Assembly: GCA_902384525.1 (NCBI GenBank)
Contig: CABMCA010000124.1
Location: 1-62,447, forward strand
Origin: an uncultured archaeon
GTDB taxonomy: Archaea > Halobacteriota > Methanosarcinia > Methanosarcinales > Methanoperedenaceae
DNA length: 62,447 nt
Reading direction: 5' to 3'
Shown here: positions 1 through 62,447 of the stretch, in pieces
How positions within the stretch are numbered: position 1 is the stretch's first letter
Layout: each line of letters begins with the position of its first letter
Program-made: the position numbers and the translations under genes
The notes under the pieces: model-generated
Database searches by the model: none
What the model saw: the letters and a program-made list of their open reading frames with translations, nothing else
What the model was told of the DNA's origin: nothing

Positions 1-904
1 CAAAAATATAATTGTATTCCGCTGGAGGGGGTATCGGAGTGGATGTCGGGGAGGGTATGGCCGTCGGCGCCGGGATTGTTGTATTTGCAGATACTCCCGT
101 ACCATAAGCAATTGACCCATTGAAAATATAAGTGTTTATCGTAATATTGCCCGGATAATCAACTGTTACGATATTACCAAACGTGGATGAATTTAAATTA
201 TCTTTTCTTAAAAGCGCATCCCAGAGCTGGGGATAATTAGTATAAAATTTTACAGTTACATTGGTATTATTATATGTGCTGATTTTTGATTGGAGATTAT
301 AATTCAGGGAATTTATTCCTGAAAAAGACACTGATTCCTGGGGGTAAGAGAGTATTAAGATATTAATTATATTATTGTCGAAAATAGCCTGGTTTGTATC
401 TGTATAAAGGTAATTGTCAATTGTGAAATCTTTGATTACCAGCCCGTGTTCATATACAAGCGATGGCGAATTGGAATAAAAATTATAATTCGGTACAAAT
501 TTTATGCTTGTTGTTGAATTATTAAAAAATGCCGGAGTCTGGTTAAAAGGCGTATAGCTTACATTTATCCATGTATCATTTGTTGAAGTCAGGGTACCTG
601 ATGTGTCAGCAGGATTGATAAATATCAACCTGCCAGGATAGTGAGCGCCCATATGGATTATACTTGATTTCGGGAACTGGAACAGTGCGACATCATTTAT
701 GTCTGATCTTATTTTCAGGAAATCATCATATACAACATTGAAATGATCCATTTCCACCTCTTTATTCCATCCGGGTACTGACTGCGTCTGAATTATTGCG
801 ATCATAGAGACCACAATCGCCAGAAGCATAATTGCGGCAATTATCTCACTTAATGCTGATTCGCAGTTTAAAAAAAAGTTAATATTTTTTCGAGCCAGAA
901 TCAT
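1..904 (-). CDS. Archaeal type IV pilin-like secreted protein (3' end beyond window)
   Basis: Only the first ~301 residues are visible; the reading frame runs off the left edge. A short basic N-terminus (R5, K6) is followed by E-S-A-L-S-E and about 20 hydrophobic residues (IIAAIMLLAIVV), the usual form of an archaeal pilin class III signal cleaved by a PibD-type peptidase. The rest is rich in Asn, Thr, Ser and Tyr with many N-x-S/T sequons and reaches a Pro/Thr/Ser linker at the edge, as in exported surface proteins. Its ATG overlaps the TGA of the TadC-like gene (ATGA), so translation is probably coupled and the protein is a likely substrate of that machine. The mature domain is not recognised. 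Confidence 0.75.
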   Translation of the reverse strand, partial: MILARKNINFFLNCESALSEIIAAIMLLAIVVSMIAIIQTQSVPGWNKEVEMDHFNVVYDDFLKIRSDINDVALFQFPKSSIIHMGAHYPGRLIFINPADTSGTLTSTNDTWINVSYTPFNQTPAFFNNSTTSIKFVPNYNFYSNSPSLVYEHGLVIKDFTIDNYLYTDTNQAIFDNNIINILILSYPQESVSFSGINSLNYNLQSKISTYNNTNVTVKFYTNYPQLWDALLRKDNLNSSTFGNIVTVDYPGNITINTYIFNGSIAYGTGVSANTTIPAPTAIPSPTSTPIPPPAEYNYIF

Positions 905-2733
905 TCAACTCCCTGCAGGAAATATGTAAATACAACATATGCAATGACCAGCATTACTATAGAATGTTTCAATCCTGCCCGCAGATTTCCTTCACCCATC
1001 TGCCCTGCCACAAGTCCTGAAAAAAAGCCCTGGAGGAGTGAGGCATGATAAAAAAGTGTTTTTATATTAGAAAGACTGGAGGTTTTGAACATAGAGACCG
1101 TCCCTACGGTGGGCATTTCTGACAGGAAATACACAAGAAGAACAACAATTATAAACAGGAATACGAAAAATGAAAGATATACTATTAAGACGTATATTAA
1201 CAGGTTAGCGAATCGTTCTTGTTTCAACCGCTGTCCGATATCTGCATCTTTTGCTGCAATAGACAGGACGTTTCGAATATCGCTTGTAGATTCGCTAGCT
1301 TTTATGATCAATGTGATAATTCTTGAAATAGCGCTTGATTCAATATGCTTTTCAAATTTCTGTAACGCACTTGTAGTTATAGTACCCCATTCGATAGCAC
1401 GGTGTATTTTTTTTATCTCATACGTAAGTACTCCCATATTTGAATCAGCCGTGTGCGCGATAGCTTGCGTGAGAGTCAATCCGGCCTCGTTCATGCCCGC
1501 AAGCCGTTTCAGGAAATCAGGCATTCGTTCCTCAAATTTTCTTATCTTGCGTGTTCGAAGCTCAAAAAAAACAGTAAAAGGGATAATGACAAAAAGAAAA
1601 GCCATTAAAAAATGGTTTTCCAGTGCCATTGATGAAGTATAATCCCCGGCATTGAAAAATAGATATATTATAGAAACGGGTACTGTTATGAAGAATGTTC
1701 TGCCTGGTTTTTCCATGAAAATTTTCAGGGGATTAAACAGTATGAACTTTATTTTAGATCGCTTTTCATACCGTTCCAATCTCTTAATATCCCCGCATTC
1801 ATGGGGCTGCTGTGTCTTTAATTGTGGAGCATCTTTAAAGACCTCCAGACTTTTGACCCTGGTATAAAAGACAGGCATCTCTTCCCGAATGCCGGAAATA
1901 GTGTCTATAAGAACAATAAAAAGCAGGGTTCCGACAGGAATTATGACGTATATTATTAGTGACAATAGCAATTCTACCCCGCCTCTCAGTAATCCCAGGA
2001 CGACGATTATAACAATAAGAAATAATGGCCCTGCGACCAGTGCACTGACATAGACCTCCCCAAAAAGCCCCAGAGTCTCAAGGAAAGACTTTTGGTCCCG
2101 GGTAGCAGTCTCCTGATAATATTCAGACCTGCTTTTAAAGAAGCGGCTCAAGTCCCCGCCGCTGTTTATTACAGATATGAGATTATTGATAAAATCTTTG
2201 AACTTCCTTGAAGGCGTCCTCCTGCTTGCATTATGAAGTGCGGTAACTATGTCCATCCCGAAATATTCCATATCCTGGACGATCATTGCTATTTCTTCCG
2301 CTGTGCCGCTATATATATGGATGTATGAACCCAGAGACTTGAACATATCAATTATATTCATCCCGCCCCGGCTCAATGCGTAAAGGTAGGTTAGAGCATG
2401 AGGCATGGACTGGTCTATTCGATACGACCGGTTTTTCGCTTTAAAAAACGGGTAAGAGATCAATATAAGGTATATAGCATAGCTGCCACTCATTGCAAAA
2501 ATTGCAGTTATGAGGAATATTACGAAGCTGTTTTGTGTCAGATTCCGGGCTAAAATATATCCGAAAACAAGAGATATCCAGCCTGCGATGAGTGAGTAAA
2601 ATAAAGAACTGCACACATATTCATGCACATTTCGCGCTATATGCGCTTTTCTTATATTTTCTCTTAGCTCATCATAGTTTTCCTGATATACCCATTTTCC
2701 GAAAAGAATGCTACCGATCTCTGAATTGATCAT
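901..2733 (-). CDS. TadC/ArlJ-like type II/IV secretion membrane protein (T2SSF family)
   Basis: Polytopic platform protein of an archaeal type IV pilus or secretion machine. Two T2SSF (GspF-like) cytoplasmic domains are visible, about residues 110-235 and 400-525, each followed by paired hydrophobic segments (about 225-290 and 510-600). Another pair of membrane segments lies near residues 45-95. The 610-residue two-domain form is usual for archaeal TadC-type proteins. It lies 19 bases after the TadA-like ATPase and overlaps the pilin-like gene by 4 bases, so the three form one operon. Which filament or substrate it serves is inferred only from neighbours. Confidence 0.88.
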   Translation of the reverse strand: MINSEIGSILFGKWVYQENYDELRENIRKAHIARNVHEYVCSSLFYSLIAGWISLVFGYILARNLTQNSFVIFLITAIFAMSGSYAIYLILISYPFFKAKNRSYRIDQSMPHALTYLYALSRGGMNIIDMFKSLGSYIHIYSGTAEEIAMIVQDMEYFGMDIVTALHNASRRTPSRKFKDFINNLISVINSGGDLSRFFKSRSEYYQETATRDQKSFLETLGLFGEVYVSALVAGPLFLIVIIVVLGLLRGGVELLLSLIIYVIIPVGTLLFIVLIDTISGIREEMPVFYTRVKSLEVFKDAPQLKTQQPHECGDIKRLERYEKRSKIKFILFNPLKIFMEKPGRTFFITVPVSIIYLFFNAGDYTSSMALENHFLMAFLFVIIPFTVFFELRTRKIRKFEERMPDFLKRLAGMNEAGLTLTQAIAHTADSNMGVLTYEIKKIHRAIEWGTITTSALQKFEKHIESSAISRIITLIIKASESTSDIRNVLSIAAKDADIGQRLKQERFANLLIYVLIVYLSFFVFLFIIVVLLVYFLSEMPTVGTVSMFKTSSLSNIKTLFYHASLLQGFFSGLVAGQMGEGNLRAGLKHSIVMLVIAYVVFTYFLQGVE

Positions 2734-2752
2734 AATTTTGTATACTCTTTTA

Positions 2753-4324
2753 TCAGGTCATTTCCAGGTTCGCCATGACCTCTTTCGGATCTATATAGTA
2801 TGCCTGGATGATATTTGTGAAACGCTTGTAGTCACGGATATTGTTTTTTACCATATATTGCAGTACAGCTTTTCTATTGTCGATCTCAGCAAGTAACTGA
2901 TCCATACTCCACCCCTTCTCATGCATGATATTATTCATTACATAAGATTCGCCACCCTTCTCAAAACAGTCATCCTGCGGATTCCATTTGAACATATCGT
3001 TGATCCTGATATTACCAGTACGCGGATCAAGACCTGTGATCTCTACTAATTGCTGGCATCTCCTGCTCTTTTTCCCTTTTATTGTAATTTGTATCTGGAC
3101 TGTAATTATATCAAGCGCCTTTAACATGACGTGCGGAACGTTTATTGGTTCATTTTCCAGCCTGTTTATTACGTCCTGGATATCTCCTGCATGTATAGTG
3201 GAATATGTAGTGTGCCCCGTACTCATGGCCTGGAACAGGGTTCGCGCTTCGCTGCCTCTCACTTCACCCACAATTATATATTCCGGTCTCTGGCGCAATG
3301 CCGATATTAGCAGATCGAACATATTGATCTCACTCTCACCTTTTGCGAAAGGTTCTCTTGTGACACCTGCTATCCAGTTATCATGGTATAAAGTGAGTTC
3401 CCGCGTGTCTTCTATAGTCACAACCTTGGATGCGGGCGGAATAAACAATGAGATGGAATTCAATGTCGATGTCTTGCCAGACGCTGTTCCGCCCGCTATC
3501 AGGAGACTTTTATTGTTTTCAACAGCAAGCCACAAATATGCCATCTGTTCTACAGATACAGTGTTAAAATTTATAAGATCAATCGGAGTGAGAGGAACTT
3601 CTTTGAACCTTCTTATGGTGAAAGAACTTCCACGTGTGGTTACATCATGTCCGAGCGTGGCCTGGATGCGCGATCCATCAGGCAGCGTAGCGTTTACAAG
3701 CGGTGAACCAAACGAGATATGTTTGCGTCCTTTCTGGCATAATTTAATAACAAACGAATTAAGATCAATTTCATCAAATTGAATATTCGTCTTAATGTTC
3801 CCATATTTTCTGTGATACAAAAAAATCGGTATATCAACACCGTCACAGGATATATCCTCTATCATGGGATCGGTCAATAAAGCATTTATCTTCTCGTATC
3901 CCAGGAAATTCCTGTTCAAATAGTATAAAATCTTATATACTGTTTGTTCTTCCAGCGAATTGGAATATTGGTACAGTAGCTCTATAGCATGTTCTTCTAA
4001 TTTTTCTTTTTTTTGTTTGTCTTCATAAAGAGCTTCTTCTTCGGTCAGTATATCTTGCAGGTTAACATTTATTTTCTCAAGCAGCATTCTTTCAAAAGAT
4101 GACAGCGCAGGCTCTCCGACGTAATATAGTGTTTCTTTGGTCTGGATTTTAGTCAGGATGTATACATATACATACGGTTCATTTATCCAGTACTGTTCAA
4201 GTTTACAGAAGCCCTCTGGAATTTCAAATAACACAAGGTCGCCGTGTTTTGAATGAGAATATGGAGCTATCTCCTGCCTGCTCTTCTTCTTAAAACATAT
4301 AAAGTTTCTTATATGATTCATCAT
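2753..4324 (-). CDS. TadA/GspE-like secretion ATPase
   Basis: Hexameric ATPase expected to power pilin assembly or secretion from the cytoplasmic face. The N-terminal ~150 residues are a variable archaeal-type adaptor region. The C-terminal RecA-like core carries the Walker A GGTASGKTST (residues 278-287), an Asp-box-like TIEDTREL (303-310), Walker B IIVGEVRGSEA (350-360) and a His box with STIHAGD (375-381). Its length (523 aa) fits archaeal TadA-like ATPases. It heads an operon with the TadC-like protein and the pilin-like gene and is divergent from two KaiC-like ATPase genes. Confidence 0.92.
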   Translation of the reverse strand: MMNHIRNFICFKKKSRQEIAPYSHSKHGDLVLFEIPEGFCKLEQYWINEPYVYVYILTKIQTKETLYYVGEPALSSFERMLLEKINVNLQDILTEEEALYEDKQKKEKLEEHAIELLYQYSNSLEEQTVYKILYYLNRNFLGYEKINALLTDPMIEDISCDGVDIPIFLYHRKYGNIKTNIQFDEIDLNSFVIKLCQKGRKHISFGSPLVNATLPDGSRIQATLGHDVTTRGSSFTIRRFKEVPLTPIDLINFNTVSVEQMAYLWLAVENNKSLLIAGGTASGKTSTLNSISLFIPPASKVVTIEDTRELTLYHDNWIAGVTREPFAKGESEINMFDLLISALRQRPEYIIVGEVRGSEARTLFQAMSTGHTTYSTIHAGDIQDVINRLENEPINVPHVMLKALDIITVQIQITIKGKKSRRCQQLVEITGLDPRTGNIRINDMFKWNPQDDCFEKGGESYVMNNIMHEKGWSMDQLLAEIDNRKAVLQYMVKNNIRDYKRFTNIIQAYYIDPKEVMANLEMT

Positions 4325-4409
4325 GTTACCCTAATCATTTGTTATTATCATAATCACTATCATGTAAATATGTTTATATATGTTTAGTTACTTATATCCT
4401 TTTTGGAAT
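4325..4409. promoter_or_regulatory. Bidirectional promoter region between TadA-like and KaiC-like genes
   Basis: An AT-rich divergent gap. On the + strand TTTATATATG (4373-4382) looks like an archaeal TATA box. It lies 25-35 bases before the preferred start at 4410 and overlaps the alternative ATG at 4380, which argues for the 4410 start. A weaker AT-rich candidate for the minus strand lies around 4340-4352. Confidence 0.45.
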
Positions 4410-5264
4410 ATGGAACAACACAGGATAGCTACTGGTATCAGGTCATTAGACCCCATAATTAAAGGAGGATTTCCCGCAGGTTCATTCATAGTCCTGCTGG
4501 GTGAGATCGGGGCTGGCAACATTGAATTTGCCTACAGTTCCATGATATTAAGCCAGTTGGAACAAAAAAAGAGCAAAGCAGCGCCAACTACCGCAGAAGC
4601 CGGATTAAAGTATGAATACTCAAAAAAGATATGTTATGTTTCAATAACGAGATCAAAAGAAGATATCCTGAATGAAATAGCATTTGGATTCTCCAGAGAG
4701 TATAGTGCAGCTGTGAGAGATGTGATAAATTTCCAGGATTTTTCAAAGCAATTTTTTTTAAAATCCTCTGTTCCTTCCAGATGGATATCAGACAAAATAT
4801 CGTTTGAGAAACTCTGTGAACCTGTAGCAGACGCAAATCTCCTAGTGGATCTTGTAGCTTTTCTTGAGAAAAACGCATCGGGTAGTCTGGTTATTCTCGA
4901 TTCTTTGACGCAGCTTGCCCAGTATTGTGAAGAATACATGAAATGGAATGAACTTTTATTTTTCCTGCGGGCGCTGCAAAAGGCCGCTAAACTGTGGAAT
5001 GGGGTTGTGTATGCAGTATTGAGCAAGAATGTTTTCGAGAGGCGTAAAGAAGAATCGATCATCGATTGTGCCGACGGGGTGCTGGTTTTTGATTGGGTGG
5101 AAACCGGGGTTGCACAGAGACAGCAGATCATGTATATTAAAAAGTTCGGGGGACTTCTCCCAACCCTGGAACAAGATAATATTGCGAACTTCGAGATAAA
5201 AATAATGCCAGCTACGGGTTTTCAGGTGACCAATGTCAAGCAGATAGTATCTTTTGGAAGGTAA
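4410..5264 (+). CDS. KaiC/ArlH-like ATPase paralogue with degenerate Walker A
   Basis: A RecA/KaiC-superfamily protein of ~284 aa. It opens with the family signature ATGIRSLDPIIKGGFPAGS, but the phosphate-binding loop reads GEIGAGNIEF, so the Walker A lysine and the following Ser/Thr are replaced by N-I. ATP hydrolysis is therefore unlikely by the usual mechanism. Walker B-like GSLVILDSLTQ lies near residues 159-169. I chose the ATG at 4410 rather than 4380 because a TATA-like box overlaps 4380. The next gene is an intact paralogue, and both are divergent from TadA/TadC genes, recalling the ArlH-ArlI-ArlJ set of archaella. A regulatory or structural role is an inference. Confidence 0.75.
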   Translation: MEQHRIATGIRSLDPIIKGGFPAGSFIVLLGEIGAGNIEFAYSSMILSQLEQKKSKAAPTTAEAGLKYEYSKKICYVSITRSKEDILNEIAFGFSREYSAAVRDVINFQDFSKQFFLKSSVPSRWISDKISFEKLCEPVADANLLVDLVAFLEKNASGSLVILDSLTQLAQYCEEYMKWNELLFFLRALQKAAKLWNGVVYAVLSKNVFERRKEESIIDCADGVLVFDWVETGVAQRQQIMYIKKFGGLLPTLEQDNIANFEIKIMPATGFQVTNVKQIVSFGR

Positions 5265-5299
5265 ATTGAGTAATATGGATCGTGAGGCGCCATCATAAT

Positions 5300-6004
5300 A
5301 TGGAACGAGTTAAAACCGGTATTGCAGATCTTGATGAAATGTTAAATGGAGGAATCCCGCAGGGTTGCATTACTACCATTATAGGGGGATTCGGTACTGG
5401 AAAATCCACACTTGCCCTGAAATTTGTTCATTCTGGCCTTGTTAAAGGCGAAAAAGGTCTTTATATAAGTATAGAACAAAAAGAAGAAGATCTTATTAAA
5501 AGCTCAGCTTTATTCGGATGGGATTTCAAACCATATATAAATAATGGAACCTTTAAAATCATACGGTTGAGTCCAACTTTCCTGAAAACCACAATTGCTA
5601 AAATCGAAAGCGAATTGCCAGAACTCATAAAAACATTTGCTCCGAAGAGACTCGTTGTTGACCCTATCACTTTGTATGAAATGATTTTTGATAATGAAGG
5701 TGAAAGAAGAGAACAATTATTCAAACTTATTGAAATGATAAAAGACAGTGGAACTACATCCTTAATTGTATCCGAATCAAGCAAGGAGTCGCCTTACATG
5801 TCACGATTCGGGTTGATAGAATATATAGCAGACGGGGTAATAACACTCAGGTATCTTCGGGGAACTGAGATGAAATCAGTTGCCCGGGTGATAGAAATAT
5901 CAAAAATGCGGATGACTGAACATTCGGATGCCATCAAACCTTATGAGATCACAAAAGATGGAATTGTTGTTCATATCGGGGCACAGATTTTCGGTGAATT
6001 CTAA
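5300..6004 (+). CDS. KaiC/ArlH-like ATPase
   Basis: A single-domain KaiC/RadA-like ATPase (~234 aa). It begins ERVKTGIADLDEMLNGGIPQ and has an intact Walker A GGFGTGKST (about residues 29-37). A hydrophobic strand ending in Asp, KRLVVDPIT, fits Walker B. ATG 5300 is preferred, with GAGG at 5284-5287 as a possible ribosome site; a GTG at 5282 would add six residues. It follows its degenerate paralogue by 35 bases, and the two probably form a co-expressed catalytic/non-catalytic pair. No output domain is present. The proposed link to the neighbouring pilus ATPase operon rests only on divergence and on the ArlH analogy. Confidence 0.8.
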   Translation: MERVKTGIADLDEMLNGGIPQGCITTIIGGFGTGKSTLALKFVHSGLVKGEKGLYISIEQKEEDLIKSSALFGWDFKPYINNGTFKIIRLSPTFLKTTIAKIESELPELIKTFAPKRLVVDPITLYEMIFDNEGERREQLFKLIEMIKDSGTTSLIVSESSKESPYMSRFGLIEYIADGVITLRYLRGTEMKSVARVIEISKMRMTEHSDAIKPYEITKDGIVVHIGAQIFGEF

Positions 6005-6043
6005 TACAAAACACAATAAACCATAATATTTTTTCTATCGTAA

Positions 6044-6535
6044 CTACTTTATATTGAACTTTACTCCGATCTTGAACAATCTCTTCGTAGGCAAATTCCT
6101 TAGCTCACATCCGGTCTTCTCTTTAAGTTCTTCAAGAATTTCATTTAACCTTTCTTCGCTCTGGGCTGAAACTGTGAACCAGACGTTAAAATTAGCAGGC
6201 CGCAGATAATTATGCGATACTTCTTCATATTCATTGATAATAGCTGCGACTTCATCCACTTTCTCAGGCTGGACTTTCATCGCAACAAGCGTACCCATAC
6301 CACCACTCTTCTTTGTGCTTATTATGGGACCTATGCGCCTTATAGCACCTTCTTTCTGGAGCCGCTGGATTCGTCTTATTACATCCTCCTCCTCCAGCCC
6401 CAGGTTTTTCCCCAACTCCTCAAAAGGTTTGTGCACAAGGGGAAAGTCTATCTGAATTGCATTCAATATCTTTTTATCCACATCATCCAGCGAAATTTTA
6501 GATAGAGCCAAAAAATCACTTCCCTCCTGGTTCAT
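6044..6535 (-). CDS. Siroheme decarboxylase subunit, AhbA/AhbB-like (Lrp/AsnC fold)
   Basis: In the alternative haem pathway AhbA and AhbB together decarboxylate siroheme to 12,18-didecarboxysiroheme. This ~163-aa protein has the N-terminal winged helix ([16 protein letters not shown], then [15 protein letters not shown]) and the ligand-type half with [14 protein letters not shown] and a C-terminal [10 protein letters not shown], as in the Ahb/NirDLGH family rather than amino-acid-sensing Lrp. ATG 6535 is chosen because the longer upstream reading only shadows the radical SAM gene; it overlaps that gene by 20 bases. Co-transcription with ahbD supports the role. Whether it is AhbA or AhbB cannot be settled here, and its partner is not in the window. 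Confidence 0.8.
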
Positions 6536-7580
6536 ATACACAATACGGCTCTTCTTCCAGATAATCTCCCGTACCTGCATATGCCCTGGCGCGGCAGCCA
6601 CCGCATACATTTTTATACTCACATAGACCGCATTTGCCTTTCAGCAGTCCGGGGTCGCGAAGGTCGCAAAAAACCTTTGATTTTTCCCATATCATCTTAA
6701 AAGGTTTTTGCTTGATATTCCCGGCAAGAGCTGGTAAATATCCGCATGGATAAACATCGCCTTTACTGGAAACAAAACAGAAGGCTGACCCTCCAAGACA
6801 TCCTTTGGTCATAGCTTCAAGACCATGGGTTTCAGGTGTGACCCGTATCCCTTCTGCCTTTGCACGCTGTCGCATTATCCTGAAATAATGAGGGGCGCAT
6901 GTGGCTTTTAACTGCATTCTTTTATCCTTGCTTTTGTCATAGAACCAGTTAAGCACCCGTTCATATTCCTCAGGCGGGATCTCTTCGGATTCTATTTCTT
7001 CGCCCCTTCCTGTCGGGACAAGAAGGAAAATATGAAGGGCAGATGCTTTGAGTTCAATAGCAAGATCATAGATTTGCGGGATCTCTTTAAGATTTCTCTG
7101 TGTGATCGTGGTATTTATCTGGAAACCCAGACCTTCTTTTTTCAGGATATCAATTGCACGAAGAGATGCTTCAAATGCACCTGGCTCTCCCCTGAAAACA
7201 TCATGCATTTCCCTGGTTGCCCCGTCAATGCTAATGCTTACCCGCTGGATTCCCGCATCTTTTAATTTCCTGGCAATTTCAGGTGTGAGAAGCGTACCAT
7301 TTGTCGCAAGTACCGCACGCATTCCCTTTCCTTTTATATATTGCGCTACCTCATATATATCGGTTCGAAGCAGCGGCTCTCCTCCAGTGAGGATTATTAT
7401 CGGCTTGTACTCGACCAGTTCATCTACGAAATGCTTTGCCTCGGCTGTAGTTAATTCTCCGGGCTGCGGCTCTTTAATTGCTGATGCCCTGCAGTGGATG
7501 CAGGCAAGGTTGCAGGCATTGGTCAGCTCCCATGCGATGAGTCTTGGGGGTTTAACTTTTTGTTCTATCAATAAAATCAC
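6516..7580 (-). CDS. ahbD: Radical SAM haem b synthase AhbD-like
   Basis: AhbD converts Fe-coproporphyrin III to haem b by oxidative decarboxylation of two propionates. The 354-aa protein has the radical SAM cluster motif C-N-L-A-C-I-H-C (about residues 23-30), the TGGEPLLR motif, and a C-terminal SPASM-like cysteine set ([24 protein letters not shown]) for an auxiliary [4Fe-4S] cluster. The opening [17 protein letters not shown] is closer to AhbD than to AhbC, as I remember the families. It is followed directly by the siroheme decarboxylase gene, and a CcmD-like gene is divergent from it. AhbC or a peptide-modifying SPASM enzyme are the alternatives. Confidence 0.82.
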
Positions 7581-7643
7581 GTATTATCGCATTATCTTTT
7601 ATTACCTTAATCTTTATGTAATAAGCGAAGAAATATTACTGGT

Positions 7644-7772
7644 ATGGAATTGAGTTATTTAAATACAGCTTTTGGTATAGTGTGGATCGTGTTCGTAGTT
7701 TATATTTTAAACCTGATCTGGCAGCGAAGGACTCTTGCAAGCGAACTTAAAATGCTTGAAAGTTTAAAATAA
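7644..7772 (+). CDS. ccmD: CcmD-like cytochrome c biogenesis mini-protein (42 aa)
   Basis: A 42-residue ORF, too short for usual gene calling. It encodes one membrane helix (about residues 9-25) followed by a basic, coiled-coil-prone tail (WQRRTLASELKMLESLK). The order Y-L-N-T-A-F-G-I-V-W then a hydrophobic helix and basic tail is the CcmD pattern. CcmD helps release haem-loaded CcmE from the CcmABC complex of system I cytochrome c maturation. It is divergent from ahbD and the window also encodes a six-haem cytochrome, which fits. No other ccm genes are in the window. Only a short AT-rich gap separates it from the next gene. Confidence 0.68.
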   Translation: MELSYLNTAFGIVWIVFVVYILNLIWQRRTLASELKMLESLK

Positions 7773-7805
7773 TATTATAATATTATCATAATGGTTTAAA
7801 ATAAC

Positions 7806-8198
7806 ATGAGCATTGAAAGTATACTTGATTACAAAACCATAGCAGTCGTGGGGATATCCGATGACCCAACGCGTCCGAGTAATTTTGTCGCACGTTTTCT
7901 CAAGGAACATGGTTATAAAATAATTCCGGTTAATCCGAAACTTAAGGAATGGGAAGGAGAAAAATGTTATCCTGACCTCCTTTCGATTCCGGTAAAAGTG
8001 GATATTGTTGATATTTTCAGGCGCTCTGAAGCTATTCTCCCGATCGTTGATGAAGCAATTGCAATAAAAGCAAAAGTGGTATGGATGCAGGAAGGTATCA
8101 TTAACGAAGAGGCTGCTGCAAAAGCGCAAAAAGCGGGGATTGAAGTTGTAATGGATAAATGCATGAAAAAGGAATATGTGAAATTTAGAGGCAACTAA
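7806..8198 (+). CDS. CoA-binding domain protein (YccU-like)
   Basis: A stand-alone 130-aa CoA_binding_2 (Rossmann) protein, the usual length. The N-terminus has KTIAVVGISDDPTRPSN, the nucleotide-binding turn typical of the family, then GYKIIPVNPK and VDIVDIFRRSE. The end VVMDKCMKKEY matches the conserved C-terminal M-D-x-C-(I/M)-x-x-E. The family binds CoA and is thought to act in redox or acyl-CoA regulation; its exact role is unknown. It starts 33 bases after the CcmD-like gene, so the two may share a transcript, but a functional link is not evident. Confidence 0.85.
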   Translation: MSIESILDYKTIAVVGISDDPTRPSNFVARFLKEHGYKIIPVNPKLKEWEGEKCYPDLLSIPVKVDIVDIFRRSEAILPIVDEAIAIKAKVVWMQEGIINEEAAAKAQKAGIEVVMDKCMKKEYVKFRGN

Positions 8199-8203
8199 AA
8201 CAT

Positions 8204-9520
8204 ATGTACAACATGCCTCTTTTCAACGTAAGAACGACAATGGCTATGATTGCTGTTGCGATTTTGACCATTGTTTTGACCTCAACAATAAGTGTTGCAG
8301 CGGCTCCAGCGATAGAATTTACATATGTTCCCCCAATAGGCAGTTTTGATAATCTGCAAGGGAAGGTAACTAATGTAAATCCGTCCGAATATAAAGTTGC
8401 GGTATATATTTATGTCAGCGGATGGTGGACAAAGCCGTACTTTATTTCACCCTTACAAACAATAAACAGTGATGGAAATTGGACCTGCGATATAACCACT
8501 GGCAGATCGGATGAGTTTGCCACGAAAGTTAAAGCGTACCTTCTGCGGAATGGGGATATTCCGCCGTCAATGAGTGGTGGTCAGATATTTCCGGCAGAAT
8601 TGGAAGCAAAAGCAGTTGCGAGTACAGAAGTATCAAGGAGACCCGACAGGATAATTGATTTTTCCGGAAGAAAATGGATAGTCAAATATAGTGCAATACC
8701 TGAAGGACCGGGATTGAATTATTTCTCGGATAGTGACCAGAGCGTCTTTGTTGATAATCAAGGTCAACTGCATCTTAAAATCATCAAAGCAGGCGATAAG
8801 TGGTACAGCTCAGAAGTAATCCTGAATGAATCTTTAGGATACGGCGAGTATATTTTCTATCTGGCAAACAGGGCAGATCAGATAGATAAAAACGCGGTGT
8901 TGGGAATGTTTACCTGGGACACGCTTGCCCCTTCGAATAACTATCGTGAGATGGATATCGAATTGTCAAAATGGGGAAAAGATGTAAATGACAACTCTCA
9001 ATTTGTAGTTCGGCCCTGGACTCATCCCGGGAATATCTTCAGGTTTAATGCAAATTTTACCGGAAACTATTCAGTGCACTCTTTCAATTGGAGTAGTGTG
9101 AATATCAGCTTCAAGAGTCTTAGGGGATGGAACATTTCGTCTTTAAACATCTCCGACAAGATCAATTCCTGGACTTATACTGGCAGCGATATTCCGCCGC
9201 CTGGCAAAGAAAACGCACGCATTAACCTGTGGCTATTTGATCCAAACAATGTTCTGGGTAAACCGCCTTCCGATGGCAAGGAAGTAGAAGTAATAATCAA
9301 AAAATTTGAGTTTATTTCTCTAAAAGGAGACATTAATGGCAATGGAAAAGTTACTCTTGTAGATGCAATATACCTGGCAAAGCATGTTGGGGGATTTATT
9401 GGATATGAGACAATTTATGCGAATGGCGATATAAATTGCGATGGAAAAGTTACGCTTGTAGATGCAATATACCTGGCAAAACATGTTGGTGGATTTATTG
9501 GATATGAAAAAATTTGCTGA
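8204..9520 (+). CDS. Secreted GH16-like protein with C-terminal type I dockerin
   Basis: A signal peptide (hydrophobic ~13-32, ending VAAAP) is followed by an N-terminal beta domain (~38-140). A concanavalin-A-like domain (~148-370) carries REMDIELSKW, with E249-x-D251-x-E253 matching the catalytic motif of glycoside hydrolase family 16. The C-terminus (~374-438) holds two copies of a dockerin calcium repeat, each G-D-I-N then G-K-V-T-L-V-D-A-I-Y-L-A-K-H. Dockerins bind cohesins; none is seen in this window. The protein should act outside the cell or on its surface, possibly on a beta-glucan, but substrate and activity are inferred. The start lies 5 bases after the CoA-binding gene. An ATG three codons in is an alternative start. 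Confidence 0.75.
   Translation: MYNMPLFNVRTTMAMIAVAILTIVLTSTISVAAAPAIEFTYVPPIGSFDNLQGKVTNVNPSEYKVAVYIYVSGWWTKPYFISPLQTINSDGNWTCDITTGRSDEFATKVKAYLLRNGDIPPSMSGGQIFPAELEAKAVASTEVSRRPDRIIDFSGRKWIVKYSAIPEGPGLNYFSDSDQSVFVDNQGQLHLKIIKAGDKWYSSEVILNESLGYGEYIFYLANRADQIDKNAVLGMFTWDTLAPSNNYREMDIELSKWGKDVNDNSQFVVRPWTHPGNIFRFNANFTGNYSVHSFNWSSVNISFKSLRGWNISSLNISDKINSWTYTGSDIPPPGKENARINLWLFDPNNVLGKPPSDGKEVEVIIKKFEFISLKGDINGNGKVTLVDAIYLAKHVGGFIGYETIYANGDINCDGKVTLVDAIYLAKHVGGFIGYEKIC
9326..9508 (+). repeat. Two near-identical 99-base-spaced dockerin repeats
   Basis: The two dockerin calcium-loop segments are nearly identical in DNA, including third positions, over about 80 bases each (copies beginning near 9326 and 9425). 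This suggests recent duplication or gene conversion. The second copy also contains the ribosome site and start of the next gene. Confidence 0.85.
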
Positions 9521-9950
9521 CATATTTATGAAAGCTGCTATTGAAGAAGCAAAAACCGGGCTACTTGAAGGTGGTATTCCAATAGGTTCGGTTCTTGTGA
9601 AAAACAATAAGATCGTGGGACGGGGGCATAACAGGCGCGTCCAGGAAAATGATCCTGTCATGCATGCGGAAATAGATTGCCTGCGAAAAGCCGGAAGAAT
9701 TGGAAATTACGACGGAACGATACTATATTCCACATTGATGCCATGTTATCTTTGCGCCGGTGCAATTGTCCAGTTCGGAATAAAGAAAATATTCGCTGGT
9801 GAATCAAGAACATTTGAAGGTGCAATGGAATTCATGCAGTCGCATGGGGTTGAGGTAATAGATCTTGACCTTGAAGAGTGCAGGCAAATGATGACTGAAT
9901 TCATTAAAAAGAACCCGCGTATATGGTCTGAGGATATTGGAAAACTCTAA
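9504..9950 (+). CDS. Cytosine/nucleoside deaminase (zinc-dependent)
   Basis: A 148-aa member of the cytidine deaminase superfamily with the zinc motifs H-A-E (VMHAEIDCL) and P-C-x-x-C (LMPCYLCAGAIVQFGI). The sequence GGIPIGSVLV...GRGHNRRVQ and the tail PRIWSEDIGKL closely follow the layout of yeast-type cytosine deaminase, so cytosine to uracil is the best guess; guanine deaminase is an alternative. ATG 9504 is chosen because upstream in-frame codons lie inside the dockerin gene. The two overlap by 17 bases, and GGTGGA (9489-9494) is a plausible ribosome site. Co-transcription with a secreted glycosidase has no clear functional sense. Confidence 0.85.
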   Translation: MKKFADIFMKAAIEEAKTGLLEGGIPIGSVLVKNNKIVGRGHNRRVQENDPVMHAEIDCLRKAGRIGNYDGTILYSTLMPCYLCAGAIVQFGIKKIFAGESRTFEGAMEFMQSHGVEVIDLDLEECRQMMTEFIKKNPRIWSEDIGKL

Positions 9951-9956
9951 AACTTC

Positions 9957-10304
9957 CTAAAGAAGTTTCAAATTACCAGTTATCTTATCCAGTTCACCGG
10001 CTTCAGCAGGCCCAATTCCAAGCACCGTAGTCGTTCCCGGAGGCACTTCGGTCAACCCTGCATCAGTAATGAGTACGGCCGGAAGACCATGCCTCCTTGC
10101 AAGCTCCCTTAATTCAAAAAGTTCCTTCAGGCCCGGAACTCGTAAGACCACTTTCTTCTGGCCTCCTTCTTTCCATGCATCACGGACTTTTTCACTTGTA
10201 AATTCGTATGTGGAAATTGAAGCATGGGCGACCTGGACTGCAAGTTTGCCTTTTGACAATTTCAGGTCATCGCGCACGATTATGCATTGTTTATAATCAG
10301 TCAT
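9957..10304 (-). CDS. pth2: Peptidyl-tRNA hydrolase, Pth2 type
   Basis: Archaeal/eukaryotic Pth2 releases peptides from peptidyl-tRNA. The ~115-aa protein shows YKQCIIVRDDLKLSKGKLAVQVAHA near the N-terminus with the conserved K-G-K-x-A-x-Q-x-A-H-A. The core W-x-x-x-G-Q-K-K-V-V-L and the C-terminal ITDAGLTEVPPGTTTVLGIGP are the family hallmarks. The start at MTDYKQC is preferred; a GTG 12 bases upstream is possible. It is convergent with the deaminase gene, and a 7-bp hairpin (AAACTTC/GAAGTTT) spans the junction, with the TAG in its loop. Confidence 0.95.
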   Translation of the reverse strand: MTDYKQCIIVRDDLKLSKGKLAVQVAHASISTYEFTSEKVRDAWKEGGQKKVVLRVPGLKELFELRELARRHGLPAVLITDAGLTEVPPGTTTVLGIGPAEAGELDKITGNLKLL

Positions 10305-10338
10305 AAAAAACACCACATGGTCATTGAAAAACCATGAG

Positions 10339-10665
10339 TCACCGGATCATCATGCCTTTATCATCAAATTCCAATACATCTTTCCGGTCTGCCCATTCTC
10401 TTCCCAGCCTCAGGGATTCTTCCATGTCGAAATCTTCAACTCTTATATTTTCAGTATTTTTTATGATAGCTTCAAATGGGACTGACATGATTATTTCGGA
10501 TTTTTTGATTATGATTCTTCTTCCATCAATTGCTATGCTTTCCCCGATATCAATATAGTCCTGTTTTACAAATTTACCTATATAATTATGAACGTTTAAC
10601 TGTGCGTCTTCTAAATTCGCAGGATTTTTCCTGAAAAACCCGGTGATCTTGGCAATAATAGACAT
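10339..10665 (-). CDS. Conserved archaeal hypothetical protein (108 aa)
   Basis: A soluble, charged 108-residue protein. Hydrophobic-alternating strands such as YIDIGESIAIDGRRIIIKK and EIIMSVPFEAI suggest a small beta-barrel. I recall similar proteins among conserved Euryarchaeota families of unknown function, but cannot name the family with certainty. It lies 22 bases upstream of pth2 on the same strand and probably shares its transcript, which hints at a housekeeping role. Confidence 0.7.
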   Translation of the reverse strand: MSIIAKITGFFRKNPANLEDAQLNVHNYIGKFVKQDYIDIGESIAIDGRRIIIKKSEIIMSVPFEAIIKNTENIRVEDFDMEESLRLGREWADRKDVLEFDDKGMMIR

Positions 10666-10800
10666 TTACACCTTTTATTGTTTATTCCTGAATAAATACT
10701 ATTGGAACAATAATTGATATAAATCCTGTGTTAGGCACAAATTATATGTAACATTGAAATTTATGACTCATTAAAATGAAAAAACTATATTGGTGAGAAT

Positions 10801-12666
10801 TTGGCCACACATTTTCGATCAGTATATGAAAAATCTGACAAAAGTAAGCTTGAAGGATTGTTTTTGGAACAAGAAGAGAAATCCAGTACATCTGAGAAAT
10901 ACCTCCGGACGATAATCGAATCAACTCTGGATGGAATAACTGTTGTGGATGAATATGGCAAATTTGAGTTCGGGAACGATTCTTTTTTTAGAATAATCGG
11001 CTGGTCGAAGGAAGAAATTATCGGCCAGTATTTCATGAAAGTAATCCCTGAAGACACGAGAGAATTTGTAATGGGACATTGGCAGGGTCTTCAAACTGAC
11101 CATGGGGGATTTCATGAGATCAAAATCAAAACGAGATATGGTATAATAAAATATCTGAATGTATCAAGCTCCCTCGTAGAAATCAATGGGAAGAACAAAG
11201 TTGTTGTCATCATTCATGACATCTCAGAAAATAAAATACAGGAGATAAAACTGAATGAATCCGAGGCAAAATACAGGAAACTTTTTGAGAATGCTAATGA
11301 TGGAATATACGCGCATGATAGCGAAGGCAATTTCACATCTATAAATAAAGCAGGTCTTGAAATACTGGGGGAAACCGAAGAAGAAAAAGTTGTTGGTTCA
11401 AACTTCTCAAAGTGGCTTACCCCCGAAAGTCTTAAAATCGCTCTTGAGGCATTGAAAAAATCTATCTCTCACGAAATTACAAATTCATCATTAAAATTAG
11501 AGATTATAAGGTCTGATAATGAACACAGATGGATTGAGGTCAACGGATGGGTTATTAAAGATGGTAACAGGGTAACAGGAATAAATGGTATAGCCAGGGA
11601 TATAACTGAAAAATTGAGATTGGAAGAAAAGCTGAAAGCATCTGAGTCTCTATATAAGGATCTGTTTGAAAATGCTGATGATCCCATGTATACACATGAT
11701 TTGAAAGGAAATATCCTGACTATTAATAAAGTTGCATTGAAATTACTCGCCGTGACTGAAGAAGAAATAATAGGGTCAAATATATCAAAGTGGGTAACAC
11801 CTGAAAGTTATAAAATATTTGTAGACCGTGTCAGGAAGATTTTTTTAAACCAGCCTTTAGAGGAGCTTGTTGTCATGGAAGTGATAAACAAGAAAGGAGA
11901 ACATAAATGGGGCGAAGCAAGAACAAGGCTTCTTAAAGATGGAAATAAGATAATAGGAATACATGGCATTATGAGAGATATTACTGAGAAAATGAGGCTT
12001 GAGAAGCAGCTCAAAGAATCCGAGGAAAAATATCGTGACCTCTTTGAAAATGCCCAGGATGCCATGTACGTTCTCGATGATAAAGGCAATTTTTTGAAAA
12101 TAAACAATGTTGGACTTCAAACACTCGGCTGTGTTAAAGAAGAAGTGATTGGTACAAATATTTCTAAATGGATTACACCAGAGAGCCTAAAAATCACCAA
12201 TGAGAGCCGGAAAAAATGTCTTTCCGGAGAAAAGGTGGATCAGACAGATATCATCGAGATCATGTGTAAAAATGGCGAGCATAGATGGGTTGAGATAAAA
12301 ATCAGGGAAATCAAAGAAGGTAAGAAAACAATTGAAATTCATGGCATAGCCAGGGATATTACTGAAAATAGATTATTAAAACAAGAACTTAAGAAATCCA
12401 ATAAACAACAGAAGCTTCTTTGCTATCTTATTCAGGGTACGCGTGGAGGAAAGACCAGAGCATTAATCTTGAAACATCTTAATGACAGATCTTATAATGC
12501 GCATCAATTATCAACTGTTATGAATATGGATTATAAAACTATCAGACACCATCTTGGTGTTTTAATTAAGAATGAAATAATAGGAAAAGGTAATGATGGA
12601 TACTCTGATTTATATTTCATTTCAAAAAATATGGAAGCAGATTTAAACAAGTTTAATGAGCTTTGA
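10801..12666 (+). CDS. Four-PAS-domain transcription regulator with C-terminal winged helix
   Basis: A 621-aa one-component regulator. Four PAS domains lie about 33-146, 154-272, 280-398 and 406-524; domains 2-4 are internal duplications sharing Y-x-x-L-F-E-N-A, I-T-P-E-S and R-D-I-T-E-x-x-x-L. The C-terminus (~540-612) is an ArsR-like winged helix (TRALILKHL, YNAHQLSTVMNMDYKTIRHHLGVLI). No histidine kinase or GGDEF domain is present, so signal sensing should couple directly to DNA binding. No membrane segment is seen, so it should be cytosolic. The start is TTG, supported by GGTGAG at 10791-10796. The ligand or redox cue and the target genes are unknown. Confidence 0.85.
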   Translation: MATHFRSVYEKSDKSKLEGLFLEQEEKSSTSEKYLRTIIESTLDGITVVDEYGKFEFGNDSFFRIIGWSKEEIIGQYFMKVIPEDTREFVMGHWQGLQTDHGGFHEIKIKTRYGIIKYLNVSSSLVEINGKNKVVVIIHDISENKIQEIKLNESEAKYRKLFENANDGIYAHDSEGNFTSINKAGLEILGETEEEKVVGSNFSKWLTPESLKIALEALKKSISHEITNSSLKLEIIRSDNEHRWIEVNGWVIKDGNRVTGINGIARDITEKLRLEEKLKASESLYKDLFENADDPMYTHDLKGNILTINKVALKLLAVTEEEIIGSNISKWVTPESYKIFVDRVRKIFLNQPLEELVVMEVINKKGEHKWGEARTRLLKDGNKIIGIHGIMRDITEKMRLEKQLKESEEKYRDLFENAQDAMYVLDDKGNFLKINNVGLQTLGCVKEEVIGTNISKWITPESLKITNESRKKCLSGEKVDQTDIIEIMCKNGEHRWVEIKIREIKEGKKTIEIHGIARDITENRLLKQELKKSNKQQKLLCYLIQGTRGGKTRALILKHLNDRSYNAHQLSTVMNMDYKTIRHHLGVLIKNEIIGKGNDGYSDLYFISKNMEADLNKFNEL

Positions 12667-12700
12667 AAAAAAGTAGAATGTCTTTGTATGGAAAAAAATA

Positions 12701-12721
12701 CCACCGCCCCCCAACCCGCCC
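12701..12721. other. C-rich (minus-strand G-rich) intergenic motif
   Basis: The 150-base gap between convergent genes holds a C-run motif; its complement contains GGGTTGGGGGGCGGTGG, a possible G-quadruplex former, followed by a T-run on the + strand (12724-12731). A related motif lies near 24871-24886. Confidence 0.4.
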
Positions 12722-12816
12722 ATCTTTTTTTTCTACAAGATTACATTTTTTTATGTATTTAAATCACTTTTCCCAAACTTTACCCTAGCAGTGACTAATT
12801 TAATAAAAATATGAAA

Positions 12817-14151
12817 TTATTTCCAATATGGTTTCCTCAATTCAACATATGCATTGTGAGCCACAGTTGCTCCATTCGCCACGGCCACTACAACGAGCGC
12901 AAGATCAGAAGCGATATCTCCGACAGCATAAATCCCATCGATATTGGTCTTCTGGGTCTTATCAGTTTTAAGATATCCCCTGTCATCCATTTCAAGACCG
13001 AGCTTCTTGAAAATCTCAGTGTTTGGAATCAGACCCACAGCCAGCACGACCGAATCCACAACCTGCTGGATTAATTCATCTTCCTTCAGGTCTTTCATTA
13101 TAACTTTTTCGACTTTATCAGTGCCCGAAATCTCAATGACTTCGGTGTTATACAGCACCTTGACTTTATCGATCGCTTTAAGACGCTCGATTTTATTCGG
13201 TACGGCCCTTAATTCATCGCTCCTGCAGGCAATGGTAATAAGATCCGCTGTATCGGCCAGGCTCAGGGCTGCGTCCGCTGCTGAATTCCCGCCGCCTACT
13301 ATTATGACGCGCTTCCCCTGGAAATTCTGGGGATTCCTGACATAATAATATACGCCCTTTTCATTCTTACTGAATTTCTCTTCACCCTTTATACCACCTG
13401 TCGCAGGAGAACTGCCAGTTGCAAGAACCAGGATCTTACCTCTGTATTCCCCGCTTTCTGCAATGACCTTCTTGTCTGGTGTAATCTCATTCACACGTTC
13501 TTTTTTCATTTCCACTTTCAGTTTCTTTGCTTCATTCATCCAGCTATTGACAAGGTCAGTACATGTTGATTTTTCACATAGTCCGGGGAAGTTCTCGATC
13601 ATCTTGTCCGGGCATAACCATGACAGGATACCACCCCAGCTGGAAGCTTCAAATATCGCTGTCTTAAGTCCCCGGTATGCACACAGAATCCCTGTTGTCA
13701 GCCCGCCCGGGCCGCCGCCCACGATGATCACGTCAAAATCAGATTTTTCAGTTTCAAGCTTTGCCTTCTCCTCTTTTTTAGACATGTAATCCTTGATGGC
13801 TGCATGAAGCGCATCTGCTGCAAGATTAGAGCAGTGCATCTTGATAAGGGGCAAACCTCCAAGTTCCTCGGCAACCTCACCGCGTGTGATCTTAAGGGCT
13901 TCCTCAAGAGTTTTCCCGATAGCCATTTCCGTGATCATACTGCTTGTTGCGATAGCAGACCCGCAGCCGAAAGTCTTGAATTTCACATCCTTCAGGATAT
14001 TATTCTCGACTTTGATCTGCATCTCCATCAGATCTCCGCAGACCGGATTCCCGACTCTTCCTATACCATCTGCATCCTTTATCTGCCCCACATTTCTCGG
14101 ATTCCTGAAATGATCCATTACCTTTTCCGAATATTCAAATTGTTCTTCCAT
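12817..14151 (-). CDS. IscU scaffold fused to ferredoxin-NADP reductase/TrxR-like flavoprotein
   Basis: Residues 1-125 are a complete IscU/NifU-N scaffold with all three cluster-ligand cysteines: C38 (NPVCGD), C63 (FGCGS) and C107 (MHCSNLAAD). Residues ~138-440 are a thioredoxin-reductase-fold flavoprotein with FAD motif VGGGPGG (144-150), NAD(P) motif VGGGNSA (285-291) and the FAD-contact VGDIASD (410-416). The redox C-x-x-C of true thioredoxin reductase is absent; that stretch reads GVYYYVRNPQNF, as in TrxR-like ferredoxin-NADP reductases. One polypeptide could thus supply both scaffold and electrons for [2Fe-2S] assembly. It follows the IscS-like gene by 2 bases in one operon. Confidence 0.88.
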   Translation of the reverse strand: MEEQFEYSEKVMDHFRNPRNVGQIKDADGIGRVGNPVCGDLMEMQIKVENNILKDVKFKTFGCGSAIATSSMITEMAIGKTLEEALKITRGEVAEELGGLPLIKMHCSNLAADALHAAIKDYMSKKEEKAKLETEKSDFDVIIVGGGPGGLTTGILCAYRGLKTAIFEASSWGGILSWLCPDKMIENFPGLCEKSTCTDLVNSWMNEAKKLKVEMKKERVNEITPDKKVIAESGEYRGKILVLATGSSPATGGIKGEEKFSKNEKGVYYYVRNPQNFQGKRVIIVGGGNSAADAALSLADTADLITIACRSDELRAVPNKIERLKAIDKVKVLYNTEVIEISGTDKVEKVIMKDLKEDELIQQVVDSVVLAVGLIPNTEIFKKLGLEMDDRGYLKTDKTQKTNIDGIYAVGDIASDLALVVVAVANGATVAHNAYVELRKPYWK

Positions 14152-14153
14152 AA

Positions 14154-15317
14154 TTATTTCCCCATATAAAGCGGTGACAATTCCCTCAATCTTGCAACGA
14201 TCTTCGGGACTGATCCAATGACATGATCCACATCTTCTTCGGTGTTGCCGCGTCCAAGCGTTAGCAATAATGAGCCGTGCGCTTCCTCATGCCTTAATCC
14301 CAATGCGATAAGAACATGCGATGGCTCAAGAGTTTTTGAAGAACAGGCCGATCCTGTGCTTGCTGTTATCCCCAGGTCATTAAGCTGTAGTATGATGCTT
14401 TCACCTTCTATGAAGCTGAACCTGAAACTTGCATTATTGGGAAGCCTTTTTGTCCTGTGGCCTGTAAGATAAGTATATTCCAGTTTAAGGATATTATCGA
14501 TAAGCTTATCCCGCAGTTTCATATTTCTTGCGCTTTGTTCCAACATTTCTTTTTGTGCGATCCCGGCGGCTTTACCCATCCCGACAATACCCGGAATATT
14601 CTCGGAACCACTTCTCATCCCGAATTCCTGACCCCCACCGAGCATGAAAGGAATAATTCTTACAGCCTGTTTGATATATAGCGCACCTGTGCCTTTTGGA
14701 CCGCCCAGGTCATTTGAAGAAATAGTCAAAAAGTCGATATGTTCCTTTTCAACATCCACCGGAATTTTTCCAATAGCAGAAGTCCCGTCAACATGGAACA
14801 TTACCTTCGCATCAGTTGCTATCTGGCCAATTTCCCCTATCGGCTGGACTGTTCCAATTTCACCATTGGCATACATTATTGAAATCAGGATCGTTTTATC
14901 TGTTATGGCATTCTTTACCTGTTCGGGATTCAGGAGCCCATCCTTATCCACAGGAAGATATGTGACATCAAATCCATTCCTTTGCAGGTCTTTTAAGGTA
15001 TTCATCACTGACATATGCTCTATCGAAGTCGTGATTATATGATTTCCTTTATCCTTATAGCGTAAAGCTGCGCCGCGCAGTGCAAGATTGTTGGATTCTG
15101 TTGCACAAGACGTGAATATAATGCTCTTTGGATTCGGTGCTCCGATCAATTTCGCCACGCTGATACGTGCGTTTTCCAATTCCCTCTTGGCTTTTCGTCC
15201 CTGCGAGTGAAGGGATGACGGATTCCCGATCTCTTTTTCAAAAAACGGCATCATGGCTTCCAGCACGCGTTCATCTACGGGTGAAGCCGATCCGTAATCC
15301 ATGTAAACTTGTTTCAT
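14154..15317 (-). CDS. iscS: IscS/NifS-like protein lacking the PLP-binding lysine
   Basis: A full-length (387 aa) class V aminotransferase-fold cysteine desulfurase homologue, with TSCATESNNLAL, SIEHMSVMNT, GGGQEFGMRSGSENIPGIVG and the mobile-loop cysteine STGSACSSKTLEPSHV. At the PLP-lysine site E. coli IscS has SGHK; here it reads SSND (Asp codon at 14709-14711), so the Schiff-base lysine is missing. Other PLP-contact positions also differ (DGTSA where IscS has DATQS). From memory, Archaeoglobus fulgidus IscS has the same Lys-to-Asp change. ATG 15317 is preferred to an upstream ATG inside the DsrE-like gene. It may act as a docking partner or persulfide carrier rather than a standard desulfurase. 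Confidence 0.88.
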   Translation of the reverse strand: MKQVYMDYGSASPVDERVLEAMMPFFEKEIGNPSSLHSQGRKAKRELENARISVAKLIGAPNPKSIIFTSCATESNNLALRGAALRYKDKGNHIITTSIEHMSVMNTLKDLQRNGFDVTYLPVDKDGLLNPEQVKNAITDKTILISIMYANGEIGTVQPIGEIGQIATDAKVMFHVDGTSAIGKIPVDVEKEHIDFLTISSNDLGGPKGTGALYIKQAVRIIPFMLGGGQEFGMRSGSENIPGIVGMGKAAGIAQKEMLEQSARNMKLRDKLIDNILKLEYTYLTGHRTKRLPNNASFRFSFIEGESIILQLNDLGITASTGSACSSKTLEPSHVLIALGLRHEEAHGSLLLTLGRGNTEEDVDHVIGSVPKIVARLRELSPLYMGK

Positions 15318-15337
15318 ATTGTCACTTTGAAATCCTA

Positions 15338-15697
15338 CTAAAACCACATAGTGCCATCAGCTTCAAGCACAAGGTCGTTAAGCGTAGCAGCTCCCACGAC
15401 TTCGGCCGAAGGTATAAAATCACCTGTTTCAAGATTGATGAGCTGGCAGCTCTGCTCACACACCATGAGTTTTACACCAGCTTTTATGGTCTGGTCCATT
15501 ACTTCTTGAAGTGTGGGAAAAGCTCCCATCTTTATTTTTTCAGCGTTTCCCTTTTTTACTACCGTAACACCCATCCCGAGGAAATAGATTATTGGATCAA
15601 TCCCCATTGCCTTTGCTGTCTGTGCAAGGATGAAAGGTGAATAAAGGCGCTCAGGTCTATCGATTCCGCTTGTCTGGACGTATAGAATGTTTGTCAT
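15338..15697 (-). CDS. DsrE-like sulfur carrier protein
   Basis: A ~119-aa DsrE/DsrF-fold protein: ILYVQTSGIDRPERLYSPFILAQTA at the N-terminus, then the conserved loop with two cysteines, KLMVCEQSCQLIN. Such cysteines carry persulfide sulfur in DsrE/TusD relatives. It is the first gene of the operon with the lysine-less IscS-like protein and the IscU-reductase fusion, 20 bases upstream of iscS. This placement suggests it hands sulfur to Fe-S assembly, but no direct evidence exists in the sequence. The MTNILYV start is preferred to an upstream ATG eight codons earlier. Confidence 0.82.
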   Translation of the reverse strand: MTNILYVQTSGIDRPERLYSPFILAQTAKAMGIDPIIYFLGMGVTVVKKGNAEKIKMGAFPTLQEVMDQTIKAGVKLMVCEQSCQLINLETGDFIPSAEVVGAATLNDLVLEADGTMWF

Positions 15698-15766
15698 TGT
15701 ATCTCCCAATTGATTTCCCATTATGATATTATGTTTGATAATAGATACACTTTTGCATTTTAAGAA

Positions 15767-17017
15767 TTAAGAAATCTTTTTTTTGCTGTCAATCACAGAT
15801 ACATGATCCTGCAATTCACGCTTTTTAGATTCAATTTCGATTTTAAGTAAATCAAGCTGCTTTCTTGAAGCATCAAGTTCCTTTTCAGATGCTATAAGCT
15901 TATCCCGTAAAGTGGATAACACATCGTTCAAATCTTTTTCATCCTTAATTATTTTCATCTTCGGGATTTCATCTTTTTTACGTTCGATATCCTTAATGAT
16001 CGCGTAATATTCTGTTTTCTTATCTCCAAGAGAAGATGATGCAAGTTGTATCTGTGGCAGGATTTTATCAGTTTTCGGAAGATTCAATACCCCGCTTTCA
16101 ACGATTTTCTGTAATTCAATAAAGAACCCCGGGGGAACATCCACCGGACAGGATAAGCATAAATTCAATGCATCCCGGTCTTCAGGTTTAAGGACAAGTC
16201 TGCCACTATCACTTAACTGTTTCAGCCTGTTGATAACTTTATTCAGTGGTGATATGATGCTGTTAATTTCAGATATTTTAATTTCAGCATCATTTTCAAG
16301 CAAAATCAGTTCATCTTTTGACCTGGTATATCGTATCCATGATTCACTTGCATACAGAAGATTCTGTGCTTCTTGTTTTTCTTCGATCTCTTTTTTCAAT
16401 GAAACGATCTTTTGTTCGTTTTCTTTTATTGATCTTTCCATTTGCCCGATATCAAGAGTGATCTTCCTGATAACCAGCACAAGTTCCTGCGCTTTGGCGA
16501 GGGCATCAAGCACTTGCTTTCTTGAATTTATGGGTTCGATGAGATCATTAAGAAGTCTTCCAAGGGAATTAACGTCAGTTATAACATTTTTTGATTCCTC
16601 AAAATACACAAGTTTTGTATATTGATAGCTTTTCATCATATTCTCAAGGCATAATCCAAGGGTCTGGATTGCGCTTTCATGAAATGCCTCTATTGATTTG
16701 ACGCCTTTTTCCCCGGGAATTTTAATGTTCTCAAGAAGCATTCTTACTTGCTTTGCCATGTTATCCCTGTTACTCGAGGCGACCTTGACCATCTTTAGAT
16801 GGAATCTTCCTTCAGGCTTTGCATTTTCAAGCTCGTCCGTGCTGTTCTTTATTTTCCGGAGTGTTTTTTCGATCCGGGGATAAAAAGAAGATGTCTCTTT
16901 TTCTATTTTTTCAGAAATTTGCCGGGATATCAACTCAAGCCATTCCGGAAGCTTATCCTCGGCTATTGATTCTCCGGCATTATCTTTTTTTCCAAAGAGC
17001 CTTTCTATCAGTTTCAA
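15767..17017 (-). CDS. Coiled-coil protein of unknown function
   Basis: A charged 416-aa protein, mostly predicted helix. Heptad-like coiled coils run about 185-255 ([20 protein letters not shown]) and ~330-412 ([19 protein letters not shown]). A short Pro-rich break (~282-300) contains [14 protein letters not shown] with a C-x-x-C. No signal peptide or membrane segment is visible. I do not recognise a named family; similar coiled-coil proteins occur in Methanosarcinales. The TTG start overlaps the TGA of trpB2 (TTGA), so it is probably translationally coupled to that gene. Confidence 0.7.
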
Positions 17018-18321
17018 CTTGAGTCCTTCATATTCCCGCTGAAATAACTATCATATGCACTCATATCAAAATGCCCGTGACCGCTCAGGTTGAACAGGAT
17101 CGTCTTCTTTTCACCATTCTTCTTACATTCGAGCGCCTTATCTATAGCACATTTAATTGCATGCGATGATTCAGGCGCAGGAACTATACCTTCATTTCTT
17201 GCGAACGTAACTGCAGCTTCAAATACTTCTTTCTGGTGATATGCAACAGCATCTATAAGTTTATCGGCATATAACTGGCTCACGATCGGGGAAAGTCCAT
17301 GGTATCGCAGTCCTCCTGCGTGGATAGATGGAGGTATATATTCATGTCCCATCGTGTACATTTTTAAAAGCGGTGTAAGTCCGGCTGTATCTCCAAAGTC
17401 ATACCTGAATTCTCCTTTTGTCAGGCTTGGACATGCGGTAGGTTCAACCCCTATCACTTTTACGTTATGTTTACCTGAGATCTTATCACTGAGGAACGGG
17501 AAACTGATGCCTGCAAAATTACTTCCGCCGCCAACGCTTCCGATTATATAATCCGGATATTCTTCAACCTGGGCAAGCTGTTCTCTGGCTTCCAGGCCTA
17601 TTACTGTCTGGTGAAGCATTACATGGTTCAAAACACTTCCAAGTGAATAATGTGTATCTTCATGGCTTGCAGCATCCTCAATAGCTTCACTTATTGCGAT
17701 CCCAAGACTGCCTGGTGATCCGGGATCTTTAGACAGTATCTTTTTTCCTGAATTTGTATGGTTGCTCGGGGAGGCGATAACATCAGCACCCCAGAGGTGC
17801 ATTAGAGATCTGCGGTATGGTTTTTGCGTAAAGCTTACTTTTACCATATACACAGTGCATTTAAGGCCAAAATATGTAGTTGCAAGCGCGAGTGCACATC
17901 CCCACTGTCCTGCTCCGGTTTCGGTTGCCAGCCTTTCTGTACCTTCTTTCATATTATAATATGCCTGGGCTATTGCAGTATTGGGTTTATGGCTGCCTGC
18001 CGGGCTTACGCCTTCATACTTATAAAAGATCTTTGCCGGGGTTTTCAGGGCTGCTTCAAGACGATGAGCCCGATAAAGGGGAGAAGGGCGCCATAATGCA
18101 TAGATATCCCTGACTTCATCCGGAATGGAAATAAATCTATCCTGGCTGACTTCCTGTTTGATCAGTTCCATAGGGAAGAGTGGCGATAGGTCTTTCGGAC
18201 CTATTGGTTCTTCCGTCCCCGGGTTCAGGGGCGGGGAAACAGGAGTGGGCATATCCGGAAGGATGTTATACCATTTCCTGGGAATATCATTTTCATCTAA
18301 AAGTATTTTTGTTTTTTGCAT
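17014..18321 (-). CDS. trpB: Tryptophan synthase beta chain, TrpB2 type
   Basis: PLP enzyme joining indole and serine. The 435-aa length and the N-terminal extension ([21 protein letters not shown]) mark the TrpB2 family. The PLP lysine lies in [11 protein letters not shown], followed by [14 protein letters not shown]; the phosphate loop is [11 protein letters not shown], and the C-terminal [13 protein letters not shown] and LSGHGHFD are present. No trpA lies nearby, common for TrpB2, which may salvage indole or act in another serine-linked reaction. It precedes the coiled-coil gene with a 4-base overlap. Confidence 0.93.
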
Positions 18322-18414
18322 GGAAATAACTCCAGAACTACTATTTACGAGGGAGTATATTAAGATTATATAAATAAAAATCTCAATTACTAAATATATA
18401 ACAAAATATAAATG

Positions 18415-18636
18415 TTATTTCTTGATCAATCTCTCTTTAATGAAATAAATACTGATCGCGAGCACTGACACCGCAAAAAAAGCATCAAATATGGGCTTAT
18501 ATTTGTATTCAATGAAGTTCCCTATGAGCATATTTATGGCGTTATACAGATTGAAAACAGCTATCAAAGCGAATAACATTGCTATTAAAAATATTCCCAG
18601 ATAAAAATAATCCTCGATTTTTTCCCTATTGACCAT
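18415..18636 (-). CDS. Small two-helix membrane protein (73 aa)
   Basis: Two hydrophobic segments (about residues 12-33 and 47-65) separated by a short charged loop, ending in a basic tail (KERLIKK). No family is recognised. It starts one base after the stop of the PGF-CTERM surface protein gene and is surely co-transcribed with it, so it may assist or anchor that protein. This is inference from spacing only. Confidence 0.65.
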   Translation of the reverse strand: MVNREKIEDYFYLGIFLIAMLFALIAVFNLYNAINMLIGNFIEYKYKPIFDAFFAVSVLAISIYFIKERLIKK

Positions 18637-18637
18637 T

Positions 18638-19642
18638 TCATGACCTCCTTCTTAATATAAATACAAGTAAAAGAGCTGATATTGCTGCAAATATTTCAAA
18701 TCCCGGTTCTTTAGGCGCTGGGGTTGATCCCTGTTGATATCCTCCGGAATCCTGTCTCATTGCTGCTGGTACTGTCGTCCCGGCTTCCCGGACGAACTTT
18801 GAGACCTCAATATTCATTTTCTTTTCAACACTTTCTTTGGGAACTGTCTTTGTTGGGGCAAGAAGCACAGGTTTTTCCCATGTGTTTATCATGGTATCTC
18901 CCCGCCACAGCTCCACAACTACCATGTAATTATATTCATCAGGAACAACAAGCTGCACGCTTCTGACTACCGTAGTCTCATTCACGATCGCGCCTGTTTC
19001 GGCATTTGTTTTATCTGCTATAAGGTTGGATGTTGCCTCTCTTGCTTTGACAGTCATTTTAAGGTTCTCGGAAACATTCGGACCTTTATTTTCAAGGTAA
19101 ATATCGGATTTTATTGAAACCTTTCCGGCCGATACGCCGCCAACCGTGAAATCGATATTATTCAGCGTGACCCCGCTGCGCTTTGACTCGGGAATCAGTG
19201 CGTTCAATTCCCGGATACTGACTGTGCCGCTATCGCGAATGGTTCCATTATCAAAAAGAAGAATATTCAACTCATACCCGCCATTTCTCTCCACATTAAG
19301 GTTCGTTGAAACAGATAGCGTTTTTTCTATACCGGAATCTGTTTCGGGTATTGGCGCAAAAACCTGGGTCTCAAGAAGCCTTGTGTCACTGTTTATAGCC
19401 CTTATTAACATTGATGCGTTCCGGGTCTTGCCTCCATTATGATTTATGTATGCAGTGACATTTACTTCTATCCGTGCACTTGTCACTTCGACTGGCTTGA
19501 TATCAACCTCGCGGATGGAAACAGATGAAGGAGGAATCCAGGGATTCTCTTTTCGAAGAACATCTTTATTTATCTGGACAATGGCAATTGATAAGATCAA
19601 CACGGATGCCAATATTATTGTGAGAATGTAACCTGGTTTCAT
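18638..19642 (-). CDS. Surface protein with PGF-CTERM-type sorting signal
   Basis: A 334-aa exported protein. The N-terminal hydrophobic signal (YILTIILASVLILSIAIV) is followed by two beta-rich extracellular stretches, about 40-150 and 160-275, that look like repeats of one Ig-like domain (SVSIREVDIKPVEV... and GVTLNNIDFTVGGV...). The C-terminus is a Gly/Pro/Thr linker, then EPGFEIFAAISALL and a basic RRR tail. This is the archaeal PGF-CTERM tripartite signal cleaved by archaeosortase A. ATG 19642 is preferred because AAGGG lies 5-9 bases upstream. Its role at the S-layer is unknown. Confidence 0.8.
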   Translation of the reverse strand: MKPGYILTIILASVLILSIAIVQINKDVLRKENPWIPPSSVSIREVDIKPVEVTSARIEVNVTAYINHNGGKTRNASMLIRAINSDTRLLETQVFAPIPETDSGIEKTLSVSTNLNVERNGGYELNILLFDNGTIRDSGTVSIRELNALIPESKRSGVTLNNIDFTVGGVSAGKVSIKSDIYLENKGPNVSENLKMTVKAREATSNLIADKTNAETGAIVNETTVVRSVQLVVPDEYNYMVVVELWRGDTMINTWEKPVLLAPTKTVPKESVEKKMNIEVSKFVREAGTTVPAAMRQDSGGYQQGSTPAPKEPGFEIFAAISALLLVFILRRRS

Positions 19643-19738
19643 AATCCCTTTAATTAAACAATTACTTATCATATATACTTTGCCACTGAACATATTCAGT
19701 ATTCGGCAAATACTTCCGGAAATATGGATTTAGTCTTT

Positions 19739-19873
19739 CTAAAAAGCTAATTCTATTAAAACAGGAGTTTTTATTATTTCGATATTATTCCCTTCAATAT
19801 AGAGCTTCTCTATTTCCTTGCCGGTAAAACCAGCTTTTAATAATTTCGCTCTCTCTTGTGAAGTTTCTAACAT
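19739..19873 (-). CDS. Short hypothetical protein (44 aa)
   Basis: An ORF below usual calling limits: a Lys/Glu-rich N-terminal half that looks helical (LETSQERAKLLKAGFTGKEI), then a strand-like end (IIKTPVLIELAF). The start is preceded by GGTGAT at 19877-19882, a good archaeal ribosome site with spacing of about 4. No family is recognised. It stands alone between a surface-protein operon and a putative nuclease gene, with its own AT-rich upstream region. Confidence 0.5.
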   Translation of the reverse strand: MLETSQERAKLLKAGFTGKEIEKLYIEGNNIEIIKTPVLIELAF

Positions 19874-20014
19874 TCCAATCACCTATCTAACAAATATTAT
19901 ATCTATCTATTATATAGTAATTAAATTGTATTTTTCAGCATATATAGATGACTTGAAATTTTATGCTCAAAATAATTGTTATCATTATGTTGATATTATC
20001 TAAAAATTGACTGT

Positions 20015-20524
20015 CTAAAATTGAAGAAGTGTTCTCTGGAAAGGATCTTCAACCACACCCGTTAATACCTGGTAATGTTTCTTTATCCGCTTCATCAGGT
20101 GCGCCCTGAAATCAGGGTTGGGAAAAAGATATGCAGGATTCTTAATTACCATCATGGTATTAAGATCAAATAGTCCTATATCTTTTATGTCAAATATTGC
20201 TTTTGAAAAGTGTTTTGCAGCCAGATAAAAATATTCACAGGTATCACGATATGTTTCAAGGTATGAAAGGGCAAGTTTTGGATTAACTACACCATTCCAT
20301 TCTTTGATCTCGATTCCTACAATATAAAATCTTTCTGATTGTTTGTAGACTGCAATTATATCCGCAAGGTTGCAGACGCTTTTTCGACAAACAAAGGGCT
20401 TGATGTGTATCTCAGGTGTGTGAAAAACAGGAATGCCCCGGTCTGTAATGGAATTGACGATCTCATGGGAGTTGATTGTCATACCGAAATAAGAGAACAT
20501 CATTATATTACAGCATGGGTTCAT
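20015..20524 (-). CDS. Putative PD-(D/E)XK-like nuclease domain protein
   Basis: A 169-aa soluble protein. NLADIIAVYKQSERFYIVGIEIKEWNG contains an Asp followed by E-I-K on the next strand, the spacing of a PD-(D/E)XK active site; the following helix (LALSYLETYRDTCEYFYLA) fits such folds. No helicase or methylase partner lies nearby, so its role (repair, restriction remnant, or a non-catalytic homologue) is open. It is divergent from the cobalamin operon. Confidence 0.5.
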   Translation of the reverse strand: MNPCCNIMMFSYFGMTINSHEIVNSITDRGIPVFHTPEIHIKPFVCRKSVCNLADIIAVYKQSERFYIVGIEIKEWNGVVNPKLALSYLETYRDTCEYFYLAAKHFSKAIFDIKDIGLFDLNTMMVIKNPAYLFPNPDFRAHLMKRIKKHYQVLTGVVEDPFQRTLLQF

Positions 20525-20622
20525 TAAATAAAAGTATTGTGTGAAGGGAGTGAAAGTACTTCAACTAGCTCAAGATGGGTCGAACAAGGGCAATTTTTAT
20601 ATCAAATAAAATTGATTTAACA

Positions 20623-20639
20623 CAACTTTATTTAAGTTG
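20623..20639. promoter_or_regulatory. Perfect inverted repeat before cbiT
   Basis: CAACTT and AAGTTG form a perfect 6-base inverted repeat with a 5-base spacer, ending 8 bases before the cbiT ATG. A TATA-like stretch (TTTTTATATC, 20604-20613) lies upstream, which would put the transcription start at or near the repeat. It could be an operator or a 5' hairpin; no cobalamin riboswitch core was seen. Confidence 0.4.
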
Positions 20640-20646
20640 ATCATAT

Positions 20647-21177
20647 ATGCTTTATCCACCAGGAACACCTACGCAGCCGGAAATAATTGCAATTGCTTTA
20701 TCAAAGCTCAATATCAAATCCACTGATGTATTTGCGGATATAGGTTGTGGCAGCGGTTCTGTCTCAATAGCTGCTTCCGGATTAGCAAAACATGTATTTG
20801 CAATTGACAACAGGGATGATGCTGTTAATGCAGCATCAGAAAATATTAAAGAATACGGTATAAAAAATATTACATTATTAAAAGGAGACGCCATTATGCT
20901 GCTTCCCGATATTGATATGGACTGTGCGTTCATCGGGGGAAGCAAAAATATCAAACAGGTTCTGGAAATATTGATCGAAAAGAAAAAAAAGCCGAAAATG
21001 CGGTTCGTTGTAAGTGCCGTTAAGGTCGAAACAGTTGCTATTGCCATGGAGATTATGAAAAAAAATAATGTTTTTAAGGAATTGTTACAGATACAAATAT
21101 CAAGGGGAAATGAGCTTGCAGGAGGTACTATGTTCAAACCTGAAAATCCGATTTTTCTGGTAGTTGGTGGAGCATAA
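20647..21177 (+). CDS. cbiT: Cobalt-precorrin-6B C15-methyltransferase (decarboxylating) CbiT
   Basis: CbiT methylates C15 and decarboxylates the C12 acetate in anaerobic cobalamin synthesis. The 176-aa Rossmann methyltransferase begins with the family-typical PPGTPTQPEIIAIAL, has SAM motif I VFADIGCGSGSVSIAAS, motif II FAIDNRD, and CAFIGGSKN where CbiT proteins have the catalytic loop. It overlaps the start of the cbiL-cbiF fusion by one base and opens a tightly packed cbi operon. No CbiE partner is fused or adjacent. Confidence 0.93.
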   Translation: MLYPPGTPTQPEIIAIALSKLNIKSTDVFADIGCGSGSVSIAASGLAKHVFAIDNRDDAVNAASENIKEYGIKNITLLKGDAIMLLPDIDMDCAFIGGSKNIKQVLEILIEKKKKPKMRFVVSAVKVETVAIAMEIMKKNNVFKELLQIQISRGNELAGGTMFKPENPIFLVVGGA

Positions 21178-22547
21178 TGTTGATCGGTATCGGTCTTGGT
21201 CCTGGAAATCCGGATCTGCTTACTCTTGCTGCCATAAAAGCCCTGAAAGAAAGCAGGAAAGTATACGTTCCCGGAAAACTCGCAGAAAAGCTTGTTTCGC
21301 CCTACGCTAAAGCCCGGATACTTGATTTTCCCATGATACAGGATAAGTTAGAGCTGTCAAAATTATGGGAAAAAAATGCAGGGATCGTAGCAGTTGAGGC
21401 AAAAAATAACATGGTCTCATTTGCAGTCCTGGGAGATCCGAATGTGTTTTCAACATTCTCACACCTTAAAAGGACGATAGAGGAAAAATATCCTGATATC
21501 GAAATTACAACGATTCCCGGCGTAAGCTCAATAACAGCCCAGGCAGCCCGCACAAATACCAGTCTGGACAGCTCCTTTGTGGTAAGTGACGGTTCACCTG
21601 TCAATACAAAAATAATCCTGAAATCAAAGCATCCTGAAGATGTTAAGAAAACATTGATAGAAGAGGGTTTTAACGAATTTATTTTTGCCCGGCGCCTGTT
21701 CATGGAAAATGAATTTGTTACAGGTGAGATACCGCAGGCAGGGGATTATTTCAGCCTTATGGTAGCAAAAAGGGGGAAAATCTGGAAAAATGATGAAAAT
21801 AATATCCATAACAAAAGCGGCAAAAAAGATAAAACAGACAAAAAACTCATATATTTTGTGGGAGCAGGCCCCGGAAATCCCAAATATATCACTGTCAGGG
21901 GGCGCGAACTTCTGGAATCAGCAGACTTCGTCATGTATGCGGGTTCGCTTGTCAATCCTGTTGTTTTAGATTATGTGCATGGTGAGAAGCTTGATAGCTT
22001 CGGAATGAAACTGGAAGATATCGCTGATGTCCTTTCAAAGAAAGTGGATGAGGGAAAAAACGTTGTCAGGCTGCATAGCGGTGACCCTTCATTATATGGC
22101 GCGATCGTTGAACAGATAGACAGCCTGAAAAAACGCGGGATAGATGTGGAGATCGTTCCAGGGGTGACTTCACTGTTTGCCGCCGCAGCTGCGCTAAAAA
22201 CCCAGCTTACGATAAATGGCATTACAGAGACGCTTATTATCACAAGACCCGCAGGAATGACACTTGAGAAAGACTCGATCAGGGAACTATCACGCCATAA
22301 TGCCACGATGGCAATCTATCTTGGGACTGATAAACTCAGGAAGATCATGCAAGAAGTGGAATATCCTGAAGAAACACCCGCTGCCGTTGTTTATCATGCC
22401 TCCTGGGATGATGAATTAGTGATACTTGGTACAGTTGGCGATATTGCAGACAGGGTCGAAGCAGAGAGGATCAATAGATCTGCAATGATTATTATTGGGA
22501 ATGTCCTGGCACCGCACAATTTCAAGAGGTCTCATCTATATGGGTGA
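21177..22547 (+). CDS. cbiL/cbiF: CbiL-CbiF fusion: C20- and C11-methyltransferases of cobalamin synthesis
   Basis: Two tetrapyrrole-methylase domains in one 456-aa chain. Residues ~1-200 match archaeal CbiL (cobalt-factor II C20-methyltransferase): [41 protein letters not shown]. After a Lys/Asp/Asn-rich linker (~201-222), residues ~223-456 match CbiF (cobalt-precorrin-4 C11-methyltransferase): [57 protein letters not shown]. Both keep their SAM-binding glycine motifs, so both should be active. The reading frame is continuous through the linker. The two enzymes act at non-adjacent steps, so the gain may be co-expression or complex formation. Confidence 0.92.
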
Positions 22548-23409
22548 GCTTGCAATAATCGCTTTTTCACGGAATATTGATATTGCGAAAAAATTAAAGG
22601 ATGTTACTGGCGGGGATATAATAGAATACTCAAAAGATGCCTTCAGGCTTGCTTTTGAGGAATACAGGCTAATAATAGCCATTATGGCGACAGGCATAGC
22701 TGTAAGAAATATCGCTCCTCTTATTTGCGATAAATGGAAAGACCCGGCAGTTGTGGTAATTGATTCGGGACTGAACTTTGCAATTCCTATCCTTGGGGGT
22801 CACCATGGCGGAAATGAACTGGCAAAAAAACTTGCAGTTATGGGTATGATCCCTGTGATAACGACAGCTACGCAAGTCATGGGAAAAGAATCCGTTGAGG
22901 GAATCGCGGATAGTCTTGGTTGCAGGATAATAAACAGGGATTCAACGAAAAAAGTCAATCTGGCATTGCTGGAAAGTGAGCTTGAAGTTCTGGATATCAA
23001 AGGTCCAAAGGTCGTAATCGTTGGAGATGATGTCAGTGTCCTTAAAAGAAAGGGGCTTGTTGTGGGAATAGGGGCAAACCGGGGAGTTAGTAAGTCGGAA
23101 GTTATTGAAGCAATAAATACAGCACTTCTGGAATCGGATGCAAGTATCAAGGATGTGAATTATTTTGCATCCGCAATGATAAAGGAAAATGAAAAAGGAA
23201 TTATTGATGCAGCGGCATCATTCGCAAAAGAGCTGAGATTCGTTTCACATGATGTCATTAATTCCATACATGCGCCAACTCCATCCAGAGCAAAAAACCT
23301 GGGACTGAACGGGGTGTGCGAACCGGCTGCGCTTGCGCTTTCAGAGGAAAAGAAACTGTTACTGAAAAAGAGGATTTATGGAAATGTCACAATCGCGATC
23401 GCACGGTAA
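22540..23409 (+). CDS. cbiG: Cobalt-precorrin-5A hydrolase CbiG
   Basis: CbiG opens the delta-lactone of cobalt-precorrin-5A and releases acetaldehyde. The 289-aa protein has the N-terminal and central regions (IIAIMATGIAVRNIAPLICDKWKDPAVVVID, GGHHGGNELAKKLA, TTATQVMGKESVE) and the C-terminal CbiG-C domain (VVGIGANRGVSKSEVIEAI and PTPSRAKNLGLNGVCEPAAL). ATG 22540 overlaps the fusion gene end by 8 bases; the longer upstream reading shadows that gene. Order cbiL/F-cbiG-cbiH follows common archaeal operons. Confidence 0.94.
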   Translation: MGELAIIAFSRNIDIAKKLKDVTGGDIIEYSKDAFRLAFEEYRLIIAIMATGIAVRNIAPLICDKWKDPAVVVIDSGLNFAIPILGGHHGGNELAKKLAVMGMIPVITTATQVMGKESVEGIADSLGCRIINRDSTKKVNLALLESELEVLDIKGPKVVIVGDDVSVLKRKGLVVGIGANRGVSKSEVIEAINTALLESDASIKDVNYFASAMIKENEKGIIDAAASFAKELRFVSHDVINSIHAPTPSRAKNLGLNGVCEPAALALSEEKKLLLKKRIYGNVTIAIAR

Positions 23410-24145
23410 ATTATACATCGTAGGCATAGGGCCTGGTGGAATCGGGCATCTTACGAAAAAGGCGGAAAGCGCCCTGCTTGAATCCGAATACATAATCGGG
23501 AATGGCACTTATCTTGACCAGATAGCTTCGATCATAAAAGACCAGAAGATCATACGAAGCGGAATGGGCGGCGAGGTTGAGCGAGCAATGAAGGCGGTAG
23601 AACTCGGAAAAAGCCATATTGTTTCAATTATCAGTGGCGGGGATGCAAATGTGTATGGGATGGCCGGGCTTGTATTGGAGGTAGCCCGGAAGACTGAAGA
23701 GATTGAAATTGAAGTTATACCTGGTGTAACTGCAATAACTGCCGCGGCTTCACTTCTTGGGGCGCCTCTGGTTAATGATTTTGCAGTAATAAGTTTAAGT
23801 GACCTCCTGACTCCCATTGAGATGATCAAGCGCCGCCTGAACAGCGCGGCAGAAGCTGACTTTGTGATAGCCATATACAATCCGAAAAGCAGGAACCGCA
23901 AGGAGAATTTTGCAAAGGCTATTGAGATCATCCGGAAATACAGGAATGAAAATACACCTGTGGGGATCGTAAAAAGCGCTACACGCCCTGGTGAGACCGT
24001 TCTTGCAACAACGCTTGGCAGGATAATGGAGTACAATGATATGATCGATATGAGTACGATCGTTCTTATTGGCAATAGTGAGTCAAGATTATGGAAAAAC
24101 AGGATAATAACACCCCGTGGTTACCAGAGGAAATATGAATATTGA
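23378..24145 (+). CDS. cbiH: Precorrin-3B / cobalt-precorrin-3 C17-methyltransferase CbiH
   Basis: CbiH methylates C17 with ring contraction. The 255-aa tetrapyrrole methylase shows LYIVGIGPGGIGHLT, VSIISGGDANVYGMAGL, VIPGVTAITAAASLLGAPL, the segment FAVISLSDLLTP typical of CobJ/CbiH, and VIAIYNPKSRNRKEN. It overlaps cbiG by 32 bases and cbiC by 11. The ATG at 23378 and the second ATG six bases later are both possible starts. Confidence 0.93.
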   Translation: MEMSQSRSHGKLYIVGIGPGGIGHLTKKAESALLESEYIIGNGTYLDQIASIIKDQKIIRSGMGGEVERAMKAVELGKSHIVSIISGGDANVYGMAGLVLEVARKTEEIEIEVIPGVTAITAAASLLGAPLVNDFAVISLSDLLTPIEMIKRRLNSAAEADFVIAIYNPKSRNRKENFAKAIEIIRKYRNENTPVGIVKSATRPGETVLATTLGRIMEYNDMIDMSTIVLIGNSESRLWKNRIITPRGYQRKYEY

Positions 24146-24746
24146 ATTTGGCGCGCGAACAAAGGAAGCTAAAGAGATCAACGAAAAAAGCTGGGGAATT
24201 GTGCAAAGTTTCGTAAAAGGAGATACACCGCAGGACAGGATACGACAGCGCTGTGTGATAGCAACCGGTGACCTGGCATTTGCAGAACTCATGAGGTTTA
24301 ATAATGATCCGGTAAATGCAGGAATAGATGCAATCAGGAATGGTGCAACAATATTTACAGATATCAGGATGGCTCAGGTGGGAATTACAAAGCAGGGGCA
24401 TAAATGCGACGTCAGGTGTGTACTTGATGAAAGAGCCGGTATTGCCAGGAATACAGAAGTAACAAGAACAAGCGCTGGCTTCATGGCGCTTGAGAAAGAA
24501 CTCAATGGCGCAATAATCGTTATTGGGAACGCACCTTCAGCAGCGCTCACTGTTTGCAGACTGATCGATGAGGGTCTTCACCCTGCACTTCTTGTGGCGA
24601 CCCCTGTAGGTTTTGTGAATGCTGCCGAATCGAAGGAACTTGTAAGAACTCTTGTTGTGCCATCCATCACATGCGTCGGGACAAGAGGCGGGACACCGGT
24701 GGCTGTGGCTGTTGTCAATGAACTTGTGGAGCTAGCATTTCGATAA
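24135..24746 (+). CDS. cbiC: Cobalt-precorrin-8 methylmutase CbiC
   Basis: CbiC moves the C11 methyl group to C12 to form cobyrinate. The ~203-aa protein has the family sequence RQRCVIATGDLAFAELM, NGATIFTDIRMAQVGI, the catalytic-His region RTSAGFMAL, IGNAPSAAL and LLVATPVGFVNAAESKE. ATG 24135 has AGAGGAAA immediately upstream and is preferred to a start 18 bases earlier. It ends the operon. Confidence 0.94.
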   Translation: MNIEFGARTKEAKEINEKSWGIVQSFVKGDTPQDRIRQRCVIATGDLAFAELMRFNNDPVNAGIDAIRNGATIFTDIRMAQVGITKQGHKCDVRCVLDERAGIARNTEVTRTSAGFMALEKELNGAIIVIGNAPSAALTVCRLIDEGLHPALLVATPVGFVNAAESKELVRTLVVPSITCVGTRGGTPVAVAVVNELVELAFR

Positions 24747-24843
24747 AATCGATTGGATTATTTTCAAAAAATTACATGCTTATCATGCGAATGGTTAGAA
24801 ACAGGAAAAGGTTCAAATACACCTTAGACGTATAGTATAAGTT

Positions 24844-24894
24844 GACGAGCGGGTAACATTTTTTTACTAACCCCCACTCCCCAACCTGCTCGTC
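24844..24894 (+). terminator. Long-loop hairpin after the cobalamin operon
   Basis: GACGAGCGGGT (24844-24854) pairs with ACCTGCTCGTC (24884-24894): 11 base pairs with one G-U, a 29-base loop with T- and C-runs, then ATTTTTATTATATC. It is 98 bases after cbiC and 56 before rtcA. It may end cbi transcription or be a small structured RNA; a TATA-like TATAGTATAA lies at 24830-24839. Confidence 0.5.
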
Positions 24895-24949
24895 ATTTTT
24901 ATTATATCTTTTAGCAAACTTCAATATTATATCCAGACAATAGCTATCC

Positions 24950-25945
24950 ATGAAGCTTGATGGATCTTATGGTGAAGGGGGTGGCCAGATATTACGAACC
25001 GCTGTTGCGCTTTCTGCTGTTACGGGAAAGCATGTCGAAATAGAAAATATACGAAAGGGAAGGCCAAAACCCGGGCTTTCTGCACAGCATGTTAAGGCAG
25101 TGGAAGAGCTGGCCAGGATATGCGGTGCACAGGTTTCAGGGTGTCGCCTCCAATCGACAAGGATCAGTTTCACACCCGGAAAGATAAATAGTGGAAATTA
25201 TGACGTTGATATCGGTACAGCAGGCAGCATATCACTTTTTCTCCAGTGCCTTATGCCTGCACTTATGCATGCGGATGGTGCAATCAGGATAAAGATTACG
25301 GGTGGAACTGATGTCCGGTGGTCTCCTTCTATCGATTATATGAGATTTATAACACTTGTAGCCCTGGGAAAGATGGAATATAAATGCGAAATTAGTTTGA
25401 TAAAAAGAGGATATCATCCCAGGGGAGGGGGTTGCGTTGAAGCAATTATCACTCCATCGAACCTCAAGATTATGAATTTTGATTCGAACAAGTGCACTAT
25501 TATAGAAGGGATTTCCCATTCATCCGGTCTTCCATCCCATGTTGCACAAAGGCAGGCGGATTCAGCACAAAAACATTTGAATGATCAGGGCTACAATTCA
25601 AAGATATCAACCGAAGTGAACGATCATCCTTCTACAGGAAGCGGCATTACCCTGTGGTGCGGCGCCGTTGGGGGGATTGCCCTCGGAAAACCGGGTTTGA
25701 AAGCAGAAAAAGTTGGCGCAATTGCAGCCGAAGTATTGCTCAATGAATTAAGACCAGGCGCGGGCGTTGATGAATATCTCGCAGACCAGTTGATTCCCTA
25801 TATGGGGCTGGCTGGAGGAGGTTCTTTTACCACGCGGATAATTTCCATGCACACAAAGACCAATATCTGGGTGACAGAGCAGTTCCTGCCTGTGAAATTC
25901 AAAATCGGGAAAATAGAAAATGGATTATTCAAAGTCTGGATTTAA
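24950..25945 (+). CDS. rtcA: RNA 3'-terminal phosphate cyclase RtcA
   Basis: RtcA converts RNA 3'-phosphate ends to 2',3'-cyclic phosphate using ATP. The 331-aa protein has the family start MKLDGSYGEGGGQILRTAVALS, the substrate-binding ENIRKGRPKPGLSAQHV, DIGTAGSISLFLQCLMPAL, KRGYHPRGGGCVE and the C-terminal DQLIPYMGLAGG. The nucleotidylated histidine is expected at THT-like positions near the C-terminus; SMHTKTNIWV (~300-309) fits. It overlaps tail to tail with kptA by 4 bases, and both act on RNA phosphate ends. Confidence 0.95.
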   Translation: MKLDGSYGEGGGQILRTAVALSAVTGKHVEIENIRKGRPKPGLSAQHVKAVEELARICGAQVSGCRLQSTRISFTPGKINSGNYDVDIGTAGSISLFLQCLMPALMHADGAIRIKITGGTDVRWSPSIDYMRFITLVALGKMEYKCEISLIKRGYHPRGGGCVEAIITPSNLKIMNFDSNKCTIIEGISHSSGLPSHVAQRQADSAQKHLNDQGYNSKISTEVNDHPSTGSGITLWCGAVGGIALGKPGLKAEKVGAIAAEVLLNELRPGAGVDEYLADQLIPYMGLAGGGSFTTRIISMHTKTNIWVTEQFLPVKFKIGKIENGLFKVWI

Positions 25946-26562
25946 TCCTGCATCACACTCAGGTACTGCGGCGGGATCTCATCAGCAAGCACAATATTCT
26001 CGGTAGCAGAAAGCATGGTCACTCCTTCTTCCTGTGCCAATTGTGCATTTACCACAAGTAAAACCGGGTCTTCCGTATGGATCTTTGCTACTTCTTTTGC
26101 TTTTTGCGCTGAAGTACTCAGATGAACATACCTCTGCCTCATGGGCCTTATTCCTTTTTCAAGCAGTATATCCACTTCTTCCCTGCTTGCTCCGTAATAC
26201 AGTTCCGGAAGGAGATTTTCATCATAATCAAGGTCAACATCCACGGAATGACCATATCGCGCCCTGATCTTTGTTCCTTTTATTTCATACCTGCCTTTCT
26301 CATCAGATTCGATTATCGAAAAAAGCTTTTCCTTGTTTGCCCATTTATACCGCGTTACCATGGCATCCACAAGTACATCAACACCTACCCAGCCGTGCTG
26401 GTTCATTGCAAGCCCCAGGTCATCCGGGAAATGCCGCAGAGCACCTGAGATGAAACGGCCAAGCCGTTCGGTCTGCTCATCGTTAAGCATGAGTGTCCCT
26501 GCTTCACCGCATGTGCAAGTTTCGCCTCTAAAGAACCCGTGATTCTGGCATTTCCTGATCAT
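25942..26562 (-). CDS. kptA: RNA 2'-phosphotransferase KptA/Tpt1 with N-terminal zinc ribbon
   Basis: KptA transfers a 2'-phosphate from RNA to NAD+, giving ADP-ribose 1'',2''-cyclic phosphate. After a short metal-binding segment (CQNHGFFRGETCTCGEAG), residues ~28-206 have ISGALRHFPDDLGLAMNQHGWVGV, KIRARYGHSVDVD, LYYGASREEVDILLEKGI and VHLSTSAQKA, the four conserved Tpt1 blocks with the catalytic R-H-R-R set. It is convergent with rtcA and overlaps it by 4 bases. Confidence 0.94.
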   Translation of the reverse strand: MIRKCQNHGFFRGETCTCGEAGTLMLNDEQTERLGRFISGALRHFPDDLGLAMNQHGWVGVDVLVDAMVTRYKWANKEKLFSIIESDEKGRYEIKGTKIRARYGHSVDVDLDYDENLLPELYYGASREEVDILLEKGIRPMRQRYVHLSTSAQKAKEVAKIHTEDPVLLVVNAQLAQEEGVTMLSATENIVLADEIPPQYLSVMQD

Positions 26563-26612
26563 TTCTAGTGTGTATAGGAATCACTTTGTTATATATTTTG
26601 CCAAACAATGCC

Positions 26613-26852
26613 TTAGCTGTTCTTCAGGGCTTTTCTTATATCCATATTGGCATTTTCAAGTTTAGGAACTTCTTTTGTGAGTTCGCTCATCTCCTGTTCC
26701 CTTTTCTTTGCAGCAGGAGACTTGCTTTTCTCATTGCAATCCTCACATCTGTATCCGATCACTGCCAGTCTTTGTGAATAGACCGGATACCTTTTCCTGC
26801 CATAAAGCTCCGTTTTGCAGCTAATGCATCTGTCCTGTTCGTTATTTTTCAT
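26613..26852 (-). CDS. Small zinc-ribbon-like protein (79 aa)
   Basis: Two C-x-x-C pairs (CISCKTELYG near 9-18 and YRCEDCNEK near 34-42) make a treble-clef or zinc-ribbon fold likely, followed by a Lys/Glu-rich helical tail. It lies 3 bases after the UPF0179 gene and is surely in the same transcript. No named family is recognised. Confidence 0.65.
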   Translation of the reverse strand: MKNNEQDRCISCKTELYGRKRYPVYSQRLAVIGYRCEDCNEKSKSPAAKKREQEMSELTKEVPKLENANMDIRKALKNS

Positions 26853-26855
26853 CCT

Positions 26856-27305
26856 CTATCTTTTGACCTCTACGATTTTCATTGAATAACCTTTCCTGCA
26901 TGATTCGAGAATATCACTTTCAACGTCAATGATTACAAATTTTTCACCGGTCTGCAGTCCGGATGGCCGGCAAATGAGATAATTTTCGCAATCCTGGTTA
27001 TTGCATGGAGGCTGCTCAAAAACTATCTTTGAACCCTTTATCGCTTTTCTTGATTCAATAGCCATCCTGATAGGAGCTTCTATAACTTCCACTGCGGACA
27101 CACCGGAATCATGCACAAAACATTCAAGCTTTGATGAATTCCGGATGTTTACGATTTTATATTTGCTTCCAGGATTAAGGCTCAGGCAAGTTTTACTGAG
27201 TTTACACGGTTGGCATTCTTTTGCTGCGCTTTTAAAAACAAATTCATTACCTACTTTTGCAAGCCTTGTTCCTATCAATGTTATTATTGTATCCGATTCT
27301 TCCAT
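26856..27305 (-). CDS. UPF0179 family protein
   Basis: A 149-aa archaeal protein of unknown function. Two cysteine sets are visible: CQPCKLSKTC (36-45) and CNNQDCENYLIC (~101-112), with further C-terminal Cys. They could bind zinc or an Fe-S cluster. Beginning ITLIGTRLAKVGNEFVF and length match the UPF0179 family. It is upstream of and coupled to a zinc-ribbon gene, and 30 bases downstream of egsA on the same strand. Confidence 0.82.
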   Translation of the reverse strand: MEESDTIITLIGTRLAKVGNEFVFKSAAKECQPCKLSKTCLSLNPGSKYKIVNIRNSSKLECFVHDSGVSAVEVIEAPIRMAIESRKAIKGSKIVFEQPPCNNQDCENYLICRPSGLQTGEKFVIIDVESDILESCRKGYSMKIVEVKR

Positions 27306-27335
27306 AAAATTTCACCTGATTATATTATTATTTTA

Positions 27336-28409
27336 TTATTGTGAGATTACTTTTGTAATTTTTGCAGCTTTTTCTGCTGCTTCCCGGGTTAATCCTGTGC
27401 CAAGTATAGTGTATCTCTCAGGACGGATATTATGGGCATGAAGGAGTGCTTTTATAATATACTCTTCCTCTATCCCCAGTTCGGAAGCATTTGTGGGTGC
27501 TCCAATTGTGTTAAGGGATGTCCTGATCTCCTGCCAGTTCCCGCCGTGAAGGTACATCATCATAATAGTTCCCACACCGCACTGTTCACCGTGAAGTGCG
27601 GGTTTTGGAGCAAGTTCATCAAGCGCGTGGCTGAACTTGTGTTCAGAACCGCTTGCAGGACGCGAAGAGCCAGCTATACTCATAGCTACACCGCTTGCCA
27701 CAAGCGCTTTCATTACAGTCCATGCTGATTCTTCAAGGCCGGGTTTTATCAGTTCTGCCGATTCAATAAGTATTTTTGCTGTCAGCTTTGATATGATGGA
27801 TGCATATTCGCTGAATGGTTCGTCGCGAAGCCTGTGGGCGAGTTCCCAATCACGTACTGCCGTATAATTGGAAATGATGTCGGCACATCCTGATGCAAGT
27901 AAACGGTAAGGAGCCTGGGCAATAATAGATGTATCCGCAATGACCGCAAGAGGGGTTTGTGCGGATTCGGAAACTGTTTTGTTATCCCGGATAATAGACG
28001 CTCTTGATGAGACAATACCATCATGGGATGCCGCAGTCGGAACACTGATGAAAGGGATATCAAGATGCATGGAAGCAAGCTTGGCAATGTCTATGGATTT
28101 TCCCCCGCCAACACCCAATAAAAAAGAAGCTTTGACCTCGCGGGCAAGATTTTCCACTTTTTGTACCTCAACAAGTGTGGGTTTTTCGACTGTTGTTGCA
28201 TTAACATTAAAACCTGAATCTTCAAGCGAGACTGCAACTGTTTTTCCTGCAGCATTGCGCGTTGTAGCTCCGGAAACTATCAGCGTGCTCCCATTAAGTT
28301 TAAGGTCTTTACAAACCTTACCTGTGTCATTGATCACACCATGACCTACGACCACATTCCTGGGCAGCTGCATCCATTTATTCTTGTAGTTTTCTTTAGT
28401 TTCTTTCAT
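27336..28409 (-). CDS. egsA: sn-Glycerol-1-phosphate dehydrogenase
   Basis: EgsA makes the archaeal lipid backbone sn-glycerol 1-phosphate from dihydroxyacetone phosphate. The 357-aa iron/zinc alcohol-dehydrogenase-like enzyme has [16 protein letters not shown] (NAD(P) binding), [16 protein letters not shown], and metal-binding histidines in [14 protein letters not shown] and LHGEQCGVG. Conserved D-I-I-S-N-Y ([11 protein letters not shown]) is present. An internal ATG at codon 13 ([10 protein letters not shown]) is another possible start. It is divergent from the DUF63 gene, with an 11-base gap between start codons, so promoters must overlap coding DNA. Confidence 0.95.
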
Positions 28410-28420
28410 AAGGATTCAAT

Positions 28421-29281
28421 ATGAGTATAATAGATAGCGTCTGGCATTATATAGATAAGTATTACTTAAGCGGCATAATCAACGACACTTCTTATAATCC
28501 TGTGGATACGCTGACTTATGCAATCGTGTTTGGTATAAGCCTTTTTGGAGTCTTAAAGTTATTGGAAAAACTCAACGTGAAGATCGATAGTCGATTCATG
28601 ATCTCAGTAACGCCCTATATTATTGCAGGTTGCGCTCTTCGCGTGCTGGAAGATTCAAAAGTATTCACTCCCCCATTGAAGTATCTCTTTATAACGCCTA
28701 TAATCTATTTTTTCATGTTCGCGGTGACTGTAAGCATTCTTGCGATCTCAATTTACCTTGAGCGAAAAGGAAAGATCAGGGATTACCATACGTTTTTTGG
28801 ATATACGGGTGTAGTATGGGTATTTTTAAATATCAGCGCGCTGCTGGCGGTTGGCAGTATTGTGAATCCGTATCCTGCTGCTGTTATAATGGTTTTAGGC
28901 ATAGTATCGACAGGAATTGTATATTTCATATCCCGCCAACTCAATTTCACGCTTCTTACGGATAAAGTCAATATATCTATTCTTTTTACCCATCTTCTTG
29001 ATGCATCATCCACATTTATTGGCATGGACTGGCTCAATTATTATGAAAAGCATGTTGCTCCAACATTTTTTATTGACATTGCAAGCAATTTTACTGATCA
29101 TCCTGCCCTGGTTATGTTCCCGCTTAAATTGCTGGTATTTATACCAGTTTTATATATGCTTGATAACAAATTAGAAGATGAAAAAGAAAAAAAGCTTATT
29201 GGTATTATAAAACTTGCAATATTGGTGCTCGGGCTTTCACCAGCTGTCAGGAACACGCTCAGGATCCTTATGGGAGTATAA
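28421..29281 (+). CDS. DUF63 family membrane protein
   Basis: A 286-aa polytopic membrane protein typical of Euryarchaeota. The family opening (IDKYYLSGIINDTSYNPVDTLTYAIVFG) is followed by about seven to eight hydrophobic segments; conserved charged patches R-V-L-E-D-S and LLDASSTFIGMDWLNYYEKHV sit in loops. Function unknown. It lies one base before the SpoIIM-like gene, with which it is probably co-transcribed. Confidence 0.87.
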   Translation: MSIIDSVWHYIDKYYLSGIINDTSYNPVDTLTYAIVFGISLFGVLKLLEKLNVKIDSRFMISVTPYIIAGCALRVLEDSKVFTPPLKYLFITPIIYFFMFAVTVSILAISIYLERKGKIRDYHTFFGYTGVVWVFLNISALLAVGSIVNPYPAAVIMVLGIVSTGIVYFISRQLNFTLLTDKVNISILFTHLLDASSTFIGMDWLNYYEKHVAPTFFIDIASNFTDHPALVMFPLKLLVFIPVLYMLDNKLEDEKEKKLIGIIKLAILVLGLSPAVRNTLRILMGV

Positions 29282-29282
29282 A

Positions 29283-29867
29283 ATGGATAGAGAATTAAAA
29301 TACATCAGGTCTTCATGGAAATTTGTATTAATAGTCACCGGCATCTTCATATTTTCGCTAATTGCAGGATTGCTGGTATCTTTGAAGGATCTCGGATTGT
29401 CGGAAAATTACCTTGAAATATTAAAGAATTCTTTTGGCTGGATAAAAACTCTTTCTCCAATCGAAATAATGCTTTTTATTTTCCTGAACAATGCGGTTAA
29501 AAGCCTATTTTCGATAGTTCTTGGCGCAGGTTTAGGAATAATCCCTATAATTTTCATAGGAGGAAACGGGATTATAATAGGTTTGATCGTAAATGAAGTG
29601 TCAAAGGAACAGGGGGTCATTTTTGTACTTGCTGCACTTTTGCCGCATGGTATTATAGAAGTTCCCATGGTATTGATCAGCGCTGGCCTCGGTCTTCGCC
29701 TTGGATATTCTATGTATATTTCCATGAAAGGAGAAAAGAGAGATATGAGATATGAGTTAACTGAGAGTTTACATGTATTTATGAAAATAATTATGCCTCT
29801 TTTGTTCGTTGCTGCAATCATCGAAACTTTTGTGACGCCGTTAGTTGTTTTGTGGGTTTCCGGCTAA
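29283..29867 (+). CDS. SpoIIM/DUF95-family membrane protein
   Basis: A 194-aa protein with about five membrane segments. It contains FLNNAVKSLFSIVLGAGLGI and AALLPHGIIEVPMVLISAGLGLRLG, the conserved blocks of the stage II sporulation M-like family that is widespread in non-sporulating archaea. ATG 29283 is chosen because the longer frame shadows the DUF63 gene. Its function outside sporulation is unknown. Confidence 0.87.
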   Translation: MDRELKYIRSSWKFVLIVTGIFIFSLIAGLLVSLKDLGLSENYLEILKNSFGWIKTLSPIEIMLFIFLNNAVKSLFSIVLGAGLGIIPIIFIGGNGIIIGLIVNEVSKEQGVIFVLAALLPHGIIEVPMVLISAGLGLRLGYSMYISMKGEKRDMRYELTESLHVFMKIIMPLLFVAAIIETFVTPLVVLWVSG

Positions 29868-30035
29868 TCCTCATCAATAGTAGTTTCCATTATTTTATAT
29901 ATCTCTAATAACTACCATGAATAATAATTAATGATGTCGAAACTTATAAATACTTTTGATTTATATTATAAATAAAATTATGGTATTATATTCCTTTGAT
30001 GGAAAGAATTTACATTTGATGGAGGAATTTGAAAA

Positions 30036-30371
30036 ATGAGTAATAGTAAAACGGCATTAGGTATTGATGAAAATATAGAAGGTCTATTGTGTTATGTTCT
30101 GGGATTCATAACCGGAATATTATTTCTGGTTTTGGAAAAGGATAATAAATTTGTGAGATTCCATGCAATGCAATCAATAGCGACTTTTCTAATTATTTTT
30201 GTGATTTCAATGGTTATTGGATTTATTCCGGTCATCGGATGGTTGCTCTCTCCTTTAATTGGATTGGTGGCATTAATTCTCTGGTTATTATTGATGTTCA
30301 AGGCATACAAAGGAGAGAAATATAAACTGCCAATAGCAGGCGATTTTGCAGAACAGCAGGTCAGTAAATAA
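30036..30371 (+). CDS. UPF0132/DUF4870-like small membrane protein
   Basis: A 111-aa protein with three hydrophobic segments (about 14-33, 46-67 and 70-92). LEKDNKFVRFHAMQSIATF and the helix-breaking FIPVIGWLLSPLIGL match the UPF0132/DUF4870-type family. GGAGGA (30020-30025) precedes ATG 30036 by about ten bases. It stands alone with an AT-rich promoter region upstream (TTTATATTATAAATAAAATTA around 29961-29980). Function unknown. Confidence 0.8.
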   Translation: MSNSKTALGIDENIEGLLCYVLGFITGILFLVLEKDNKFVRFHAMQSIATFLIIFVISMVIGFIPVIGWLLSPLIGLVALILWLLLMFKAYKGEKYKLPIAGDFAEQQVSK

Positions 30372-30410
30372 TCCAACTTATCCGGCTTAATTTTTTTTAA
30401 GGTGGGTGGT

Positions 30411-30575
30411 TCACGGTATTATTCTTTTCCCAGGTACTTTGTAAGCCCATCTGCTGAAACTATTTATATAAAATATTTCTTCATACCTGCTCTTTTCGAT
30501 GAATTGTATATTTCCTTCCTCAACCTCACCATTTTCAAGTTTGAATCGCACATTGTCCCCGATAGTGTATTTCAT
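30411..30575 (-). CDS. Short conserved-looking protein (54 aa)
   Basis: A 54-residue ORF on the minus strand that usual length cut-offs miss. It reads as a small beta-barrel-like protein (TIGDNVRFKLENGEVEEG, then FYINSFSRWAYKVPGKRI) resembling KOW/SH3-like or Hfq-like small folds, without a certain family. GGAGAAAT lies directly before the ATG, a strong ribosome site. It is convergent with the UPF0132-like gene. Confidence 0.55.
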   Translation of the reverse strand: MKYTIGDNVRFKLENGEVEEGNIQFIEKSRYEEIFYINSFSRWAYKVPGKRIIP

Positions 30576-30829
30576 ATATTTCTCCTGCCAGGTTTAATCA
30601 AACCAGGCAAATTTCTTATTCCCAATCAGTAATAATTAACATGATCATATAAACTTTTTGGTTTTTATCGGAATTAGTGCTATCATGTTATTACAATAAT
30701 TAAAACTCAACTTTGAAATGTGCCCATTTGAGTACAAAATCAACATTATACTCCCTTATTCCTGTGCAACTCTCTTAGTACTACTTTATTCACACCACCT
30801 TATTTATGGGTGCTACTTAATTTAGTAGT

Positions 30830-30958
30830 ATGGAGCAAAACGATAATACATTTATCCAAATGGCTGGAATGACAAATCAGGCAGGTTGGAGAGTGGGGAT
30901 TTCATTTTTAATTAGCTTATGGTTTTTTTGGACATACTTTAAAAATTTACGCTGTTGA
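30830..30958 (+). CDS. Possible 42-aa membrane peptide
   Basis: An ORF with a polar start (EQNDNTFIQMAGMTNQAGW) and one hydrophobic helix (VGISFLISLWFFWTYF). TTATTTAT (30799-30806) about 24 bases before the ATG could be a TATA box for a leaderless transcript. There is no Shine-Dalgarno site. It could also be the 5' piece of a longer gene broken by a frameshift. The rest of the 30576-31000 gap shows no other ORF. Confidence 0.35.
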   Translation: MEQNDNTFIQMAGMTNQAGWRVGISFLISLWFFWTYFKNLRC

Positions 30959-31000
30959 AATCTTAAATTGTACTGCTCACTTAACCGATAGCTTAAAGTA

Positions 31001-31008
31001 CTTTATAG
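31001..31008 (+). promoter_or_regulatory. Putative TATA box of the L1-L10-L12 operon
   Basis: CTTTATAG lies 73 bases before the rpl1 start, which predicts transcription starting near 31027, just before the leader hairpin. The box sits between two AGTACT copies (30997-31002 and 31017-31022). Confidence 0.4.
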
Positions 31009-31020
31009 TAGAAAAGAGTA

Positions 31021-31066
31021 CTCCCCTATCATCCGTAGGAGACAATAGTCGAATAACTACGGGAGG
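31021..31066 (+). promoter_or_regulatory. Leader hairpin overlapping the rpl1 ribosome-binding site
   Basis: CCGTAG (31033-31038) pairs perfectly with CTACGG (31057-31062), and the 3' arm runs into the Shine-Dalgarno GGGAGG (31061-31066). In addition CTCCC (31021-31025) is complementary to GGGAG. Folding would hide the ribosome site of rpl1. L1 is known to repress its own operon by binding mRNA in bacteria and Methanococcus, so this is a candidate autoregulatory leader. Confidence 0.5.
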
Positions 31067-31073
31067 AATTATA

Positions 31074-31715
31074 TTGGAACATGAAAAAGTATTAGAAGCT
31101 GTCAAGCAGGCCCTGGAAAAGTCTCCAGAGCGAAAATTTACAGAAAGCGTTGATCTAGCTATCAACCTTAAAAATCTTGATATGAACCAGCCCACAAACA
31201 GGCTTGATGAAGAAATAATCCTGCCAAACGGCCTGGGAAGACCAATAAAGATCGCGGTATTTGCAAAAGGTGATACTGCCCAGAGGGCGAAAGCTGCTGG
31301 TGCAGATTATGTTTTTGATCCCGAAGAGATAAGTATTCTCGGAGAAGACAAAACACGAACAAAAAACCTGGCAGAAGAAGTGAATTTCTTCATAGCAGAA
31401 GCAGCATACATGCCTGTGATCGGTAAAACCCTTGGCCAGGTGCTTGGTCCCAGGGGGAAAATGCCTATACCATTGACTCCGGATAAGGATGTCGTTCAGG
31501 TAATAAACAAGTCCAAGAACTCAATAAAAGTAAGGTCCAAGGATAAGATGACTTTTCATATCTCAGTGGGTAAAAAAGATATGGACCCTGTGAAATTATC
31601 CCAGAACATCGAGGCGATAATCAACCGTATTGAGCACAGGTACGAACGTGGCATGTATAACGTCAAATCGATCTATGTCAAATCCACAATGGGACCGGCA
31701 ATAAAGGTGGTATAA
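31074..31715 (+). CDS. rpl1: Large-subunit ribosomal protein L1
   Basis: uL1 forms the mobile stalk at the ribosomal E site and can repress its own mRNA. The 213-aa protein shows FTESVDLAINLKNLDM, NRLDEEIILPNGLG, the RNA-binding GPRGKMPIPL (~124-133) and the C-terminal NVKSIYVKSTMGPAIKV. The start is TTG at 31074, supported by GGGAGG eight bases upstream; the length fits archaeal L1. First gene of the L1-L10-L12 operon, one base before rpl10. Confidence 0.97.
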   Translation: MEHEKVLEAVKQALEKSPERKFTESVDLAINLKNLDMNQPTNRLDEEIILPNGLGRPIKIAVFAKGDTAQRAKAAGADYVFDPEEISILGEDKTRTKNLAEEVNFFIAEAAYMPVIGKTLGQVLGPRGKMPIPLTPDKDVVQVINKSKNSIKVRSKDKMTFHISVGKKDMDPVKLSQNIEAIINRIEHRYERGMYNVKSIYVKSTMGPAIKVV

Positions 31716-31716
31716 A

Positions 31717-32637
31717 ATGTCAACTGAACTAGCACACCACAGTATTCATATCCCAAAATGGAAAAAAGATGAAATTGAGGATATAAAAAGACTTATAACG
31801 ACTCATTCTTCAGTCGGTATTGTAGGAGTTACAGGAATTCCATCTAACCAGCTTCAACTGATGAGAAAGAGCCTGCGCGGTATTGCAGATCTCAAGATGT
31901 GCAGGAATTCTCTTATTGACCGTGCGCTTGCTGAATCATCCGATGAAGTTAAGCAGATAAACAAATATGTTGAAGACCAGACAGCGTTATTATTTACTAA
32001 CGAGAATCCTTTCAAACTCTTTAAGATCCTGGAAAAAGGAAAAACCTCTGCACCAATGAAGGCAGGAGGCGTCGCTCCAAAGGACATAGTAGTCGAAAAA
32101 GGACCAACTTCTTTCCCACCCGGCCCGATAGTCGGAGAATTGACTGGAGCAGGAATCCCGGCAGGCATAGAAGGAGGAAAAGTCGTAATCCGCCAGACAA
32201 AGACCGTGGCTAAAAAAGGCGATGTTGTTGATGCAAAACTTGCATCTATCCTTTCACGCCTTGAAATACACCCCATGGAATTGGGACTTGACCTTCGTGC
32301 TGTTTATGAAAATGGCATGATCTATGAATCAAAGATCTTGTCGGTTGATGAGACCACTTATACAAATAATCTGACGTTGGCAGTCCAACATGCATTCAAT
32401 TTGTCAGTCAACTCAGCTTATCCGGCTAAAGCAACTATCAGCACACTGCTCACAAAGGCAGCATCGCAATCAAGGAATCTTGCAATAAATGCTGAAATCA
32501 TGATGCCGGAAATCATCGGTGTACTGCTTGGAAAAGCAAATGCGCAGATGATGTCTATTGCCAGATTGGCAATGGCAAAAGACGCTAACTCCGTCAGCAG
32601 CAAAATAAAGGAGAAGGTTGCAGCAGCACCCAAGTAA
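31717..32637 (+). CDS. rpl10: Large-subunit ribosomal protein L10 (P0)
   Basis: uL10/P0 anchors the L12/P1 dimers in the ribosomal stalk. The 306-aa protein starts with IPKWKKDEIEDIKRLI, has GIVGVTGIPSNQLQLMRKSLRG and MCRNSLIDRAL for rRNA binding, and an archaeal-type extension with the L12-binding helices toward the C-terminus (SRNLAINAEIMMPEIIGVLLGKANAQM). The acidic GLGALFG tail found on many archaeal P0 proteins is absent; this chain ends KIKEKVAAAPK, so it is shorter than P0 forms that share that tail with P1. Confidence 0.96.
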   Translation: MSTELAHHSIHIPKWKKDEIEDIKRLITTHSSVGIVGVTGIPSNQLQLMRKSLRGIADLKMCRNSLIDRALAESSDEVKQINKYVEDQTALLFTNENPFKLFKILEKGKTSAPMKAGGVAPKDIVVEKGPTSFPPGPIVGELTGAGIPAGIEGGKVVIRQTKTVAKKGDVVDAKLASILSRLEIHPMELGLDLRAVYENGMIYESKILSVDETTYTNNLTLAVQHAFNLSVNSAYPAKATISTLLTKAASQSRNLAINAEIMMPEIIGVLLGKANAQMMSIARLAMAKDANSVSSKIKEKVAAAPK

Positions 32638-32663
32638 AGAAAAAAGAAACAAGAAAAGATTTA

Positions 32664-32683
32664 TAACGGGCTTTGGCCCGTTA
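32664..32683 (+). promoter_or_regulatory. Hairpin between rpl10 and rpl12
   Basis: TAACGGGC and GCCCGTTA form a perfect 8-bp stem with a TTTG loop in the 76-base gap. No U-run follows directly. It could act as an RNA processing site or attenuator that lets rpl12, needed in several copies per ribosome, be expressed differently from rpl1-rpl10. Confidence 0.5.
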
Positions 32684-32713
32684 TTTGGTTAAATTCAATA
32701 AAAGGTGATTAAA

Positions 32714-33028
32714 ATGGAATACGTATATGCAGCGCTATTATTACACAGCGCAGGAAAGAAAGTAACTGAAGAAGGAATAACCGCTGTTATCAAAGCAGCA
32801 GGTGTTGATGTTGATGCAGTAAGGGCAAAAGCACTCGTTTCAGCCCTTGATGGGGTCAATATCGAAGAGGCCATTGCAAAGGCAGCATTTGCAGCTCCGG
32901 CAGCAGCAGCTCCAGCAGCAGCATCAGCGGCAGCCCCGGCAGCAGCTGAAGCTCCAAAGGCAGATGAAAAATCCAAAGAGAAAGCTGAAGAAAGCGGAAT
33001 GGAAGGCCTCGGCGCCTTGTTCGGTTAA
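32714..33028 (+). CDS. rpl12: Large-subunit ribosomal protein P1 (archaeal L12)
   Basis: The stalk protein that recruits translation factors. It has the dimerisation N-terminus [20 protein letters not shown], an Ala/Pro-rich hinge (~60-80) and the conserved C-terminal EGLGALFG that binds GTPase factors. The ATG at 32714 has GGTGAT upstream (32703-32708), making it a better start than the codon at 32705. Last gene of the operon. Confidence 0.97.
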
Positions 33029-33069
33029 GAAGAATTCAAATTCTTCTTAAATTTTTTTCTTTTTTTTCC
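33027..33069 (+). terminator. Terminator of the ribosomal operon
   Basis: AAGAAGAATT (33027-33036) and AATTCTTCTT (33039-33048) are perfect complements overlapping the rpl12 stop; the innermost pairs must open to form a loop. Long T-runs follow (33052-33069). It fits a T-rich archaeal or hairpin terminator. Confidence 0.7.
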
Positions 33070-33116
33070 TGTATAATTTATAAAAAAAAGAAAAAGTAAA
33101 TGCCCTTACATTTACT

Positions 33117-33383
33117 CTAAATGGAATCCAATAAGGAAATTTCCATATTCATATCATTAAACGTAGTATCTATTGCAGATAGATTGCTTTCTGTCCCAAA
33201 AAGGTCATCAGGTGCCGGTGAAACTGCCGGAGTTACAACTGCTCCGGATGTAACTGCTGCTTCACCAGGTGAAACCGATGTCTGGGCAGGGGTCTGTCCA
33301 GATGTTCCAGCCTGATTCTTATCAACACAACCTGAAGCTGAGGCCGCTACAACCAGCAATATTAAGATATAAATCCATTTCAT
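33117..33383 (-). CDS. Small lipoprotein-like secreted protein (88 aa)
   Basis: A signal peptide with a lipobox-like ASGC (residues 16-19) is followed by a Ser/Thr/Pro/Ala-rich linker and a short acidic C-terminus (FNDMNMEISLLDSI). Archaeal proteins of this type are membrane-anchored outside the cell. It lies 14 bases after the secreted coiled-coil gene and probably belongs to the same transcript. No family is recognised. Confidence 0.7.
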   Translation of the reverse strand: MKWIYILILLVVAASASGCVDKNQAGTSGQTPAQTSVSPGEAAVTSGAVVTPAVSPAPDDLFGTESNLSAIDTTFNDMNMEISLLDSI

Positions 33384-33397
33384 ATTTTTATTCTCCT

Positions 33398-34351
33398 TTA
33401 CTTGGCAGTAAATGTAGTAGTGGCTTCACCGTTTATTTCCAGTTCGTCTTTCTCGCTAACTCTTACATTTCCACGGGCAAGTTTCCTGAATTCTTTACCG
33501 AATTCTATCAACTGTTTGCCAGCTTCTTTCAATTTCTTGATCGTATCTCTTTGTAGTTCATTTGCCTTTTTAAGGAAATCCCTGGCATCTTTTTCATTCG
33601 TAACAGTGCCATCTGCAGCAAATCCGGAATGAGTTGCAAATAAAGCCACTGTTTGGGCTTGAATGTCTTTTGCTTCTTTTACCTTGTTCTTGAATTCTGC
33701 TGCATCGGACTCAAGTTTTGTTGTATCTGTACCATTAGATTTCAATTTTGCAATAGCATCATCCACTTTTGCTGAAACGTTATCTGCCCGGTTTATGAAA
33801 TTTTCAACCCTGTGGTTTAGAATTATTCCCATGAAATAACGTGTTTCAAGATTTATCTTAGCTACAATTCCTGCCAGTTCTTTATGGATAGCTCTAATTT
33901 CCTCGATAGTAGTTGCCTGGCTGACATTTCCTTTCAACTGTTCAAGCTGTGCAGTATGTGCATCAATGATCTTTGTCGCATCTGAGGCCAATATTCCTTT
34001 ATTTTCAGGATTATCGAGCCTGTTCTTCATGACCTGAAGTTGCGCTTCGGTATGGTTTATTGCCTTGAGGATATATTCCCTGGCCTTTTCCATTAACTCA
34101 TTTGACCCGTTAACTGATTTATTGTCCGGGTCCTTAAATCTCTTGTTAGCATCCTCAAAGAGCTTTTTCGCATCTTCGAATTGCTTTCTTGTATTCTCGA
34201 ATCTTTCCTTTTGTATCTGATATTGTTCTTTGCTTTTTTCATACTGTTCTCTGGCCGTTTCCTGTGCTGCAACAATTCCTGAGAATAAGCTCAGGATGAA
34301 CAGCGCCAGGATCAGAGGTGTTAATATCCTGAATATATTTGTAGGTTTCAT
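33398..34351 (-). CDS. Secreted coiled-coil protein
   Basis: A 317-aa protein with a clear signal peptide (ILTPLILALFILSLFSGIVAAQ). A long helical coiled coil rich in Gln, Lys and Glu follows (~30-80: EQYEKSKEQYQIQKERFEN), then a second helical domain (~85-230) and a Lys-rich C-terminus. The start at 34351 has the strong ribosome site GGAGG eight bases upstream, which decides it over an upstream codon. No catalytic motif is seen; an envelope structural role is an inference. It is first in a two-gene operon with the lipoprotein. Confidence 0.72.
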   Translation of the reverse strand: MKPTNIFRILTPLILALFILSLFSGIVAAQETAREQYEKSKEQYQIQKERFENTRKQFEDAKKLFEDANKRFKDPDNKSVNGSNELMEKAREYILKAINHTEAQLQVMKNRLDNPENKGILASDATKIIDAHTAQLEQLKGNVSQATTIEEIRAIHKELAGIVAKINLETRYFMGIILNHRVENFINRADNVSAKVDDAIAKLKSNGTDTTKLESDAAEFKNKVKEAKDIQAQTVALFATHSGFAADGTVTNEKDARDFLKKANELQRDTIKKLKEAGKQLIEFGKEFRKLARGNVRVSEKDELEINGEATTTFTAK

Positions 34352-34555
34352 GTTTTTCCTCCTTCTATATTTCATTTCAATCGCATTCGCGATTGCATAC
34401 CCAATACTATAATGGCAGATTACATAAATATACTTTTATGTGATTAAAAAATTAAGTTTTTTTATGATTGATAATTCTTTACAAAACATTATAAACGCTT
34501 TTTTGGCTTTATAATAAACTATATATACTATATTTTGAAATTAGAATATGTGTTC

Positions 34556-35311
34556 ATGAAAAGAAGAATTATTTTAGTGATAATTCTAATAACCATCCTG
34601 ATTTCTAGCGCCCAGGCCGCAAAGGTATACGGTAGTATATATGAATGGTCAGAACTTGATAAGCCCCTTAAGAATGCGATAGTGGAAATAGAAGAAAATT
34701 CCACCAGGATGCAATACAAAGTTTCCGGAAATGGAACATATTTTTTTGATATTTCACCTGGAAGTTATGATATCAAAGCTAAATATTATTACAATAATAT
34801 CCTGGAATTATCCGCTGAAGAGAAACTCCGGATAAACAATCCTGATGACTCAAAGAACCTTGATCTTATTCTGTTTCCACCTATTGATTCGGATTATGAG
34901 TATCTTGGGAATATCAACCTGACAGGGGAATTAGATACAAAACAGGCGGATGACACAAATTATATCATGATTTTTCTCGTTGCTTTAATTATTATTTCAG
35001 TTATTATTATCTTTATATGGATGAAAAAAAGGAAGCCAGCCGTTCCGATAATCGATGAACCTGTCCCTTTGCCTCCCGAAAAGCTAGAGGGAAAAGAAGA
35101 CAGACAGATGGAACTTCCCGATGACCTCAAGGAACTATATGATATAATATTGAAAAAAGGCGGAAGAATAACCCAAAAGGACTTGAGAAAAGAAGTGATA
35201 TATGGTGAAGCAAAGGTCAGCCTCATGATCGCCGACCTTGAAGACAGGGGTCTGATCAAAAAGATCAAGAAAGGACGTTCGAACATAATAATTGCTGAAA
35301 ACATTAAATAA
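34556..35311 (+). CDS. Membrane-anchored winged-helix regulator with extracellular domain
   Basis: A 251-aa protein: signal peptide (~1-22, IILVIILITILISSAQA), an extracellular beta domain like a carboxypeptidase-regulatory or Cna-B repeat (AKVYGSIYEWSELDKPLKNAIVEI, ~24-110), one membrane helix (~142-162) and a cytosolic winged helix at the C-terminus (~190-248: LYDIILKKGGRITQKDLRK, VSLMIADLEDRGLIKK). It could pass an outside signal to DNA in one chain. TATATATACTATA (34509-34521) is a likely promoter and makes ATG 34556 the best start. Target genes and signal are unknown. Confidence 0.8.
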   Translation: MKRRIILVIILITILISSAQAAKVYGSIYEWSELDKPLKNAIVEIEENSTRMQYKVSGNGTYFFDISPGSYDIKAKYYYNNILELSAEEKLRINNPDDSKNLDLILFPPIDSDYEYLGNINLTGELDTKQADDTNYIMIFLVALIIISVIIIFIWMKKRKPAVPIIDEPVPLPPEKLEGKEDRQMELPDDLKELYDIILKKGGRITQKDLRKEVIYGEAKVSLMIADLEDRGLIKKIKKGRSNIIIAENIK

Positions 35312-35317
35312 AAATAG

Positions 35318-35335
35318 ACACAAAGTTTTGTGTTT
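35318..35335 (+). terminator. Possible terminator hairpin
   Basis: ACACAA and TTGTGT form an inverted repeat around a short A/G/T centre, followed by TTTAAAAA. It directly follows the anchored regulator gene. Short and AT-rich, so weak evidence. Confidence 0.3.
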
Positions 35336-35371
35336 AAAAACGCAACATTCATGGACTCTTAAAACTTACAG

Positions 35372-36532
35372 ATGAATATGATAGAACGGAAGGAAATAAC
35401 CGAAGTACTATGCGAATACGATATCAGTGAAACTACGATAGGCGTACTGGCATCACATTCGGCACTGGACGTATGCGATGGGGCAGTTGAAGAGGGTTTC
35501 AGGACATATGCAGTATGCGAGAAAGGACGGGAAAAAACCTACACACAATATTTTAAGGCCCAGAGAATAAATGGCAATCTCATTCGGGGAATAGTTGACA
35601 GCGCTGATGTTTATTCTAAATTCAATGAGATAATGAAGCCACAGAACCAGAAAAAGATGAGGGAGAAAAATACGATTTTTATTCCCAACCGCTCTTTTAC
35701 ATCGTATTGCGGGATAGATGAAATTGAAAATAGTTTCAAGGTTCCAATGTTCGGAAGCCGAAACCTTCTCAGGAGCGAAGAGCGGGGAGAGGAGCGGGAT
35801 TATTACTGGCTTCTTGAAAAAGCAGGACTTCCGTACCCTGAGAAAATAGCAAGTCCTGAAGATATCGACAGCCTTGTTATGGTGAAATTACCTCATGCTG
35901 TTAAGAAACTGGAACGAGGTTTCTTCACCGCAGCATCTTTTGATGAATACAAGAAAAAATCAGAGGCATTCCTGAAACAGGGGATAATCACAAAAGAAGC
36001 GCTAAAAAGCGCCCGGATCGAGAGATATGTCATCGGGCCTGTATTTAACCTTGATATGTTCTATTCACCACTTGAAGAAAAGATGAGCAAGATAGAGCTT
36101 CTCGGTATTGATTGGCGCTTTGAGACAAGTCTTGACGGGCACGTTCGGCTTCCTGCTCCCCAGCAGATCGCGTTGAACGAACGCCAGCTTACTCCCGAAT
36201 ATACGGTATGCGGTCATAATTCTGCGACCTTACGTGAATCTTTACTGGAGGATGCATTTGAACTTGCAGAGAAATATGCCAAAACAACCCAGAAATATTA
36301 TGAACCCGGGATCATTGGACCGTTCTGTCTTCAGACATGCGTTGACAAAGACCTGAATTTCTATGTTTATGATGTGGCGCCGCGTGTTGGCGGAGGGACA
36401 AATGTTCATGTTTCGGTAGGGCATCCGTATGGTAACACCCTCTGGCGCAAACCTATGAGCACGGGAAGGCGAATGGCAATGGAAATAAGAAGGGCGATCG
36501 AACAGGAAAGAATAGAAGAAATTGTGACATGA
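35372..36532 (+). CDS. purP: Formate-dependent FAICAR synthetase PurP
   Basis: PurP is the archaeal ATP-grasp enzyme that formylates AICAR with formate in purine synthesis. The 386-aa protein has IGVLASHSALDVCDGAVEEGF near the N-terminus, the central MFGSRNLLRSEERGEERDYYWLLEKAGLPYP, and the C-terminal DUF1297-type part ending with VYDVAPRVGGGTNVHVSVGHPYG, typical of PurP. Some archaea have PurP paralogues of uncertain activity; this one cannot be told apart by eye. A second ATG two codons later is possible. Confidence 0.92.
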   Translation: MNMIERKEITEVLCEYDISETTIGVLASHSALDVCDGAVEEGFRTYAVCEKGREKTYTQYFKAQRINGNLIRGIVDSADVYSKFNEIMKPQNQKKMREKNTIFIPNRSFTSYCGIDEIENSFKVPMFGSRNLLRSEERGEERDYYWLLEKAGLPYPEKIASPEDIDSLVMVKLPHAVKKLERGFFTAASFDEYKKKSEAFLKQGIITKEALKSARIERYVIGPVFNLDMFYSPLEEKMSKIELLGIDWRFETSLDGHVRLPAPQQIALNERQLTPEYTVCGHNSATLRESLLEDAFELAEKYAKTTQKYYEPGIIGPFCLQTCVDKDLNFYVYDVAPRVGGGTNVHVSVGHPYGNTLWRKPMSTGRRMAMEIRRAIEQERIEEIVT

Positions 36533-36548
36533 TTTTAAAAGAAAAGAT

Positions 36549-37937
36549 ATGACCAGCATTAAATCCATAATACTTGCAGGGGGTTCGGGCACACGCCTGT
36601 GGCCTTTGAGCAGGGAGCAATATCCCAAGCAATTCTTAAAACTTGAAAATACATCACTTTTCCAGAAAACTGTGTTGCGGTGCCTTAAGTTATCTGATCC
36701 TTCCGAGATATTTGTTGTTACAAATGAAAACCAGAAATTTTTTGTTTCAGGACAAATGGAAGAACTCAGGATTGAAGTTCCAAAGAAAAACATATTGATC
36801 GAACCACAGGGAAAGAATACACTTCCGGCAATATGTTTAGGTATGAATGAAATAAAAAAGCAGTATGGCAAGTGTGCTGTGGGCGTTTTTCCTTCTGACC
36901 ATCTGCTTGACATAGAAGCTATCGATAAAATAAAAAGTGCAGAAAAATTGTGTTCTAAATATCTTGTGACTTTCGGAATCACACCTTCTTCTCCTCATAC
37001 GGACTATGGTTACATAAAACCGGGGAAAAATTTTGAAACCGGTTCCAAAGTTCTTGAATTCAGGGAAAAACCCGGATTAGAGGCTGCAAAAAAATACATA
37101 CAGGAAAAATGTCTATGGAACAGCGGCATGTTCATGTTCGAGACCGGAGTCTTTTTCAAGGAACTTAAAATACATGCCCCAGACATTATATCAGCCTTCA
37201 CAAATGGAAAGAATATCAAACAAATATACAGTGAACTTCCATCCATTTCTATTGACTACGGCATAATGGAAAAATCAGATAAAGTGGCTGTTGTAAGGCT
37301 TGAATATAAATGGAGCGACCTTGGTGACTTTGATTCGATATTCCAGGAAACGGGTAAGAATGAATTAGGAAATGCGGTTTATAATTGTGATGATATGTCT
37401 TTGAATTCCAGGGGAAATCTCATATATTCTAAGAAAGATAAGATCGTATCACTTATAGATGTAAGTGATATGGTTGTGGTGGATACAGCTGATGCCCTTC
37501 TTGTTTCTCCCAGGAAATCATGCCAGAAAGTCAAGAATATCGTGATATCACTTAAGAAACAGAATAATGATAAAGCATTATTCCACCTGACGGTGTACAG
37601 ACCATGGGGCTCATACACGATATTGGAAGAGTCAGAAAGACATAAGATCAAGAATATTACAGTAACACCTGGTAAAAAACTCAGTCTTCAGCTTCACAAT
37701 CACAGGAGCGAACACTGGGTAGTTGTCACAGGAATGGCATGGATCCGGGTTGATGATAAGGAATTTTATTTACGTAAAGGAGAAAGCACTTTCATCAAAG
37801 CCGGAATCAAACACAGATTATCAAATCCCGGAACAATACCGCTTGAAATTATCGAAGTGCAGCTTGGTGATTATGTGGGTGAAGACGATATTGAAAGATT
37901 TGAGGATGATTTCGGAAGGGTAGAACAGAGAGAATAA
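36549..37937 (+). CDS. manC: Mannose-1-phosphate guanylyltransferase / mannose-6-phosphate isomerase, ManC type
   Basis: A bifunctional 462-aa enzyme supplying GDP-mannose. The N-terminal nucleotidyltransferase has LAGGSGTRLWPLSREQYPKQF, AVGVFPSDHLL and FREKPGLEAAKKYI. The C-terminal cupin (~345-455) shows RPWGSYTILEE, LQLHNHRSEHWVVV and LSNPGTIPLEIIEVQLGDY, typical of the type II isomerase domain. It lies 16 bases after purP and 6 kb before the glycan locus, to which it may supply sugar nucleotides. Confidence 0.95.
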   Translation: MTSIKSIILAGGSGTRLWPLSREQYPKQFLKLENTSLFQKTVLRCLKLSDPSEIFVVTNENQKFFVSGQMEELRIEVPKKNILIEPQGKNTLPAICLGMNEIKKQYGKCAVGVFPSDHLLDIEAIDKIKSAEKLCSKYLVTFGITPSSPHTDYGYIKPGKNFETGSKVLEFREKPGLEAAKKYIQEKCLWNSGMFMFETGVFFKELKIHAPDIISAFTNGKNIKQIYSELPSISIDYGIMEKSDKVAVVRLEYKWSDLGDFDSIFQETGKNELGNAVYNCDDMSLNSRGNLIYSKKDKIVSLIDVSDMVVVDTADALLVSPRKSCQKVKNIVISLKKQNNDKALFHLTVYRPWGSYTILEESERHKIKNITVTPGKKLSLQLHNHRSEHWVVVTGMAWIRVDDKEFYLRKGESTFIKAGIKHRLSNPGTIPLEIIEVQLGDYVGEDDIERFEDDFGRVEQRE

Positions 37938-37978
37938 AGAACATTAAAAATTGTGCCAAAAAAGAAATATGGTTTTCT

Positions 37979-38230
37979 TCACCATGACACCACTTTATCA
38001 TATTCAAATAGCATCTGTGCTATCCTCTTAAAATCCACACATTCATGCTTCGTGATCCCTCTTGCTTGGGCATCCGCTGCACAGGCATATACTTGAAGTT
38101 GAAGACCGGGATTCGCATAAACAGCATCATGCAAGAGAAGAACTGCTACCTCATGCTCCTTACTCTGGGATCTAACTATCTCAAGCGGGGTAGCATCGTT
38201 GGGGTTCCTGATAATATGTAGTATCTTCAT
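37979..38230 (-). CDS. DsrH/TusB-like sulfur-relay protein
   Basis: A short (83 aa) DsrH/TusB-fold protein: MKILHIIRNPNDATPLEIV, VAVLLLHDAVYANPGL, and the C-terminal MLFEYDKVVSW. Cysteines are at CAADAQARG and HECVD rather than clearly at the usual TusB site. It is the last gene of a five-gene operon (ThiF/MoeB-like, TusA-like, DsrE-, DsrF- and DsrH-like), two bases after its neighbour. Confidence 0.75.
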   Translation of the reverse strand: MKILHIIRNPNDATPLEIVRSQSKEHEVAVLLLHDAVYANPGLQLQVYACAADAQARGITKHECVDFKRIAQMLFEYDKVVSW

Positions 38231-38232
38231 AA

Positions 38233-38577
38233 CTAGAATGGAATAACAATATCTGATTCGTTAATTGTTCGGATTATCTCTTCACGTTCAACACATTTTA
38301 TATTTTCAAGGATCTCCTGAATACATCTTTTTTCCATTGAAGGTTTATCTGCCAGCATGTTGCATTTAAGCATGTTGAGCGCCCCGAATTCTCTTACAGG
38401 AGGAGGAATATTGATCAACTCGGGTTTTGCGCGGGTTGCTGTATAGACTCCGTCATCTATGAATATAACTGTGACCTTATCCTCCCGAAGCGTCAATCCC
38501 ACGCTCATGCGCAGCGCCTCGGCATTCCTGCGTGTATTAAATGGAAGGTTTCTTACAATTACAGCGATTTTCTTCAT
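38233..38577 (-). CDS. DsrF/TusC-like sulfur-relay protein
   Basis: A 114-aa DsrE/F-fold protein with KIAVIVRNLPFNTRRNAEALRMSVGL and VTVIFIDDGVYTATRAKPEL, the conserved strand-helix-strand of DsrF/TusC. Two cysteines (KCNML and KRCIQE) lie in the middle. Packed between DsrE-like and DsrH-like genes with 2-3-base gaps, so these three may form a DsrEFH-type heteromer that passes persulfide sulfur from TusA. Confidence 0.78.
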   Translation of the reverse strand: MKKIAVIVRNLPFNTRRNAEALRMSVGLTLREDKVTVIFIDDGVYTATRAKPELINIPPPVREFGALNMLKCNMLADKPSMEKRCIQEILENIKCVEREEIIRTINESDIVIPF

Positions 38578-38580
38578 AAA

Positions 38581-38883
38581 TCATCCAAACGATATGAACC
38601 TGTCAACATCACTTGCAATACATGCATGGTCGTACTGGCTTCCGAATAATATGCCATCCACTTTAGCGAGTTTTCTTTGTTCTGCATTAAATGCGCAAAT
38701 TGCTATTTCAATGCCTTTGCCGATCAATTCTGCAAATTCTTTTTTATTCACGTTATAAACGCCATCATACATAAGGAAAATAGAGACATCATGACCTTGT
38801 TCCCTGGCAGCTTTGCTTATTTCAATAACAGTATTGGTATTTTCATTCTCAGGGCTTGTGGTCAGGAGTATCCCCAGTTTCAT
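38581..38883 (-). CDS. DsrE/TusD-like sulfur-relay protein
   Basis: A 100-aa DsrE-fold protein: LGILLTTSPENENTNTVIEIS, VSIFLMYDGVYNVNKKEF and EIAICAFNAEQR with the central cysteine where TusD has its active Cys. A later Cys lies in HACIASDVDRFI. Its ATG overlaps the end of the TusA-like gene by 4 bases, so the two are translationally coupled. Confidence 0.8.
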   Translation of the reverse strand: MKLGILLTTSPENENTNTVIEISKAAREQGHDVSIFLMYDGVYNVNKKEFAELIGKGIEIAICAFNAEQRKLAKVDGILFGSQYDHACIASDVDRFISFG

Positions 38884-39104
38884 ACTTTTTTTATCCTTAC
38901 TTTCCAGCAGTGATCGCCTGTTTGCTCAATACCCATTATTTTATGACCTTCATTTTTCAAACTTCGCGGGACATTCTCAACAGCCGGTGCATGGTCAAAA
39001 AATACGATCAGCTCCTCGCCACTTTCTACTTCTTCAAGTTTCAGTTTCGTTTTTACAAAGGTGTAAGGGCAAACCTCACCTTTAAGATCAAGTTCAATTG
39101 TCAT
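38880..39104 (-). CDS. TusA/SirA-family sulfur carrier
   Basis: A 74-aa protein with the TusA fold and active cysteine in LKGEVCPYTFVKTKLKLEE. The usual C-P-x-P is C-P-Y-T here, a variant I associate with TusA-like proteins encoded beside ThiF-type genes. The C-terminus HCWKVRIKKV contains a second cysteine. It sits between the ThiF/MoeB-like gene and the DsrE/F/H-like trio, as expected of the carrier that moves persulfide between them. Confidence 0.87.
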   Translation of the reverse strand: MTIELDLKGEVCPYTFVKTKLKLEEVESGEELIVFFDHAPAVENVPRSLKNEGHKIMGIEQTGDHCWKVRIKKV

Positions 39105-39110
39105 ATTATT

Positions 39111-39920
39111 TCACCATATTCTGCATGAATCCCCATATATCTCTTCCTGTATTGAGGTTATCTTTGGTACTTCACCGCAAATCGGACAGTTCTTGTTCCA
39201 TCTCATCTTGATCTCATCGAAAGTCATATTCAGAGCATCATAATAAACGAGACGCCCAACAAGCAGTTCGCCAATCCCGAGGAGATATTTCACGACTTCA
39301 GTTGCCTGCATTACACCGATTATTCCAGGCAGGACGCCAAGTACGCCTGCTTCCTGGCAGCTTGGCACCATTCCGGGGGGAGGAGCATGTTCGAAGAGGC
39401 ATCTGTAACATGGTCCCTTGTGGGGGATAATGGTTGTGACCTGTCCCTCGAACCTGTAAATGCTTCCGTGTGATAGCGGTTTATTTGTGATAACGCATGC
39501 ATCGTTAACGAGATATCTTGTCGCAAAATTATCAGAGCCGTCAACTATCATGTCATATTCTTTAAAAATATCGATAACATTATTAGCATTCAGCCGTTCG
39601 ATATAGGTTTTTACTTTAATATCCGGATTGAGATTGTTGATGAATTGTTTTGCAGATTCAGCTTTGGGCTTTCCCACATTGCCGCCATGTATGACCTGTC
39701 TCTGGAGGTTGCTCAAATCCACGGTGTCATCATCGATAATACCAAGAGTCCCGATGCCTGCTGCTGCAAGATATTCAATTATTGGCGCGCCAAGACCCCC
39801 TGCGCCTATGCATAATACCTTTGACGAAAGCAGTTTTTTTTGTCCTTTCCCACCTACTTCAGGTAATATGATATGACGCGAGTATCTTCTTATTTGTTCT
39901 TCATTGAATCCGCCTAACAT
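39111..39920 (-). CDS. ThiF/MoeB-family adenylyltransferase
   Basis: An E1-like enzyme (269 aa) that adenylates the C-terminus of a ubiquitin-like sulfur carrier. It has YSRHIILPEVGGKGQKKLL, the ATP-binding GAGGLGAPIIEYLAAAGIG, LSNLQRQVIHGG, the catalytic-region DGSDNFATRYLVND, and zinc cysteines in CYRCLFEHAPPPGMVPSC and CPICG. The partner (ThiS/MoaD/SAMP type) is not in the window. It heads the sulfur-relay operon, so the product may be thiamine, molybdopterin or thiolated tRNA. Confidence 0.9.
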   Translation of the reverse strand: MLGGFNEEQIRRYSRHIILPEVGGKGQKKLLSSKVLCIGAGGLGAPIIEYLAAAGIGTLGIIDDDTVDLSNLQRQVIHGGNVGKPKAESAKQFINNLNPDIKVKTYIERLNANNVIDIFKEYDMIVDGSDNFATRYLVNDACVITNKPLSHGSIYRFEGQVTTIIPHKGPCYRCLFEHAPPPGMVPSCQEAGVLGVLPGIIGVMQATEVVKYLLGIGELLVGRLVYYDALNMTFDEIKMRWNKNCPICGEVPKITSIQEEIYGDSCRIW

Positions 39921-40082
39921 TGTTTATCACCACATTATTACTGTGAGTTCTATTTGAACCTATGAAGTATTACTGGCATAAATAATTTTTGGTAATTTCC
40001 TTATCTAAACATTTTATATTTTCATCTGATGTTCTATCACCTTATTTAACAAATAGATAGGTTTATCCATTAACCAGATAAA

Positions 40083-40100
40083 TTTTGCATTTATGCAAAA
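40083..40100. promoter_or_regulatory. 18-base palindrome over a start codon
   Basis: TTTTGCAT-TT-ATGCAAAA is a perfect inverted repeat with 8-base arms; the ATG of the 40093 gene lies in the right arm. It could be an operator or an mRNA hairpin blocking initiation. Confidence 0.4.
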
Positions 40101-40548
40101 CCTGAAAATATTTTTAATTACCACAATAGGATTGATGATCATTGTTTCAGGCTGCATGAATAATCAAGATGTTGAAAAGAAGCAGAATTTAACACAAAAT
40201 ATCACCAGTTCTCCCGAATCAACTATAACGGCAGATGTAGGAACAGGTCATGTCATATTAAGTCACAGAGGTGGTGATGGAATACCTATGAGTAATTTTA
40301 CCATAGTTGTCGAACAGGGGGATATATATTTTATTTATGAGAAATTAGGCAAGCCTGATGAAAAATTTGCAAAAGGTGATATTCTTGACCTCACGCCCAA
40401 TAACGTATATTTAAATGATAAAATAATTAATGCCAAAATTTCAACCAACAATTCCGGTGTTATCGGAAATGAAACAATTATTACACTTCTTTCGAATGGA
40501 ACCAGATTTGCAAATATTGTTTCAAGGGATGAATTTTTTGAACCTTAA
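40093..40548 (+). CDS. Secreted lipoprotein with archaeal pilin-like domain
   Basis: A 151-aa exported protein. The signal peptide ends in a lipobox-like VSGC (~17-20), then an Asn/Ser/Thr linker. The segment HVILSHRGGDGIPMSNFTIVVEQGD resembles the beta-strand region of archaeal type IV pilins (H-x-G-G-D). It lacks the pilin N-terminal helix, so it may be a lipid-anchored relative. It ends tail to tail with recQ, overlapping by 4 bases. A perfect palindrome covers its start. Confidence 0.65.
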   Translation: MQNLKIFLITTIGLMIIVSGCMNNQDVEKKQNLTQNITSSPESTITADVGTGHVILSHRGGDGIPMSNFTIVVEQGDIYFIYEKLGKPDEKFAKGDILDLTPNNVYLNDKIINAKISTNNSGVIGNETIITLLSNGTRFANIVSRDEFFEP

Positions 40549-42830
40549 ACCTTCTTCATCATCATAGCCCTTACCAGCCTTATTTCACCATACGAGAAAT
40601 TATCCCCCAATCTTTCTTTTACTGGCTTTAAGGCCTCTCCTCCTGTTTCGGTTAAAGCGCTCAAGATCAATTCGGCCTTTTCTTTCTTTATTAATGTCTC
40701 GATTTTGATATTTTCACCGGACAGTATCAATTTTTCGATATGGAGATATATAGTATTAAGGGATAAATTCCTTTTTAATGTGATCTCATCAAGATCCATA
40801 CCCTGATCCAGCATTTCAAGGGTTATGGATTCACTTGATTGCTTTTTAACCTGAACCGGATAGCCGCATGAATCCTGTTTTTCGCAAAATCTGCGAATCT
40901 CACTTATAAAAATGCCGCCGTAACTTTCAAGTTTCTTATCTCCTACTCCGGTGATCTTCCTGAAATCCTCAGGAGTGCATGGCTGGCGCGATGCCATCAT
41001 TTTCAGGCTTGCATCGTTAAAGATCATATAAGGAGGCTGGTTCCGGGCATCTGCCAGGGTTTTCCGTAATATCCGGAGCTTCTCGAACAAAGCATCATCG
41101 GGTGTGTCCTGTTCGATCTTAATTGGCTTTTCGATAGCCTGGGGTTTTACAAGGTATATTTTCTCATTTTTCACACCACTTTTTGACTGTGATAAAATAT
41201 CCCGGCTTTTCTGGCTCAGTTTAAGGACAGGATACTCTCCCTCAACTTTTAAATATCCGCGCTGGATAAGTTCTCTTAAAAATCCATGCCACATTTTCTT
41301 TGGCAGGTTTTTTCCTGAACCATATGATCTTAATGATGTATGCCCGTTTTGCAGGAGTCGGGATGTCTTTCCCCCGATAAGCACATCTATAACATAATTT
41401 ATACCGAATCTCTCATCCATTTCATCGATGCAGGAAAGGATAGTCATTATTTCAGTTGTTGCTTCAATTTCCTCCTTCGGCAAAAGACAGTTATCACAGC
41501 TCTTGCAGTTATTTTCTTTGAAATCCTCTCCAAAATAACCCAGCAATAGTTTTCTTCTGCATAGATTTGTTTCAGAGAAATTTATTATATCATTCAGCTT
41601 ATTTTGTGCAATTTGTTTTTCCTTCTCATTAGATATCTGTTTTAGAAAATATTCGATTTTTTGCCGGTCGCCATAACTATAAAAAAGCACGCATTCACTT
41701 TTCAACCCATCCCTCCCTGCACGCCCTGTCTCCTGGTAGTATGCTTCAAGATTTTTGGGAAGGTCATGATGTATCACAAAACGGATATTGGGTTTATCAA
41801 TGCCCATCCCGAAGGCGACTGTGGCCACAAGTACATCAACGTCGTCTTTTATGAACTTTTCCTGGTTTTGACTCCTTTGATTCGCAGATAAGCCCGCATG
41901 GTATGGAAGCGCCCGAAATCCCGCACTTTTCAGGCCTTCCGTAATAGTTTCCACGTTTTTCCTGCTGTAACAGTATATTATGCCTGATTCACCTGGCTTT
42001 GTTCGCAGGATCTCCACGATCTGCCTGAATGCATCCTGCTTGGGTTTGACATAATAGATCAAATTCTCCCTGTTAAAACTGGCAAGATATCTTTTGCAAT
42101 TGGAAAGGACAAGCTGGGTGGTGATATCATCCCTGACTTTCGGGGTAGCGGTTGCAGTTAGCGCTATTATCGGAACATCCGGAAAATATTGCCTTATTTG
42201 CTTTAACTGCCTGTATTCAGGTCTGAAATCATGCCCCCATTCTGATATACAGTGGGCTTCATCAATAGCGAATAGGCTTATATCAAGCCCCTTCAGGAAG
42301 GAAAGAAATGATGGTACTGTAAATCTTTCCGGAGCAATGTACAATAATCTGATATTGTTCTGTAAAAGCGCGGATTTTATTTTTAGAATATCCTGATAAC
42401 TCTGTGAACTATTTATGAATTCCGCAGGGATGCCATTCATTCTCATGCTGTCCACCTGGTTCTTCATCAGTGAAATAAGAGGTGAGATAACTATCGTCAG
42501 TCCTTTAAAAAGCAGTGAAGGATACTGGTAGCACAGCGACTTTCCCCCGCCTGTGGGCATCAGCACAAGTACATCATTTCCTTTCAGGACATCAAGGATT
42601 ATATCCTTTTGAAGCTGGCGGAATTCGGTGTATCCGAAATACCTCCTGAGTATGTCATAATCGATAACAGAGTTCGTTCTATTAGAACCTGTATCGATTT
42701 TTTTCTGATCTTCAAAGGTTTTCAATTTCGGGCACAGGTCAAAAAGCCCTTCGTCTTTTAACCCGCACTTATTTAATGCTTCGCATCTACCGCAAGCCTG
42801 CATATGAGATATACACAGTCCCAATAACAA
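40545..42830 (-). CDS. recQ: ATP-dependent DNA helicase RecQ with N-terminal cysteine cluster
   Basis: A 3'-5' DNA helicase of 761 aa. The SF2 core has Walker A MPTGGGKSLCYQYPSLL, the DEAH box FAIDEAHCISEWGHDFR, ALTATATPKV, and VATVAFGMGIDKPNIRFVIHHDLPKN with QETGRAGRDG. The RQC zinc region (CRRKLLLGYFGE...CKSCDNCL) and an HRDC domain (about 585-650) follow, then an extra helix-turn-helix-like tail. Unusually, the first ~35 residues carry a cysteine set (CISHMQACGRCEALNKCG...LCP), a possible metal site absent from typical RecQ. An internal ATG at codon 10 is an alternative start. Confidence 0.93.
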   Translation of the reverse strand: MLLGLCISHMQACGRCEALNKCGLKDEGLFDLCPKLKTFEDQKKIDTGSNRTNSVIDYDILRRYFGYTEFRQLQKDIILDVLKGNDVLVLMPTGGGKSLCYQYPSLLFKGLTIVISPLISLMKNQVDSMRMNGIPAEFINSSQSYQDILKIKSALLQNNIRLLYIAPERFTVPSFLSFLKGLDISLFAIDEAHCISEWGHDFRPEYRQLKQIRQYFPDVPIIALTATATPKVRDDITTQLVLSNCKRYLASFNRENLIYYVKPKQDAFRQIVEILRTKPGESGIIYCYSRKNVETITEGLKSAGFRALPYHAGLSANQRSQNQEKFIKDDVDVLVATVAFGMGIDKPNIRFVIHHDLPKNLEAYYQETGRAGRDGLKSECVLFYSYGDRQKIEYFLKQISNEKEKQIAQNKLNDIINFSETNLCRRKLLLGYFGEDFKENNCKSCDNCLLPKEEIEATTEIMTILSCIDEMDERFGINYVIDVLIGGKTSRLLQNGHTSLRSYGSGKNLPKKMWHGFLRELIQRGYLKVEGEYPVLKLSQKSRDILSQSKSGVKNEKIYLVKPQAIEKPIKIEQDTPDDALFEKLRILRKTLADARNQPPYMIFNDASLKMMASRQPCTPEDFRKITGVGDKKLESYGGIFISEIRRFCEKQDSCGYPVQVKKQSSESITLEMLDQGMDLDEITLKRNLSLNTIYLHIEKLILSGENIKIETLIKKEKAELILSALTETGGEALKPVKERLGDNFSYGEIRLVRAMMMKKV

Positions 42831-42964
42831 TAACGGTTTCCATAGACAACAAATTCATTGACGGGATTACATGAATATTTCTTATTTTCTTTGAAGTTAT
42901 GATCATAGTTGTAATCATAATGTTCATATACTATCTTATGTATTGAACTTCTTAAGAGGAAAAA

Positions 42965-43459
42965 ATGACCGAAAATGTTGAGAAAGGGTTCTTTATCGAA
43001 CTGCTGGAAATTATTAAATTAGCTACGATATTTGCCATACGAAAAATGAGTTTTCAGTCTGTACTTTTTTTTATGGCTTTCCTGGCTCTGGGATTGGGCG
43101 ATGGTGTTACGTCCGCCTACATGATGGAAAAACTGGGTGCAAATGCAGAGATAAATCCCATTATGAGACTTATTTTTCTGGAACATGGCATTGGGGGGAT
43201 GGTGATGGCCAAGATATGGCTTACTCTGATGTTACTGTTTGCAGTTTATGTAGTCCAGTTGAAATCCAATGGCCGTGCATTCTGGACAGTGAATGGATTC
43301 CTGATAGCACTTACAGCAGGAGGGATTCTCGCGATGAACGCGAACCTGAGCGCAATTAATGGATTAGTACCAGCATCTCCCGGAGAAATAATTGTCATAT
43401 ATATGGCACTTGTATTATCACTAACAGAAGCCGGGAGTTATATAGATAATCATTTATAA
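42965..43459 (+). CDS. DUF5658-like membrane protein
   Basis: A 164-aa protein with four hydrophobic segments. LGDGVTSAYMMEKLGANAEINPIMRLIF carries the D-x-x-T and E-x-N-P pattern that I associate with DUF5658. The sequence AAGAGG lies seven bases before the ATG. Its 3' end overlaps the cytochrome gene on the other strand by 10 bases. Function unknown. Confidence 0.7.
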   Translation: MTENVEKGFFIELLEIIKLATIFAIRKMSFQSVLFFMAFLALGLGDGVTSAYMMEKLGANAEINPIMRLIFLEHGIGGMVMAKIWLTLMLLFAVYVVQLKSNGRAFWTVNGFLIALTAGGILAMNANLSAINGLVPASPGEIIVIYMALVLSLTEAGSYIDNHL

Positions 43460-44031
43460 CCGATTGCAACAACTTTAAAATGTTCCATTCTTTTAACCCA
43501 TCTTTCGCTTGTACCTATCTGTGTATGGCATTTTGAACATTTTTCCGTATGGCAGTTGTTGCAGTAAACCCCTCTTGGCCTGTGAACAGTGATCAAATTG
43601 CCTTTGCTTGGCAATAACGGATCGGGATAATCATGGCAATTGTTGCATGATATGCTGCCATTAGAATAGACCGGTTTACCCGGTGTTGTTCCATGGCATT
43701 TTTCGCATGTAACGTAGTTGTTAATTGGGTGTATCTCATGCGATATTTGATGACAGGTTAGGCAGTAGGCTCCTCCGTTGACGTGAGGGCTGACACTTTC
43801 TGCCTGGGGTATGGACGGTTTGCCTGACATGTGGCATCCTTCACAGACATCTTTGGATACGATAATCGTATAGTTATTTACAGGCTCAGATTGCTGGTTC
43901 AGGACTTGTCCTTCCGGAATTGCTTCAGGTTCGGTCTGGTTTTTCCCGGATTCCGGACGTAATGCAATTAATAAAAGCATGACAGCTGCCGCAAATATGG
44001 CTACATATATGATTTTTTTATCTAATTTCAT
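43450..44031 (-). CDS. Membrane-anchored six-haem c-type cytochrome
   Basis: A 193-aa electron carrier. An N-terminal hydrophobic helix (about 7-24) acts as signal or anchor, and a Glu/Gln/Pro linker leads to six C-x-x-C-H haem sites: C63, C90, C109, C129, C157 and C165. Additional histidines (H83, H98, H101, H150) could be distal ligands. It should face outward and pass electrons at the cell envelope, as in methanogens and ANME archaea with cytochromes. No partner oxidoreductase is adjacent. Maturation would need the Ccm system, of which a CcmD-like gene is at 7644-7772. It is convergent with the DUF5658-like gene. Confidence 0.92.
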   Translation of the reverse strand: MKLDKKIIYVAIFAAAVMLLLIALRPESGKNQTEPEAIPEGQVLNQQSEPVNNYTIIVSKDVCEGCHMSGKPSIPQAESVSPHVNGGAYCLTCHQISHEIHPINNYVTCEKCHGTTPGKPVYSNGSISCNNCHDYPDPLLPSKGNLITVHRPRGVYCNNCHTEKCSKCHTQIGTSERWVKRMEHFKVVAIGYK

Positions 44032-44144
44032 TATTTGGTTTAATTTTATATGTTATTTTACTATATATCTTTTTTTGCAATTATAAGATTAAAAAAATCG
44101 CATGTACAGAATACCAAACAAAAAGATATTTCATCTCTAAAGAT

Positions 44145-45290
44145 ATGCTGGATATGATGAGCCCACCCCTTGTATCGATTATAATCCCATGCATGAACGA
44201 GGAAAAGACCATAGGAGTGTGCATAAAGAAAGCACTATCAGCATTGGAGAAAGAAAATTGGGACGGGGAAATAATTATCTCGGATAATTCCACTGATAAC
44301 TCCAGGAATATCGCAAGGTCGCTTGGAGCAAAAATCGTAATACCGAACAATAAAGGATATGGAAATGCTTTCCTTGAGGGATTCTGGCATGCAAAAGGAA
44401 CATACTTCTTGCTTGCGGATGCAGATGATACCTATGATCTTTCTGAAATAGCAAAGTTCCTGAAACCTTTAATGACAAATGATGCGGATTTTGTAATGGG
44501 CACAAGGTTTAAAGGCCAGATCAAAAAAGGTTCTATGCCATGGCTTCACAGATATATTGGAAATCCATTATTAACAAGTATTCTGAATGAACTTTTTAAG
44601 ACAAATCTCAGCGATTCCCATTGCGGCATGAGGTCAATTACAAAGGAAGCGTATGATAAGCTGGATCTTACAAGTGAAGGGATGGAATTTGCAAGTGAAA
44701 TGATAATCGAAGCTGCCAGGAAAAAGTTACGAATAACCGAGGTACCTATTACATATTATCCGAGGCTGACGCCCTCCAAACTCCACTCATGGGGAGACGG
44801 ATGGCGCCATTTAAGGTTCATGATGCTTTACAATCCTACGCCATTTTTTTCGATCCCGGGTTTGTTGATATTAATACTGGGAATATTTATGACCCTGACA
44901 CTATTAATTCGCGGGAACGTTGAAACAACAAGCCTGCATTCATTTATACTTGGTTCGATGCTGCTGCTCATTGGCGTTCAGACGATAGCCACCGGCAGCT
45001 ACATGAAAGTTTACGGGATGGTTCATAACAGGATCGACAAAACCGGGTTGACCGCTAAAATACTGGATTATCATTCCCTGGAATCCGGATTGGTCTTTGG
45101 AATTGCATTATTATTTGGGGGCCTTATTCTGGGTTCAGGTGTGATCTTGCAATGGATAGGATCGGGATATGGTTCACTTTCCGAAGTGGGAACAGCAGTA
45201 ACATCAATGACAATGGCGGCGCTTGGGATCCAGGTCATATTTTCGGCACTAATTATAAGTATATTTATTCTTGAAGATAAGGAAAAATAG
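44145..45290 (+). CDS. Family 2 glycosyltransferase, dolichyl-phosphate sugar synthase-like
   Basis: A 381-aa GT-A glycosyltransferase with PPLVSIIIPCMNEEKTIGVC, IIISDNSTDNSRNIARSLGAKIV and the D-x-D motif LADADDTYDLSE. The acceptor region has GTRFKGQIKKGSMPWLHRYIGNPLLT and SDSHCGMRSITKEAYD, as in polyprenyl-phosphate mannose/glucose synthases. The C-terminal third (~240-375) has about four membrane segments. It is the first gene of the surface-glycan locus and probably loads a lipid carrier. Start codons at residues 1, 4 and 5 are all possible. Confidence 0.88.
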   Translation: MLDMMSPPLVSIIIPCMNEEKTIGVCIKKALSALEKENWDGEIIISDNSTDNSRNIARSLGAKIVIPNNKGYGNAFLEGFWHAKGTYFLLADADDTYDLSEIAKFLKPLMTNDADFVMGTRFKGQIKKGSMPWLHRYIGNPLLTSILNELFKTNLSDSHCGMRSITKEAYDKLDLTSEGMEFASEMIIEAARKKLRITEVPITYYPRLTPSKLHSWGDGWRHLRFMMLYNPTPFFSIPGLLILILGIFMTLTLLIRGNVETTSLHSFILGSMLLLIGVQTIATGSYMKVYGMVHNRIDKTGLTAKILDYHSLESGLVFGIALLFGGLILGSGVILQWIGSGYGSLSEVGTAVTSMTMAALGIQVIFSALIISIFILEDKEK

Positions 45291-45298
45291 TAGAATTT

Positions 45299-46195
45299 AT
45301 GGAAAATATAAAAATATCAGTTGTCATCCTTACAAAAAACAATGGTACAACGATCAGAAAAGTCCTGCAACAAATTCAAGCGCAACAAATCCGTAATGAC
45401 TTTGAGATTATTGTAGTTGATTCGGGTTCAAGCGATGATACGATACAGAAGATATCCGGATTTGATGTAAGATTTTATACAATACCACCGGGTGAATTCG
45501 GACATGGCAGGACCCGGAACCTTGCATCCGGATATGCGACAGGAGACTATATTATATATCTTTCTGCGGATGCAATCCCTGCAAATGAGAAGTGGCTTGA
45601 AAATCTCACAGATAGACTTGCCATTGAAAATGTTGCAGCGACCTTTGGGAGACAGATCCCTTATGAAAATACACCACTTATGGAACGATTTTTCATTCTA
45701 AGGAATTATCCGCCGACTTTAAATGAACCGTACTCAACAAAAGATTTCAACATGAATGCCTTTTTCTCAAATGTAAATTCTGCAATCAAGCGTTCGGTAT
45801 GGACAAATATAAAATTTAACGAGGAACTCATCATAAGTGAAGATCATGACTGGGCAAAAAGAGCAAATGAACTTGGATACAAAATAGAGTATGTCCCGGA
45901 TGCGGCGGTATTCCATTCCCATAATTATGGCTTAAAACAGGTATTTAAGAGATATTTTGATTCAGGAGTATCATTTTCCCAGATGTGTATGAAACCAGCA
46001 GTTCTCAGTAATGGAATCAAATATTTTATGGATGAAATAATATACGTGGGACGGGAAAGTTTCATCAAAATACCGTATGCAATATGCTACGACGTCTTTA
46101 AATTCATGGGATTTTTTTTTGGATTGCGCCATAAATGGATCCCCGGGTCAATTAAGATACATTTGAGCATGCATGCATATTACTGGAAAAAATAA
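45299..46195 (+). CDS. Family 2 glycosyltransferase
   Basis: A 298-aa GT2 with ISVVILTKNNGTTIRKVLQQI, IIVVDSGSSDDTI and YIIYLSADAIPANEKWLENL. The C-terminal part has EDHDWAKRANELGYKIEYVPDAAVFHSHNY, the usual acceptor block of rhamnosyltransferase-like enzymes. No membrane helix other than a weak amphipathic end is seen. It lies 8 bases after the previous glycosyltransferase. Sugar and acceptor are unknown, but a rhamnose link is plausible from the nearby dTDP-rhamnose genes. Confidence 0.87.
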   Translation: MENIKISVVILTKNNGTTIRKVLQQIQAQQIRNDFEIIVVDSGSSDDTIQKISGFDVRFYTIPPGEFGHGRTRNLASGYATGDYIIYLSADAIPANEKWLENLTDRLAIENVAATFGRQIPYENTPLMERFFILRNYPPTLNEPYSTKDFNMNAFFSNVNSAIKRSVWTNIKFNEELIISEDHDWAKRANELGYKIEYVPDAAVFHSHNYGLKQVFKRYFDSGVSFSQMCMKPAVLSNGIKYFMDEIIYVGRESFIKIPYAICYDVFKFMGFFFGLRHKWIPGSIKIHLSMHAYYWKK

Positions 46196-46230
46196 AGTAA
46201 ATTACCATATTTACTGGAGAAAGTAAATTA

Positions 46231-47244
46231 TCATATTCGCTCATGACTTTTTATTATCCATCGATCAAGCCTGGAAAAATCTGCACCATTTGATCGTAAT
46301 TTCATTCGCTGATTCAACATGTGGGGAAGTTTTTCATATGCTGACAACTTTGCGCGTAATACTGCAAATAAAATTGACAGGAAACTGTAATTTAAAACAG
46401 GTTCTTCCTTTTCCGGAGTCTTTCCAAAGAATGTTTCCAAAAATAATATTAAATATCTAAAATAATGAATATTCGTGAATGGAAGTTGAATAAAAAGCAT
46501 CTTGACTGGAAAATATTTCCACATATTCCAGAGCTTGTTTCTTTCTATAAAGAATATTTTAAATGGTGAAGAGCTTTTGGCTGTTGCAGAATGCATATGA
46601 AATACAATAGCTTCAGGCACGAAAATACATTTCCAACCAAAAAGATGAATCCTGAAAGATATATCCACATCCTCAAAATATGCAAAATACTCTTTATCAA
46701 AGAGACCGATTTTATCAAGCATTTCCCTGCGATATAAGGCCGCTCCGGCGCAGGGGCCAAAGATTTCTTCCATTATATCATACTGCCCTGTATCTTTTTC
46801 TTCTCTTCCCCTGTCATATGCATTCCCGTTCTGGTAAATAATGATGCCTGCTGAATCAATTATGTTCCTGTCATAGTACCGCATCATCTTGGATCCACAA
46901 CACCCGATACCAGGATCGGATTCTATGACCTTCATAAGATTATTTATCCAGTTTTCATCTGCCTGTGTATCATTGTTAATGGTGGCTATGAACTCTCCCC
47001 TTGAAATCCTGATACCACTGTTCACGCCTTCCGCAAAGCCAAGATTAGTATTATGTCCTAAAATAATGACACCTGGAAATTTAGTTCTTACAAAATCAAT
47101 TGACCCATCAGAAGAACCATTATCTACAAATATGATCTCAATATTTTTATAGTTTTGTATTAAGAGGGATGAAAGACATGTTTCCAGATACTGTTTTCCA
47201 TTCCAGTTAAGAACGATTATGGAAACAGTTGGTCTGAGGGTCAT
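46231..47244 (-). CDS. Family 2 glycosyltransferase (rhamnosyltransferase-like)
   Basis: A ~337-aa GT2 on the opposite strand from its neighbours: VSIIVLNWNGKQYLETCLSSLL, IIFVDNGSSDGSIDFVR, FIATINNDTQADENWINNLMK and FAYFEDVDISFRIHLFGWKCIFVPEAIVFHMHSA. This is the pattern of WcaA/RfbF-like rhamnosyl- and galactofuranosyltransferases. The C-terminal ~100 residues are basic and weakly hydrophobic (KMLFIQLPFTNIHYFRYLILFLE), perhaps membrane-associated. It is divergent from rfbC with a ~50-base gap, so the two may share a promoter region. Confidence 0.87.
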   Translation of the reverse strand: MTLRPTVSIIVLNWNGKQYLETCLSSLLIQNYKNIEIIFVDNGSSDGSIDFVRTKFPGVIILGHNTNLGFAEGVNSGIRISRGEFIATINNDTQADENWINNLMKVIESDPGIGCCGSKMMRYYDRNIIDSAGIIIYQNGNAYDRGREEKDTGQYDIMEEIFGPCAGAALYRREMLDKIGLFDKEYFAYFEDVDISFRIHLFGWKCIFVPEAIVFHMHSATAKSSSPFKIFFIERNKLWNMWKYFPVKMLFIQLPFTNIHYFRYLILFLETFFGKTPEKEEPVLNYSFLSILFAVLRAKLSAYEKLPHMLNQRMKLRSNGADFSRLDRWIIKSHERI

Positions 47245-47297
47245 CACAGCATATAATGGAAAAACTAATATAATAGTATAAGCCTTTTGTTTGTTCT

Positions 47298-47771
47298 ATG
47301 AAAAACATTGACGGCGTAGTCATAAAAAACCTGAAAGTTGTTCCTGATGAGCGGGGCTGGCTTATGGAAATCCTCAGGTGTGACGACAAGATATTTACTA
47401 AATTCGGGCAGGTTTATATTACTACGGCTTATCCGGGGGTCGTAAAAGGCTGGCATTATCACAAGAAGCAGACTGATAATTTCACATGTGTACATGGCAT
47501 GATGAAAGTTGTTCTATATGATGGGAGAGAGGAGTCACCAACTTATAAGAATTTGATAGAATTGTTCGCTGGTGAAAAAAATCCGATACTGATCAGCGTT
47601 CCTCCGGGTGTATATCATGGATTCAAAGGTATAGGCACGCAAACAGCATATTTCCTCAGCATCCCTACACTTCCTTATAATTATGAAGAACCTGATGAAT
47701 ACAGATTGCCTCCCGATTCTAAGGATATCCCATACGATTGGGGACTTGCGCCTGGATTAAAACACGGTTGA
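47298..47771 (+). CDS. rfbC: dTDP-4-dehydrorhamnose 3,5-epimerase RfbC
   Basis: A cupin-fold epimerase, third step of dTDP-L-rhamnose synthesis. The 157-aa protein has KVVPDERGWLMEILRCDD, YITTAYPGVVKGWHYHKKQTD (catalytic His region), MMKVVLYDGREESPT and VPPGVYHGFKGIG. Sugar 3,4-ketoisomerases share the fold, but the set rfbCBDA next to it favours RfbC. First gene of the rhamnose operon. Confidence 0.9.
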   Translation: MKNIDGVVIKNLKVVPDERGWLMEILRCDDKIFTKFGQVYITTAYPGVVKGWHYHKKQTDNFTCVHGMMKVVLYDGREESPTYKNLIELFAGEKNPILISVPPGVYHGFKGIGTQTAYFLSIPTLPYNYEEPDEYRLPPDSKDIPYDWGLAPGLKHG

Positions 47772-47773
47772 GA

Positions 47774-48739
47774 GTGAGTAAATTGAAATTACTTGTAACG
47801 GGCGGTCTTGGTTTTATCGGAAGCAACTTTATCAGGCATATGCTTGTAAAATATCCCGGATATGAGATAATAAATCTGGATAAGCAAACGTATGCAGGGA
47901 ATCCGGATAATCTTAAAGATATTGAAAAAAACCCGAACTATACGTTCATCTGCGGTGATATCTGCGATCCTCAAGTAGTGAACAGGGCCATGGAAAAAGT
48001 TGACCATGTAGTACATTTCGCTGCTGAGAGCCATGTTGACCGGTCTATCGATGATGCATCTGTTTTTGTTAAAACCAATGTTCTTGGCACATTTACGCTT
48101 CTTGATGCTGCATTAAGACACAATATACAAAAATTTATTCATATCTCGACTGACGAGGTTTATGGAAGCATAACCAGCGGATCGTTCGTGGAAACTGATA
48201 TTCTTACTCCTTCAAGTCCTTATTCTTCAAGTAAGGCAGGTTCCGATCTTTTAGCCCAATCTTACTTTATCACTCATAAGCTACCTGTGATCATTACCAG
48301 ATGCACTAATAATTTCGGACCATACCAGTATCCTGAAAAGCTTATACCTCTATTTATAACGAATTTGATTGAGAACCGGAAAGTTCCGGTCTATGGAACC
48401 GGGAAAAACGTGCGCGACTGGATATATGTTCTTGATCACTGCAAGGCAGTTGATTTTATACTTCATAAAGGCAGTACCGGGGAGATATACAATATCGGTG
48501 GAGGAGCTGAAAAAACAAATATTGAGATCACAAAAAGGATTCTTGAGATGCTGAAGGTAGATGGGTCCATGATCGAATATGTAAAAGACCGGCCCGGACA
48601 TGACCTTCGATATTCGCTTGATTGTTCAAAACTCACGTTGCTCGGATGGAAACCTGAGCATGGCTTTGATGAAGCCCTGAAGCATACTGTAAAATGGTAT
48701 ATCGAAAATCGCTGGTGGTGGGAAAAATTAAAACGCTGA
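47774..48739 (+). CDS. rfbB: dTDP-glucose 4,6-dehydratase RfbB
   Basis: An extended short-chain dehydrogenase that makes dTDP-4-keto-6-deoxyglucose. It has LLVTGGLGFIGSNFIRHML (NAD), HVVHFAAESHVDRSIDDASVFV, ISTDEVYGS (catalytic Thr-Asp-Glu), YSSSKAGSDLLAQSYF (Tyr-x-x-x-Lys) and TRCTNNFGPYQYPEKLIPLFI. The start is GTG 47774 or TTG 47783; the TTG has GTGAG just upstream. Either gives about 320 residues, the usual length. It overlaps rfbD by 22 bases. Confidence 0.95.
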   Translation: MSKLKLLVTGGLGFIGSNFIRHMLVKYPGYEIINLDKQTYAGNPDNLKDIEKNPNYTFICGDICDPQVVNRAMEKVDHVVHFAAESHVDRSIDDASVFVKTNVLGTFTLLDAALRHNIQKFIHISTDEVYGSITSGSFVETDILTPSSPYSSSKAGSDLLAQSYFITHKLPVIITRCTNNFGPYQYPEKLIPLFITNLIENRKVPVYGTGKNVRDWIYVLDHCKAVDFILHKGSTGEIYNIGGGAEKTNIEITKRILEMLKVDGSMIEYVKDRPGHDLRYSLDCSKLTLLGWKPEHGFDEALKHTVKWYIENRWWWEKLKR

Positions 48740-49533
48740 TATTCGGCGCAGGCGGGATGCTGGGTACGGAACTGTGTCGGGTATTTCCTGATGCTGTGAA
48801 ACTCAAACATATTGATATTGATATCCGGGATAAAGAAGCGGTCATCGAATCCATTTCGAGGGCTGGACCGGATGTTGTTATCAATGCTGCTGCATATACT
48901 GCTGTGGATGCCTGCGAAGACAATCAGGAATTGGCTTTTGAGGTGAACGGCAAAGCTCCCGGATATATAGCGCAGGGCTGCTCCATCACCGGTGCAAAAC
49001 TCATTCATTACAGCACGGATTACATATTTGATGGCTCCAAAAAGCAATATTTGGAAACAGATGCATCCGGTCCGATCAATGTCTATGGTCATTCCAAGCT
49101 AATGGGTGAAAAAAATATAATTGAAAAAACGGATGATTTCAGGATCATAAGGACGTCATGGCTTTTCGGGTTACATGGTAAGAATTTTGTTGATACTATG
49201 ATAAAATTGTCCGGACAGGTGGATACTGTAAATGTAGTAAATGACCAGTTCGGTAAACCGACGTATGCGGCTGACCTTGCCCGGAAAACTGAAGAGATCA
49301 TCGGACATCCGCCCGGAATATACCATATAACAAACGAAGGCGTGTGTTCATGGTATGAATTCGCATCTGCGATAATAACAAATGTTAAGCCCTGCAGCAG
49401 CAATGAATTCCCGCGTAAGGCCAGGCGTCCGAAATACTCGGTCCTTGCGAACACAAAAACAACTCCGATGCGGCACTGGAAAGATGCGCTTGCTGATTAT
49501 TTAAATAAACGAAAAACTTTAGAGGTAACATGA
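48718..49533 (+). CDS. rfbD: dTDP-4-dehydrorhamnose reductase RfbD
   Basis: The last step to dTDP-L-rhamnose. The ~271-aa protein has IFGAGGMLGTELCRVF, DVVINAAAYTAVDACEDNQELAFEVN, HYSTDYIFDG, PINVYGHSKLMGE (Y-x-x-x-K) and RTSWLFG. The start is most likely GTG 48718; the longer reading shadows rfbB. Its TGA overlaps the ATG of rfbA (ATGA). Confidence 0.95.
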   Translation: MGKIKTLIFGAGGMLGTELCRVFPDAVKLKHIDIDIRDKEAVIESISRAGPDVVINAAAYTAVDACEDNQELAFEVNGKAPGYIAQGCSITGAKLIHYSTDYIFDGSKKQYLETDASGPINVYGHSKLMGEKNIIEKTDDFRIIRTSWLFGLHGKNFVDTMIKLSGQVDTVNVVNDQFGKPTYAADLARKTEEIIGHPPGIYHITNEGVCSWYEFASAIITNVKPCSSNEFPRKARRPKYSVLANTKTTPMRHWKDALADYLNKRKTLEVT

Positions 49534-50243
49534 AAGGAATAATACTAGCAGGAGGAACAGGTTCCCGCCTGTATCCTCTGACAAAAGTCACAAATAAGCA
49601 CTTGCTTCCTGTTTATGACAAACCCATGATATATTATCCCTTGCAGACATTAATGGATGCGGGTATCAAGGATATTATGATTGTCTCAGGGCGCGGCCAT
49701 GCAGGGCATTTTCTTGAACTTCTGGGTTCAGGCGCCGATATTGGCGTGCACTTTACTTTTGAGATACAGGAGCAGGCAGGGGGTATTGCGCAAGCCCTGG
49801 GGCTTGCTGAGGATTTCGCGGATAAAGAAGATGTGGCCGTTATCCTGGGTGATAATATATTCCAGGATAATGTCTCTAAAGCAGCAGGGTCTTTCAAGTC
49901 CGGGGCAAGGATATTCCTTAAACAAGTCCCGGATGCCAAGCGGTTTGGTGTGGCCGAGATCAAAGGAAATAAAATCATTTCTATCGAAGAAAAGCCGGCA
50001 TTGCCAAAATCGAATCTTGCTGTTACGGGATTATATATTTACGATCAAAGTGTATTTGAGATAATTCGCACCCTGAAGCCTTCAGGTAGGGGAGAACTTG
50101 AGATAACGGATGTGAACAATGAGTTTATCCGCATTGGTAAGATGGATTTTTCCTTGTTGCATGGATACTGGAGCGATGCAGGAACGTTCGAATCACTGTT
50201 CAGGGCAAGTGAGCTTGTGCGAAATATGAAATCGTTCGAATGA
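49530..50243 (+). CDS. rfbA: Glucose-1-phosphate thymidylyltransferase RfbA (short form)
   Basis: Makes dTDP-glucose, the first step to dTDP-rhamnose. The protein (237 aa) shows MKGIILAGGTGSRLYPLTKV, NKHLLPVYDKPMIYYPLQTLM, VILGDNIFQDN, FLKQVPDAKRFGVAEI, EEKPALPKSNLAVTGLYIYD and GYWSDAGTFESL. It is shorter than the ~290-aa bacterial RmlA and lacks the C-terminal allosteric helices, a form common in archaea. ATG overlaps the rfbD stop. Confidence 0.93.
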   Translation: MKGIILAGGTGSRLYPLTKVTNKHLLPVYDKPMIYYPLQTLMDAGIKDIMIVSGRGHAGHFLELLGSGADIGVHFTFEIQEQAGGIAQALGLAEDFADKEDVAVILGDNIFQDNVSKAAGSFKSGARIFLKQVPDAKRFGVAEIKGNKIISIEEKPALPKSNLAVTGLYIYDQSVFEIIRTLKPSGRGELEITDVNNEFIRIGKMDFSLLHGYWSDAGTFESLFRASELVRNMKSFE

Positions 50244-50284
50244 ATGAAGATTATTGAACCGAAAGCAATAGAACATACTGAATC

Positions 50285-51046
50285 ATGTATATATTTGATT
50301 ATAAAGAATTAATAAAAAACCTCGTGATAAGCGACCTCAAGACAAAATATTCAAATTCAGCCCTTGGTTTTGTCTGGTCTATGCTGAATCCTCTTTTGAT
50401 GATGCTCGTTCTTTATCTGGTTTTCAATAATGTCTTCCACAATAACCAGGAGCATTTTGCGCTGTATATTCTCATTGGCCTGACAGGCTGGAGATTTTTT
50501 TCCCTTGGTACCTCAATGGCCATGTCCTCTATCGTGGGAAGATCAAGTCTTGTTACAAAGATCTACATACCCAGGGAGATACTCACCATCAGCGTTGTGC
50601 TGTCTGCATTGGTCAGCTCTCTCCTTGAATTCCTTGTGCTAATACCCCTTTTAATCATATTCGGCGTCGGTCTTTCGGCCACAATCCTCCTGTTCCCTGC
50701 TCTCCATGTCCTGTATTTCCTGATAGTGTATGGAATCTCACTCTCTCTTGCTTCTCTTTACGTCTATTACAGGGACATTAACCAGATATGGGAAGTCCTT
50801 CTTCAGATAGGGTTTTTCCTGTCCCCCATCGTTTACCCGATTTCACTGATACCTGAGAAATACAAGCTTTATTACATGCTCAATCCCATCACAAGGTTGA
50901 TCGAAATGTACAGGGATACACTCTTATATGGAAGACTGCCAGGATTCACTGATTTCGGCCTGGTGCTGGTGTTTGGGATCATTATGCTCGTCTTCGGTTC
51001 ATGGTTGTTTCGAAGGCTGTCTCCCAGGTTTGCAGAGGAGGTGTAG
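50285..51046 (+). CDS. wzm: ABC-2 polysaccharide exporter permease, Wzm type
   Basis: A 253-aa membrane protein of O-antigen/teichoic acid ABC exporters. It has the cytoplasmic start KELIKNLVISDLKTKYSNSALGFVWSMLNPLL, six hydrophobic segments, and the loop VYYRDINQIWEVLLQIGFFLSPIVYP typical of Wzm/RfbA-type permeases. Its ATPase partner Wzt is not adjacent; it lies about 2.1 kb downstream, beyond a toxin-antitoxin and repeat island. The 42-base gap after rfbA suggests one operon with the rhamnose genes. Confidence 0.92.
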   Translation: MYIFDYKELIKNLVISDLKTKYSNSALGFVWSMLNPLLMMLVLYLVFNNVFHNNQEHFALYILIGLTGWRFFSLGTSMAMSSIVGRSSLVTKIYIPREILTISVVLSALVSSLLEFLVLIPLLIIFGVGLSATILLFPALHVLYFLIVYGISLSLASLYVYYRDINQIWEVLLQIGFFLSPIVYPISLIPEKYKLYYMLNPITRLIEMYRDTLLYGRLPGFTDFGLVLVFGIIMLVFGSWLFRRLSPRFAEEV

Positions 51047-51330
51047 CTGTTCTGGCCGCTCTAAAAAGAAACAGGACGTCATCAATTGCTATAACGGGCG
51101 CTGGGGTTGCGACCCCATACCCCAACGGAAGCGCCGCCTCTGGCGGGATTTAGCATAAAATCATCTCTTGCATGGGATGCAATCCATCCCTTATTTCCTT
51201 CTTGTCTTTTATTTTTGCCAAACCCATCAAGCGTCAGCAGGACTTGACTGGAAGCCCATATATAGTTGCAATACGATAATATTATCATGATTCAACAGTT
51301 CATAAATTTCTCAAGCGGGATATAGGCGCG
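51047..51330. other. GC-rich structured intergenic island
   Basis: Downstream of wzm no gene is visible. Several hairpins are: TGGGGT/ACCCCA with TGCG loop (51102-51117) inside GGCGC/GCGCC (51097-51101 with 51131-51135); CCGCC/GGCGG (51134-51146, competing with the outer stem); and GGGATG/CATCCC around 51174-51190. The complement of 51131-51139 contains GAGGCGGC, also present in repeat B at 52301. It could be a structured RNA or a decayed mobile-element end. Confidence 0.45.
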
Positions 51331-51402
51331 CCTGGCGACTGCGGCGGCAGGTGTTCTGCTGCCAATGATTACTAGGGGATAAGTTAGTGGTGAGGGGGAT
51401 GG
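51331..51402 (+). repeat. GC/G-rich repeat copy A
   Basis: Begins CCTGGCGACTGCGGCGGC and ends with GGTGAGGGGGATGG. It matches copy B (52291-52361) in order and spacing: CCTGGCG, GGCGGC, GGTGTT, GGGGATAAG, GGTGAGGGGGATGG. It contains a hairpin GGCGGCAG/CTGCTGCC (one G-U pair). It lies 112 bases upstream of the ribbon-helix-helix antitoxin gene. Confidence 0.7.
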
Positions 51403-51514
51403 ATTACTGATATTATGGCACATTGTAAATCCTGTCAGAAATCGATTTTTTTATTTCATCGCTATCAATAGAAGCTGGCAACTTATAAATACTATTAAAT
51501 CACTATAAATTTTT

Positions 51515-51763
51515 ATGACTGAAACTACAACATTAACACTAAAATTCAAAGGAATCGAGGCACATCTTCTTAAACAGATGGTTGATCTGGGCTTATTCAA
51601 CAACAAATCAGAGGCAATCAGATCAGCATTAATAAAATATGCTATAGACCTTAACCTGCTTGATAAAAAAACAATATGGCAGGAGATACAGGCAAATAAA
51701 AAGAGAAAAGTCAGCCCCGAACAACTCATTGTAGATATTCAGAGTATACGTGATGAAGCATAG
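51515..51763 (+). CDS. Ribbon-helix-helix antitoxin (VapB-like)
   Basis: An 82-aa DNA-binding antitoxin. The N-terminal half is a ribbon-helix-helix domain (LTLKFKGIEAHLLKQMVDLG, then NNKSEAIRSALIKYAI). The Lys-rich C-terminal tail (NKKRKVSPEQLIVDIQSI) would bind and block the toxin. It overlaps the PIN-toxin gene by 11 bases, the usual antitoxin-first order, and probably represses the pair. Confidence 0.85.
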   Translation: MTETTTLTLKFKGIEAHLLKQMVDLGLFNNKSEAIRSALIKYAIDLNLLDKKTIWQEIQANKKRKVSPEQLIVDIQSIRDEA

Positions 51764-52178
51764 AATTTTTCTGGATACAAACGTTTTCATATTCGCATTT
51801 GAATATTCCGACTCAAATTCGAATACTATCATAGAACTGCTAAACGATGAAAAAATAGAAGTAGTAATTTCAGAACGCGTAATAAAGGAAGTATATCGTT
51901 ATTTTAAAAAGTATCATGATAAAAAACTTGCAGACAGCTTCAGGAATTTTCTCTATAAAGCCTGCATGATAATACTTGCCAGAGACGTTAAAGACACTAT
52001 GAAAAAATACCGTGGACAAATAAAAGAAAAAGACCTTGAACAATTAGCTGTTGTGAAGAAATATGGAATTAAATATATCATAAGCCTAGACAGGGATTTC
52101 ATAGGGCAGGAAGAATACAGAACACCCAGGCAATTTGTAGAGTTAATTTATGGTAAAAGTAAAGAGAGTGAATTCTGA
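51753..52178 (+). CDS. vapC: PIN-domain toxin (VapC-like)
   Basis: A 141-aa PIN ribonuclease. The acidic residues are visible: D7 in RIFLDTNVFIFAF, E in VVISERVIKEVY, and D-x-D in YIISLDRDFIG. Such toxins cut tRNA or rRNA when freed from the antitoxin. ATG 51753 lies inside the antitoxin end, and the frame ends in a Lys/Ser-rich tail. The gene is more AT-rich than the wzm gene upstream, suggesting separate acquisition. Confidence 0.85.
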   Translation: MKHRIFLDTNVFIFAFEYSDSNSNTIIELLNDEKIEVVISERVIKEVYRYFKKYHDKKLADSFRNFLYKACMIILARDVKDTMKKYRGQIKEKDLEQLAVVKKYGIKYIISLDRDFIGQEEYRTPRQFVELIYGKSKESEF

Positions 52179-52290
52179 ATTTATTCTTTTTACTTTATGA
52201 TGAACCAGTGCTTTAGACGCATTCTGTATTCTCTGTGCACTGAGGTTTTTTTTTAAACGGAATATATTAAAAATAACTATAACTAAATTT

Positions 52291-52361
52291 CCTGGCGCCT
52301 GAGGCGGCGGGTGTTGGGCTGATAAGGAGTATTTGGGGATAAGGTGAGGTGAGGGGGATGG
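52291..52361 (+). repeat. GC/G-rich repeat copy B
   Basis: Direct copy of repeat A, preceded by AATTT: CCTGGCGCCTGAGGCGGCGG, then GGTGTTGGGCTG, TTGGGGATAAGG and GGTGAGGGGGATGG. It lies between the VapBC-like and the BrnT-like modules. Its G-runs could form a G-quadruplex on the + strand. Confidence 0.7.
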
Positions 52362-52406
52362 TTTTTTGAGACCTCCCTTCCAAAAAAACTGTGAATACAG
52401 GTTGGT

Positions 52407-52586
52407 TTATTTATTCGTTGGACGAATTTTTCTTATATTTTTTTTCTTTGGTGGATAACGTACTGAGCTCAAATTAGCTTCGATAGGGCCTTCCCATCTC
52501 TGGAATTTATCCGGATCCTCATCAATAAGCTTAAGGAGATCGTCCTCATCTTTTCCTTCATATCTCTTAGCTTTCATAATATTCAT
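52407..52586 (-). CDS. Putative antitoxin of the BrnT-like toxin (59 aa)
   Basis: A short ORF not reported by usual length limits. The N-terminus (MKAKRYEGKDEDDLLKLIDE) is charged, and the C-terminus is a basic, disordered tail (PPKKKNIRKIRPTNK). The ATG overlaps the TGA of the toxin-like gene (ATGA), so translation is coupled. A small basic partner behind a BrnT-like gene is the expected toxin-then-antitoxin order. It lacks an obvious BrnA ribbon-helix-helix, so the family is uncertain. Confidence 0.6.
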   Translation of the reverse strand: MNIMKAKRYEGKDEDDLLKLIDEDPDKFQRWEGPIEANLSSVRYPPKKKNIRKIRPTNK

Positions 52587-52852
52587 TTCGCCTTGTAATC
52601 ATATATCTCTTTGTATTCAGAAGCTATCCTTGCACTAAAGACTTTAAGTTTGTTTCCCCCTAACGATGCTGCTATAACCATTATGAGTCTGCCAAATGCA
52701 CTGCCAATTATCTGATAGCGTAATTCTTTGTTGAAATAAATTTTTCTTTTATAGATCTTGCCTTTAAAAATTTGCTCTATTTCATAATCTTTGATCCCAT
52801 GTTTAAAGGCATGCTCGTCAAATTCCAGATCTATTTTTTTCCAATTGACCAT
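52583..52852 (-). CDS. BrnT-like toxin (RelE-fold RNase family)
   Basis: An 89-aa protein. KIDLEFDEHAFKHGIKDYEIEQIFKGK follows the BrnT pattern (hydrophobic-D-x-x-x-x-x-K-H-G-(I/V)...E-(I/V)), then RYQIIGSAFGRLIMVIAAS and KVFSARIASEYKEIYDY matches BrnT R-I-I-S-A-R-x-A-x-x-x-E. BrnT toxins inhibit translation. Gene order toxin-antitoxin fits that family. It is on the minus strand, opposite the VapBC-like pair. Confidence 0.72.
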   Translation of the reverse strand: MVNWKKIDLEFDEHAFKHGIKDYEIEQIFKGKIYKRKIYFNKELRYQIIGSAFGRLIMVIAASLGGNKLKVFSARIASEYKEIYDYKAK

Positions 52853-53178
52853 AAATCAATACCTTGATATGATGAACTATTAAAAATGGTTTTTTGTCAG
52901 CTTTTCTTTTGAGTTTTCAGGTAAATCATGCTTAAATTTATATTTATTTCAATATGAATTTCCTGGCGCTTCGCGGAATCCAGAGCAACAATCGGATAGA
53001 TGGAAACTATAAAATTAAAGGGATTCATGAAAATAAAAGATAAGCTTTATGAATTATGTTATCGAATAATGATAGGTCATTCTGAAAAAAACCAAACCAC
53101 AGATGAACGCAGATAAACGCAGATTTAATGCATCGGTATTTATTAACGTCTTCTGTTTATTATAACCAAAACTCATCA
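52853..53178. other. Intergenic region before wzt with partial repeat C
   Basis: A third, short copy of the repeat start (AATTTCCTGGCGCTTCGCGG, 52957-52976) lies here in the same orientation as A and B; the G-rich second half is missing. A 38-codon ORF (from 53000) shows no domain and is probably spurious. At 53095-53125 the repeated unit ACGCAGAT follows an ACCACAGATGA start. Confidence 0.5.
53095..53125 (+). repeat. Short dispersed repeat with ACGCAGAT units
   Basis: ACCACAGATGA is followed by AACGCAGATAAACGCAGAT, two direct copies of ACGCAGAT. Very similar intergenic sequences recur in many prokaryotic genomes, as I remember. It directly precedes the upstream possible start of wzt. Confidence 0.5.
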
Positions 53179-54420
53179 ATGTTCGACCTCCAAACCCCCA
53201 AACAACCATCTGAAGACGCAATCATAGTCCAGAACGTCTCCAAGCATTTTCGCATCCCCCACGAGAAGAGAACAAAGCTGTTCGAACACATCACCGGCGC
53301 ACTCAAAGGTACAACCTCAACCTACGAAGAATTCTGGGCAGTAAAAGATGTAAGCTTCACCGTAAAAAAAGGTGAAACCTTAGGTATCATCGGCGAGAAC
53401 GGCAGCGGAAAAAGCACCCTTCTGAAGATTATCGCAGGCGTACTCACCCCCGACTCAGGTTCTGTCAAAGTGAACGGCAAAATTGCTCCTTTTCTGGAAC
53501 TGGGCGTTGGCTTCAACCCTGAACTCACAGCAGAGGACAATGTCCGACTCTACGGCGCGATCATGGGGATGTCGAAAAAGGAGATGGAGGATAAGTTCGA
53601 AGAGATATTCGAGTTCGCAGATCTTGAGAAGTTCAGGAACATGAAGCTTAAAAATTTTTCGAGCGGGATGTACGCCCGTCTTGCTTTCGCGACTGCGGCG
53701 GCGACAGATCCTGATATTTTGCTGATCGATGAGGTATTATCGGTTGGAGATCTGGGTTTTCAGAGAAAGTGCTTTGAAAGGATCGATGAATTCAAAAGAA
53801 GTGGTAAAACTATTGTTTTTGTGTCGCATGATACTGGTTCAATAAAGAAACTCTGTAAGATTTCGGTGTTTCTTGAGCATGGAGAGGTTCGATTTATGGG
53901 AACCACAGAAAAAGTTCTGTATTCTTATAACTCATATATGATTGATAAAGAAATTAGAGAATTTAACAAATCTACAAAAAAAGATGAACCAAAGGATCGA
54001 TGGGGTACAAGAGAGATCGAAATACTTGACGTGAAAACTTTAGATGAAAAGAATATTGAAAATCATTCATTCAAGACAGGGGATAAAATCCGATATCAGA
54101 TAAGTTATAAAGTCAATAAGGATTTTTCCGATCCTACATTTGGATTTGGGTTATATGCAAATAACGGTACATACATATACGGAACTACAACAAAACTGGA
54201 TGATTTTTCATTAAAATTACCACAAAACAATGGAATGATTTATTTAGATATTGATAATTTTTTACTTTCCGGAACTTTTCTCATTTCTGTAGGAGTCTGG
54301 TCAGGTGATGATTGGTTGAAACCATACGATGTTCATGATAAAATGTACTCGTTCAAAATAATTTTTGATAAAAAATATGACGGCATTGTTAAAATGCCCA
54401 GCAAGTGGAGTAGCAATTAA
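53179..54420 (+). CDS. wzt: ABC polysaccharide exporter ATPase Wzt with C-terminal glycan-binding domain
   Basis: A 413-aa ATPase of O-antigen-type exporters. Residues ~10-250 form the nucleotide-binding domain: DAIIVQNVSKHFRIPHEK, Walker A GIIGENGSGKSTL, the signature LKNFSSGMYARLAFATA, Walker B PDILLIDEVLSVGD and the switch VSHDTG. Residues ~280-405 form a beta-sandwich like the Wzt C-terminal domain that reads the chain end cap (IEILDVKTLDEKN, FGFGLYANNG, YDVHDKMYSFKI). Start 53179 is preferred; a codon at 53128 is possible. Two sample 60-base rows are 29/60 GC in the ATPase half and 20/60 and 19/60 in the end-domain half, so the gene looks mosaic. Confidence 0.92.
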   Translation: MFDLQTPKQPSEDAIIVQNVSKHFRIPHEKRTKLFEHITGALKGTTSTYEEFWAVKDVSFTVKKGETLGIIGENGSGKSTLLKIIAGVLTPDSGSVKVNGKIAPFLELGVGFNPELTAEDNVRLYGAIMGMSKKEMEDKFEEIFEFADLEKFRNMKLKNFSSGMYARLAFATAAATDPDILLIDEVLSVGDLGFQRKCFERIDEFKRSGKTIVFVSHDTGSIKKLCKISVFLEHGEVRFMGTTEKVLYSYNSYMIDKEIREFNKSTKKDEPKDRWGTREIEILDVKTLDEKNIENHSFKTGDKIRYQISYKVNKDFSDPTFGFGLYANNGTYIYGTTTKLDDFSLKLPQNNGMIYLDIDNFLLSGTFLISVGVWSGDDWLKPYDVHDKMYSFKIIFDKKYDGIVKMPSKWSSN

Positions 54421-54423
54421 CAG

Positions 54424-55770
54424 GTGATCGATATTTTAAGACTTGGCCTATTAAATCCGCCTGGAGAGCTAGGGGATATGGAATCCAACCTTCCGCCATT
54501 GGGCTTAGGGTATATAGCTTCATATTTAAGGCAATATTATGGTAATTTAGACATCAATATATCAAATAATCTGGAAGATATTATTAGATTTAAACCGGAC
54601 ATTGTGGGGATTACCGGATACACTCAAAATTTTGAAATAGTCAAAAAAATGAGCGCTCATATAAAACAGGAACTGAGCATACCGATAATTATTGGAGGGC
54701 ATCATATTACAGCAGTTCCCCAGAATCTTCCTGAATCATGTGATATAGGGGTCATAGGAGAAGGGGAAGAAACAATGCACCAATTATTAATTAAATATGA
54801 GAAAACTGGTTTATCGAAAGAAAGTTTGTATTCTGTCAAAGGAATTGTATTTAAAGATAGTTCTTTGGTAATAACAGAAAAAAGAGAGCTTATTGAGCCT
54901 CTTGATAGAATACCTTATCCTGCACGGAATCTATTTGAATTAAAAACCCAATCGACCCATATCATAACATCGAGAGGATGCCCATATAGGTGTAGTTACT
55001 GCTCTTCATGTATATTTTGGGAAAAAGTTCGTATGTTTACACCGGAATATGTTGTTAACGAAATTGAACAACTTATCGATAAATATGGCATAAAAAATAT
55101 TTATATTTATGATGATATTTTTATCTTAAATAAAGAACGTGTTAAAAGGATATCAGAATTAATCGAACAAAAAGGCATAAATAGTAAAGTATCTTTTTCT
55201 GTTCAAGCCAGAGTAAATCTAATTTCAGAAGAAATTTGTCAATGTCTTAAAAAAATGAACGTAACTGGAATCGGTTTTGGCTTCGAATCCGGCTCGGAAA
55301 ATATGCTAAAAAGTTTAAAGGGCAGCAGCGTTTCAATATCACAAACTACAAAGACGATTGAATTATGCAAAAAATATGAATTCAGTGTTTTTGGGCCATT
55401 CATTATCGGCTCACCTTATGAGACGAAAAAAGATATAATAAAGAGTATAGAATTTTTTAAGAAACAGCCAATTGATAATTCAGATATATATATAGCCACA
55501 CCGTTACCGGGTACTCAAATGTGGGATTATGCGATAAAAAGAAATCTAGTGAATTATGAAATGGATTGGAGTATTTTAGACCCTTACATAACAGATACAG
55601 ATCAAATTTTAAATAGAAATGTCATTCTATCAGATAAAATATCTAAACAAGAATTGCTAGAGTTGTATTTGCAATTTAAATCTGAAATTTTAAAAAAAAA
55701 TAAACAAATTAAATCTATTGAGCAAAAAAGCTTATTTAATAAAATTAAAGCTCTATTTTATAGGGGGTGA
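54424..55770 (+). CDS. B12-binding-type radical SAM protein
   Basis: A 448-aa cobalamin-dependent radical SAM enzyme. The N-terminal B12-binding-like Rossmann region (1-150) has LNPPGELGDMESNLPPLGLGYIASYLR, FKPDIVGITGYTQNF and PIIIGGHHITAVP. The SAM cluster motif SRGCPYRCSYCSS (C-x3-C-x2-C) lies near residue 180, and IGFGFESGSENMLKSLKG follows. Such proteins (P-methylase/HpnJ/BchE group) methylate or rearrange carbon centres. Position between wzt and sugar methyltransferases suggests glycan modification, but this is inference. The start is GTG 54424, three bases after wzt, and the gene is AT-rich. Confidence 0.87.
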   Translation: MIDILRLGLLNPPGELGDMESNLPPLGLGYIASYLRQYYGNLDINISNNLEDIIRFKPDIVGITGYTQNFEIVKKMSAHIKQELSIPIIIGGHHITAVPQNLPESCDIGVIGEGEETMHQLLIKYEKTGLSKESLYSVKGIVFKDSSLVITEKRELIEPLDRIPYPARNLFELKTQSTHIITSRGCPYRCSYCSSCIFWEKVRMFTPEYVVNEIEQLIDKYGIKNIYIYDDIFILNKERVKRISELIEQKGINSKVSFSVQARVNLISEEICQCLKKMNVTGIGFGFESGSENMLKSLKGSSVSISQTTKTIELCKKYEFSVFGPFIIGSPYETKKDIIKSIEFFKKQPIDNSDIYIATPLPGTQMWDYAIKRNLVNYEMDWSILDPYITDTDQILNRNVILSDKISKQELLELYLQFKSEILKKNKQIKSIEQKSLFNKIKALFYRG

Positions 55771-55963
55771 ATTCTCATAGAGAAAAGTATGATTTTTAAA
55801 GAGAAACAGAAAACTCTTGATACATCAAACCTATCTGTTACAAATTTTCAAAAATTTCTTGTATCTATTCCCAAAAATTTATATAACATTAGAGAACTTT
55901 ATTAAAACATTTCAATCTCAAAAATCATATTGTTCACAATTTATAATAAAAGATGATATTTAT

Positions 55964-56932
55964 ATGATGAAAGACGCAAATAACTACGAATTTGAGGTAA
56001 ATCTGAATGATAAAAATCATGCTTCAACCAAGGCAATTGAACTCATCGGCTTCAATAAAAAAGTATTAGAATTTGGCTGTGCTACCGGATTTATATCAAA
56101 AATATTAAAAGATAGAGGCTGTGCTGTTACTGGCATTGAAATTGATAAAAATGCTGCAAAAAAAGCTGAAGAACATTGCGGACGGGTAATTGTTGGCAAT
56201 TTAGAAAACCTAGACTTTAATAAATCATTAGGTGATGAAAAATTTGATGTTATCTATTTCGGAGATGTTTTAGAACATCTAAAGGATCCAAAAAGAATCC
56301 TTTTAGGAATTAGAAATTTTTTAGGAAAGGAAGGATATTTAGTAATATCGATACCAAATATTGCTCACTGGAGCACGCGTTTAGAATTGTTCAATGGGAA
56401 CTTTGATTATCAAAAAATTGGTATTCTGGATGATTCACATTTGAGGTTCTTCACAAAGAAAAGCATAACGAATTTATTAGAATCCTGTGGTTATTTCATT
56501 GAAGCAATTGACAATGTGGAACAATTTGATAGAACCATAATTAATAATATTTTAAAAATGAAGGGTTTTAATGAAATTGAATCTTACAAAATCTTTTTAA
56601 TGTTAAGTCAATCAGGCGCCGAAGCATATCAATATGTGATAAAAGCGCCTGCATGTTCAGAATTTAAATATATTGAAAAGCTATCCAATGAAAAAATATC
56701 ACTTGAGCAAGAAATAAAAGAAAAGAATATTAACATAGCTGAGAAGGATAAACATATCGGCGAACTTCAAAATGTTGTCCTTGAAAAGGACAAACAAATA
56801 CAGAATCTCGAACATAACCTTGAAACTACTATAGCAGATAATAATAAAAGAATTAATGATATCTACAGCAGCACTTCCTGGAAGATAACATCGCCTTTGA
56901 GGTATTTTCATAGTAAATTAACTAAACGATGA
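55964..56932 (+). CDS. SAM-dependent methyltransferase with C-terminal coiled coil
   Basis: A class I methyltransferase of ~322 aa. Motif I is KKVLEFGCATGFISKIL, an acidic strand follows (VTGIEIDKN), then FDVIYFGDVLEHLKDPKRIL and HLRFFTKKSITNLLESCGY, as in the UbiG/Methyltransf_23 type. The last ~90 residues form a coiled coil (LSNEKISLEQEIKEKNI, EKDKQIQNLEHNLETT). The start is taken at ATG 55964; a longer frame from 55817 adds residues without similarity to the fold. Coiled-coil caps on such enzymes recall WbdD-type chain terminators that fix polysaccharide length, an attractive but unproved comparison. Confidence 0.85.
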   Translation: MMKDANNYEFEVNLNDKNHASTKAIELIGFNKKVLEFGCATGFISKILKDRGCAVTGIEIDKNAAKKAEEHCGRVIVGNLENLDFNKSLGDEKFDVIYFGDVLEHLKDPKRILLGIRNFLGKEGYLVISIPNIAHWSTRLELFNGNFDYQKIGILDDSHLRFFTKKSITNLLESCGYFIEAIDNVEQFDRTIINNILKMKGFNEIESYKIFLMLSQSGAEAYQYVIKAPACSEFKYIEKLSNEKISLEQEIKEKNINIAEKDKHIGELQNVVLEKDKQIQNLEHNLETTIADNNKRINDIYSSTSWKITSPLRYFHSKLTKR

Positions 56933-56953
56933 ATTTTAGAAAGACAATAATTT

Positions 56954-59680
56954 ATGATCAAATTCAACTTAGAAGTTAAACTCCCTGAAGTATTGAGTCT
57001 AAGAAATACCAATAGGTACCTTGTTGAAGGCTGGATATTTCATTCATCGAGAATAAAGAATTTATCTATTTTCATAGATAAGAAGCGGTATAATGCAGAT
57101 ACTATCGAAATGTTTCGTCCTGATATTGGAAATCAGTATGCTGAGAGCATTTTCTCTTTTTTCTCCGGATTTTCCATCCCTGTAATATTAAATCCTGTCC
57201 AGAAATATCAGGAACATGAGATTATTCTTAACGCAGAATTCAGGGATGGACAAAAATTTACATATCAAATTGGAACTCTTAAATTAGAACCATGGAAAAG
57301 TAAAAACAGGGAATTCATTCTTCCACAGAATGTCACCGAAAACGAGCTTTTAGTTATTTGCATGGCTACCTATAATCCCAAGGAATTGCGTTTCCGAAGG
57401 CAGATCGAAAGCATAATACATCAGGATTATACCAACTGGATATGCATTGTTTGTGACGATGGCTCAGAAGAATCACGTAAGAAATATATGCGTAAGATCT
57501 TAGCCCAAGACCCTCGATTTTTCTTCATCGAAAATCCTGAGAACGTTGGATTTTATCATAATTTCGAGCGCTGCCTTGAGCTGGTGCCTTCCAGGGCTAA
57601 ATATGTGGCTCTCGCGGACCAGGATGATTACTGGTACCCGAATAAGTTATCCGAATGCCTCAGCAAGCTTGTTGGGAAAACTCAACTGGTTTATTGCGAC
57701 ATGAGGATAGTTCATGAGAATGGAACTGTTATTTCGGAAACATACTGGAAAAATCGGAAGAATTATTACAAGAGGGAAGATTTAGACCTTCTCGTAATTG
57801 CAAATACAGTCACTGGGGCTGCTTCTGTTTTTCGCGCCAGTTTGTTAAAAAAAGTATTACCATTTCCCCCACGTTATGGAGGTGTTTTTCATGATCAATG
57901 GATTGGAATTATTGCCTCTGCATCCGGGGGAATAGATTATGTTAACACCGCTTTATACGACTATATACAGAGCGGTGAAAATGTAATAGGACATTGTGAT
58001 TTTGGCCAAGCCACAATAAAGGATTTTTTAAGGATAGATAGCCTTTTGGGGTCTTATCGACAAAAAAATTTGCCTTTTCTAATGAGGATAAAATCGTTAA
58101 TGTATAATATACTTCTTTTATCAAAAGAATTATATGAATACAATCACATGCACGTTAAACATATTTCGACTTTAATCGAGTCTGCTTCAGTTCGAAATAT
58201 TAATAACATTTTTATTTTGCATATTCGCAGACCATTGAGCGTCTTTGGCCTTTTAAAAATGCGCACCAAAATTGTAATTAGAGAAGAAACGACAAATAAT
58301 ATAGAACTATCTTTATTATTTTCAAGATTCCTCAACTTCATATATCCATTTTGCATTCCCATTTTAAGTAGAGTTATGATACGCAGGGCAATAAAACAGA
58401 AGGAAGAAGGTATTAATCAAACAAATAATATAAAATATCTATTCGGGTTAGCAGACCATATTGATCTTGCTGATTTCAAAAGAAAATTTTCTGGTCGGCA
58501 ATTTAGTATTGTACAAAAAAAACAAGATATAAATTTTTTATTATCTCGAATTGATCCCGCTAATTTTTTCGGTGGTTATATAGCAATGTTCAATTTTGCA
58601 AAAAAATTTTCTGATATAGGTTATTCTGTCAGAATTATTTTGACAGATCAGAAAGAAATAATAGAGTCTGAATTACAAAAAGTTCAAAACCATGATCCTT
58701 ATTTAAAAAATTTCCTCACCAAAGCTGAATATTTACCGTGTTTTTCATCCGAACAAATTGTTCCAATTTCGAAAGATGATATTTTTGTTGCTACATCGTG
58801 GTGGACCGCACATATTGCACATGAAGCTGTTTTGAAAACAAACCATTCAAAATTTATTTATTTAGCTCAGGACTACGAGCCAATTTTCTACGAACATGGA
58901 GCATATCGCGTATTAGCGGATCAAAGTTATAGGTTTAATTACTTCCCGTTTTTTTCAACAGATATTTTACAGAGATATTTTATTGAATCTGGCATTGTAG
59001 ACAAAAAAAAGGCGGGAGTTTATTTTAAGAATCCGGTTTTAGATTTTGACCTCACTCATAATGATCTTCAAAAAAGAAAAGGCAAAAAAAAGTTGCTCTT
59101 TTATGCCCGTCCTCAGCCCAATAATGCCAGAAACTTATATCCGATGGGCTGTTTAGCGATCGATAGAGCAAGAGAAATTGGTTATTTTAAGGATGATGAA
59201 TGGGAAATCATTGCCATAGGTGGCGATATTGGAGAACAAACCCTTCCCAGCGGAATTAAGATCAAGCATATTGGAAAATTTGACATGAAGAAATATAAAT
59301 CTCTTCTTCCTCAGCATGATCTTGGTCTTGCACTCATGGATTCACCCCATCCAAGTTTGTTGCCAATCGAGATGGCTTCTGCAGGATTACTTGTTGTAAC
59401 CAATACTTATGGCATAAAGAACCAAGAATACTTTTCAACTATTTCAAAAAACATTAAAGCTGTACCACCCGACCCTGAATCTTTAGCTAACGCGCTTATT
59501 GAGCTATCCGAAAAAGTAAATAATCTCAATGGACGAATAGAAGGTAGTAAAGTCAACTGGCCCCATGATTGGAATGAAGCTTTGCCGCTTGCTGCTATTG
59601 ATGAGGCAATTAAATCAGTTGTCAAGTCAAAAGATTTATTTAGAGAGGTGGATTTTAATGAAAAAAAAAATATTTGCTAA
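56954..59680 (+). CDS. Large two-domain glycosyltransferase (GT2 plus WsaF-like GT4)
   Basis: A 908-aa enzyme with a beta-rich N-terminal part (~1-115), then a GT2 domain (~130-350: LLVICMATYNPKELRFRRQI, CIVCDDGSEE, LADQDDYWYP). A helical linker follows. The C-terminal ~380 residues (~530-895) look like the rhamnosyltransferase WsaF (GT-B): FFGGYIAMFNFAKKFSDIG, YLAQDYEPIFYEHGAY, YARPQPNNARNLYPMGC, GKFDMKKYKSLLPQHDLGLAL and HPSLLPIEMASAGLLVVTN. It may extend a rhamnan chain with two linkages. The gene is AT-rich (around one third GC by eye). Confidence 0.88.
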   Translation: MIKFNLEVKLPEVLSLRNTNRYLVEGWIFHSSRIKNLSIFIDKKRYNADTIEMFRPDIGNQYAESIFSFFSGFSIPVILNPVQKYQEHEIILNAEFRDGQKFTYQIGTLKLEPWKSKNREFILPQNVTENELLVICMATYNPKELRFRRQIESIIHQDYTNWICIVCDDGSEESRKKYMRKILAQDPRFFFIENPENVGFYHNFERCLELVPSRAKYVALADQDDYWYPNKLSECLSKLVGKTQLVYCDMRIVHENGTVISETYWKNRKNYYKREDLDLLVIANTVTGAASVFRASLLKKVLPFPPRYGGVFHDQWIGIIASASGGIDYVNTALYDYIQSGENVIGHCDFGQATIKDFLRIDSLLGSYRQKNLPFLMRIKSLMYNILLLSKELYEYNHMHVKHISTLIESASVRNINNIFILHIRRPLSVFGLLKMRTKIVIREETTNNIELSLLFSRFLNFIYPFCIPILSRVMIRRAIKQKEEGINQTNNIKYLFGLADHIDLADFKRKFSGRQFSIVQKKQDINFLLSRIDPANFFGGYIAMFNFAKKFSDIGYSVRIILTDQKEIIESELQKVQNHDPYLKNFLTKAEYLPCFSSEQIVPISKDDIFVATSWWTAHIAHEAVLKTNHSKFIYLAQDYEPIFYEHGAYRVLADQSYRFNYFPFFSTDILQRYFIESGIVDKKKAGVYFKNPVLDFDLTHNDLQKRKGKKKLLFYARPQPNNARNLYPMGCLAIDRAREIGYFKDDEWEIIAIGGDIGEQTLPSGIKIKHIGKFDMKKYKSLLPQHDLGLALMDSPHPSLLPIEMASAGLLVVTNTYGIKNQEYFSTISKNIKAVPPDPESLANALIELSEKVNNLNGRIEGSKVNWPHDWNEALPLAAIDEAIKSVVKSKDLFREVDFNEKKNIC

Positions 59681-60689
59681 GATAAAAAGAATAAGGGACA
59701 TTATTTCCAATTTCTTTTTTAGAGACCATCTTATCACCACAACAAAGAAAGAAATTTTAAGTTCTGAAGAGAAAAACCTCATTTCAAACACAATCTGGGA
59801 CAATTCTAAGGAACAATATCAGAAAGGTAATTTTAAAATCTACTGGGAGCTCTTACCTGCTATTGAAAAATACCAGATGAAATACATAACTGGAGATGAG
59901 AATTTAAATTATTTCGTGTATGCAATAAATTACACGAAAGAAAAGGTCGGAGACAAAAACTTGAGAGGGCTATTTATTGGTTGTATAGAAGGTAATCCTA
60001 GTCCTGATATGAGTTTGATGGAAACTGGTTTGTATAGTAAAATCGATGTGATGGATATTGCTGAGGGATTATTGAAAAAGCAACGAATGGTTGCCTCCGA
60101 AAGGGGATTGAAAGAGATTGAATATATAAATCAGGACTTTAATAAATTTATACTGGAGAGAAATCAATACGATGTCATATGGGCTATAGGAACTGTCCAT
60201 CATATTGAAAAGTTAGAACATCTATTTGACCAAGTTCAAAATGCCCTCAAAGATAATGGCATATTCATTATAAGAGAATACATTGGTGCCAATCGTTTTC
60301 AATATTCCGAAACGCAACTTAAAATAATCAATGAAATTCTGTCGATCCTCCCCGAAAAATATAAAATCCAGGAAGATGGGATTACTGTTAAAAAAAATAT
60401 TGAACGCCCTGATATTGCGGAATTAATAAAACACGATCCCACTGAGTCTGTAAGATCTGAGGATATTATACCATTAGTAAAAGAAAGATTTGAAATAATT
60501 AAATTGGCATATACCGGAGGTACTATACTTCACCCTCTATTAAGCTATATAGCGTCAAATTTTGAAAGAGATGAGGATGCAGAAACTATCTTAAAACTCT
60601 TAATCCTGTTTGAAAAAACTCTTATTGACAATGAAGTTTTGCCGAGCGATTACGTTTTTTGTATAGCTAAGAAACGAATATGCAGATAA
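59658..60689 (+). CDS. SAM-dependent methyltransferase (glycan cluster)
   Basis: A ~343-aa methyltransferase: GLFIGCIEGNPSPDM as motif I, KIDVMDIAEGLL as motif II, and YDVIWAIGTVHHIEKLEHLFDQ as motif IV. The N-terminal ~80 residues and C-terminal ~120 residues are helical additions. ATG 59658 is chosen because GGTGGA lies just upstream (59647-59652), and the frame before it shadows the glycosyltransferase gene; the overlap is 23 bases. Methylation of a sugar in the exported chain is the simplest role. Confidence 0.82.
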   Translation: MKKKIFAKIKRIRDIISNFFFRDHLITTTKKEILSSEEKNLISNTIWDNSKEQYQKGNFKIYWELLPAIEKYQMKYITGDENLNYFVYAINYTKEKVGDKNLRGLFIGCIEGNPSPDMSLMETGLYSKIDVMDIAEGLLKKQRMVASERGLKEIEYINQDFNKFILERNQYDVIWAIGTVHHIEKLEHLFDQVQNALKDNGIFIIREYIGANRFQYSETQLKIINEILSILPEKYKIQEDGITVKKNIERPDIAELIKHDPTESVRSEDIIPLVKERFEIIKLAYTGGTILHPLLSYIASNFERDEDAETILKLLILFEKTLIDNEVLPSDYVFCIAKKRICR

Positions 60690-60712
60690 CTAACCAACAA
60701 TGAGTGATATTT

Positions 60713-61210
60713 ATGACAAAAATTTCTGAACAATGGGGATATTTGGGAAAAAATGTATTAATTGAGCCAACTGCAATTTTGATTAATATCGATAAAATTG
60801 AAATCGGGGATGGAAGCTGGATAGGAAGTTATTGCAATTTAAGACCTGTCAATAATAAGATAAAAATCGGAAGAAATGTCATAATTGCGCAATTTGTCTC
60901 AATAATTTCAGACAGTCATAACTATAAAGATGTCACAAAAAATATTAAAGATCAGGGGATTTTTGGAGGGGACATAATAATAAAAGATAATGTGTGGATT
61001 GGATGTAATTCAGTGATTTTACAAGATGTAGTCATTGAAACTGGAAGTGTTGTTGCTGCAGGATCTGTTGTTACAAAATCAATACCTTCCTACTGTGTTG
61101 CTGCGGGTGTTCCAGCAGAAATAATCAAAAGATATTCATATGATTTGAAAAAATGGCTAAAGTATAATCTATTTGTAAAAGCTCTGTTTGAAGTCCACTT
61201 AATAAAATAG
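60713..61210 (+). CDS. Hexapeptide-repeat acyltransferase (WbbJ-like)
   Basis: A 165-aa left-handed beta-helix transferase. Repeats of (I/V)-x-I-G are visible: IEIGDGSWIGSYCNL, IKIGRNVIIAQFVSII, IIKDNVWIGCNSVILQDVVIETGSVVAAGSVV. The end SIPSYCVAAGVPAEIIKR is the usual acetyl-CoA-side block, and the catalytic His is in SDSHNYKD. It probably O-acetylates a sugar of the exported glycan. ATG 60713 has GTGAT ten bases upstream. Confidence 0.88.
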   Translation: MTKISEQWGYLGKNVLIEPTAILINIDKIEIGDGSWIGSYCNLRPVNNKIKIGRNVIIAQFVSIISDSHNYKDVTKNIKDQGIFGGDIIIKDNVWIGCNSVILQDVVIETGSVVAAGSVVTKSIPSYCVAAGVPAEIIKRYSYDLKKWLKYNLFVKALFEVHLIK

Positions 61211-61353
61211 CTTAGATTCTAAAAGAAGTCTGCAGGAGTATACGCTTTGAACTTTTCCGTGCATTATTGGTAGAATCAACCAGCTTTAGAAGGTTTGCAG
61301 AAAATCACAATATACCACGCAATATTTTTCTAATAAATTTTAAATCAAAAAAA

Positions 61354-61378
61354 TTAACAGGGTTTTTCGCCCTGTTAA
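61354..61378 (-). terminator. Intrinsic-type terminator after the repeat surface protein
   Basis: TTAACAGGG and CCCTGTTAA form a perfect 9-bp stem with a 7-base loop. Read on the minus strand it is followed by a run of seven Ts, so it fits a terminator for the surface-protein gene ending at 61412. It may also stop transcription from the acyltransferase side. Confidence 0.75.
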
Positions 61379-61411
61379 TCATCTTTCATTTAGCAAACTA
61401 AACGTATATTA

Positions 61412-62447
61412 CTATGTCGTGGATATAACAATATTTCCTTCTATCGGTCTGCCGCTAGTTCCATCCGATGCTACCCATCCCAAAAGGCCATTCGCAGGGA
61501 TAACTGGATTTTCCGTCTTGGCCAGGGTACCATTGAGGTAATGATAATCCACACGTACAGGTGTATTAAAGCCGCTAACATCTGCGAGATTCACATATGT
61601 TCCAAAATTGGTATTGTTGCCATAGTATGGTATTATCACCGTGTTTGAGATATCCGGCTGAATAAACAGGCTTTCGGACATTAATCCTCTGCCGCTTAAG
61701 GAATAAATTCTCATTTCACCAAATATTATATTATCAGAAGTAATTTCAAGTTTTCCAGTTGTAGGCCTACCGTTCTTGCCATCAGACATAGGAACATCCT
61801 GATACACTCCATTCGGGGGAACAGTCTGGGTTTCCTTTACCCTCAAAGTACCATTAGGATAATAATATCTTATGGTTAAAGTAGCACCTAGACCCGAAGC
61901 ATCAGAGATTGCCATGTATGTATCCCATCCTATATGATCGCCATATTGTGGGACTGTGAAGCTGGTTCTTTTATCAGTGGATGTGTAGAGTTTGTTCGAA
62001 GTTATGCCGCCAATTCCAAGGTTGTATAACCTGTATTCTCCATTAACCAAATGATTAGAGGTAATCTCTACCCTGCCCAGTTTAGGTCTACCATTCTTGC
62101 CATCAGACATAGGAACATCCTGATACATTCCATTGGGAGGAACTGTCTGAATCTCTGTTACTGCAATAGTACCATTAGGATAATAATATCTTATGGTCAA
62201 AGTAGCACCTAGACCTGAGGTATCTGAGATTGCTAAATATGTATCCCACGCAATATGATCTCCATACTGGTGTATTGATAAACTTGTAGATGCATCCGCA
62301 TCAGTATAGAGTTTTCCCGATATCATATCTGTGTTAGATTTGGAGTAAATCTTTAATTCACCCACCACATTATTGTTCGAAGTGATGACAAGTTTACCCA
62401 ATGTGGGTCTGCTATTAGTTCCATCTGAAGGTATCCATCTATAGGTG
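61412..62447 (-). CDS. Tandem-repeat surface-type protein (5' end beyond window)
   Basis: The last ~345 codons of a gene that starts beyond the right edge. The open frame continues to base 62447 and already shows repeat sequence there (WIPSDGTNSRP), so the apparent start at 62401 is not real. Three ~107-residue repeats are visible, each with (V/L)-x-I-T-S-x-N, YGDHI(A/G)WDTY, GLGATLTIRYYYPNGT and (M/A)SDG-x-(N/S)GRP; the last copy is more diverged. The domain looks like an all-beta surface or adhesion module. It follows the glycan-export locus and is a possible glycoprotein target, with several N-x-S/T sequons. Confidence 0.8.
   Translation of the reverse strand, partial: TYRWIPSDGTNSRPTLGKLVITSNNNVVGELKIYSKSNTDMISGKLYTDADASTSLSIHQYGDHIAWDTYLAISDTSGLGATLTIRYYYPNGTIAVTEIQTVPPNGMYQDVPMSDGKNGRPKLGRVEITSNHLVNGEYRLYNLGIGGITSNKLYTSTDKRTSFTVPQYGDHIGWDTYMAISDASGLGATLTIRYYYPNGTLRVKETQTVPPNGVYQDVPMSDGKNGRPTTGKLEITSDNIIFGEMRIYSLSGRGLMSESLFIQPDISNTVIIPYYGNNTNFGTYVNLADVSGFNTPVRVDYHYLNGTLAKTENPVIPANGLLGWVASDGTSGRPIEGNIVISTT

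Follow-up and report, generated by a model that had tools for sequence, protein, structure and literature searches.

Control of ribosomal protein L1 (uL1) synthesis by mimicry of its rRNA binding site is an already known principle. In Methanococcus vannielii and its relatives, the L1 operon rpl1-rplP0-rpl12 is subject to translational autoregulation, and the L1 site lies inside the rpl1 coding region, ~30 nt past the start. In bacteria, the L1 site precedes rplK (L11) in the rpl11-rpl1 unit, while an L1-site-like structure is said to have been proposed by Shimmin and Dennis in 1989 in the Halobacterium L1e-L10e-L12e leader. As summarized in the accessible part of a review, uL1 autoregulation occurs in both Bacteria and Archaea, uL1 represses translation from the bacterial L11-L1 (rplKA) leader via an rRNA-like mRNA site, and uL1 sites on mRNA closely resemble that of 23S rRNA, the rRNA complex being the more stable (PMC10931766). 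Archaeal r-leaders have been described by comparative genomics for S15, eL15 and L4, those for S15 and eL15 being said to resemble rRNA sites, and L1 appears neither in Table 1 nor in the main text of that paper, as far as its accessible part extends (Eckert and Weinberg 2020, PMC7247131). Likewise, the accessible part of a Thermococcus start-site paper contains nothing on L1 feedback (PMC4247193). Our literature search returned no title on an L1 leader element in Methanosarcinales, which is weak evidence of absence since subscription papers were thinly covered.

The window considered here, i.e. the whole stretch of DNA that was analysed, consists of 62,447 nt from an uncultured archaeon of the Methanoperedenaceae (contig CABMCA010000124.1). 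Among named records, those nearest to it are METP1 (Methanosarcinales, 97% identity) and several of Candidatus Methanoperedens, which makes it probable that the DNA comes from a Methanoperedens (ANME-2d) archaeon. On its plus strand lie rpl1, encoding uL1 (31074–31715, TTG start, PF00687 with an E-value of 1.5e-55), rplP0, encoding uL10 (31717–32637, PF00466 and PF17777), and rpl12, encoding the acidic stalk protein (32714–33028, PF00428). The rpl1 stop codon and the rplP0 start are spaced by 1 nt. In the window, rpl11 is not adjacent to rpl1, which is directly preceded instead by a DUF4870 gene (30036–30371). Between rplP0 and rpl12 there is a perfect 9-bp hairpin, AUAACGGGC-UUUG-GCCCGUUAU (32663–32684, z -3.55), which is not clearly conserved, a crude check having found hairpins of at least 7 bp in 4 of 25 named loci, in differing places.

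We propose, with a probability that we put at about 0.88, that positions 31033–31062 form a uL1 autoregulatory leader in the rpl1-rplP0-rpl12 mRNA, which would mimic 23S rRNA, bind L1 and thereby repress translation. This reading is built on a predicted fold, its conservation and covariation, its likeness to rRNA and its overlap with the Shine-Dalgarno sequence, all of which were established by computation. Methanococcus shares the operon and, probably, a 23S-like L1 site in the mRNA and translational feedback; however, the present site is situated wholly in the leader, where it overlaps the Shine-Dalgarno sequence and leaves 11 nt between its end, at 31062, and the TTG. The structure reportedly proposed in Halobacterium likewise resembles an L1 site and lies upstream of the L1 start codon. 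It belongs to another lineage, whereas the covarying two-helix fold described here was traced through 26 of 30 sampled families; haloarchaea-like families (a taxonomy inferred from sequence) carry the same fold. By comparison with the bacterial rplKA leader, the site precedes rpl1 itself, the window containing no rpl11-rpl1 unit. With the archaeal S15 and eL15 leaders (Eckert and Weinberg 2020), it has in common that an archaeal r-leader resembles an rRNA site.

The fold, on the plus strand, begins 41 nt upstream of the rpl1 start and stops 11 nt short of it, with a conserved promoter element upstream of the fold. Helix 1 pairs CCGUAG (31033–31038, defined by sequence, folding, covariation and RNAalifold) with CUACGG (31057–31062, defined by sequence, covariation and RNAalifold), while helix 2 pairs GAC (31041–31043) with GUC (31048–31050), both arms being defined by folding, covariation and RNAalifold. 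The internal loop is asymmetric, with GA on its 5' side (31039–31040), the A of which is also present in the 23S site, and GAAUAA on its 3' side (31051–31056). The initial annotation of this DNA had described a perfect CCGTAG/CTACGG stem, and this description is exact (6 bp); it mentioned neither helix 2 nor the asymmetric loop. It had also placed the stem against GGGAGG, which is right as to contact but understates it, since the last two G's of the stem are the first two of the Shine-Dalgarno sequence (GGGAGG, 31061–31066). The latter fits the 16S 3' end CACCTCCT of a same-genus genome (L121) and is followed by a 7-nt spacer and the TTG (31074–31076). In a tally of 163 distinct leaders, GGAGG was found within 8 nt, counted from the last two bases of the stem, in 130, overlapping the stem in 121 and abutting it in nine. 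The 30-nt hairpin, a segment picked by eye before the comparison with shuffles, has a predicted energy of -9.1 kcal/mol compared to -2.87 (sd 1.82) for shuffles, only 1 of 200 of which was as good, and three longer stretches, when folded, proved ordinary or at least less striking (z -0.42, -1.99 and -0.33). The real case against chance comes from comparative data.

Within the order, 113 places with rpl1 were found, and the comparison covered 110 of them, in five families, f1–f5 (loci of G014 and G059 and the second, weak match of G067 were left out). From elsewhere in the phylum it covered 122 of 125 matching genomes, in 25 families, f6–f30 (G168, G186 and G239, all f10, were left out). Of these 232 rpl1 upstream regions, 207 were recovered by a descriptor consisting of an outer helix closed by NUAG and CUAN strands, an N-A loop and an inner helix; they comprise all 110 from the order and 97 of the 122 from outside it. 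At least one locus carries the fold in 26 of the 30 families. When a 6-bp outer and an at least 3-bp inner helix were demanded, the 207 matches in the forward sequences compared to two in reversed and eight in reverse-complemented ones, and to a mean of 3.1 and a maximum of 7 in 100 shuffles. A first, strict pattern had captured 98 of the 110 order loci, the other 12 being a TAAG variant that was included later. Raw counts overstate independence because the sequences are related; there are 87 distinct core sequences among the 110 loci of the order and 163 among all loci. The last A of the 3' loop strand, just before CUAC, is found in 163 of 163 distinct leaders although the descriptor does not demand it; the A of the 5' strand is equally invariant (163/163), but it is required by the descriptor and its invariance is thus built in. 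The pattern GTAGNAGRYN{4,20}RYCN{4,20}ACTACG occurs once in the 2.92-Mb own genome, compared to six occurrences of a reversed control pattern. In a set of named loci that overlaps the unnamed one, the fold was found in 79 of 80, the exception (L359) having a related 5-bp stem in which U-A replaces C-G at pair 5. In L359, AGGAGG is partly free beside the shortened stem.

A comparison of leaders for compensatory changes had been proposed as a check in the initial annotation, which would have taken a lack of conserved pairing as refutation. Conserved pairing and compensatory changes were both found, with changes in both helices and a conserved position. The count relied on was obtained from alignment A5 (43 leaders, MAFFT, structure not used) instead of A3, which has one antisense row and a count leaning towards the model structure. 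Haloarchaea-like and long-insert leaders are left out of A5 because MAFFT misaligned their helix 2 (A4). In A5, 96.7% of cells are paired, compared to 90.2 in shuffles. Double changes are seen in 31 cells (shuffles 8.6), and covariation scores 0.287 (shuffles 0.176); none of 500 shuffles reached any of these three values. Double changes occur in helix 1 at pair 1 (C-G to U-A, four sequences) and pair 3 (G-C to A-U, 11), and in helix 2 at pair 2 (A-U to G-C, 10), pair 3 (C-G to U-A, two) and pair 4 (four sequences). There is no excess in the number of pairs with a double change (5 compared to 4.1 in shuffles, reached by 172 of 500) or in further pair types (9 compared to 10.6). Shifting the partner by 1–3 columns lowers paired cells to 20–61% and double-change cells to 2–8. 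Three of the six helix-1 pairs are invariant in A5 and thus without covariation information, and RNAalifold on A5 returned the same two helices (9 pairs).

Model R1, made with 20 f1 leaders, draws on the own family and two sister genera only. With a cutoff of E 0.5, it matched 68 times in 90 loci and reached leaders of many other families; for 64 of these matches, the position agreed with the parsed site and the strand was sense, one was antisense at the same place and three were uncheckable since duplicates had been dropped. The covariance model R2 gave a single match in the own genome at E up to 5, namely the present site (E 2.7e-8). Across 147 genomes of the phylum, 89 had a match with a cutoff of E 0.05. 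The matches number 91, and 89 of them lie at most 200 nt upstream of, and on the same strand as, a Pfam match for rpl1, a number to be taken as a floor because the 58 match-free genomes include members of f5, f22 and f23, families in which the descriptor does find the fold, with long insertions or a short loop. The remaining R2 matches, in two genomes of a single genus, and a weaker one in a third genome are not near rpl1; they were considered as a second L1 target and rejected as chance; they lie in surface-protein-like coding sequence, the first in a surface-protein frame and the other two in near-identical sequence. Rfam 15 has no gathering match in the window and, over 30950–31150 at E up to 10, just one unrelated minus-strand match (E 5.7).

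Upstream of the stem, a BRE/TATA-like promoter element, GATAGCTTAAAGTA (30987–31000, plus strand), is found at a near-fixed distance from it. An element of the GATA..TTAAAGTA type precedes the stem by 29–33 nt in 30 of 31 own-family loci, by 32–35 nt in all 16 f2 loci and by 26–27 nt in nine of 14 f3 loci; it was found in none of five f4 loci and in one of 44 f5 loci. In Methanolobus, according to the accessible part of the report, TATA/promoter elements and starts are 19–22 nt apart, and the leaders of ribosomal-protein mRNAs are long, averaging 165 nt (PMC5378194). Here, transcription is predicted to start at about 31019–31023, ~10 nt before the stem, and from the spacing of the promoter element a start downstream of 31038, which the initial annotation would have taken as refutation, appears unlikely. 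CTCCC (31021–31025, plus strand) sits at this predicted start and may be an initiator. The initial annotation noted that it can pair with the Shine-Dalgarno sequence. In an alternative reading, sequestration would chiefly be due to CTCCC-GGGAG pairing at the 5' end of the mRNA, L1 switching between the folds. The complementarity is present, and the 16 nt preceding the stem contain CTCC, TCCC or CCTC in 24 of 31 loci of the own family and in nine of 16 of f2; folding from 31020 rather than from 31030 lowers the predicted accessibility of the Shine-Dalgarno sequence, and the median shuffle p in f2 is 0.075. In the own family, however, this 16-nt segment is no more complementary than its shuffled versions (median p 0.45), and in f3 these letters occur in none of 14 loci (p 0.835). 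CTCCC was therefore not counted as part of a switch, and we regard this reading as improbable, though it fares best among the alternatives to the L1-binding leader.

The identity of the ligand is suggested by the 23S rRNA. The L1-stalk region of a same-genus genome (G074, L121), which we take to be the L1 site, reads GGUAGGAGGC ... GCCG ... GACACUACC, and its counterpart in the leader reads CCGUAGGAGAC ... GUCG ... AACUACGG. Two helices and an asymmetric internal loop, a trait of uL1 mRNA sites, are found in both. A weight matrix made from the 163 distinct leaders only, and covering GUAG-N-A plus three helix-2 bases on one strand and CUAC plus the base before it on the other, was run over both strands of 12 rRNA loci, each ~6 kb long. 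As the own assembly has no 23S match, these loci were taken from 11 other genomes, including one of the same genus. The L1-stalk site ranked first in 12 of 12 loci, with 24.1–25.1 of a possible 25.1 bits, the next-best score in any rRNA locus being 18.7 bits. The outer pairs differ, being GG/CC in rRNA and CC/GG in the leaders, which is expected if the 3' GG doubles as part of the Shine-Dalgarno sequence. Models R1 and R2 gave no match in the 12 rRNA loci at E up to 10, probably because of a long apical insertion and of GG/CC in place of CC/GG outer pairs, so the mimicry rests on the two-strand matrix.

These data also bear on two readings in which L1 plays no part as ligand. The stem overlaps the Shine-Dalgarno sequence and is about as weak (-9.1 kcal/mol) as an RNA thermosensor would be, and it might thus be such a thermosensor, or a general hairpin tuning translation, rather than a protein site. 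However, a thermosensor needs pairing and not fixed loop letters, whereas the A before CUAC is invariant; since the loop letters are fixed, this reading is disfavoured. It also has to face the match of the whole letter combination to the 23S L1 site and the position at rpl1 of nearly all R2 matches, and we hold it to be slightly less probable still than sequestration by CTCCC. That the leader binds another ribosomal protein of the operon or beyond it (the uL10/L12 complex or uL11), L1 being merely encoded first, is very improbable, for although uL10 and L12 are encoded downstream and an L10(L12)4 leader exists in Bacillus, according to the accessible part of one paper (PMC4538822), it is the 23S L1 site that the fold matches, top among all positions scored in the rRNA loci.

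A uL1 autoregulatory leader, as had been suggested for the ribosome site of rpl1 from the letters of the window, is thus supported by the constancy of its position, by compensatory changes and by a sequence nearly identical to the L1 site of 23S rRNA. L1 binding, repression, coupling to rplP0 and the place of the transcript start are inferred, and the rpl1 product would probably be repressor and target at once. L1 in surplus over free rRNA sites would bind the leader copy and clamp the outer helix, the 3' GG of which provides the first Shine-Dalgarno bases, so that loading of 30S on rpl1 would be blocked. As the conserved stem pairs just the first two G's of the Shine-Dalgarno sequence, repression would depend on L1 both clamping the stem and masking the neighbouring remainder. 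Translation of rplP0 would fall along with that of rpl1, a coupling suggested by the 1-nt spacing. With plentiful rRNA, L1 would go to the ribosome, the weak 6-bp helix would open and rpl1 would be translated. The element is compact, sits at the Shine-Dalgarno sequence, has a clear rRNA counterpart and is detectable by a simple model (R2), which makes it a candidate for an Rfam entry and would offer a ready test of L1 feedback in uncultured methane oxidizers and in genetically tractable relatives.

It is likely that a single ancestral uL1 leader was retained across nearly all of an archaeal phylum, its outer helix fused with the Shine-Dalgarno sequence, hairpins being added to one side of the loop in several lineages and the leader being lost in a few. 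Among distinct leaders whose 3' loop strand measures at least 12 nt, those with a predicted hairpin (4 bp or more) in that strand number 14 of 15 in f2, 34 of 34 in f5, 2 of 2 in f20, 1 of 1 in f14 and 1 of 4 in f4, and leaders with such inserted hairpins still keep the A before CUAC. If a single ancestral leader was indeed kept in this way, it would be an unusually widespread and old ribosomal-protein leader, without a match among the Rfam 15 families. In seven f5 loci (L049, L051–L053, L055, L058 and L059), the element extends to 101–103 nt, its 3' loop strand bearing several hairpins (one example folded).

The fold is nevertheless dispensable, since it is missing from 25 of 232 loci, namely all fetched loci of f10 (17), f12 (3), f15 (2) and f27 (2) and one of f9. 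Losses would concern four sampled families, in three of which rpl1 is directly behind rpl11. This was checked in 20 fold-lacking loci (12 of f10, three of f12, two of f15, two of f27 and the diverged one of f9): rpl11 was recognized upstream in 14, i.e. 10 of f10 and both of f15 and of f27, so that it lies just upstream of rpl1 in 14 of 16 f10/f15/f27 loci and in none of three f12 loci. A move of the L1 site to a place before rpl11 was considered and rejected, a loose scan having given weak, scattered matches that were unconvincing by eye, and no convincing fold was seen before rpl1 or rpl11 in these 14 rpl11-positive loci. One of the weak matches lies just before rpl11 in G147 and another inside the rpl11 frame of G236, the latter being absent from the other f27 genome. 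The stretch upstream of rpl1 in several fold-bearing families also resembles, by eye, the end of rpl11. Finally, in two f10 genomes (L276 and L282), complementary segments discerned by eye before rpl11, GGTCT..AGACC and GTATC..GATAC, could be a different regulatory structure.

Follow-up and report, generated by a model that had tools for sequence, protein, structure and literature searches.

Toxin–antitoxin modules and scars of truncated wzt copies between the glycan-exporter genes wzm and wzt of an uncultured Methanoperedenaceae archaeon

The analysis of the window, i.e., the whole stretch of 62,447 nt that was examined (contig CABMCA010000124.1, positions 1 to 62,447, assembly GCA_902384525.1, the genome of a methane-oxidising Candidatus Methanoperedens), indicated that the interval between wzm and wzt contains toxin–antitoxin (TA) modules bordered by the scars of truncated wzt genes. 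In its three nearest named relatives, Methanoperedens BLZ2, E14_concoct.bin.71 (E14), and Ig 1 (Ig1), the truncated copies (stubs, ~500 nt) are intact and form arrays with TA modules between them. We consider it fairly probable that the island in the window is an eroded tandem array of this kind, grown and remodelled by homologous recombination between wzt 5′ halves.

Both exporter genes are intact in the window. The wzm gene (50285..51046, + strand) encodes an ABC-2 permease (Pfam ABC2_membrane, E=9e-21) and shares 95% DNA identity with wzm of BLZ2, while the single full-length wzt (53179..54420, + strand) encodes an ATPase with a Wzt_C domain (ABC_tran, E=5e-27; Wzt_C, E=8e-26). Together they carry the family domains of the Wzm–Wzt (ABC-dependent O-antigen/galactan) exporter; in contrast to that system, they are not adjacent and remains of truncated wzt copies lie between them. 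The 2.1-kb split described by the first-pass annotation was thus borne out, as was the absence of a transposase: neither a transposase nor an integrase was present among the proteins scanned in the island. The empty sites that it had proposed to look for were found in relatives, since 11 other Methanoperedens genomes bear a single wzt that starts within 27 nt of the end of the wzm match, and in MnB_21 a single wzt with a similar leader is situated 330 nt from wzm. Two other arrangements were observed at this locus: in Ig1 (G002, contig C105) the genes found ~30 nt after wzm are not wzt but convergent trp genes, the array contigs being unplaced, and in G028 (contig C182) wzm and a partial wzt lie on opposite strands, pointing towards each other.

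Near wzm lies a dispersed repeat (51097..51173, no strand assigned), unrelated to the repeats discussed below, with matches in over 15 genomes on numerous contigs that are not linked to each other. It is a GC-rich, REP-like element of ~77 nt with short palindromes, often present in several copies per Methanoperedens genome. Downstream of it are the first seven codons (MIQQFIN) and the upstream sequence of an archaeal ATPase_2/DUF234 gene (51262..51307, + strand; 97% identity over 29 nt to the gene start in G004), fused to the left edge of the first scar. In G004, an intact relative of this gene is located between wzm and wzt. At the other end of the interval, full-length wzt is preceded by a leader (52941..53178, + strand), which is also found before the wzt copies of BLZ2, E14, Ig1, and MnB_21. 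This leader includes a second dispersed repeat, 'CACAGATGAACGCAGATAAACGCAGAT' (~53080-53141), which occurs in many genomes of the order.

The VapBC-like and BrnT-like modules reported earlier between the exporter genes were recovered (51515-52178, + strand, and 52407-52852, − strand). The first comprises a VapB-like (ribbon-helix-helix) antitoxin gene (51515..51763, + strand), an ORF with a weak NCBIfam match to the CdrS regulator that pairs with a VapC-like PIN toxin gene (51750..52178, + strand; Pfam PIN, E=1e-10; TIGR00305 above its cut-off). The two ORFs overlap at 51750-51763, and this layout of a PIN toxin with a small antitoxin gene upstream is that of VapBC, so the pair is predicted to be a VapBC-type TA module. 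The second comprises a toxin gene (52583..52852, − strand; Pfam BrnT_toxin, E=1e-6), whose 29.5 bits against a family cut-off of 34.5 allow it to be called BrnT-like only, and an overlapping small gene for a putative antitoxin (52407..52586, − strand), which has no family match and also lies beside brnT in BLZ2. Relatives of this vapBC occur elsewhere without wzt flanks, so the TA modules probably entered the locus from outside.

The first-pass annotation had further described copies A, B, and C of one GC-rich repeat bracketing these modules. Repeats A and B are genuine: they align over ~75 nt with 80% identity and a score of 73, far above the best of 300 shuffles (27), and match each other with E=8e-12 in a search of the whole genome. 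The supposed partial copy C is not a third one. It gave nothing significant against A, its score of 26 equalled that of the best shuffle (26), and it has in common with the left edge of B one 13-nt string (AATTTCCTGGCGC), which belongs to the wzt leader. Nor were additional copies found when the genome was searched as the annotation had suggested; apart from A and B themselves, repeat A returned one chance-level 16-nt match and wzt, within the ABC signature motif at 53652-53702 (E=0.007).

This last match reveals what the repeats are. The left part of scar A (51304..51348, + strand) corresponds to wzt nt ~479-530, and its aligned part reads through the signature motif ...FSSG as wzt does and then reaches an in-frame stop, while the left part of scar B (52223..52299, + strand) is the start of the wzt leader and matches the leaders of truncated wzt copies in E14. 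The right half of each is a conserved junction element of ~65-95 nt, hereafter RHE (consensus TGAGGCGGCGGGTGTTCCGCTGnCAATGAGTGCTGGGGGATAAGTTCGAGGTGAGGGGGATGG...), located at 51340..51402 in scar A (+ strand; 86% to the consensus, E=8.5e-15) and at 52300..52361 in scar B (+ strand; 84%, E=2e-12). Hence, scar A keeps ~50 nt of wzt, and scar B is a leader fragment joined directly to RHE, the remaining leader and wzt nt 1-512 having been deleted where BLZ2 keeps an intact unit at the same place. By these matches, repeats A and B are what is left of truncated wzt genes and not a free-standing repeat, and both are deletion products of longer units, so that the order of events in the window includes loss. 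A generic dispersed repeat was rejected as an explanation of A and B, which were found only in arrays. The suggested bracketing of the modules by a GC-rich repeat therefore holds insofar as RHE lies at TA borders, though the repeat is a truncated-wzt scar, and the case is a clear one of island-border 'repeats' that are scars of a truncated neighbouring gene.

The intact arrays show how such scars fit together. Each unit consists of the leader, wzt codons 1 to ~171-190, and a junction, followed by a different TA module each time, and one full-length wzt is present. In BLZ2, the order is wzt 1-512 plus RHE, vapBC, leader, wzt 1-512 plus RHE, brnTA, leader, and full wzt, and its wzm-bearing contig holds further stubs and PIN cassettes. 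The window corresponds to the last two BLZ2 cassettes minus the stubs, because the scars are colinear with BLZ2 units and DNA identity is 98% for the vapBC block and 93% for brnTA. E14 bears at least eight truncated wzt copies over about 20 kb on three contigs, and Ig1 at least four; since these contigs are short and break off within repeats, part of the physical order is inferred. The cargo encompasses several VapBC/PIN modules, TumE, Fic, BrnTA, HicAB, AF2212-PIN, UPF0175, a GNAT acetyltransferase, and a nucleotidyltransferase with a small partner, HEPN-like in appearance and without a Pfam match. It is not exclusively TA, since the E14 array also holds two glycosyltransferase genes and an rmlC-like 5′ fragment; the latter is fused to a TumE-like toxin fragment (contig C227, ~6615-6821 as oriented). 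When arrays were delimited by wzt-bearing contigs and not by TA content, PIN genes numbered 8 against 0.26 expected (P=4e-10), or 7 against 0.24 with the window left out.

Beyond BLZ2, E14, and Ig1, no genome among the 192 of the class had several truncated copies of this wzt. A viral origin was considered and rejected, as wzt 1-190 gave only one distant relative in viral contigs. The RHE itself was found in 4 of 31 Methanoperedens genomes and was absent from MnB_21; every copy lies inside stub-TA arrays, so that the proposed link between repeats and cassette borders held for RHE in all four genomes carrying it. Derivation of RHE from decayed wzt could not be demonstrated, its alignment to wzt codons 166-233 not exceeding dinucleotide shuffles (P 0.18-0.89), and a structured RNA or attC-like hairpin was rejected because a consensus structure and a conserved hairpin are absent; no Rfam match was found in 50900-53400.

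The regularity of the junctions could be read as site-specific integration. A trans-acting recombinase would insert TA elements at wzt ~codon 171, in the signature motif, with RHE as the left end of the element and the leader plus wzt 1-171 as its right end, restoring the gene, a habit common among integrative elements. RHE is conserved at one end only, and the wzt-RHE joint is identical (nt ~512) in BLZ2 copies c1 and c2, in Ig1, and in two short E14 scars, thus recurring in several copies from three genomes; the layout of the BLZ2 and E14 arrays, with an intact wzt at one end and a truncated copy at the other, is also that of a restored gene, and the copies of a second wzt paralog described below break just after the same motif. 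We nevertheless hold this explanation to be unlikely. No integrase or transposase was recognised in the array stretches examined (the cargo ORFs listed for BLZ2, E14, and Ig1), RHE lacks a conserved hairpin, and one inherited ancestral joint predicts the common joint equally well. Furthermore, the stub ends vary from codon ~162 to ~217.

Our preferred reading, recombination between wzt 5′ halves, draws on the array anatomy in the three relatives, the colinear scars of the window, the confinement of RHE to arrays and its shared joint, the empty sites, the TA cargo, the second wzt paralog, and exchange among the copies. The last is supported by a PHI test, which gave P<=1/1000 for 12 copies with 50-nt windows and a weaker signal with wider ones (P=0.19; nt 0-400, w=100), and by mosaic identities: along BLZ2 copy c2, identity to the window wzt falls from 98% to 75%. 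The stub tree clusters partially by genome (E14 b/c/d/full, support 99/95). Under this model, donor DNA carrying RHE, a TA module, the leader, and a wzt 5′ half, either a circle that had popped out or part of an array from a different strain, would undergo ordinary homologous recombination with the resident wzt, crossing over in its 5′ half, which would leave a truncated wzt upstream and always rebuild an intact one downstream. Insertion would be cost-free because the intact wzt is always rebuilt. The stubs would then act as homology for more gain, exchange, and deletion, and TA addiction would oppose the loss of cassettes; nearly all cargo may be TA because it makes loss costly. This single step would account for the upstream truncation, the rebuilt wzt, the inherited joint, the mosaics, and the lack of a recombinase. 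Several points speak against it: neither a circle or other excised form nor a transfer was seen, the PHI signal is weaker in wide windows, RHE is not demonstrably derived from wzt, the Ig1 arrays are unplaced, and some stubs break at other points (codons ~162-217) and lack RHE, so that not all junctions come from one event. The stepwise capture by repeat recombination put forward by the first-pass annotation thereby survives in altered form: in view of the PHI test and the mosaic copies it is the best current model, yet the recombining sequence is not a generic repeat, and the history in the window includes loss, both scars being deletion products.

Between stubs, 9-23% of DNA sites differ, but the proteins differ little (mean dN 0.07, dS 0.96; dN/dS about 0.07), and eight of them keep an open frame of 177-201 codons. 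These eight frames, the low dN/dS, and the conserved stop codon supplied by RHE would suit truncated Wzt proteins that are functional, e.g., as exporter regulators or dimer partners, and for which the array is kept. Such a role is, however, highly improbable: a Walker A glycine is lost in two stubs (G77V, G75S), the window lost both stubs yet keeps wzt, and at sites that are otherwise invariant, tip-unique amino-acid changes were more numerous in stubs than in full genes (P=0.01 with the outgroup, 0.23 without). The stubs have the appearance of sequences that were disabled or recombined not long ago, and not of maintained proteins.

The same divergence bears on serial illegitimate insertion and allele replacement, by which exchanges of the glycan cluster would bring a new wzt beside the old one and TA genes would end up in the decaying remains by chance; the array would then be a fossil record with no mobile unit. 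DNA-diverged stubs that keep their protein sequence, as if functional until recently, and that are richer in unusual amino-acid changes, Walker A included, agree with such a history, as do the other gene stubs in the arrays (ATPase_2, rmlC-like). It leaves unexplained both the conserved RHE at 14 borders and the almost purely TA cargo, and we find it rather doubtful.

Related layouts were present at other wzt genes. Contig C19 of E14 carries a second wzt paralog, only 47% identical, arranged as leader plus truncated wzt, an AbrB-like/PIN pair, leader plus truncated wzt, and a RelE-like gene (AbrB and RelE assigned by eye, without a Pfam match), with the truncated copies disrupted just after the signature motif. 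In G003, the space between wzm and wzt is occupied by a degraded piece of wzt together with a MazE-like/PIN pair. Because of these similar layouts, the array-forming process does not seem to be tied to one sequence.

Among known systems, the arrays resemble the TA cassettes of superintegrons, such as that of Vibrio cholerae (PMC4032106, PMC12548467). The likeness lies in many different small TA-rich cassettes at one chromosomal site; the differences are that here the host is archaeal, no integrase was found (no tyrosine integrase intI was seen in the array stretches read, which lie on broken contigs), the junction element shows neither the consensus structure of an attC-type site nor a conserved hairpin, and between successive units there are partial copies, 500 nt long, of a host gene.

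Gene-restoring integrative elements are islands that insert site-specifically and bring along a substitute end for the gene they target. The arrays share with them a split target gene with an intact version rebuilt at one end, and differ in unit size (~1-2 kb), in a cargo that is mostly TA, in their many repeats, their variable stub ends, and the lack of a recognised integrase. The pilS, vlsE, and polymorphic-toxin cassette arrays consist of tandem 5′-homologous silent copies used for recombination; as in those, partial copies lie beside one full gene and recombine among themselves, whereas here the copies are of the constant 5′ half, with no variable 3′ half, and TA modules stand between them. 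No such stub-TA array, in Methanoperedens or elsewhere, was found in the open PMC literature searched, which does not prove that none has been described.

The best-known cassette arrays rich in TA modules are those of integrons, which are built by an integrase, and the present case is a comparable archaeal array in which no recombinase was recognised and the borders are partial copies of a host gene. If the proposed mechanism is true, selfish TA modules can mobilise via plain homologous recombination, and a surface-glycan locus that changes fast, and in which genes might otherwise be deleted by recombination, may gain stability from TA addiction. As a tentative extension, which we consider less likely than not, these units might be integrase-free archaeal mobile cassettes, each a TA module with the promoter-proximal half of a glycan-export ATPase gene, that pass from strain to strain by homologous recombination, always rebuild the host gene, and form addictive arrays pinning the surface-glycan locus.

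Two minor observations concern the wider wzt family. Both truncated copies on E14 contig C19 contain an insertion, tens of nt long, that includes two inverted repeats, e.g., CACGTATGC-TGCT-GCATACGTG, located just after the signature motif and near the end point of the stubs in the other array. Additionally, wzm and wzt genes with 71-76% DNA identity to the archaeal pair occur on a contig of a Bacteroidales MAG, reflecting either horizontal transfer or mis-binning.
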